Position numbers and translations under genes: made by a program
Shown here: positions 1 to 22,454 of the stretch, in pieces
Layout: every line of letters begins with the position of its first letter
Position numbering within the stretch: position 1 is the stretch's first letter
The notes under the pieces: generated by a model
What the model was told of the DNA's origin: nothing
Databases searched by the model: none
The model's input: only the letters and a program-made list of their open reading frames with translations
From: a virus
Length of the DNA stretch: 22,454 nt
Virus record (IMG/VR): IMGVR_UViG_3300000235_000018
Span: 5,577 to 28,030 of that record
Strand: one strand, 5' to 3'

Positions 1-35
1 ATTCATCTAAAGTAAAGAAATAAGAAGGTGGTGCC

Positions 36-272
36 ATGGAAGCAATAAAAATTACATTTAAAACCAATGAAGGTAAAGAAGTTGAATTATCTATAGAAGA
101 GGTCAGAGACCTTTACAACCAATTAGTAAACTATCTTGGAATAAGGTACTATTATCCACAGTACTATTATCCACAGTATAACTATCCACACACAACAGAT
201 AAGGTAGATATATACAAAAGTGTCTATACTAATGGTAATTTTGATGATACAAATTATAAAAAACGTAAATAA
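36..272 (+). CDS. Small hypothetical phage protein with Tyr-Pro repeats
   Basis: A 78-residue protein of unknown function. It starts at the ATG at 36 behind a good ribosome binding site (AAGGTGGT, about 6 bases upstream). Residues 1-30 look like a short beta-strand followed by an acidic helix (EVELSIEEVRDLYNQL). Residues 38-52 are three copies of a Tyr-rich pentapeptide (YYYPQ, YYYPQ, YNYPH), and the tail is basic (KKRK). I see no signal peptide, membrane segment or catalytic motif. Short acidic-helix proteins of this sort are common accessory genes in large phages. It precedes the ART-like cluster but is separated from it by a late promoter, so it may end a different transcription unit. Confidence 0.65.
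   Translation: MEAIKITFKTNEGKEVELSIEEVRDLYNQLVNYLGIRYYYPQYYYPQYNYPHTTDKVDIYKSVYTNGNFDDTNYKKRK
147..191 (+). repeat. 15-bp in-frame tandem repeat
   Basis: Two exact copies of a 15-base unit (TACTATTATCCACAG) and a third degenerate copy encode the YYYPQ / YYYPQ / YNYPH pentapeptides of the 36-272 gene. The unit is a multiple of three, so copy-number change by slippage would keep the frame. Confidence 0.8.
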
Positions 273-296
273 ACACTTATCCATCTTTCAAAAAAC

Positions 297-304
297 TATA
301 AATA
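297..304 (+). promoter_or_regulatory. T4-type late promoter (TATAAATA)
   Basis: An exact match to the T4 late promoter -10 octamer lies in the 99-base gap between the 36-272 gene and the next start at 372. A second near-match, TATAAATT, lies at 316-323. Transcription from either would read into the 372 gene and the ART-like cluster. The octamer is AT-rich and can occur by chance, but its intergenic position and orientation are right. Confidence 0.55.
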
Positions 305-332
305 CTTAAAAGGACTATAAATTAGTTGTATG

Positions 333-358
333 AAAGCGTACAATAAGTTGTACGCTTT
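333..358 (+). promoter_or_regulatory. Perfect 9-bp hairpin in the leader of the 372 gene
   Basis: AAAGCGTAC and GTACGCTTT form a perfect 9-bp stem around the 8-base loop AATAAGTT, extendable by two G-U pairs. It ends just before the ribosome binding site GAAGGA (360-365) of the 372 start. Four T residues follow the stem, then purines, so it is a poor terminator. It would sit in the 5' leader of a transcript from the TATAAATA at 297, where it could protect the RNA end or affect translation. Confidence 0.55.
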
Positions 359-371
359 TGAAGGATTAACC

Positions 372-731
372 ATGAATTTTGAACGAATGTCTAAAATTTT
401 GACCGATGACAGACCATTATATGAACCACCTTCCATAAACAATCTACTTAATGAGAATGTTGATATCGTTAAGGATGATGAAGATGCTTTATATAATGGT
501 ATTTTAATGGGAAAAAATGTAGTATTAAATTCATATATTGATATATATGATGTAAATGACAGGGTAGTATATATCACTAAAAAAAGAAAAAACATAACAG
601 AAGTCAAGTTTTTTTCTGAAATGAGGGAAATGGTTGATATTATTATAGAAATGTGTGATAATATGTCCTGGCAGTTTGAAGAAGATGAAACAGAAGAGAA
701 CATTATTTTTAAAATAAAGGTAAGTATATGA
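372..731 (+). CDS. Hypothetical acidic protein ahead of the ART-like cluster
   Basis: A 119-residue acidic protein of unknown function. I chose the ATG at 372 because GAAGGA lies 6 bases upstream. An earlier in-frame ATG at 330 has no ribosome binding site, and its codons form the leader hairpin. The N-terminal half has a disordered-looking DDRPLYEPP segment, and the C-terminal half alternates strands and an acidic helix. No catalytic motif is visible, and it lacks the MKLxxFLNE start of the following five genes. Its stop overlaps the next start (ATGA at 728-731), so it is probably co-transcribed and translationally coupled with the first ART-like gene. Confidence 0.6.
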   Translation: MNFERMSKILTDDRPLYEPPSINNLLNENVDIVKDDEDALYNGILMGKNVVLNSYIDIYDVNDRVVYITKKRKNITEVKFFSEMREMVDIIIEMCDNMSWQFEEDETEENIIFKIKVSI

Positions 732-1330
732 AATTACAGACATTTTTGAATGAAGATACTGATATAGACTTTGATACTGTTCTAAAAGAATGTTCAGAGA
801 TCGTTGATATATATAAACAAATCAAGAGTTTCTTGTATCGTGGGTCAAAGCATAACTTTGCACAGGATATAACTAAAATAACCCCAAGAACAGACAGAAG
901 GCCATTAGACTCAAGTGTTGAAGTATCCAGAAAACTTGATGATGAGTTTTATAAGAGATTCAAATGGAGGCCAAGATCAGAAGGTGTTTTCTGTACAAGC
1001 ACTCTTTCAAATGCACATACTTACGGTGATTCATATATATTTTTTCCTAAAAATGGTTTTAAATTCGTTTGGTCAAGAAAATTCGAGGATTTTTACTCAA
1101 ATATCTATGATGCCTACTATAGTGAGTATTATACTACAGTTGATATAAATAAGTTTTTTACATTAGAAGATAAGTATATGGATTTTGAAAAGATTGTCTC
1201 TGAATATACCAATAGGGATATAAAAGATGCCATAGAAATAGGACATGAAATGATGTTTAAATGTGATTACTACTACATGGCAGATTACACGGAGACAAAT
1301 TATTTGAAGTTATTGAATTCGTTGGATTAG
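728..1330 (+). CDS. ART-like putative capsid-packaged protein, paralogue A1
   Basis: A 200-residue protein, first of five paralogues. Residues 1-9 (MKLQTFLNE) form a short amphipathic start ending in LxE, which matches the T4 gp21 prohead-protease cleavage preference and resembles the capsid-targeting sequence of T4 internal proteins and Alt. The body fits an ADP-ribosyltransferase pattern: Arg38 in LYRG, a VFCTS strand at 87-91 (S-T-S equivalent), and Glu174 in GHEMMFK near the C-terminus (ARTT-loop equivalent). The residue two before Glu174 is Gly, not the usual Glu or Gln, so activity and target are uncertain. The ribosome binding site is AAAGGTAAG. Inferred role: an NAD-dependent modifier injected with the DNA. 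It could also be an inactive fold or a related NAD-binding family. Confidence 0.6.
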   Translation: MKLQTFLNEDTDIDFDTVLKECSEIVDIYKQIKSFLYRGSKHNFAQDITKITPRTDRRPLDSSVEVSRKLDDEFYKRFKWRPRSEGVFCTSTLSNAHTYGDSYIFFPKNGFKFVWSRKFEDFYSNIYDAYYSEYYTTVDINKFFTLEDKYMDFEKIVSEYTNRDIKDAIEIGHEMMFKCDYYYMADYTETNYLKLLNSLD

Positions 1331-1339
1331 GGGAAGTAT

Positions 1340-1969
1340 ATGAAATTACAGACATTTTTGAATGAAGATACTGATATAGACTTTAATACTGTTCTAAAAG
1401 AATGTTCGGAAATCATTGATATTTATAATGATGTCGGAAAGGTTTTGTATCGTGGATCAAAGAGCCATTCAGCAAGTTCAATCATAAAGGTATATCCGAG
1501 AAATGATAGGAGACCATTAGATATGCCTATATACATATCTAATGCCCTTGATGATGAATTTTATCAAATGTTTGATTGGAAGCCAAGATCAGAAGGTGTT
1601 TTCTGTACGTCAGATTATAATGTTGCCTCATCCTATTCTAACAATTATGATAGAATGGCTTATGTTTTCTTCCCAAAGAATGGTTTTAAGTTTTTATGGT
1701 CTACTGACTTTGAGGACTTGTTTTCAGATGTTTTCGATTGTAATAATGACGATTATAAGACATTCGATGATGATAATGATGATGAAGATGAAGAAGATTA
1801 TGATTATAGAGGATGGGAATGGGATTATGAAAAGATAGTGTCCACCTATACAGATAAGAACATAGGGAACGCAATAAGATCTAGGAACGAGATGGCTTTT
1901 AAGTGCGACTGGTATTATCTGGTAAACAAAGATGATGCAACTATGTTGTCTTTTTTCGAGAATTCTTGA
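1340..1969 (+). CDS. ART-like putative capsid-packaged protein, paralogue A2
   Basis: A 209-residue paralogue of the preceding gene. Residues 1-15 are almost identical (MKLQTFLNEDTDIDF), and the LYRG (Arg38), GVFCTS (86-91) and NEMAFKCD (Glu184) motifs align. It differs by an insertion at about 138-157 made almost entirely of Asp and Glu, which lies before the conserved WEWDYEKIVSTYTDKNIGNA block. The ribosome binding site GGGGAAG is 4 bases before the ATG, and the gap to the previous stop is 9 bases, so they are one operon. The near-identical starts and diverged middles suggest recent tandem duplication followed by divergence, perhaps towards different host targets. Confidence 0.6.
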   Translation: MKLQTFLNEDTDIDFNTVLKECSEIIDIYNDVGKVLYRGSKSHSASSIIKVYPRNDRRPLDMPIYISNALDDEFYQMFDWKPRSEGVFCTSDYNVASSYSNNYDRMAYVFFPKNGFKFLWSTDFEDLFSDVFDCNNDDYKTFDDDNDDEDEEDYDYRGWEWDYEKIVSTYTDKNIGNAIRSRNEMAFKCDWYYLVNKDDATMLSFFENS

Positions 1970-1988
1970 AGATTACGGTGAACACTGC

Positions 1989-2612
1989 ATGAGATTAAAC
2001 AAATTTCTTAATGAAAACAATAATATAGATTTCAACGATATCATAAAAGATTGTTCTGATATCATTGACATATATAGGGAAACAAATAATGTTTTATTTC
2101 GTGGCATAAAATATTGTAAGGATAACCAAGTAATTTCATTGATATATCCCAGAAATGACAGAAGGCCTGTAGACACACCGGAAGAAATTTCAGACGATTT
2201 GGATGATGAGTTTTATAAGAGATTCAAATGGAAACCGAGGAGAGAAGGTGTTTTCTGTACATCAGATAGTTCCACAGCAAAGAGTTTTGATGGGAATAGA
2301 GAATTACGCATAGTTTTCCCAAAGAATGGTTTTAAGTTTTTATGGTCTGATACCTTTGATGACTTGTTTTCAGATGTTTTTGAAAAACATAACATAAGTT
2401 ATGCAAAAATAAAAGGGGATAACTATGATTATTATAATGAGTGGGAATGGGATTATGAAAAGATAGTGTCCACCTATTCAGATAAGAACATAGGGAACGC
2501 AGTGAAATCGGGGAATGAGGTAATGATCAAATGTAATTACTATTATTTGGTTATATTGAGTGAAGCTACTGATTTTATTAATAATTTAGAGATCACGGTG
2601 AATACTACATGA
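1989..2612 (+). CDS. ART-like putative capsid-packaged protein, paralogue A3
   Basis: A 207-residue paralogue. The frame is open back to 1932, but the ATG at 1989 restores the family start MRLNKFLNEN and has the ACGGTGA ribosome binding site shared by the next two genes; the upstream 19 codons lie mostly inside the previous gene. Motifs are Arg38 in LFRG, GVFCTS (87-92) and Glu177 in GNEVMIK, the most ART-like version of the C-terminal motif in subfamily A. The WEWDYEKIVSTYSDKNIGNA block is nearly the same as in paralogue A2. The stop overlaps the next ATG (ATGA at 2609), implying coupled translation. Confidence 0.6.
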   Translation: MRLNKFLNENNNIDFNDIIKDCSDIIDIYRETNNVLFRGIKYCKDNQVISLIYPRNDRRPVDTPEEISDDLDDEFYKRFKWKPRREGVFCTSDSSTAKSFDGNRELRIVFPKNGFKFLWSDTFDDLFSDVFEKHNISYAKIKGDNYDYYNEWEWDYEKIVSTYSDKNIGNAVKSGNEVMIKCNYYYLVILSEATDFINNLEITVNTT

Positions 2613-3355
2613 GATTACAGAATTTTTTGAATGAGGGTAGAGGTAAGGAACTATCGAAAGAAGAGGCTCTTGACTTTGTTTTAACAAAGTGCACAGATTC
2701 TGCTGTGACTACGGCAGATCATTTATATAGGGGATATGAAGGCCCAGAATATGTTTTGGTTGATCCAACAAAGTTTTCCGAAAGAGAAAGCCCTAATGCA
2801 ATAAACAACTATTACAATTTATTGTTAAGCAATCTACCGAGTTGGTCTAAATACCCGAAACGTAACAAATCCATTGTGGCGTCAACAAATTCTAAATATG
2901 CGAGTCATTACGGTGATTTGTACTTTGTCCTTCCTGTTGACAACACAAAAATGGGTCTATGCCCGGAAAATGATTTGTGGATGTCATTCGGCAAATCTGG
3001 TGTGCCCATCCTCGATGATTTAAACAGAATATTGACGAATGTGGTGGGTGACAGGATAGATAATTGGCGTGAATTAAAAGAGGCCCTCATGCAAGCATAC
3101 TTTGATGAAACCGAGGATTTTAATTATGTCCAAGATTTATTCGAGCAACATGGCTGCGATGTTCAGATACAGCCAGGTAAAGAGATTAACAATTGGCTTG
3201 ATTTGGTCGAAAACATACTTGAACCAGACAGGAATGGCTTTGATTTAATTAATATAAGAAAATCTTATCCTTTAAATAGGGAGGTTTGGTTTGACCGCCC
3301 TTGCATATTAGTTCGTGAGGATGAATATGATGAATTTTCTAAAGATTTTAGGTGA
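2609..3355 (+). CDS. ART-like putative capsid-packaged protein, subfamily B, copy 1
   Basis: A 248-residue protein of a second subfamily with the same start (MRLQNFLNEG). Conserved marks are Arg41 in LYRG, the NNYYNLLLSNLPSW helix (67-79), a YPKRNKSIVAST segment with Ser-Thr at 92-93 (S-T-S equivalent), GLCPENDLW (116-124), and Glu225 in NREVWFD near the C-terminus. I recognise this YYxLLxxNxPxWxxYPKR...ST family from many T4-like phage genomes, where it is usually left hypothetical. R-ST-E order and C-terminal placement fit the ART fold, although the residue two before the Glu is Asn. The LxE start again suggests head packaging and prohead-protease trimming. Confidence 0.6.
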   Translation: MRLQNFLNEGRGKELSKEEALDFVLTKCTDSAVTTADHLYRGYEGPEYVLVDPTKFSERESPNAINNYYNLLLSNLPSWSKYPKRNKSIVASTNSKYASHYGDLYFVLPVDNTKMGLCPENDLWMSFGKSGVPILDDLNRILTNVVGDRIDNWRELKEALMQAYFDETEDFNYVQDLFEQHGCDVQIQPGKEINNWLDLVENILEPDRNGFDLINIRKSYPLNREVWFDRPCILVREDEYDEFSKDFR

Positions 3356-3390
3356 AATATGACGATTTCAAAATAATTTTTAAAAAATAC

Positions 3391-3398
3391 TATAAATA
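3391..3398 (+). promoter_or_regulatory. T4-type late promoter (TATAAATA)
   Basis: An exact TATAAATA octamer lies 46 bases before the ATG at 3444, in the only sizeable gap (88 bases) inside the ART-like cluster. It would give the last ART-like gene its own late transcription, as expected for a virion component. Confidence 0.6.
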
Positions 3399-3443
3399 GA
3401 TTATAGAAGAGATCAATTATTTGAGGATTACGGTGAATACTAT

Positions 3444-4193
3444 ATGAGATTACGAAATTTTTTGAATGAAGATAGAGGCACGGGAATATCAAAAGAAGAG
3501 GCTTTTGACTTTATTAAAACAAAGTGCATAGATTCTGCTGTGAATTCGGTGAATCATTTATATAGGGGATACGAGCGGGGCCCAGAATATGTTTTAATTA
3601 ATCCAACAACGTTTTCTGAAAGGGAAAGCCCTGGTGTAGTAAACAAATATTATAATTTATTGTTAAACAATTTACCGAGTTGGTCTAAATACCCAAAACG
3701 TAACAAATCCATTGTGGCATCAACGAGTCATAGTTATGCAAATACCAATAGTGATTTGTACTTTGTTTTCCCGGTGGCTGGTGCAAAAATGGGTATGTGT
3801 CCAGAGAATGATTTGTGGTGGTCATTCGGCAAATCTGGTATACTCGCCATCGATAGTTTAAACAAAATATTGGCAAATGTAGTGGGTGACAGGATAAATA
3901 ACTGGCATGAATTAAAAGAGGCCCTCATGCAAGCAAAGTTTGATGTAATCAAGGATCTTGATTATGCCCAAAATTTATTTGGAAAATATGCATGTGAATT
4001 GGTAATACAGCCAGATAAGGAGACTAATACCTGGTTTGATTTGGTCGAAAACATACTTGAACCTGACAGGAATGACTTTAATTTAATTAATGTACGCAAA
4101 TCTTATCCTTTAAATAGAGAGGTTTGGTTTGATAGTCTTTGTGTAATGATTCGTGGAGATAAATTTAACAAATTTTCTAAAGATTTTAGGTAA
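3444..4193 (+). CDS. ART-like putative capsid-packaged protein, subfamily B, copy 2
   Basis: A 249-residue close relative of the preceding gene, sharing the start (MRLRNFLNED), LYRG (Arg41), the YPKRNKSIVAST strand, CPENDLWWSFGKSG, the ILEPDRNxFxLIN block, and Glu226 in NREVWFD. The upstream 18 bases (ATTACGGTGAATACTAT) nearly repeat those before the two previous genes, so the duplicated unit included the ribosome binding site. Changes cluster in the middle third (for example SHSYANTNSD against NSKYASHYGD). Its 3' end overlaps the converging uvsW gene by 8 bases. It has its own late promoter at 3391. Predicted NAD-dependent transferase activity is inferred only. Confidence 0.6.
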   Translation: MRLRNFLNEDRGTGISKEEAFDFIKTKCIDSAVNSVNHLYRGYERGPEYVLINPTTFSERESPGVVNKYYNLLLNNLPSWSKYPKRNKSIVASTSHSYANTNSDLYFVFPVAGAKMGMCPENDLWWSFGKSGILAIDSLNKILANVVGDRINNWHELKEALMQAKFDVIKDLDYAQNLFGKYACELVIQPDKETNTWFDLVENILEPDRNDFNLINVRKSYPLNREVWFDSLCVMIRGDKFNKFSKDFR

Positions 4194-5631
4194 AATATAA
4201 GCCTTCTTCCTTATAATTGGTTTCATTTACTTCAAAATTTTCTGAATTATAGTATCTATGTCGTTTTACACCATGATCTTCCAGAAATTTAACATTGTCA
4301 ATAATATCATATATTACAGAAAAATCTTTGGCCTCATGCTTTCTTAATGTTCTACCAATAGACTGTAGTGTACGGATTTTAGATTTAAAGGGTGATGCAA
4401 ATAAAATATACTTTAAAGAAGGTATATTTATGCCTACACTAAAAATCTGATAAGTGGCTATTATTATTATGTTATTTCGTTTTCCTAATTCATTTCTCCA
4501 AAATTCCCTATCTTCTGGTTTTGTATCACCATGAATGAATACAACCTCTTTGTTTACTTTTGAATTTTCAAAAAATTCTTTTAATACAACCCCTTCCTTT
4601 TCTACCTTGCCCACTAATACGAGAATATTACTATCTACTTTATTCACAATATTTTTCAATAAAGTCATTCTTGCCTTGTTATTAAAGGCTTTTTCCTTAA
4701 TTATTTGATAATCACCGGAATAGTAATTAGGGTTTGAATAGTCTATACTTATTGATTCTATTTTACATTGAGTAATATAGCCCAAATCAGCCAGTTCAGA
4801 CGCTTTAATTGTTTTTACTATTGGGCCGAGATAGGACTTTACGTTCCACGTGTCAATCTTATTTTCTGGCATCGTTCCCGTAAAACCAAATCTCCATGTA
4901 GCATTTATGCATTTACTCAATAAAGTCCTTAAAACTAAAGATTTGCTTGAGTGCACCTCATCTACTATAACACAATCAAAATCCTCTAATACACCATTGT
5001 TCGTTCTGTCATAAGTACTTTTTAAACTCTGCCATGTTGATATTACGATACTTCTGTCAAATTCCTTTGCTTTTGTATATACCTTACCTAACAAAGATTC
5101 GTCAATACCGTATTCAACAAAGTCTTTATACATCTGTATTACAAGTGATATGGTAGGAACGATTATGATAGTCTTTTTGATTAAATCATTATTCATTAAA
5201 GTGCGCACTATATAAGCAATGATACCACTCTTTCCTGAAGCTGTTGCCGCCACTATAATTGATGATCTATGTTTCAGAGCAGTTTCTATACACTCTAATT
5301 GATAGGGCCTCGGAAAGATATTCAAATCATAATCAAGTTCTACGTCTATTCCGGTAAACTTGTCTATTATCTTCTTATCCATCTTTATTTCTATATCAGG
5401 GTATTTTGTCTTATGAAATTTTAAAAGGTCTAAAGTAAGGCCATACGGTAGACTTCTTGTTTGAACATCGAACATTGATATCTTTCCATCCCACACACCT
5501 GCTTTATATTTCGGTAGATATCTGAATCCTTCTACATAATCAGTAAAGTATTCTTTAACATCTTTCAGATAAGCCCTATCCCCCGAATCAACACGAATCC
5601 GTAAATCATCTATATATGTTATGTTTACCAA
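4186..5631 (-). CDS. uvsW: UvsW-type SF2 recombination helicase
   Basis: A 481-residue superfamily 2 DNA helicase close in length to T4 UvsW (about 500). UvsW unwinds and branch-migrates recombination intermediates and R-loops and helps switch from origin- to recombination-dependent replication. The N-terminal 100 residues hold the UvsW-type DNA-binding region (YLPKYKAGVWDGK at 39-51). Then come RPYQ (108-111, Q motif region), Walker A ATASGKS (129-135), motif II DEVH (224-227), motif III FTGT (250-253) and motif VI QSIGRTLRK (423-431) with its arginine finger. It lies directly downstream of the UvsY-like gene (4 bases apart), the same partner as in T4. The 3' end overlaps the converging ART-like gene by 8 bases, with no terminator visible. 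Confidence 0.93.
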   Translation of the reverse strand: MVNITYIDDLRIRVDSGDRAYLKDVKEYFTDYVEGFRYLPKYKAGVWDGKISMFDVQTRSLPYGLTLDLLKFHKTKYPDIEIKMDKKIIDKFTGIDVELDYDLNIFPRPYQLECIETALKHRSSIIVAATASGKSGIIAYIVRTLMNNDLIKKTIIIVPTISLVIQMYKDFVEYGIDESLLGKVYTKAKEFDRSIVISTWQSLKSTYDRTNNGVLEDFDCVIVDEVHSSKSLVLRTLLSKCINATWRFGFTGTMPENKIDTWNVKSYLGPIVKTIKASELADLGYITQCKIESISIDYSNPNYYSGDYQIIKEKAFNNKARMTLLKNIVNKVDSNILVLVGKVEKEGVVLKEFFENSKVNKEVVFIHGDTKPEDREFWRNELGKRNNIIIIATYQIFSVGINIPSLKYILFASPFKSKIRTLQSIGRTLRKHEAKDFSVIYDIIDNVKFLEDHGVKRHRYYNSENFEVNETNYKEEGLYFT

Positions 5632-5635
5632 AATT

Positions 5636-6049
5636 TTATACCCCGTATGTCATTGATTTTAGAAAGGTCTGCATATTCCAGCTTTGTTTTTCAAGGGCTT
5701 TCCTTATATTGTCATAAAATTCAACAAATATCATCTGTTTATTTAATATTTCATTTACCCTTGTTATGTGTTCATCCTTTGGTAGATAGTACTTCTCTAT
5801 TTCATTTTGTTTCAATAAAACCGAATGTTTAGTCTTATAAAAGTTATAACGATCACCTATAACCTTCTCTTTTAATTCAAGTATTTTATTGTATTTATTT
5901 TTCTCTTTTTGATATAATTCAGTAAACATCCATATCTTATTAGAATTTTCAGATAATTTCTCTTTTATGTTAGTTTCATTGAAAGACAGAAGCTTTTCGA
6001 CTTCATATTCTTTCGTTAATTTATCTATGATTTCATCATATTCTTCCAT
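5636..6049 (-). CDS. uvsY: UvsY-like recombination mediator
   Basis: A 137-residue, strongly charged, mostly helical protein of the same length as T4 UvsY. UvsY loads the UvsX recombinase on single-stranded DNA coated with gp32. The pattern agrees by eye: an acidic N-terminus, a central K/E-rich helix containing KEKVIGDRYNFYKTKH, and a C-terminal FxDNIRKALEKQSWNMQTFLK helix that matches the UvsY end (a short Asp/Ala/Ile segment then a conserved 'I..hiqdmr'-like helix). Sequence identity is low, so gene order matters: it sits immediately upstream of uvsW, as in T4-like phages. The start has a GAGGG ribosome binding site and the gene is the first in its transcript. Confidence 0.72.
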   Translation of the reverse strand: MEEYDEIIDKLTKEYEVEKLLSFNETNIKEKLSENSNKIWMFTELYQKEKNKYNKILELKEKVIGDRYNFYKTKHSVLLKQNEIEKYYLPKDEHITRVNEILNKQMIFVEFYDNIRKALEKQSWNMQTFLKSMTYGV

Positions 6050-6077
6050 TTATTTACCCTCAAATTCATTTAAATTT

Positions 6078-6106
6078 ATTGTATCACAAAGGTATTTACT
6101 TGTAAA
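6078..6106 (-). promoter_or_regulatory. Sigma70-type promoter for uvsY-uvsW
   Basis: On the minus strand, TTTACA (6106-6101) and TACAAT (6083-6078) are separated by exactly 17 bases and point at the uvsY start at 6049. The -35 box is only 5 bases from the -35 box of the divergent promoter at 6112. Confidence 0.7.
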
Positions 6107-6111
6107 TTCAG

Positions 6112-6140
6112 TTGACAAGTCTTTTTATTTATGATAATAT
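6112..6140 (+). promoter_or_regulatory. Sigma70-type promoter for the helicase operon
   Basis: Consensus TTGACA (6112-6117), a 17-base spacer and TAATAT (6135-6140) lie 28 bases before the ATG at 6169. This is a host-type promoter, as expected for early or middle phage genes, and contrasts with the TATAAATA elements near the virion-type genes. Confidence 0.72.
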
Positions 6141-6168
6141 TAACCATATTTGAAAGGAGATAGTTTAT

Positions 6169-6558
6169 ATGACAGATTTAGAAGTAGTATACAGAAGGGA
6201 AAATTCATGGTTTACAGGTACGATAAAAGATGATAAACTACGGAAAAAGAAAGATATAAAGAAACTGTCTGATGCAACGAGTACAAATGATTATCTAACG
6301 GTAAAACAATGGGTTTCTTTGAATGATGATTCAATGAAGGTTGATGACCTTTTCAAGAAATTTAAGATAGATTCTTTATATGTAAGGGAAGTTGGTGTCG
6401 TAATGGATAGTCCCTCAACCATGAAGGAAATTAAACAGGCAGAAAAAGACTGGTGGGCTACATTAAACGAAAAATGTGTTGGTTGTTCAAAGAAATGTAA
6501 ACAAAGTTCTAAAGTTGAAGTACTGAAATGTAAATACACTCCAATTAAAGGAAAGTAG
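6169..6558 (+). CDS. Hypothetical Cys-cluster protein before the replicative helicase
   Basis: A 129-residue protein that I do not recognise. The first half is basic and helical. The C-terminal third holds DWWATLNEKC and four cysteines (C103, C106, C110, C121; C-x2-C-x3-C-x10-C) that could bind zinc or an iron-sulphur cluster. It starts behind a strong ribosome binding site (AAAGGAGAT) and is the first gene after the promoter at 6112. Its stop directly abuts the helicase start (TAG then ATG at 6559), so the two are co-expressed. A role in replication is suggested by context only. Confidence 0.65.
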   Translation: MTDLEVVYRRENSWFTGTIKDDKLRKKKDIKKLSDATSTNDYLTVKQWVSLNDDSMKVDDLFKKFKIDSLYVREVGVVMDSPSTMKEIKQAEKDWWATLNEKCVGCSKKCKQSSKVEVLKCKYTPIKGK

Positions 6559-7971
6559 ATGGAATCGAGTTTTTTAGAAAAAATAATGATAAAATCAATC
6601 ATGGCCGATAAAAACTACTTATCGGCCATATTATCGTCCTTTTCAAAGGATTATTTTGACGATATAACAGCAGGCCAAATCTATGAGTATGTATGCCGTA
6701 ATTTTACTGAATTCGGCAATATAGTACCGGAATCAGCGATAATTGCGGAAATAGACAAGACAGAAACAAAGGCAAAGGATTTCTTTAATGAAGTAAATTC
6801 AATAGACTTCGATGTTGCAAAGAATTATGATTTTTTGTTCAATAATACCAATTCATACCTTAAAGAAAAAGCAATAAAAAAGTCTATTCTGGACTCTGTT
6901 GACGTAATAAACAAAGCAGAAAGTTCAAATATAACAACAGAGGATATAGGTAAAATAAGGCATATAATAGAGGAAGGATTGACTAAAGACCTGTTAATTG
7001 ATCTCGGTCTTAACTATTTTGGTGATTTAAAGGAAAGATTGACAAGGATATTGACCTCTGATGTAAAGAGGATTCCTACTTATTTTCCTATACTCGATGA
7101 ATATATTTCTGGTGGGTTTCCGCCATATACACTATCACTTTTTATTGCAAGGATTCACGGACAGAAATCATCATTTTTAGCAAATATGGCTTCAAGGCAG
7201 GTATTGCACGGTAAAAATGTAGTGTTGGCCTCATTAGAAATGTCGGAAGATGCCTTTGCCCAGAGATTTGATGCTATTTTTACCTTATATGACATAAATG
7301 GTATTTATAGAGATAAAACATTACGGTCTAAACTTGTAAAGACTTTAAATGATGTAAAAAATAAAGATGGTATGGGAGAACTATGGATTAAGGATTTCCC
7401 CACCGGAAAGGCAACAATTGCTGACTTTAGAAGGTATTTAAGAGAACTTATAATTAGAGGATCACGGCCAGATATATTCATTTGTGATTATATCAATCTG
7501 ATGAAACCGGAATATAAGAATAAGGGTGATATGTATTCTGATGTAAAAACTATATCAGAAGAATTAAGAGCCCTTTCATTTGAATTTAAGATACCCGTGG
7601 TATCTGTATCACAGTTAAACCGTGATGGTATGAATATACCTTTTGAACAAGTTGACTTCACCTCTATTGCTGAATCAATAGGAACTATTGCTACATCAGA
7701 TATGGCAACGATTTTCGGTAATGATGAGTCAAAATCAGTATATGAATCAGAATTGTTCTATAAAATAGTAAAGAATAGATTAGGCGGTAGAGTAGGTGAA
7801 ATAAATAAGTTGTATTATGACCAAAGGAATCTAAAGATTTATGATAGTTGTGAACTGGATAAATGGATTTTTGATGCTGGTGTGTCTGGTGATACGAGAA
7901 AGATGGCAGAGGCTTATGATGCATCAAGAGAATCAAGGGGATCAAGGTCAGGTGGGGCAAGGAGAAGATAA
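6559..7971 (+). CDS. DnaB/gp41-type replicative DNA helicase
   Basis: A 470-residue hexameric helicase of the DnaB family, comparable to T4 gp41 (475). It unwinds DNA 5'-3' at the fork and works with primase. Residues 1-110 resemble the DnaB N-terminal helical domain. The RecA-like domain has the Walker A region at 197-204, the SLEMSE strand with the catalytic Glu (225-230), Walker B ICDYINL (308-314), SQLNR (351-355), and the NRLGGRVGE arginine-finger region near 412. The Walker A reads ARIHGQKS: the Gly before the essential Lys203 is replaced by Gln and the first Gly by Ala. The tail is Arg/Ser/Gly-rich. The ribosome binding site is AAAGGAAAG. Confidence 0.93.
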   Translation: MESSFLEKIMIKSIMADKNYLSAILSSFSKDYFDDITAGQIYEYVCRNFTEFGNIVPESAIIAEIDKTETKAKDFFNEVNSIDFDVAKNYDFLFNNTNSYLKEKAIKKSILDSVDVINKAESSNITTEDIGKIRHIIEEGLTKDLLIDLGLNYFGDLKERLTRILTSDVKRIPTYFPILDEYISGGFPPYTLSLFIARIHGQKSSFLANMASRQVLHGKNVVLASLEMSEDAFAQRFDAIFTLYDINGIYRDKTLRSKLVKTLNDVKNKDGMGELWIKDFPTGKATIADFRRYLRELIIRGSRPDIFICDYINLMKPEYKNKGDMYSDVKTISEELRALSFEFKIPVVSVSQLNRDGMNIPFEQVDFTSIAESIGTIATSDMATIFGNDESKSVYESELFYKIVKNRLGGRVGEINKLYYDQRNLKIYDSCELDKWIFDAGVSGDTRKMAEAYDASRESRGSRSGGARRR

Positions 7972-7973
7972 GG

Positions 7974-8237
7974 ATGGTTAATGTCAAAGATGTAGAAAAT
8001 ATAAAGAATTTTCTGAAACTTGATAAAGTTGTCTGCTCAGAAACCATAGAGATTTTATACATACCAACAATCAAGGATGATGACTTTTTTAGTAAAAAAA
8101 CCAATGTAGAAAAGGAGATAAGGAGGGCAAACCCAAAGGCACATGTTATTTTTAAAGAGATTGGTGATGTTGAGGATATCGAACTTTTAGAATTTAAAAA
8201 TGAATCGGGGGAGGTCAAAGATGACGAAACAAAATAG
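7974..8237 (+). CDS. Small hypothetical protein downstream of the helicase
   Basis: An 87-residue acidic protein with alternating Lys- and Glu-rich helices and no motif that I recognise. The start lies 3 bases after the helicase stop, with AAGGAGAAGATAAGG-type purines serving as ribosome binding site. Its last 17 bases overlap the next gene. Function unknown. Confidence 0.6.
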   Translation: MVNVKDVENIKNFLKLDKVVCSETIEILYIPTIKDDDFFSKKTNVEKEIRRANPKAHVIFKEIGDVEDIELLEFKNESGEVKDDETK

Positions 8238-8427
8238 TATATATACTACGGTTGCAGAATCTATTATGGACTTTTCAACCCATAAGATTAACAGGCTTGA
8301 ATTATATGAAATTATCTGTAATTGTATTTTGGTGTCTACAAATGAAGATAAATCAATCATTCTTGAAAAAAATGATTTGATTTCAACACCTTATCAGACA
8401 GCCAAAGGTTGGATAACCAGAAAATAG
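8221..8427 (+). CDS. Small hypothetical protein
   Basis: A 68-residue protein of unknown function. I chose the ATG at 8221 because GGGGGAGG lies about 7 bases upstream; the frame extends back to an ATG at 8200 without such a site. The middle is a hydrophobic helix (NRLELYEIICNCILVST), too polar around it for a clear membrane anchor. It overlaps the 3' end of the previous gene by 17 bases. Confidence 0.55.
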   Translation: MTKQNSIYTTVAESIMDFSTHKINRLELYEIICNCILVSTNEDKSIILEKNDLISTPYQTAKGWITRK

Positions 8428-8517
8428 GAAGGATATAACTGCTTATAAAATTCCGACAAAATAACTAAAAATCGGTTAAATTCACTTAACTTTTGATAAG
8501 AACTATAATAAGCAACA

Positions 8518-8658
8518 ATGAAAATTATCAAAATGACTAAATAATACTATGAAACGGAAGATGAGAATACTTACTTCTTTCAGCCGTTAGAAACGGATAT
8601 TTCCGTTGAAGAAATGCAAAAGATACTGGACTCCAATGTGGAGTTGCTTAAAAATTAA
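8518..8658 (+). pseudogene. Small gene broken by an in-frame TAA
   Basis: The stretch 8428-8673 has no intact gene, but the frame from the ATG at 8518 reads eight residues (MKIIKMTK), a TAA at 8542-8544, and then 37 protein-like residues (YYETEDENTYFFQPLETD at the start, then an ISVEEMQKIL helix) to the TAA at 8656. A single base change from CAA, GAA or AAA would explain the stop. There is no clear ribosome binding site before 8518. I see no tRNA, promoter or terminator in 8428-8517. Alternatively the ORF is fortuitous. Confidence 0.4.
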
Positions 8659-8673
8659 AGGAAGGGAAGTAAG

Positions 8674-9267
8674 ATGGCGAAAGAATGGACAGGAAACAAA
8701 AAAACAGTTTATACAACTTTAGGCGCATCAAACCATGTTGAAGAAGAAAGAGAGGAAAATGATTTTTATGCCACAGACCCTACCGCTATTGACGATTTAT
8801 TTTTATACGAAAGTTTTGACGGAACTATATGGGAACCAGCGGCAGGGTGTGGTCATTTAACTGACCGAATTATAAGTCTTGGCGGAAAAGTTGTAGAGTC
8901 AGATATATTAGACAGAGGGATGCGTGGTTTTGCGATAGTAGATTTCCTTAAAACCAATTTAATTTTGGGGGATAATATAATAACAAATCCGCCATATTCT
9001 TTCGCATTAGAGTTTATTCAAAAAAGTTTATCTGTTATTCGGCCTGGAAAGAAAATAGCTATGTTTTTAAAACTAACTTTTTTAGAAGGCCAAAAAAGAG
9101 CATTATTCTTCAAAGAATATCCGCCAGAAACGATATATGTTTATTCAGCGCGTAAGAAATGTGCCAAAAACGGTGCGTTTAGTACAACGGGAAGTTCCGC
9201 AATAGCCTATGCGTGGTATGTTTGGCGTAAAGAGGTCTTTAACACGACAATAATAAGATGGATATAA
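8674..9267 (+). CDS. NPPY-type DNA adenine methyltransferase
   Basis: A 197-residue Rossmann-fold SAM-dependent methyltransferase. The motif order is DFYATDPTAI (30-39), motif I WEPAAGCGHL (53-62, SAM binding), an acidic ESD after the second strand (75-77), and the catalytic NPPY (105-108) typical of N6-adenine methyltransferases, followed by a hydrophobic strand KIAMFLKLTFLEG. There is no target-recognition domain, so it is a small stand-alone enzyme of the kind common in phages. It may modify phage DNA against host restriction. No cognate nuclease gene is adjacent. The ribosome binding site is GGAAGGGAAG. Confidence 0.85.
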   Translation: MAKEWTGNKKTVYTTLGASNHVEEEREENDFYATDPTAIDDLFLYESFDGTIWEPAAGCGHLTDRIISLGGKVVESDILDRGMRGFAIVDFLKTNLILGDNIITNPPYSFALEFIQKSLSVIRPGKKIAMFLKLTFLEGQKRALFFKEYPPETIYVYSARKKCAKNGAFSTTGSSAIAYAWYVWRKEVFNTTIIRWI

Positions 9268-9274
9268 GGACAGT

Positions 9275-9370
9275 ATGAAAATCCTAACTTGTTATTCGGC
9301 AAGATACTATGGAACAAGAGGCAGCAAGAAGAAAATGACAGAAGAACATACTATTAACGATTCTAATTGA
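9275..9370 (+). CDS. Possible 31-residue micro-protein
   Basis: A short open frame with a ribosome binding site (AAGGA, 5 bases before the ATG) fills most of the gap between the methyltransferase and the MazG-like gene. It reads MKILTCYSARYYGTRGSKKK and then a polar tail to the TGA at 9368. It could be a real small gene or the leftover N-terminus of a longer one. No function is inferred. Confidence 0.35.
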   Translation: MKILTCYSARYYGTRGSKKKMTEEHTINDSN

Positions 9371-9392
9371 CTTTATAAAGGAGGGTTATACA

Positions 9393-9776
9393 ATGGATTG
9401 GTATAAAGATATATGTGATTTTCATACAGAAGTAATGGGTGATTCGTTTCCCACAAAACCTTATGTTCCAAATGAAAATCTGGTGAAATTAAGAAAATCA
9501 TTAATTTTGGAAGAAATCGGAGAGACGTTGAAGGCAATGGATGAAAATAACCTTGTTGAGTTTGCAGATGGTATTACAGATTCAATCGTTGTTTTATTAG
9601 GTGCGGCCATAACCTATGGTATTGATATCAGACCAGTATGGGATGAAGTACATAAAACAAATATGGCAAAGAAGGATGGGCCAATAAGAGAAGATGGTAA
9701 GAAACTCAAGCCAGAAGGTTGGGTACGTCCTGATATAAGAAAGATATTGATTGCCCAAGGGATGGAAAACGAATAA
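9393..9776 (+). CDS. MazG-like nucleoside triphosphate pyrophosphohydrolase
   Basis: A 127-residue all-alpha NTP pyrophosphohydrolase. The metal site is visible as EExxE at 40-44 and ADGITD with D59 and D63, followed by the family signature VHKTNMAKKDG (86-96) and GKKLKPEGW (102-110). Such enzymes hydrolyse NTPs or dNTPs to monophosphates. In phages they are thought to adjust nucleotide pools or alarmone levels, or to remove non-canonical nucleotides. It sits among nucleic-acid-modifying genes (methyltransferase, NADAR, UDG-like). The ribosome binding site AAAGGAGGG is strong. Confidence 0.88.
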   Translation: MDWYKDICDFHTEVMGDSFPTKPYVPNENLVKLRKSLILEEIGETLKAMDENNLVEFADGITDSIVVLLGAAITYGIDIRPVWDEVHKTNMAKKDGPIREDGKKLKPEGWVRPDIRKILIAQGMENE

Positions 9777-9792
9777 ACAAAAAGGATACACC

Positions 9793-10050
9793 ATGCTCGT
9801 ACAGATTCTAACATCCGACAAAAGCAAGGGTTTATGGTACTATGGAAAGAACTTTCAGGTTTTTGATGTAGAAGAGAGAGAAGATGACAATAAGATGTTT
9901 TATTTAACTAAAGATCAATTGAGAAGAATGAAGAAAGCAACTCATCTTGATATAGGTATTTTGAAAGAAGATACTGATAAGGTGGGAAGCAGGGATGGTT
10001 CTGATTGCATTTACAATATTGAAAATTTCTTAAAATTGATTGGAGATTAA
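9793..10050 (+). CDS. Hypothetical protein
   Basis: An 85-residue protein of unknown function. The ATG at 9793 is preferred because AAAAGGA lies 7 bases upstream; an in-frame ATG at 9751 lies within the MazG-like gene. The sequence looks like a small beta-rich fold (LVQILTSDKSKGLWYYGKNF, then FDVEEREDDNKMFYL) with a basic helix. The stop overlaps the NADAR start (TAATG), so translation is probably coupled. Confidence 0.6.
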   Translation: MLVQILTSDKSKGLWYYGKNFQVFDVEEREDDNKMFYLTKDQLRRMKKATHLDIGILKEDTDKVGSRDGSDCIYNIENFLKLIGD

Positions 10051-10475
10051 TGATGATACGAGGATTCTTCGGTGAAAATAGATTCATGTCCAATTTTTAT
10101 GTCTGTGAAGATGGGTATTGTGTGGAAACTGAATATCAGGCTGCTAAATTTGAAAACGATGAAATTAAAGGAAAGATTTCGAGAATGACGCCAGGTAAGG
10201 CAAAGATGTTTGCTAAAAGAAATCCTGATCTGGTAAGGAAAAATTGGAAATCTGTAAATGTTCTTGTAATGAATAATCTTATCAGAGAGAAATTCAAGAA
10301 TGACCCCGAACGGTCAATGTTAGAAAATACAGGGAACCATATACTTGTTGAAGATAATAACTGGCATGATAATTTTTGGGGTCATTGCCATTGTTCAAAA
10401 TGTAGAAAAGAACCAAAACACAATGTTTTAGGTAAAATCTTAATGAAGATAAGGCAGGAAAACAGAGGTGATTAA
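10050..10475 (+). CDS. NADAR (YbiA-like) family protein
   Basis: A 141-residue NADAR-domain protein. Family marks are FFGENRFMSNF (6-16), the VETEYQAAKF helix (25-34), NWKSVNVLVMNNLIREKF (65-82), ML.NTGN..LVE (90-101), WHDNFWG (105-111) and NVLGKILMKIR (125-135). NADAR proteins act on N-glycosidic bonds; some act in riboflavin metabolism, and others remove ADP-ribose from guanine, reversing DarT-type toxins. A Cys/His-rich insertion (HCHCSKC, 112-118) comes before the last motif. In this genome, which also encodes ART-like proteins, ADP-ribose removal or counter-defence is an attractive guess. Two adjacent ATGs exist (10050, 10053). Confidence 0.88.
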   Translation: MMIRGFFGENRFMSNFYVCEDGYCVETEYQAAKFENDEIKGKISRMTPGKAKMFAKRNPDLVRKNWKSVNVLVMNNLIREKFKNDPERSMLENTGNHILVEDNNWHDNFWGHCHCSKCRKEPKHNVLGKILMKIRQENRGD

Positions 10476-11021
10476 ATGACCGAAAATGATAAGAATAATC
10501 TTAAAATTTTAGATGAAATGTTCCGTGATTGTTCAATTTGTGGTAAAGAAATCAATAAATTTATCCCTAAATGGACTGAAAAAACAAAATATTTCATCAT
10601 AGGTAGAACACCACAAGATTTCAATAATGATGAAAAATTTTGGTCTTTGATGAATGAACACGGTCTTGAAAAGGATGAATTTCTTCTTATTTCATCAATA
10701 AATTGTGTTGATTATGATGAAATCAATATAAACGATGATAGTAAAAAGATTGCTTGTAATTTATGGATGAATGAATATTTTAATACAATCAAGTTATATA
10801 AGGGGTTTAAAATAGATTTATTTACCATCAATGAAGTATTTGAAACTGACCATATTTTCTATGACGCCAACTTATCTTCGATAAAACTTGAATATTTTGG
10901 GATTACGGCCCCGGTGATATCTATTTTGCCCTTCTCATTCTTGAAGGATAATAGATACATTTTTGACACTTCTATTGAAAAATTTAAGAAAATACTCGGA
11001 TACTATAATGAATACAAATGA
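10476..11021 (+). CDS. Family-4-like uracil-DNA glycosylase (putative, Fe-S)
   Basis: A 181-residue protein that fits the uracil-DNA glycosylase superfamily. It has CSIC (C19, C22), a FIIGRTPQ strand-turn (40-47) where family 4 enzymes have VGEAPG, an ISSINC strand (72-77, like 'tNvvkC') and C94 before a WMNEYF helix. The spacing of C19, C22, C77 and C94 resembles the four 4Fe-4S ligands of family 4 UDGs. The catalytic loop is diverged (RTPQDFN) and I do not see a clear C-terminal HPS motif, so activity is uncertain. It could be a structural relative. The start abuts the NADAR stop, so it belongs to the same operon. Confidence 0.5.
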   Translation: MTENDKNNLKILDEMFRDCSICGKEINKFIPKWTEKTKYFIIGRTPQDFNNDEKFWSLMNEHGLEKDEFLLISSINCVDYDEININDDSKKIACNLWMNEYFNTIKLYKGFKIDLFTINEVFETDHIFYDANLSSIKLEYFGITAPVISILPFSFLKDNRYIFDTSIEKFKKILGYYNEYK

Positions 11022-11307
11022 TTATATAAGACAAAACCAGATACTCATAGACAGATGGAAGAATAAATTTGATGTTCTTTTTGATTGGAATCTTGGGTTC
11101 GTTTATGATGGTGAACATTATTGTTATACTACATTGAATTTTAATGATAAAACGGGAATAATATATATGTGTGATATAGACACAGATGAGAACTATATTA
11201 TACATGAGGTTATTAAATCTGCTTTCATTGTTAGTGTATCTAATGAACAGAAATTATCCTTAATCGAGGATTTAGTTGCCGCCGTTACTAAAAATCTTGA
11301 TGTTTGA
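11008..11307 (+). CDS. Hypothetical protein upstream of DNA polymerase
   Basis: A 99-residue protein of unknown function. The frame is open from a TTG at 10963, but the ATG at 11008, which overlaps the previous gene by 14 bases, is the likelier start, although its ribosome binding site is weak. The segment YIIHEVIKSAF resembles the HExxH helix of small phage metallopeptidase-like proteins, but the second His is Lys, so a zinc site is not supported. Its last codons carry the -35 box of the polymerase promoter. Confidence 0.5.
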   Translation: MNTNDYIRQNQILIDRWKNKFDVLFDWNLGFVYDGEHYCYTTLNFNDKTGIIYMCDIDTDENYIIHEVIKSAFIVSVSNEQKLSLIEDLVAAVTKNLDV

Positions 11308-11332
11308 CAAAAATCTTGTTTTATGATATTAT
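11304..11332 (+). promoter_or_regulatory. Sigma70-type promoter for DNA polymerase
   Basis: TTGACA (11304-11309), a 17-base spacer and TATTAT (11327-11332) lie 22 bases before the polymerase ATG. The -35 box overlaps the stop of the preceding gene. A strong AAAAGGAG ribosome binding site follows. Confidence 0.75.
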
Positions 11333-11353
11333 ATAAGGAAAAAAGGAGAACTT

Positions 11354-13102
11354 ATGTTTAATGATGTCTGGTATAATACCAGAACTAATAAGATTCATTT
11401 GTTTGAGATAATAGGGAACGACAGACTTTATTCAGAAATAGACTGGGTTCCATATTTATTTGAAAAAACAAGTGATCCATCTGATATAAAGACAATAGAA
11501 GGGGATTTTGCAAAAAAGGTAACATTTGCAACATATTCCGATTATTATGAACATCAAAAATTTAATCATAACTATCTTGAAAATGCTGTAAGACCGGAGA
11601 TTCAATTTTTAGCAGAAAGATACCATAAGATAACAGATGAGGAAATGAAAACAGGCAAGTTAAAGATAGGTTTTATTGATATTGAGGTACATATTACAGG
11701 TAAAGACTTTCCTAAACCATCGGAGGCAAAGGAACCTGTTGTGCTTATTTCTGTCTATGATTCAAAAACAAATACGACAAAGAGTTTTGGTACAAAACCG
11801 TATGATGGAAAATACAAGGATGAACCTTGGTATGTATATGTATTCTGTAAAGATGAAGAGATGTTGTTGAGACAGTTCTTCCTTTATATGCATAAGGAGA
11901 GATTTGATGTAATTTCTGGCTATAACGTAGTAAATTTTGACTTACAATATTTAATCAATAGAGTAGAGAGAATTACCGGTGATGACTCTATGTATAAGTA
12001 CTTGTCACCAATAAAACAATTAAAAATGTGGTCTAAAAAGGATTCAGATGATGTAAATGTAGATATTGCAGGTGTGAATGTACTTGATTTTATGGAACTA
12101 TATAAATGGTATAGTCCTACAAAAAGAGAACGGTATACCCTTGATTTTATTGCTAAATCAGAATTAAGCAAGGGCAAAGTAGACTATTCAGTCTATAATG
12201 ATTTGAGACAACTTTATAACGATAACTGGAATTTATATGTAGAATATAATGTAATTGATGCATATCGTGTTGGTCAGTTAGAAGAAAAGTTGGGGTATAT
12301 AAAACTGGTACAGTCATTATCCCTACTAGCCAAAGTACCTATGAAATACTATAAAACACAAACTACTTTGATCGAGGGTGTTGTTTTGACTTATTTGAGG
12401 AGAAACAATATGTGCGCACCCACTTTTTATGGTGGCGTTCAGGAAACATTCCCGGCTGCTTGGGTTAAAGAGCCACAAAAAGGCTTTCATAAATGGGTTA
12501 TTGATTTAGATATAACAAGTTCATATCCGAGTGCAATTATTGCGTTAAATATGTCCGTTGAAACATTTTATGGAAGAATACAGGGAATTTCAGAAGATCA
12601 GATGGTTATTTATACGAAAGATAGAAAATATCCTGAATTTAACATGATGAAAGACTCTGGTTTAATTAAGTTTGAAGGAAAAAATTTATTGTTGTTTAAT
12701 AAGGCTTTAGAAAAAGGTTTATTTGCAATAGCTCCGTGTGGTTCAGTATTTTCAACGAAACAAAATGGTCTTATTTCATCTATTGAGAGGCAAGTTTTTG
12801 ACAAACGTGTTTCAGTAAAAAGAAAAATGAATGATTTAAAAAAGACTCTTGTAACCTTATCGGGTGATGAACTTGCCTTGACAAAGGAAAATGTTGCCAG
12901 ATATAACAGTCTACAGAACGTCCTTAAATTGATCTTAAATAGTATGTATGGTGCAACAGCAACACCTTATTCAAGGTATTTTAACGTAAACATAAGTGAG
13001 GCAATAGTTAGTGTAGGCCGTCATACCATAAAGACAGCAAATAACATTGTAAACACACTACTTAATAATCCTACCAAGGAAATGCTTGATTTGTTTAGGT
13101 AA
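11354..13102 (+). CDS. Family B DNA polymerase, N-terminal part (exonuclease and motifs A, B)
   Basis: A 582-residue N-terminal part of a T4 gp43-type replicative polymerase. The 3'-5' exonuclease has Exo I FIDIEV (D109, E111), Exo II NVVNFDLQYL (D196) and Exo III YNVIDAYRV (D302). The polymerase palm and fingers have motif A DITSSYPS (D386) and motif B KLILNSMYG (525-533). The protein then stops at TAA in 13100-13102, before motif C, the second catalytic aspartate pair, which is on the separate 13333 gene. The two parts total 873 residues, the usual size for this family, so little is lost. The two chains presumably assemble into one enzyme, as in phages with known split gp43. An AAAAGGAG ribosome binding site precedes the ATG. 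Confidence 0.93.
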   Translation: MFNDVWYNTRTNKIHLFEIIGNDRLYSEIDWVPYLFEKTSDPSDIKTIEGDFAKKVTFATYSDYYEHQKFNHNYLENAVRPEIQFLAERYHKITDEEMKTGKLKIGFIDIEVHITGKDFPKPSEAKEPVVLISVYDSKTNTTKSFGTKPYDGKYKDEPWYVYVFCKDEEMLLRQFFLYMHKERFDVISGYNVVNFDLQYLINRVERITGDDSMYKYLSPIKQLKMWSKKDSDDVNVDIAGVNVLDFMELYKWYSPTKRERYTLDFIAKSELSKGKVDYSVYNDLRQLYNDNWNLYVEYNVIDAYRVGQLEEKLGYIKLVQSLSLLAKVPMKYYKTQTTLIEGVVLTYLRRNNMCAPTFYGGVQETFPAAWVKEPQKGFHKWVIDLDITSSYPSAIIALNMSVETFYGRIQGISEDQMVIYTKDRKYPEFNMMKDSGLIKFEGKNLLLFNKALEKGLFAIAPCGSVFSTKQNGLISSIERQVFDKRVSVKRKMNDLKKTLVTLSGDELALTKENVARYNSLQNVLKLILNSMYGATATPYSRYFNVNISEAIVSVGRHTIKTANNIVNTLLNNPTKEMLDLFR

Positions 13103-13314
13103 ATATCTATTTACCTGAAATCAATAAAGCAATAGAGTATAATGGTATTTACTGGCACTCAAGTACTTATAGTAAATACAAAGATGAACAAAAAGTAATT
13201 CAATGCCAGCAGAAAGGCATAGGTTTACTGGTTATTCTGGAAGAAGAATGGGCACAAGACAAAGAGCTGTGTTTAAAAAGGATTAATGACTTTATTGTTG
13301 ACAAATTTGTTTAA
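13099..13314 (+). pseudogene. C-terminal remnant of a VSR-like homing endonuclease
   Basis: Between the two polymerase parts, the frame from 13099 encodes 71 residues with no start codon. It reads VNIYLPEINKAIEYNGIYWH, then KGIGLLVILEEEW and a basic helix, ending at TAA (13312). This matches the C-terminal half of the VSR-like (EDxHD) homing endonucleases, which carry a (E/D)IYIPxxxIAIEYNGxYWHS core and a GIxLIxIFEDEW strand. The N-terminal DNA-binding part is gone, and the Asp expected just before IYxP is Asn, so it should be inactive. The frame is -1 relative to the upstream polymerase part and in phase with the downstream one. It explains how gene 43 was split. Confidence 0.75.
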
Positions 13315-13326
13315 AAGGAGTATAGT
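13298..13326 (+). promoter_or_regulatory. Sigma70-type promoter for the second polymerase part
   Basis: TTGACA (13298-13303), a 17-base spacer and TATAGT (13321-13326) lie inside the end of the endonuclease remnant. The expected transcript start, about 7 bases after the -10 box, falls at or next to the ATG at 13333, so the mRNA could be nearly leaderless. The spacer contains AAGGAG, 12 bases before the ATG, which could serve only on read-through transcripts. The palindrome ACAAATTTGT (13301-13310) overlaps the -35 box. Confidence 0.6.
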
Positions 13327-13332
13327 GTTTAT

Positions 13333-14208
13333 ATGGAAAACATAGAAAACATAGATTATGTCTTGTACGGTGACACAGATTCATTATATATAAACCTCGG
13401 CAGGTTTATGGAAAAACACCTGTCCAAGGATACAGTACTGGAGGAACAGGGTATACTTGATTTTATTCATAAACTGTCAAAGGTTATTGAGCTTCATGTA
13501 AACAATGAAGCCTTTAATAGGATACAGAAACAAGAATACAACTCACAGGTTAATGACTTTAAAATAAAATTTAAACAAGAAGTTATTGCAAAGACTATCT
13601 TGTTTGTAAAGAAAAAGAAATACTCTTCATGGATTATTGATGAAGAAGGTGCGGTTGTTGACACTATAAAGACAACAGGCCTTGAGATTGTTAGGTCTGA
13701 CACGCCTGAGATGGTAAGGCCCATGCTCAAAAATATAATGTCATTAATCCTTAAAGAACATACGGATAAAGAAATATCTGATTATATATCTGTATGTGAA
13801 AAGGTATTAAAATCAGCAAAGCCTGAAGAAATATCAACTAATATAGGTGTCCATGAACTATCTAAATATATTAGTGTGGATAATTCTTATAAAAAAGGGA
13901 CGCCCTTTCATATAAAGGCCGTTGCAAATTATAGAACTATATTGAAAATGTTTAAGTTATCTGGTAAATATGAGGATGTAGTAGATAGTTCAAAAGTCAA
14001 GATTATATATGTAAAACCTAATAAATTTGGCTTTGAAAATATGGCCTTTTTAAGATGGCCAAATGAAATTGACAATATGATCCAAATAGATTATAATAAA
14101 CAGATAGAAAAGGTTTTTCTAAATAAAGTTGAGATTCTACTTGATCCTATGAATAAGAATGATTTATTGAGACAGGAAGATGGCAAGATTTTAAACATGT
14201 TTTTTTAA
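13333..14208 (+). CDS. Family B DNA polymerase, C-terminal part (motif C, thumb)
   Basis: A 291-residue second part of the gp43-type polymerase. It begins shortly before motif C, YGDTDSLY (12-19), whose two Asp residues bind catalytic metal. Then come the KKKKYSSW DNA-binding motif (residues 92-99) and the thumb domain. The C-terminal end KILNMFF resembles the hydrophobic tail by which T4 gp43 binds the sliding clamp. It needs the 11354-13102 product to make a complete active site. The start MENIENIDY follows an AAGGAG at 12 bases. A tandem 9-base repeat (GAAAACATA twice) encodes ENIENI at the start, near the rearranged junction. Confidence 0.92.
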   Translation: MENIENIDYVLYGDTDSLYINLGRFMEKHLSKDTVLEEQGILDFIHKLSKVIELHVNNEAFNRIQKQEYNSQVNDFKIKFKQEVIAKTILFVKKKKYSSWIIDEEGAVVDTIKTTGLEIVRSDTPEMVRPMLKNIMSLILKEHTDKEISDYISVCEKVLKSAKPEEISTNIGVHELSKYISVDNSYKKGTPFHIKAVANYRTILKMFKLSGKYEDVVDSSKVKIIYVKPNKFGFENMAFLRWPNEIDNMIQIDYNKQIEKVFLNKVEILLDPMNKNDLLRQEDGKILNMFF

Positions 14209-14217
14209 AAAAACTTA

Positions 14218-14670
14218 ATGGCTATAGCTGATAAACAACATAATTTTGAAAGGATAGTGAAAACAATGAATAATGATATGGTTTTAATGGTAGATGGCAT
14301 GTTTAATAGAAGAGTTGATAATGGCACCGAAGCCATGGCAGCCGTTCTTGAATTAGCCATGGAACATTTAAAATTTATGTCAACAGATGCAATAAAGATG
14401 TGGATTTCAGAAACATTGGATTTTGGTAGTGAGATTTTAGCCATACACAAAGACACCAATTTAAAAAAAAGAATAATTGTGTATAGAAAGATGTTAGATT
14501 TCTACAAGGAAAGAGAAAAATTAATTGAATTTTTCATAAATACGTATTTGTCATTTAATGGTCTGAACACTTTACAAGGATTTGGTATGGCTAATGTAGC
14601 CAGTGATAAGGGCAGATCAAAAACAAAATCAAAAATTAAGATAAACCCAGAGAGAAGGTCAATCTATTAA
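14218..14670 (+). CDS. Hypothetical protein downstream of DNA polymerase
   Basis: A 150-residue, mainly helical protein that I do not recognise, with a basic C-terminal tail (DKGRSKTKSKIKINPERR). The start is uncertain: the ATG at 14218 has no ribosome binding site, while an in-frame ATG at 14266 (residue 17, MNNDMVLMV) has AAAGGA 11 bases upstream. It sits 9 bases after the polymerase stop and could be co-transcribed with it. Confidence 0.6.
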   Translation: MAIADKQHNFERIVKTMNNDMVLMVDGMFNRRVDNGTEAMAAVLELAMEHLKFMSTDAIKMWISETLDFGSEILAIHKDTNLKKRIIVYRKMLDFYKEREKLIEFFINTYLSFNGLNTLQGFGMANVASDKGRSKTKSKIKINPERRSIY

Positions 14671-14689
14671 GATGGAGGAGGATGTTATT

Positions 14690-14863
14690 ATGCCAAACAG
14701 AGACGGGAATGGGCCAAGAAGCAACGGGAACGGTAGAAATTCAGGCAATAAGGATGGATATTGTGTTTGTCCATTATGTGGACATGAAACAGAACATACT
14801 ATTGGTGAAGTATGTTCAAATAAAAAATGCCTCGACTGTGACGTAAATCTTGTGAGAAAGTAA
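14690..14863 (+). CDS. Small zinc-ribbon protein with Gly/Asn-rich N-terminus
   Basis: A 57-residue protein. The start at 14690 is chosen because GGAGGAGG (14674-14681) lies 8 bases upstream; an in-frame ATG six codons earlier overlaps that site. The N-terminus MPNRDGNGPRSNGNGR resembles the MPxxDGTGPxGxGP start of small Cys-rich proteins often seen in bacteria, archaea and phages. The C-terminal part has C27-x2-C30 and C47-x2-C50 (with extra C25 and C42), a likely zinc ribbon. The role is unknown. Confidence 0.65.
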   Translation: MPNRDGNGPRSNGNGRNSGNKDGYCVCPLCGHETEHTIGEVCSNKKCLDCDVNLVRK

Positions 14864-14869
14864 ACCATA

Positions 14870-14911
14870 TTGGAGCTTGAGGCAATTTTTTCTCTTGCCT
14901 CATGTCTCCAA
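14870..14911 (+). other. Long imperfect hairpin in an intergenic gap
   Basis: TTGGAG pairs with CTCCAA and TGAGGCAA pairs with TTGCCTCA, separated by a small internal loop (CT opposite TGT), with a T-rich 9-base loop. That is 14 paired bases filling most of the 75-base gap between two genes. No T-run follows the stem, so it is not a classical terminator. It may be an mRNA-stabilising or processing structure. Confidence 0.6.
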
Positions 14912-14938
14912 GAACATGAACAATAAAGGAAAATTTAG

Positions 14939-16057
14939 ATGGAGAAACAAGAAATTAAAAAACTATTTGCCAATAATCTATTAGAAACCTCTAAATTACC
15001 TATAGAAGAACATATCCTACATGAAAAATGGATGGAATTAAACAATACTTCATATACAAGCAAGGATTTACAATCAATATATGAAGTAAAACAACAAATC
15101 TGGATTCCAACAAATGCAGATTCTTATATGGATTTAGAGCCGGAAGTGATTTTGGCAGACAGTAAAGTAAATTCCCAGATATGGACTACATTAAGAAGAT
15201 TTACCTCTACCGCCAAATGGTCACAGTCTCCTGGGAGATTTGCTAAATTTCTCATAAAAGATAAGAAAACACAGACATATCTTGGTGTAATAAGTATAGG
15301 AAGTGATTTCATTTCTATAGGTGGAAGAGATAAACACATTGGCTGGAATACGAAACATAAAATGGATAATCATAGATTAAATTATCTATGCATGGGCAGT
15401 TCTATTGTGCCTACTCAACCTTTAGGATATAATTTTACTGGGGGCAAACTTATTGCCTTATTGACAGTAAGTGATGTAGTAGAAGATTGGTGGAATAATA
15501 AATATAAGGAAAAATTAGTAGGAGTAACAACTACTTCTCTATATGGTAATAAAGGTATCAGTCAATATACTGGATTACATGCCTGGCATCAATGTGAATT
15601 TTCTAAAGGTAACGTGACATTAGAGCCATCTGAAAAAATATACGTTTTATTGAAAGAATGGGTAAAGGAGAAGTTTCCGAAGAAATATGAAGAACTTATG
15701 ACATCGAAAAAAAGTGGGCCAGTAAGTCATGTAAGACCGAGATTGTTATCCATTGCACACAAAGAGCTTGGTGTGAAAGCAGTGAATAATCAGTTTAGTA
15801 GGGGTGTTTATTTTTGTGAACTATACGATAATACTAAAGAATTTTTATGTTGTAAAACAGACATATTAGGCAACAAGAAATTCGACAATTCCGTAAAAAC
15901 ATTGTCTGATATATGGAAACAAAGATATGCCAGAAAAAGGATAAACAAATTGGTTAAGGAAAACAAGAATAATAATGATATATTATTCTATGATTCTTTA
16001 ATAGATATGACTTGGGAAGAAGCAAAAAATCAGTTTTTAGTAAATGTAGGTAGATAA
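14939..16057 (+). CDS. DUF4338 (DruA-like) family protein
   Basis: A 372-residue protein of a family widespread in T4-like phages and, to my recognition, related to DUF4338, the domain of Druantia defence protein DruA. Conserved stretches are LGVISIGSD (95-103), GGRDKHIGWN (108-117), LNYLCMGSSIVPTQPLGYN (127-145) followed by GGKLIALL, LVGVTTTSLYG (172-182), RGVYFCELYDNT and FYDSLIDM near the C-terminus. The biochemical activity is unknown. In cells DUF4338 proteins occur in anti-phage islands; in phages they may be a domesticated relative used for superinfection exclusion or DNA handling. The ribosome binding site AAAGGA is 9 bases upstream. It closes the plus-strand block and converges on the tail operon with a 4-base gap. 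Confidence 0.6.
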   Translation: MEKQEIKKLFANNLLETSKLPIEEHILHEKWMELNNTSYTSKDLQSIYEVKQQIWIPTNADSYMDLEPEVILADSKVNSQIWTTLRRFTSTAKWSQSPGRFAKFLIKDKKTQTYLGVISIGSDFISIGGRDKHIGWNTKHKMDNHRLNYLCMGSSIVPTQPLGYNFTGGKLIALLTVSDVVEDWWNNKYKEKLVGVTTTSLYGNKGISQYTGLHAWHQCEFSKGNVTLEPSEKIYVLLKEWVKEKFPKKYEELMTSKKSGPVSHVRPRLLSIAHKELGVKAVNNQFSRGVYFCELYDNTKEFLCCKTDILGNKKFDNSVKTLSDIWKQRYARKRINKLVKENKNNNDILFYDSLIDMTWEEAKNQFLVNVGR

Positions 16058-16061
16058 AGTC

Positions 16062-16343
16062 CTATTTTATCTCCCTGTAATTATGCCAGACCACTATGGC
16101 ATATACTACCGCCAGTCCACCAACGACTGGGTAGAAAACCAAGTCTGCGCCGAAGTAGAGATACACAAATCCGCCAATGACAACAGCCTTACTCACAAGC
16201 AAAGCCGGAAGGACACCAATCCTGTCCATCAGCCACTTGAGGAGCTTGTTCATCTCCCGCCCGCCCTGACTCAACACACGCAGAGTTGTGTAGATGTCTG
16301 CGGCTTGCAAGAGGATAATTAGGATGAGGAGAGCTTCTTTCAT
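16062..16343 (-). CDS. Small multi-pass membrane protein (DUF5658-like)
   Basis: A 93-residue membrane protein. The ATG at 16343 has GGGGAGG 7 bases upstream, so the longer open frame to 16406 is not used. Three hydrophobic segments are visible (about 4-15, 46-63 and 68-85), with QAADIYTTL and a GGREMNKLL loop that recall DUF5658 integral membrane proteins. I counted about 51% G+C over 16081-16260 against about 30% in the end of the neighbouring plus-strand gene, so it may be a recent acquisition. It could act as a holin-like or superinfection-exclusion protein, but there is no endolysin nearby. Confidence 0.6.
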   Translation of the reverse strand: MKEALLILIILLQAADIYTTLRVLSQGGREMNKLLKWLMDRIGVLPALLVSKAVVIGGFVYLYFGADLVFYPVVGGLAVVYAIVVWHNYREIK

Positions 16344-16450
16344 ATCAGAACCTCCCCAATGAAGATTGTATCTGCTGAATGATCGTAATAACCAAACAAT
16401 GGCCATATCTTGTCTTTTGGAACAAATCTGATATTCATTTCTGTTGTCAT
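16340..16450 (-). CDS. 36-residue micro-protein coupled to the membrane protein
   Basis: A short frame starting at the ATG at 16450, behind AAAGGA about 7 bases upstream, reads MTTEMNIRFVPKDKIWPLFG and then YYDHSADTIFIGEVLI. Its TGA overlaps the ATG of the 16343 membrane protein (ATGA). The proper ribosome binding site and the stop-start overlap support a real gene, translated as a pair with the membrane protein. The peptide looks like a small folded or strand-forming piece. Function unknown. Confidence 0.55.
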   Translation of the reverse strand: MTTEMNIRFVPKDKIWPLFGYYDHSADTIFIGEVLI

Positions 16451-16495
16451 AAATTTTCCTTTTTAAATTACATGGTAAAATTATATAAATTTCTT

Positions 16496-17563
16496 TTATG
16501 AAAGAATAAGTTGTTCAATCTGCGGTAACACGTTTTGGTAAAAATTACACATGGGGAATCTACTTGTTAATGACCCACCGGATAAAACACGATCAGCAAA
16601 ACATCCGCCTTGACAATAATTTTTAACTGAACAATCAGAACATTCGGGCTGATTTTCCCATTTACGACGTATGTCTTTTTTGACAGCAACTTTATTGATA
16701 ATATCATCATCGTAAATCGATCCGACGCCTGCGAAAGAACACGCCGAGTCTCGTGTACACGATGTAATCTTCCCGTCTGGCAAAACTGCGAACAGTCGGC
16801 GACCACACGGCCACATCGATCCATTAAAACTTGGGGTGATCGATATTTCATCAATGAACATTGAGTAGTTGTATCGAGGCTTGTATTTACGGCTTTTGCA
16901 AATAGGCAAAATTCTGTCAAAGGTAGATATCAATTCTTTTTCATATTCTGGCCGATGATCGGTAGCATTGTGATAGCTCTTGATATAAAAATTATTATCT
17001 ATAGCATAATTGACTATATCCTCTGCACGTTCCATATTAAGTTTATCCCACACGAAAGTCAGACCTTGCTTGCCAGGATTGTCTGGGGTGTGAATGTCTA
17101 TTATATGCATTCGCCGTTCGATTTCTTGCATGGTTAAATCAGTAATATGTAGTGTCCATTGGTTAATTCGCACAACATCATTCCAGTCAATTTTATCAAG
17201 CAAATCACCATTTGTATGAATGATTCCGAGCATACCGGGAGTTTTCTCAAAAACAATGTCCATGAGACGTTTAATTTTGGTCGCTTCGAGCAATGGTTCT
17301 CCACCAAGAAATACAACCATCCCAAGCAAATAGTTGTGTTGTTGATATGTGGCAGGTAGCCATTTGCATAATTGTTGAAATGTCTGTTCGTCCATTGATT
17401 TGTTTGGTGTTAATTGGTTGGATACATAACAAAAATCACATTTTCTTGTACATTTCTGCGTCAAAGATACTTCCGCCCAATATAGAGGGAAATATTTCCA
17501 TTCGCCCTTACCAACAATTCTGTTATCAGTATTTTTGAATAAATCCACCAACCATTGATCCAT
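16496..17563 (-). CDS. Radical SAM enzyme with SPASM domain (protein maturase)
   Basis: A 355-residue radical SAM enzyme with a full SPASM domain. The N-terminal CxxxCxxC (C38, C42, C45) binds the SAM cluster, and GGEP (87-90) binds SAM. The C-terminal region follows the SPASM pattern exactly: C253-x10-G264-x4-C269, then C308-x2-C311-x5-C317-x3-C321 and C339, enough ligands for auxiliary Fe-S clusters. Such enzymes modify peptides or proteins (formylglycine, thioether or carbon-carbon links). No ligand is missing, so it looks active. It abuts the ligase-like gene and follows fibre and adhesin genes in a phage late operon, so its substrate may be a virion protein. The ribosome binding site GGGAGGA is strong. 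The exact reaction cannot be read from the sequence. Confidence 0.9.
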   Translation of the reverse strand: MDQWLVDLFKNTDNRIVGKGEWKYFPLYWAEVSLTQKCTRKCDFCYVSNQLTPNKSMDEQTFQQLCKWLPATYQQHNYLLGMVVFLGGEPLLEATKIKRLMDIVFEKTPGMLGIIHTNGDLLDKIDWNDVVRINQWTLHITDLTMQEIERRMHIIDIHTPDNPGKQGLTFVWDKLNMERAEDIVNYAIDNNFYIKSYHNATDHRPEYEKELISTFDRILPICKSRKYKPRYNYSMFIDEISITPSFNGSMWPCGRRLFAVLPDGKITSCTRDSACSFAGVGSIYDDDIINKVAVKKDIRRKWENQPECSDCSVKNYCQGGCFADRVLSGGSLTSRFPMCNFYQNVLPQIEQLILS

Positions 17564-18334
17564 CTATTCCTCCCTTATTTGTTGTACCATTAAATTTTCT
17601 GATATTTCAAGTTTTGGAAATCCTTCTAAATAAAATCGATCTAATGTATTTAGTTCATTTTCTGTTGCCTTTTCTTCGTATGTGTCAAAAGAACATAAAC
17701 GAGCAAATTCATCAATAAAGTCATTAATCACATCATCTTTATCAATATTTATTGATGTTAGATCGGTTGTATATTCACGTGCAGTTTTCCCTTCGCTTGA
17801 AAGGGTTTTGAAATACTCACTCTTAATTGCTGAATCGTATAAATCATAATCCATTATGATATTTATACGGCAAATTATTGCTCGCGGCATAATAACACAT
17901 CCAGCAATTTTCTTCCCTTCGAGCAAAATATCGTTTCCAGTTATTAAACTTCCAGGGATTGCTATCTGGCAAGCAGACTTCATGGCATCAAAAAAGAACA
18001 AACTATTGCGTTGATCATTTTGTTTTTTATATGTGAAGGAAAAGGCAATGCCAACGTTGGATACGTAAAGCCTCGGATGTTCTGATAAGCCGTTAGGATG
18101 GATAAATAAAACAGCCCCTTCTTTAGCCATTTTATTAGCATTAACGAGATATGCAAATTTTTTTTCATGCCTTTGTGGATTATAGCTAACACTAATAAAT
18201 TTATCATTAATAACCCATACGCCGAGGGTTGGGTCATCACTATCAAGCCAAGTTGATAAATTCTCAACTCCCGTCCCGTTTTGACGTTTTTCTGGCAATT
18301 TATCTCTTGTGCTTCTCATAATTCTCATATTCAT
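17564..18334 (-). CDS. Lipoate/biotin-protein-ligase-like protein
   Basis: A 256-residue protein that aligns by eye with LplA/biotin-ligase catalytic domains: VWVINDKFISVSYNPQ (39-54, like 'lWrN...viGr.QNp'), a VSNVGIAFSFTY strand (91-102), GNDILLEGKKIAG (133-145) with the likely catalytic Lys142, then INIIMDYDLYDSAIK (158-171, like 'gtLLlnaDl..l'). The glycine-rich RRxSGGG loop of true lipoate ligases is replaced by HPNGLSEHPR, so the substrate may differ or activity may be lost. The start at 18334 is chosen for AAGGG 7 bases upstream; an in-frame start at 18373 lies inside the adhesin gene. It abuts the radical SAM gene, suggesting a joint role. Confidence 0.55.
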   Translation of the reverse strand: MNMRIMRSTRDKLPEKRQNGTGVENLSTWLDSDDPTLGVWVINDKFISVSYNPQRHEKKFAYLVNANKMAKEGAVLFIHPNGLSEHPRLYVSNVGIAFSFTYKKQNDQRNSLFFFDAMKSACQIAIPGSLITGNDILLEGKKIAGCVIMPRAIICRINIIMDYDLYDSAIKSEYFKTLSSEGKTAREYTTDLTSINIDKDDVINDFIDEFARLCSFDTYEEKATENELNTLDRFYLEGFPKLEISENLMVQQIREE

Positions 18335-18344
18335 ATTTATACCC

Positions 18345-19331
18345 TTACATAAGATAGACCGCCACTGTTCCATTTACGCCAGATGTCCCTGATGTCCCGT
18401 TTGTTCCGGCGATTGCACTAACTCCATTGAGAGATGCTCGTCCACCACCACCCCCTTGTGAATAGGTAGCATTGCCGCTACCACCGTAATTACCAGACCC
18501 GTATGAATTATATGATGAGTTAATGCTGCCACCAGTTCCACCGGATGCGCCGGTACCAGCTGTTGCCGTGACGGTGCCCATTGCCGTGAGATTTTTATAT
18601 CGAATCGTTACTGATCCGCCATCACCACCACAACCGCCGCCGCCGCCGCCGCCGCCGCCGGAACAACCGTAATAAGTGTTTTTCCCATCAGATGTTGAAT
18701 AAGCAACTCCGGCCCCACCATTATTACCTACGCTGCCGGAGGACCCATTTGCATTAATGGAATTAACATTATTAAGGATGAAAGCATTAATTGAAACACT
18801 CCCACCTCCTTTACCACCTGCGCCTCCTGCGCCTCCTGCGCCACTATTGGCAAGCGATGGTTCCCCACCACCAGAGCCACCGCCGCCCCCGCCTTTACCA
18901 CCCGCTCCAGTACCATCAGAGCCAGCACCACCAGCAACACCCGTCGATGCCGATGCGGCACCGCCAGTTCCGCCAGTTCCGCCAGTGGGCCCGGTAGAAT
19001 TGGTAATAATACCATTATTAAGCAAAGTCCCTGTGCAATAAATAAAAAATCCCGCAGTATTAAGTGTTATTCCTGAATTGACCGTAAGGTTTGTGTAATT
19101 CTTATTTGATGCCAAGGTTGTATTGCTTGAGATAGTTACTGCACCATCAGCACCCGTCCCAAAATTAGTGTAGGTTCTACCATGAAGATCATGCATGGTA
19201 ATAACGCCAGACATCTTGTTCGCAAGAACCCGGACATTCGTGTCGTTAAGAGTAATTTGTGCTGTTGACGACTTTCCAAGTTCTACATTTACTTGCCCGA
19301 GGCTGATTGTTCCACTTGTAGGAAGTGTCAT
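18345..19331 (-). CDS. Glycine-rich tail-fibre adhesin
   Basis: A 328-residue virion protein. Residues 1-50 (MTLPTSGTISLGQVNVELG start, later SGVITMHDLHGR) match a very common phage fibre N-terminal module. Residues 65-115 are a short beta-rich stretch. The rest is dominated by Gly-rich runs (GGTGGTGG, GGKGGGGGGSGGG, GGGGGRAS), as in the polyglycine-II receptor-binding adhesins at T4-like fibre tips. A loop reads C223-S-G9-C234. The region is clearly GC-richer than the genome average because of Gly codons. It starts behind AGAGGAGAT and follows the S74 fibre gene directly, the usual place for a distal adhesin. Likely role: host receptor binding. Confidence 0.8.
   Translation of the reverse strand: MTLPTSGTISLGQVNVELGKSSTAQITLNDTNVRVLANKMSGVITMHDLHGRTYTNFGTGADGAVTISSNTTLASNKNYTNLTVNSGITLNTAGFFIYCTGTLLNNGIITNSTGPTGGTGGTGGAASASTGVAGGAGSDGTGAGGKGGGGGGSGGGEPSLANSGAGGAGGAGGKGGGSVSINAFILNNVNSINANGSSGSVGNNGGAGVAYSTSDGKNTYYGCSGGGGGGGGGCGGDGGSVTIRYKNLTAMGTVTATAGTGASGGTGGSINSSYNSYGSGNYGGSGNATYSQGGGGGRASLNGVSAIAGTNGTSGTSGVNGTVAVYLM
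18634..18660 (-). repeat. (CGG)9 trinucleotide tract encoding polyglycine
   Basis: Nine uninterrupted CCG units on the plus strand (CGG on the coding strand) encode most of the Gly9 run between C223 and C234 of the adhesin. Slippage would change the loop length in steps of one Gly without breaking the frame. Confidence 0.85.
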
Positions 19332-20099
19332 TTATCTCCTCTTTAAAAATATTATTTCTTCTTGCAGCTCTTTTATTGCCTCAACAAGTAACGGGATAAG
19401 ATGGTCATATTTGATTGTCATATATTTAGGGTCAATAGGAGCAGGTGCAATTGCTTCTGGCAACACTTTTTGTACTTGTTGTGCAGACAGTCCGACTTCA
19501 AGGACTGGTGTATAACCTAAAGATTGTGCAAGATCGTTTGCGTGGTAATGGAATCCATTAAGAGAACATACTTTATCAAGAGCGTTTTTGATGTTACCCA
19601 AGTTAGTTTTCAATCGGTCATCTGAATAATATGCTGTAATATTTGCTGTTGCTGTAATTGCTCCTGTAATTGCTGTAGCTCCTGCTGTTAATGTCCCATT
19701 AACAGCCAATTTTGCGGCAGGGGTTGTTGTGCCGATGCCAACATACCCATTATTCAGAATCGTCACCGCCTCTGTAGCGCCATTATTCCCGACTTTGAAG
19801 TGCATATCAGCCCCGGTTGCACCAACGCCAGAAGTGGTCTGAAGAACCAAATCCTGCGTAGTGGACGTACCACCGAGAACTGTCGGAGTAGTAACCAGAG
19901 TGAAAGCCCCGGACGCCGGAGTTGTGTTGCCAATAGTTGGCGGAGCGGCGAAGACATTATCCAGATTACTCGGCACAAGTGCCTTGTCGGTAGCAACATG
20001 AGCGACTGCTTCCGCATCAGTTGCGATTTCAACTATCCCCGCAAACGTAGTGTCTGCAACTGCACTACCTTGCATTGCCCTTATAAGTACTGTTGTCAT
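19332..20099 (-). CDS. Tail-fibre protein with C-terminal peptidase S74 chaperone
   Basis: A 255-residue fibre protein. The middle has the GYVGIGTTTPAAKLAV repeat-type motif (118-133) common in trimeric phage fibres. The C-terminal 100 residues are an intramolecular chaperone/auto-protease (peptidase S74): SDDRLK with the Ser159-Lys164 dyad, YHANDLAQSLGY, EVGLSAQQVQKVLPEA (201-216), the IKYDHLIPLLVEAIKELQ helix and a short coiled-coil end. The chaperone trimerises the fibre and then cleaves itself off near Ser159. It starts behind GGTGGAG and abuts the adhesin gene. Confidence 0.9.
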   Translation of the reverse strand: MTTVLIRAMQGSAVADTTFAGIVEIATDAEAVAHVATDKALVPSNLDNVFAAPPTIGNTTPASGAFTLVTTPTVLGGTSTTQDLVLQTTSGVGATGADMHFKVGNNGATEAVTILNNGYVGIGTTTPAAKLAVNGTLTAGATAITGAITATANITAYYSDDRLKTNLGNIKNALDKVCSLNGFHYHANDLAQSLGYTPVLEVGLSAQQVQKVLPEAIAPAPIDPKYMTIKYDHLIPLLVEAIKELQEEIIFLKRR

Positions 20100-20131
20100 T
20101 TTTTACTCCACCTTTATTATTTGTGGTTTAC

Positions 20132-20668
20132 TTACATATATAATTCATAATCTTTTGGTGTAACTAAAATTGAACCATTACTTGATTTTACATAAATCCT
20201 TTCATTTAAACAAACAACACAATGGACATGTTCAATCGGTAACATTGGTATAGAAAACCGTGAATTACAATTAATTGCTGATCTTCCAGAATACGGGTAT
20301 TCTATATAAATCATATTATATTCAACTTTAACGACTCGACACCACGGACATAAATCTTCTGGCCCCTGTTGTCTTATAAAGTAATTAGACTTTATTAATT
20401 CTCTTAAATCATCATGTGTTTTTACTAAATTTGACCCTTTCTCCCATGTTATACCACCGGGAATATTATTTAAATCGCCGAAAGATTTTTTCTGAAAAGT
20501 CCTACAAAAACGGCGAACCATAAAAATTCCGACAAAATCATGTTTTGGTATATCAATTTGTGGGATTAAAGAAAACCTAATACAATTTGATAAATCACCA
20601 CCTAACGTAATGACATCACCATTCTTTTTTTCTGCTTCCCATTTATAGGATTCTGATAAATTAAACAC
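20132..20668 (-). CDS. Hypothetical virion-operon protein with CPWC motif
   Basis: A 178-residue protein that starts at a GTG (20666-20668) immediately after the stop of the upstream gene, with only a weak GATGAGAT ribosome binding site, so translation is probably by coupling. It contains a basic MVRRFCRTFQKK segment, a CPWC motif near residue 109, an HCVVCLNERIYVKSS strand pair and a terminal VTPKDYELYM. I have the impression of a family seen in other phage tail regions but cannot name a function. The six or more cysteines could bind metal or form disulfides. Confidence 0.65.
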   Translation of the reverse strand: MFNLSESYKWEAEKKNGDVITLGGDLSNCIRFSLIPQIDIPKHDFVGIFMVRRFCRTFQKKSFGDLNNIPGGITWEKGSNLVKTHDDLRELIKSNYFIRQQGPEDLCPWCRVVKVEYNMIYIEYPYSGRSAINCNSRFSIPMLPIEHVHCVVCLNERIYVKSSNGSILVTPKDYELYM

Positions 20669-21175
20669 TTATATCTCATCATAAGAAAAAGTTATATTTT
20701 TAGGAGGCAACACCCCATGTTGTGCAGTTGAGGCAACAGACATCTGTAACTCAATCAAATCACCTATATACGAATTGTTGTCTGCTGGTATAAATGGGCC
20801 AATATCTGTTATATCACCATCAAGTCGATTATTAATTACTTTAGAAAATAAATCCTCACCATCTGTCATCTGTGTGTTATAATTATTCATCCATGTGATT
20901 CCTATATTTTTTACTGTAACATTGACTCCTGTACTAAATCCCTCTATTTCTGTAGTATACCAATTAAAATTATCCACTTGTACATCCGGTGGGTCGTCCA
21001 TATAAATACGTAATTTTTTAGCGTAACTAAACACGATACCAGAACTTGGTATGATCAAAGGATCGTTTGCATCAACTACATTATTATCAGATGTTTTAAA
21101 TCTTACAGTGCTTGTTGTTTTATTAACACCACTTGTTAAAGAATCCATTTCATGTATTTGTATTGTGGCCGGCAT
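20669..21175 (-). CDS. Virion structural protein of the tail-fibre/baseplate region
   Basis: A 168-residue beta-rich protein with the recognisable start MPATIQIHEMDSLTSGVNKT and end QMSVASTAQHGVLPPKN...FSYDEI. I recognise this pattern from phage structural proteins found near fibre genes. There are no cysteines and many Asn, Thr and Val residues, typical of extracellular beta structure. It starts behind AAGGAGA and sits 10 bases after the previous gene. The exact place in the virion is unknown. Confidence 0.7.
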   Translation of the reverse strand: MPATIQIHEMDSLTSGVNKTTSTVRFKTSDNNVVDANDPLIIPSSGIVFSYAKKLRIYMDDPPDVQVDNFNWYTTEIEGFSTGVNVTVKNIGITWMNNYNTQMTDGEDLFSKVINNRLDGDITDIGPFIPADNNSYIGDLIELQMSVASTAQHGVLPPKNITFSYDEI

Positions 21176-21185
21176 GGTTTTCTCC

Positions 21186-21491
21186 TTATTTATCTATACA
21201 AAACAGATATGCTTCCATTTCATATTTGTTATTAGGTACATCATTAGTAGTTATTCTACACGTTAATTTATACAAGATGCCAGGATCGCCATTACATATC
21301 CAAATATTTACAATAGATCCGGAGAACTTTTGATATGTTATATTTGTTATAACATCAGTAACATCCTCATTTGTTGTAGAATTTACAGCAATAACAGATG
21401 CTGATACTATTTCAGATGTGGTCATTACACTTGAAAAATCAAAACCAATATAATATTCTTCGAATGGTTGTTTAGGTGAAAGTCTTGCCAT
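21186..21491 (-). CDS. Small virion-associated protein
   Basis: A 101-residue protein with the start MARLSPKQPFEEYYIGFDFS, followed by alternating beta-strands (NEDVTDVITN, GILYKLTCRITTN). It resembles a small beta-sandwich family that recurs in phage tail gene clusters. It starts behind a GGAG site and has a TATAAATA octamer upstream. The function is probably structural. Confidence 0.65.
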   Translation of the reverse strand: MARLSPKQPFEEYYIGFDFSSVMTTSEIVSASVIAVNSTTNEDVTDVITNITYQKFSGSIVNIWICNGDPGILYKLTCRITTNDVPNNKYEMEAYLFCIDK

Positions 21492-21510
21492 TTATACACT
21501 CCAATCATAT

Positions 21511-21906
21511 TTATTTATACACTACGGTATTTTTACCTGACGTTTTTATTGATACGTTTTTAACTGACGTTTTTATTGATACGTTTTTACCTGGCGCTTT
21601 TATTGATACGTCTTTACCTGGTACAACTATCATATCTTTTACAATTAAATTAATTGTATTAATTAACAGGCCATCTATAAAGTTACTTTTATAGAACGTC
21701 TGCATTACATTATAATCTAAAAAACTAAAAACATTATTTTGTTTCTTTAAGTATGAATCAATCGATACATAGTTTATTATACCCAATCTCTTTATAAGAG
21801 AATCAATATTAATATTAATATTAATATTTATGGTTTTTAATTTATAAGTTTTACTTGGAATACCTAAAATAGATAGGTGAGTAAAGATTCCATTACCTTT
21901 AGCCAT
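21511..21906 (-). CDS. Hypothetical virion-operon protein with C-terminal nonapeptide repeats
   Basis: A 131-residue protein with start MAKGNGIFTHLSILGIPSKT. It has an ININININI stretch at about residues 26-34, encoded by an AATATT hexamer microsatellite (about 21805-21828), and four C-terminal repeats of a nonapeptide like GKNVSIKTS. The repeats are basic and strand-like, suited to an extended fibre or connector. It starts behind AGGTGA. No homology to a named family is recognised. Confidence 0.6.
   Translation of the reverse strand: MAKGNGIFTHLSILGIPSKTYKLKTININININIDSLIKRLGIINYVSIDSYLKKQNNVFSFLDYNVMQTFYKSNFIDGLLINTINLIVKDMIVVPGKDVSIKAPGKNVSIKTSVKNVSIKTSGKNTVVYK
21512..21519 (-). promoter_or_regulatory. 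T4-type late promoter (TATAAATA) in the tail operon
   Basis: An exact TATAAATA on the minus strand overlaps the stop codon of the 21511-21906 gene and lies 20 bases before the ATG at 21491. The leader would be short but leaves room for the GGAG site. It fits late expression of the virion genes downstream. Confidence 0.55.
21531..21621 (-). repeat. 27-bp in-frame tandem repeat
   Basis: About three and a half copies of a 27-base unit (core GACGTTTTTATTGATACG on the plus strand) encode the GKNVSIKTS-like nonapeptides at the C-terminus of the 21511-21906 gene. The outer copies differ at several positions, so the array is not brand new. Confidence 0.75.
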
Positions 21907-21914
21907 TTATTCAC

Positions 21915-22454
21915 CTATACTATTATAAATGTGTCCCCATTAATAGGGGCTTCTGTTATTTCAATATAAATAAGTATTTTTTGGTCTCCATCATATCCAA
22001 TTATACCGGTTGCCTGATCTTTTAAATTACCGCTCGTCCATATAATAACTCTACCCTTATAATGATCATTCGTAATTTCAGTAAGATTTGTTGACATTTG
22101 TGTAACTGTACCACCGAGTGATACACCATTAACCATCGTACCGGTAGATATTGATAATTTATTTGCTGCATCTTGTGTAAGAGCATCAGTTATTAACTTT
22201 ATTGATGTAATATTGTTTGTATTGTCATTAGACTGTGCTATATGTGTTCCTGCCGCAATGGTTCCAATTACTTTGTTGGAGATAGTTAATGATGTACTTT
22301 CTAATGCCATATTAGCGGGAGGAATAATTGTCTGTGCTGTACCCGGTTTACTGACGGTAGCATCCTTTGCCACCGTTGCATCCTTTGCCACCGTTGCATC
22401 CTTTGCCACCGTTGCATCCTTTGCCACCGTTGCATCCTTTGCCACGGTAGCATC
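21915..22454 (-). CDS. Tail-fibre or baseplate structural protein, 5' end cut by window
   Basis: The frame is open to the window edge, so the true start is not seen; a GTG at 22445 inside the repeat is not a convincing start. The visible part, about 179 residues, begins with tandem AKDATV hexapeptides, then SKPGTAQTIIPPANMALEST, and ends with GRVIIWTSGNLKDQATGI, a sugar-less beta domain and a terminal GDTFIIV. I recognise the GRVIIWTSG...TEAP...DTFIIV ending from phage structural proteins next to fibre genes. It is the most upstream visible gene of the tail operon. Confidence 0.7.
   Translation of the reverse strand, partial: DATVAKDATVAKDATVAKDATVAKDATVAKDATVSKPGTAQTIIPPANMALESTSLTISNKVIGTIAAGTHIAQSNDNTNNITSIKLITDALTQDAANKLSISTGTMVNGVSLGGTVTQMSTNLTEITNDHYKGRVIIWTSGNLKDQATGIIGYDGDQKILIYIEITEAPINGDTFIIV
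22355..22454 (-). repeat. 18-bp tandem repeat encoding AKDATV hexapeptides
   Basis: At least five copies of an 18-base unit (GTTGCATCCTTTGCCACC on the plus strand) run to the window edge. Inner copies are identical and the outer ones differ at a few bases. They keep frame and encode AKDATV. The array probably continues beyond the window. Confidence 0.85.

Follow-up and report, generated by a model that had tools for sequence, protein, structure and literature searches.

What do five consecutive genes on one strand of a giant phage's genome contribute to infection, and at what stage would their products act? The genes lie at positions 728-4193 of the 22,454-nucleotide stretch analysed here, which we call the window (Table 1). 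An original prediction, made from the letters of the DNA alone, had read them as ADP-ribosyltransferases (ARTs) of the R-S-E type in two subfamilies. Inspection of the open reading frames established that the five genes are real and homologous, and the division into subfamilies was borne out: three genes belong to A and two to B, the subfamilies being homologous to each other (hhalign probability 99.9%), with 70% identity between B1 and B2. For A3, the mechanical ORF start at 1932 was replaced by the likely start at 1989, since this restores the shared leader MRLNKFLNE. Values of dN/dS of 0.18-0.38 across the array genes indicate purifying selection and, together with the absence of stops, rule out an array of pseudogenes. 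Recent duplication was likewise ruled out as the sole origin, because both subfamilies occur in Agrobacterium phage Atu_ph07 as well as in the window. In the family tree, moreover, a strongly supported B clade brings together rows from numerous phages, so the A/B split is old. The window additionally encodes a NADAR gene.

Table 1. Coordinates of the array genes and of the features proposed within and near them (positions in the window).
Feature	Position	Strand	Basis
A1, candidate ART-like effector, 200 aa, subfamily A	728..1330	+	phrog_11975 E=6.4e-25; family profile E=1.5e-47
A2, candidate ART-like effector, 209 aa, subfamily A	1340..1969	+	phrog_11975 E=4.5e-21; AlphaFold pLDDT 88.6, pTM 0.84
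A3, candidate ART-like effector, 207 aa, subfamily A	1989..2612	+	phrog_11975 E=8e-22; leader MRLNKFLNE
B1, candidate ART-like effector, 248 aa, subfamily B	2609..3355	+	phrog_12810 E=7.3e-37; AlphaFold pLDDT 91.3, pTM 0.88
B2, candidate ART-like effector, 249 aa, subfamily B	3444..4193	+	phrog_12810 E=2.2e-33
A1 leader MKLQTFLNE, proposed capsid-targeting, proposed cleavage after Glu9	728..754	+	Motif statistics; likeness to T4 IPII/IPIII
A2 leader MKLQTFLNE	1340..1366	+	Motif match
A3 leader MRLNKFLNE	1989..2015	+	Motif match
B1 leader MRLQNFLNE	2609..2635	+	Motif match
B2 leader MRLRNFLNE	3444..3470	+	Motif match
A1 Arg38 codon (LYRG, first strand), proposed NAD-binding Arg	839..841	+	Conserved 159/164
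A2 Arg38 codon	1451..1453	+	First strand 37-41 in model
A3 Arg38 codon	2100..2102	+	Sequence and family conservation
B1 Arg41 codon	2729..2731	+	Strand 39-43 in model
B2 Arg41 codon	3564..3566	+	Sequence, comparison with B1
A1 Glu174 codon, proposed catalytic Glu	1247..1249	+	Family alignment
A2 Glu184 codon	1889..1891	+	Directly precedes strand 185-188 in model
A3 Glu177 codon	2517..2519	+	Sequence and family alignment
B1 Glu225 codon	3281..3283	+	Start of strand 225-228; conserved 93/94
B2 Glu226 codon	4119..4121	+	Sequence, comparison with B1
TATAAATA, T4-late-promoter-like box upstream of the ORF leading into the array	297..304	+	Suggestive only
TATAAATA, T4-late-promoter-like box 45 nt upstream of B2	3391..3398	+	Suggestive only

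The homology of the array is, by profile comparison, far beyond chance. One iterated profile recovered 284 homologous ORFs from 74 partly overlapping sequence records; the relatives come from Atu_ph07, Salicola phage SCTP-2 and more than 40 other viral contigs, and are nearly always arranged in tandem arrays. In IMG/VR they were recovered by alignment queries, single-protein scans finding none, and narrow patterns run against bacterial and archaeal genomes yielded no relative. By direct membership, subfamily A corresponds to phrog_11975 and subfamily B to phrog_12810, both annotated in PHROGs as of unknown function, with no fold, leader or array organisation on record, and no Pfam model covers the family. 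It is widespread in large phages and seemingly uncharacterised.

Conservation, counted in 164 family representatives, bears directly on the R-S-E reading. The first Arg, part of an LYRG or LFRG motif in the window, is kept in 159 of the 164 and lies on the first core strand of the models, while the near-C-terminal Glu, which begins the penultimate strand, is kept in 93 of the 94 rows that have a residue at that column and in at least 90% of subfamily A; its position and conservation are those expected of the catalytic Glu. At the place expected for the Ser/Thr motif, around residues 89-93, the five window proteins carry CTS or AST. Across the family this motif reads [CA]-[TS]-[TSG], with Thr or Ser in 126/164 and then in 91/164, and is not strictly STS. 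Two residues before the Glu, the window proteins have, in gene order, Gly, Arg, Gly, Asn and Asn, just as had been read from the sequence. Family-wide, Asp, Asn, Lys and Gly are commonest at this position and Glu or Gln, as required of R-S-E ARTs, occurs in 8 of 94 rows. A second Arg (57/59; 158/164), a third (83/85; 162/164) and an Asp (D126/122; 157/162) are near-invariant polar residues outside the R-S-E signature, and one Pro is kept in 163/164. The motifs of the original prediction are therefore present as described, and its Arg and Glu stand; strict R-S-E membership is unsupported, given a degenerate STS motif and the lack of the Glu/Gln partner. For want of this partner we do not file the family as classical R-S-E protein-modifying ARTs, and its absence suggests a chemistry or targets unlike those of Alt, ModA and ModB.

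Structural comparison, made with the confident AlphaFold models of A2 and B1, pointed towards ARTs in both subfamilies. For the A2 model, every match listed by VIA-align with a Z of at least 2 was an ART-superfamily chain, with 2aua on top (Z 6.2), and for the B1 model the first 13 rows were 2aua and 12 ART-superfamily chains (best Z 5.4), all Z values being below 8, a range for which the tool cautions about common arrangements. Besides 2aua, A2 matched Arr, KptA/Tpt1, TreX, the pertussis and cholera catalytic subunits, PltA, LT, CopC/OspC3 and ParT. An ungapped alignment of the first strands presumably pairs Arg38/41 with Arg7 of CT and LT, with Arg9 of one PT chain and with His19 of Arr. The fold of 2aua had been assigned from its structure to the diphtheria-toxin type of ARTs (PMC3024214). 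Foldseek against the PDB gave no match reaching an E of 0.001 for either model, Pfam and PDB sequence searches gave no match to any ART family, and a DRAT match of one member (E 0.13) was discarded as chance level. Among 17 T4 sequences, ModB was the best against both family profiles, its Arg73-Gly74 aligning with LYRG, and the R73A mutant of ModB is inactive (PMC10468400); hhalign found no similarity between Alt and the family profiles. With matches that are weak but almost exclusively to ARTs, the family holds as ART-like in the sense of a distant fold match of the models.

The same data could be read to mean that the proteins are NAD glycohydrolases, or ARTs acting on small molecules or nucleic acids (Arr-like, KptA-like or DarT-like), rather than protein modifiers; together with leader-bearing kinases and 2H phosphoesterases, such cargo would serve to process RNA ends or signals derived from NAD early in infection. 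In its favour are the folds of Arr and KptA/Tpt1, which rank among the nearest, the lack of the [EQ]-x-E pair that typifies protein-modifying R-S-E enzymes, the putative co-cargo of zeta-like kinases and 2H-like proteins, and the NADAR gene of the window. However, the Z values are low and tied, the catalytic sets of Arr (H-Y-D) and KptA (R-H-R-R) are unmatched, and the numerous paralogues suggest numerous targets instead of one small molecule, so we regard this reading as unlikely.

As to when the proteins act, their N-termini are informative. All five begin with an MKLQTFLNE-type peptide resembling the T4 capsid-targeting sequence MKTYQEFIAE of IPII and IPIII, including its L/I-x-E site for cleavage by the prohead protease. 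In the T4 leader, targeting depends on residues 4 and 7, and processing on 8 and 10 (PMC9026906). All five window leaders show this layout, in which about ten residues include hydrophobic ones at positions 4 and 7 and a putative cleavage site at 8 and 10, in a form one residue shorter than in IPIII, and leaders of several other lineages (MITFKQFLSE, MKTFKQFITE) match the T4 internal proteins position by position. A strict version of the motif occurs in 78 of 168 family genes, against 24 of 515 other genes at the same loci and a mean of 1.1 after shuffling. The consensus is uniform inside each array and differs among phages; the first 20 codons of A2 share 98% DNA identity with A1, compared with 46-73% for the remainder. 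In several lineages the leader is without a clear L/I-x-E (e.g. MKINEI, MKIYEIEAG). Otherwise unrelated neighbours share the same leader, namely zeta-toxin-like kinases, a C39 peptidase, an amidoligase, 2H phosphoesterases and GNAT proteins, and are putative cargo too. By analogy with T4, the leader is probably an address label that loads proteins into the virus head for injection.

Genomic context agrees with this. The Atu_ph07 array (CDS 53-63) is situated inside a virion-protein cluster, CDS 31-76, of which 29 CDS were found in virions by mass spectrometry (PMC6102473). Because of leader and virion-protein context, we place the array proteins as probably packaged and injected, like Alt and IPI-III, rather than made in the cell. 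T4-late-type boxes number 11 in the window against 4.9 expected, but show no family-wide enrichment upstream of family genes and were for this reason dropped as evidence.

Packaged and injected proteins need not be enzymes: the ART-like fold could be a scaffold for binding, in the manner of T4 IPI-III, which inhibit type IV restriction enzymes and have no known catalysis. The leader logic is that of the internal proteins, whose mature parts are unrelated to each other and act as specific inhibitors (PMC12373910), and the expansion of paralogues would fit such inhibitors. Yet more than 95% of divergent members retain the Arg and the Glu, in contrast to the wide variation of their surface and C-terminal regions. 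This makes a purely non-catalytic role rather improbable. Least convincing, and in our estimation very improbable, are ART-like effectors made inside the infected cell in the manner of ModA and ModB, with an N-terminal peptide that is a shared start region of other function, since the missing box enrichment and the lineages lacking L/I-x-E, which would suit this reading, are set against a leader that is common to unrelated folds, lineage-specific and in several lineages identical in layout to T4 internal proteins, and against the position of the Atu_ph07 array.

We therefore favour, with reasonable though far from full confidence, a battery of head-packaged, injected ART-like effectors that would combine Alt-like action with delivery by an internal-protein-type leader. 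The 9-10-residue leader would take each protein into the prohead core, where a gp21-type prohead protease would remove it after L/I-x-E. The mature part, a divergent ART-fold domain whose first strand carries the Arg and whose penultimate strand the Glu, would use NAD and reach the host along with the DNA, there modifying macromolecules or defence components of the cell ahead of phage gene expression; duplication and divergence may have provided several specificities per virion.

Several known systems come close to this scheme. T4 Alt is a head-carried ART that is cut by the prohead protease and injected (PMC9026906), the role proposed here for the start of infection; whereas Alt is a single protein of 682 aa that has canonical STS and E-x-E motifs and begins with MELITELFDE, the present arrays encode 200-280-aa proteins with leaders of internal-protein type. 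ModA and ModB resemble the family as small phage ARTs encoded by a tandem pair, the ModB helix plus LYRG giving the best local match to the profiles of all T4 proteins compared, but they are without such a leader, their remaining sequence does not align, and they are not known to be packaged. IPI-III share the ten-residue leader on otherwise unrelated proteins, the L/I-x-E site and a repertoire variable among relatives; they are not ARTs, while the main cargo here would be one expanded enzyme-like family, besides kinases, a peptidase and others. Phage polyvalent proteins are virion-embedded and injected, and commonly contain ART domains (PMC9503650). Weak BFVD matches link the family to ART-PolyVal proteins; these, however, are single giant multidomain chains, unlike the separate genes with a leader each that we describe.

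If correct, this scheme would assign a function to two phage protein families that have none on record, demonstrate large-scale use of the T4 internal-protein leader in giant phages and allow injected effectors to be searched for by that leader. Each array would then supply paralogous enzymes ready for use in identifying which host targets matter in early takeover and counter-defence. Whether large T4-related phages carry a modular arsenal of this kind, a portable leader joined to a hyper-expanded, chemically new ART branch and to kinases, proteases, amidoligases and phosphoesterases, seems to us evenly balanced; it would correspond, on the phage side, to a bacterial effector repertoire and would be delivered as the DNA enters. 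The original prediction had overlooked the T4-type leader and the virion-protein context, and also a sixth family copy and a zeta-toxin-like kinase that lie about 5 kb further upstream in the parent record.

The tandem array of five consecutive genes claimed by the original prediction is indeed present, all on one strand, and 1989 is the best start for the third gene. The array belongs to a T4-related phage fragment, a virus record of 28,030 bases with the window at its positions 5577-28030, where gene matches include uvsW, a uvsY-like gene, a DnaB-type helicase and a family B DNA polymerase. Pfam gave no match for the five genes; genes 1-3 (subfamily A, comprising A1 to A3) matched phrog_11975 and genes 4-5 (subfamily B, comprising B1 and B2) phrog_12810, both PHROGs of unknown function. 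The two subfamilies are homologous (hhalign probability 99.9%), and pairwise dN/dS among the window paralogues is 0.18-0.38.

Relatives were found by tblastn in Agrobacterium phage Atu_ph07, the uncultured phages LR756508 and LR756502, and Salicola phage SCTP-2. In Atu_ph07 the domain occurs in each of eleven consecutive genes, CDS 53-63; it is present twice in one of them and joined to a kinase domain in another. In AUZ94865 of this phage, the ART-like domain is fused to a zeta-toxin-like kinase. Alignment-based scans yielded 63 IMG/VR loci, duplicates included, and an iterated HMM 284 ORFs across 74 sequences, overlaps counted; deduplicated, the loci comprise 168 family genes on 49 sequences, 39 of which, with duplicate loci removed, hold at least two. 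The A/B split predates the phage lineages, and 26 of 53 cherries in the tree are confined to one contig, such a number of within-contig cherries indicating that the arrays are still expanding locally. On the related contig L048, the array adjoins uvsW and uvsY as in the window, with the copies ordered differently. Upstream of the arrays lie a 133-aa ORF (window 330-731, +) and its apparent relative, judged by eye only (L048:49-459), and in both an internal LLNE may serve as a site for the prohead protease.

AlphaFold2 models built from family alignments for A2 (pLDDT 88.6, pTM 0.84) and B1 (pLDDT 91.3, pTM 0.88) place the elements in the R-S-E order proposed earlier: helix, Arg strand, strand, helices and a strand ending in a [CA][TS][TSG] motif, followed by helix, two strands, a variable region, the Glu-initiated strand, strand and helix. 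Comparison with ART folds bore out the predicted relationship in part. ART enzymes dominate the VIA-align lists for both models, headed by 2aua, whose ART fold was assigned from its own structure, whereas Foldseek against the PDB gave no significant match for either; its top ranks for A2 (pertussis S1, PltA, KptA) lie below significance, and its list for B1 shows no trend to ART enzymes. From the reported ranges, with the first strand assumed gapless, the family Arg is in register with Arg7 of CT and LT, Arg9 of one PT chain and His19 of Arr, by the usual catalytic-residue numbering; start positions from other chains of those toxins do not fit this register. Of 17 T4 sequences, ModB ranked first in each of the two profile comparisons, LYRG aligning with its Arg73-Gly74, and mutation of this Arg73 is reported in the literature to inactivate ModB. 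Weak singly, these lines of evidence combine to make an ART fold likely. Classical R-S-E ARTs, however, have Glu or Gln two residues before the catalytic Glu, and because the array family lacks such a residue we do not file it among them.

All five array proteins start with M[KR]L-x-x-F-L-N-E, and leaders of relatives, MITFKQFLSE and MKTFKQFITE, fit position by position to the T4 leader, which in IPII and IPIII reads MKTYQEFIAE. Packaging in T4 needs no more than the first ten residues, of which 4 and 7 are important for targeting and 8 and 10 for gp21 cleavage (PMC9026906). Of the 168 family genes, 78 have a strict leader motif, where shuffling predicts 1.1; among 515 non-family genes of the same loci the number is only 24. 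These 24 lie mostly near arrays, several having unrelated folds (zeta-toxin-like kinases, C39 peptidase, amidoligase, 2H-like phosphoesterases, GNAT-like protein). Leaders are similar inside an array and differ from phage to phage; A1 and A2 are 98% identical over their first 20 codons versus 46-73% elsewhere, so that the leader acts like a transferable module. A clear L/I-x-E is missing from the leaders of some lineages. The sixth paralogue would have the leader MKLKKFLSGD if a TTG start is used, with Gly replacing the cleavage Glu. The leader-bearing C39 peptidase has an additional, weaker AvrRpt2-type match.

Array genes and leader-bearing neighbours (L numbers denote loci of the family; G000:C1, or L010, is the parent record)
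Feature	Location	Strand	Basis or remark
Five consecutive family genes	window 728-4193	+	gene calls
Sixth family member	G000:C1:211-789 (L010), upstream of window		parent record
Zeta-toxin-like P-loop kinase	G000:C1:935-1630 (L010), upstream of window, after sixth member		N-terminus MKFNDYLNEG, same leader
Leader-bearing unrelated proteins	L055:3824-4402, L027:6666-7847, L011:3200-3736, L017:6719-7249, L062:3461-3997, L046:5417-5788		C39 peptidase, amidoligase, 2H phosphoesterase-like, GNAT-like

Counting CDS along the Atu_ph07 record reproduces the published gene numbers (gp123 ribonucleotide reductase, gp125 head completion, gp132 sheath), and its array can thus be equated with CDS 53-63 of that scheme. 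Three clusters, CDS 31-76 among them, hold most virion proteins of this phage, and 29 proteins from CDS 31-76 were detected by mass spectrometry (PMC6102473); individual array proteins are presumably among those detected. We propose that the leader would bring the ART-like proteins into the phage head, where the prohead protease would mature them, and that, injected along with the DNA, several paralogues would modify host targets in an NAD-dependent manner. Packaging and delivery appear quite probable, catalysis by the predicted ART-like proteins reasonably so. This mode of action can be likened to that of T4 Alt combined with the IP leader. In T4, the IPs are injected to counteract restriction (PMC12373910). 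Surveys find ARTs in more than 40% of jumbo phages, and head-packaged ARTs have been proposed as a general strategy (PMC9503650; PMC7824862). In the main texts of the papers searched, of partial coverage, we found no description of the family, its arrays or the shared jumbo-phage leader.

The phage carrying the array also encodes a NADAR domain protein (window 10050-10475, +; PF08719, E 2.7e-18), NADAR being an ADP-ribose-processing family, and a homologue of DruA from the Druantia defence system (14939-16057, +; PF14236, E 1.5e-17). Its family B DNA polymerase is distributed over two genes, split between its motifs (11354-14208, +); the spacer between them (13103-13312) encodes a putative remnant, AIEYNGIYWH..., reminiscent of EDxHD homing endonucleases. 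Amid structural-type genes, 16496-17563 (-) encodes a radical SAM protein that also matches SPASM weakly. T4-late-promoter-like TATAAATA boxes occur at 297-304, 3391-3398 and nine further positions, 11 versus 4.9 expected.

Follow-up and report, generated by a model that had tools for sequence, protein, structure and literature searches.

What a phage would gain from a radical SAM/SPASM enzyme and a lipoate/biotin-ligase-like protein encoded side by side, directly behind its tail fibre genes, and on which protein the two might act, is the question raised by the locus studied here. The locus lies in the window, the whole 22,454-nucleotide stretch that was analysed, which comes from an IMG/VR record of 28,030 bases. 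Our results suggest that in some phages the tip with which bacteria are recognised is finished chemically, through a module that we find in two unrelated phages.

The four-gene module of the window

The module consists of four genes on the minus strand. The first encodes a tail fibre of 255 aa (19332-20099) with a C-terminal Peptidase_S74 intramolecular chaperone (PF13884, 44.9 bits) and matches to many PHROG tail-fibre families, and the second a Gly-rich, adhesin-like tail-tip protein of 328 aa (18345-19331) with phrog_26817 and phrog_13336 at its N-terminus. The third encodes a 256-aa LplA/BirA-superfamily-like protein (17564-18334), here called the ligase-like protein; its ORF is able to open at 18373, but we place the start at 18334 because the N-terminus MN(M/F)RIMR is kept in the homologue of a second phage, L009, described below. 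The fourth, an intact ORF of 355 aa (16496-17563), encodes the radical SAM/SPASM enzyme, for which the coordinates proposed in the first-pass annotation are correct. The two enzyme genes abut directly, as had been claimed, the TAG of one being followed at once by the ATG of the other, with GGAGG upstream of the radical SAM start; the S74 fibre and Gly-rich genes lie directly upstream of the pair, in agreement with the position after fibre and adhesin genes reported at first pass. The accompanying designation of a late operon is a reading of the fibre gene alone.

The radical SAM enzyme carries the cluster motif C38xxxC42xxC45 (CTRKCDFC), GGEP at residues 87-90 and SPASM cysteines at 253, 269 (with GxxxxC), 308/311/317/321 (CX2CX5CX3C) and 339, which bears out the full set that had been read from the sequence, and in an alignment the motif and SPASM cysteine positions are invariant in seven relatives. 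It scores above the cut-off for the TIGR04085 SPASM model (42.0 bits against 27) and for Fer4_12, and just below it for PF04055 (28.8 bits against 29.5); the protein is a radical SAM superfamily enzyme with a SPASM domain. The top Foldseek matches of its predicted model (pLDDT 55) are radical SAM structures, with ChlB, CteB, anSME and SkfB as the best structural neighbours. At the level of families, it falls under the cut-off of all curated maturase equivalogs (PapB, CbpB, anSME, QhpD and SCIFF among them), the best score being 61.7 bits against 340 for PapB. The CxxxCxxC, GGEP and SPASM cysteines are common to the radical SAM/SPASM maturases anSME, QhpD, PapB, CteB and ChlB; unlike these, the window enzyme is partnered with a Gly-rich tail protein and not with a peptide precursor, a sulfatase or a dehydrogenase.

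The ligase-like protein of the window has no Pfam or PHROG match, and its NCBIfam matches to LplA_LipA_fuse (E 0.008) and BirA (E 0.08) are both sub-threshold; PF03099 is matched, at 12.1 bits against a cut-off of 21, in the L009 homologue only. Two sequences underlie its AlphaFold model, which is of low confidence (pLDDT 38, pTM 0.38), and we make use of the fold match only because all top matches agree: the first 28 PDB structures returned by Foldseek are all of LplA/BirA type, led by E. coli LplA (E 1.3e-4, probability 1.00). Comparison with LplA by hhalign (E 0.011, probability just 3.8%) is not significant alone. In remote profile alignment, GND...EGKK aligns with RND...DRK of LplA and TAREYTTDL with SVRSRVTNL, so that GND 133-135 and K141-K142, which are conserved in L009, align with RND 121-123 and K134 of the E. 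coli protein. With LplA, BirA and LipB (PF03099) the protein has in common the ND...K and VRSRVTNL-like motifs and, judging by the Foldseek matches of the low-confidence model, perhaps the fold; it differs from them in missing both the HHG motif and the RRxGGGxVxHDxGN substrate/adenylate loop, in whose place both homologues have PR(L/V)Y(V/I)S. It likely belongs to the LplA/BirA superfamily, as predicted, with a changed ligand pocket, and the loss of the hallmark RRxGGG loop makes the predicted ligase activity uncertain. The label "lipoate/biotin-ligase-like" given at first pass is accordingly fair by fold search, with weak HMMER support and without the loop. Beyond L009, homologues were found neither in viral contigs nor, as a weak negative, in 10 genomes of the cellular kin described below or in 395 and 399 genomes of two phyla. 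Lipoyl assembly, which joins LplA or LipB to LipA, follows a ligase plus radical SAM logic; the pair resembles it in that an LplA-like and a radical SAM protein occur together, and differs in that the latter is a SPASM and not a LipA-like enzyme and that no lipoyl-domain substrate is seen.

A search for homologues of the Gly-rich protein matched L009 alone, and phmmer gave no match between it and solved gp38. Like the T-even gp38 polyglycine tip adhesins (S16, PP01; PMC12892980), it is Gly-rich with loops and encoded directly after the fibre; its N-terminal domain differs from theirs, and PMC12892980 describes no radical SAM partner. Non-glycine identity between the window and L009 proteins is 56% overall and 13/14 in segment 207-223, a loop reading AGVAYS(T/A)SDGKNTYYGC that includes K217 and C223. 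Its conservation is notable because in gp38-type adhesins the loops between glycine runs, which bind the receptor, are hypervariable (PMC12892980), and it might also reflect a receptor common to both phages. Over the whole protein, the conserved cysteines are C99 and C223 and the conserved lysines K39, K77, K146, K217 and K246. A formylglycine signature of the sulfatase type (CxPxR) is absent from both cysteines (CTGT at C99, C[ST]GG at C223).

Other parts of the window hold features of separate interest. Five tandem paralogues (728-4193; phrog_11975/12810) show a YRG...EGVF(C/A)TS pattern reminiscent of ADP-ribosyltransferases, with an extra copy of the paralogue at L002:211-789, and the same phage has a NADAR-domain gene of the ADP-ribose glycosidase family (10050-10475; PF08719, 67.2 bits). 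The DNA polymerase (11354-14208; PHROG 262) is divided between two ORFs that cover profile positions 17-565 and 569-837 with a 230-base gap, a split that an inserted element or a frame error may explain, and a DruA-like protein (14939-16057; PF14236, 64 bits) is encoded convergently with the tail operon.

Recurrence of the module in a second phage

Scans of viral contigs with single-protein queries for either enzyme gave no matches, and an alignment query was required; the scan with the radical SAM alignment found IMGVR_UViG_3300042991_000932 (L009). Annotated phages provided generic radical SAM proteins only, at about 22% identity. With genes for a tape measure, tail fibres, a J-like tip and a tyrosine integrase, the L009 contig has the appearance of a temperate siphophage; its backbone differs from that of the window phage, whose replication genes are different and AT-rich. 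The S74 fibre, Gly-rich, ligase-like and radical SAM genes follow one another in identical order, the Gly-rich and ligase-like genes are 10 nt apart in the window and 9 nt apart in L009, and in both modules the two enzyme genes abut or overlap. Identity amounts to 82% over the C-terminal 116 aa of the fibre, 68% in the Gly-rich protein, 43% in the ligase-like protein and 77% in the radical SAM enzyme (full length). No further window ORF of at least 60 aa matches L009, barring frames nested within the four genes.

Since the four-gene block is all that is common to the window and L009, the enzymes travel with the fibre tip, and since the whole layout recurs, the arrangement is not due to chance. 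The module behaves as a host-recognition module that has passed en bloc from one phage backbone to an unrelated one. Unrelated phages are documented to exchange fibre and helper genes (PMC10579305), and the modules of Alteromonas phages A5 and V22 (PMC10579305) likewise unite a fibre and a helper common to unrelated phages; their helper is a chaperone, whereas the helpers here are two enzyme-like genes. Conservation of the pair beside a Gly-rich adhesin had been set in advance as a check, and a second phage of unrelated backbone has it; no relative was found in which the pair lies far from tail genes, the condition that had been named as a refutation.

Codon comparison of the radical SAM genes of the two phages counts 123 identical, 151 synonymous and 81 non-synonymous codons, so that 151 of the 232 differing codons are synonymous, and the gene is therefore under purifying selection; the protein sequence is kept despite divergence in GC content. 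On the 3′ side of the L009 gene lie a terminator-like hairpin, a sequence resembling a tRNA 3′ end and the integrase gene (L089:16540-17258), a region that is probably an attachment site and in which ARAGORN called no full tRNA.

Cellular and viral relatives of the radical SAM enzyme

The best ten cellular matches to the radical SAM enzyme among 84,980 species genomes show 31-33% identity over the full length and come from MAGs of anaerobes (Deltaproteobacteria, Desulfotomaculum, Dehalococcoidales). These closest cellular kin (L094-L103) form an uncurated radical SAM/SPASM family distinct from TIGR04317, a model that gives 24 bits in the window phage (cut-off 380) and nothing above cut-off in the kin genomes searched. 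They share with the phage enzymes an N-terminal GxGxWxKxPLFW motif and differ in setting: MoeA, MobB, TupA and AFOR-type tungsten oxidoreductases are encoded around the cellular genes, and fibre, Gly-rich and ligase-like proteins around those of the phages. In a 70-sequence tree, with this family representing the cellular SPASM enzymes, the window and L009 enzymes join the cellular kin (100/98) on a long branch (0.91), with the phage sequence L010_7977 next (100/99).

The phage with this last sequence has a tail cassette (L010:1643-8984) composed of a minor-tail-like protein of 1036 aa, a 197-aa protein, a radical SAM enzyme, proteins of 254 and 293 aa that have no family matches, and a second radical SAM enzyme; a J-like protein upstream of the cassette carries a Cys-rich insert. 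Fusobacterium phage phiKSUM (L007:1918-12185) has a radical SAM gene in its tail region, after a 2030-aa protein and near both an S74 fibre and a protein sharing an N-terminal domain with the window Gly-rich protein, and Campylobacter phage CP20 (L165:44041-49596) has a cluster in which genes with radical SAM motifs occur together with a glycine amidinotransferase gene and one that bears the name BtrN.

Many of 79 viral radical SAM loci also hold a protein with cysteine repeats, such as (CTCNCNYC)n or (CPCNCNF)n, and CETGCE repeats occur as well. These proteins reach 26 Cys per 60 residues, and several terminate with SDxRLK, the sequence that opens S74. Counting non-overlapping genes with at least 11 Cys per 60 aa, we found a Cys-repeat protein within three genes of the radical SAM gene in 20 of the 42 independent viral locus clusters, in 1/34 cellular radical SAM loci and nowhere in control phage DNA (248 kb from T4, P-SSM2, phiKZ, lambda and CP20). 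A looser cysteine threshold was dropped, being positive also at cellular radical SAM loci (18/37). A reverse search with DNA encoding CNCNYCTCNC, a motif chosen after the first set had been seen, returned 33 loci, 26 of them with a radical SAM gene; as 22 of the contigs were already in the first set, the new contigs number 11, with a radical SAM gene in 6, and 4 of the 5 without one are fragments no longer than about 6 kb. This association supports tail proteins as targets of phage radical SAM enzymes generally, and the Cys-repeat loci are possibly a large undescribed class of radical SAM-matured phage tail proteins. Neither the window nor L009 has a Cys-rich gene, and for want of such a partner their module is a Gly-rich variant.

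Viral radical SAM/SPASM genes frequently occur two to five in tandem beside Cys-repeat proteins, among others at loci L012, L014-L018, L020, L030, L035, L037, L039 and L045, and further at L055-L059, L062, L066, L072, L073 and L082; the last of these loci seems to derive from an isolate genome.

Candidate roles of the enzyme pair

Of the possible roles of the pair, we favour the maturation, after translation, of either the tip protein or the fibre, in which our confidence is evenly balanced with our doubt. The four genes would constitute one exchangeable host-recognition module: the S74 protein would be the fibre and the Gly-rich protein its tip, and the two enzymes encoded downstream, made from the mRNA that also encodes fibre and tip, would mature the tip during assembly in an anaerobic host. 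The radical SAM/SPASM enzyme would install a radical-made change (a cross-link, epimer, oxidation or similar), with the Gly-rich protein as the most likely target; the LplA-like protein may modify a lysine with a small acyl group, or act as a substrate-binding or transfer partner. We infer the substrate (Gly-rich protein or fibre), the order of the steps, their chemistry and the anaerobic host; the Gly-rich protein is our best guess for the radical SAM substrate, its loop 207-223 (K217, C223) being a candidate site only. Tip maturation draws support from the block's same order and spacing in L009, from the invariant radical SAM/SPASM cysteines and purifying selection, from the proximity of the radical SAM model to SPASM structures that modify peptides and proteins, from the frequency of Cys-repeat/S74 proteins at phage radical SAM/SPASM loci and from the known swapping of host-recognition modules with cognate helpers between phages of different families (PMC10579305). 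The first-pass annotation had proposed that the pair modifies a virion or host protein; what L009 and the other phage radical SAM loci uphold is the association with tail genes, and not the modification itself.

Several findings count against tip maturation. Two copies only are known, and their co-transfer could be a matter of physical linkage; the pair is, moreover, the 3′-most part of the common module in both phages, and in L009 it is last before the terminator, tRNA-3′-like sequence and integrase gene, the usual site of a moron. It might then be a moron at the far end of the tail operon, as lambda has lom near its tail fibre genes, and modify a host surface or defence protein or a metabolic enzyme without any role in the virion. 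We hold this to be somewhat unlikely, given that the pair has moved along with the same fibre and Gly-rich gene between unrelated backbones and that other phage radical SAM/SPASM genes adjoin tail-like proteins. The neighbourhood of the nearest cellular enzymes (32%) is likewise one of tungsten/molybdenum and not of peptide maturation, and the phage enzyme, which resembles them over its full length, N-terminal extension included, and joins them in the tree, may have kept their role in maturing a host tungsten/molybdenum (AFOR-type) enzyme, with the ligase-like protein as helper. We consider this improbable: no tungsten/molybdenum gene is seen in either phage module, the next branch in the tree is a phage with a tail-side radical SAM cassette, the window/L009 branch is long, and the TIGR04317 score is far from its cut-off.

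The lack of a Cys-rich partner in the window and L009 also counts against tip maturation. SPASM enzymes commonly mature small peptides, and the best NCBIfam similarities of the radical SAM enzyme are to PapB, CbpB and Nif11-type peptide maturases, all far below cut-off; that the pair makes a RiPP from a small precursor, unconnected to the tail, nevertheless receives very little credence from us, as the two modules have no conserved coding-strand small ORF in common, barring the four genes and frames nested in them. The ligase-like protein, finally, has lost RRxGGG, falls under every curated cut-off and is the fastest-evolving of the common genes, and a gene after a fibre often encodes the fibre's chaperone (PMC10579305). 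It would thus be conceivable, though very unlikely to our mind, that this protein is no enzyme and instead assists, as a chaperone, in folding or assembling the tip protein, with the radical SAM enzyme acting alone; the exclusively LplA/BirA-type top matches in the fold search and the retained N-D and Lys positions speak for a ligase relative instead.

Tip maturation admits a more specific and bolder form, to which we give a low probability: the tip would carry a cofactor-like group made on the virion in two steps, the LplA-type protein charging a lysine of the Gly-rich protein (K217, for example) and the radical SAM/SPASM enzyme then altering or cross-linking it, and the module would be one branch of a wider and so far undescribed class of radical SAM-matured tail proteins that includes the Cys-repeat S74 fibres. 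In a literature search of incomplete coverage we came upon no description of a radical SAM enzyme acting on phage tail proteins, in keeping with the first-pass statement that no phage system of this kind has been described, and the literature found on phage radical SAM genes mentions them without a tail role; the novelty of the system is provisional. If tip maturation is true, radical chemistry finishes the receptor-binding tips of some phages, and host recognition gains a layer that is invisible to sequence-based fibre analysis and missed by aerobic recombinant expression. It would also provide a function for many phage genes that are now just named "radical SAM domain-containing protein".
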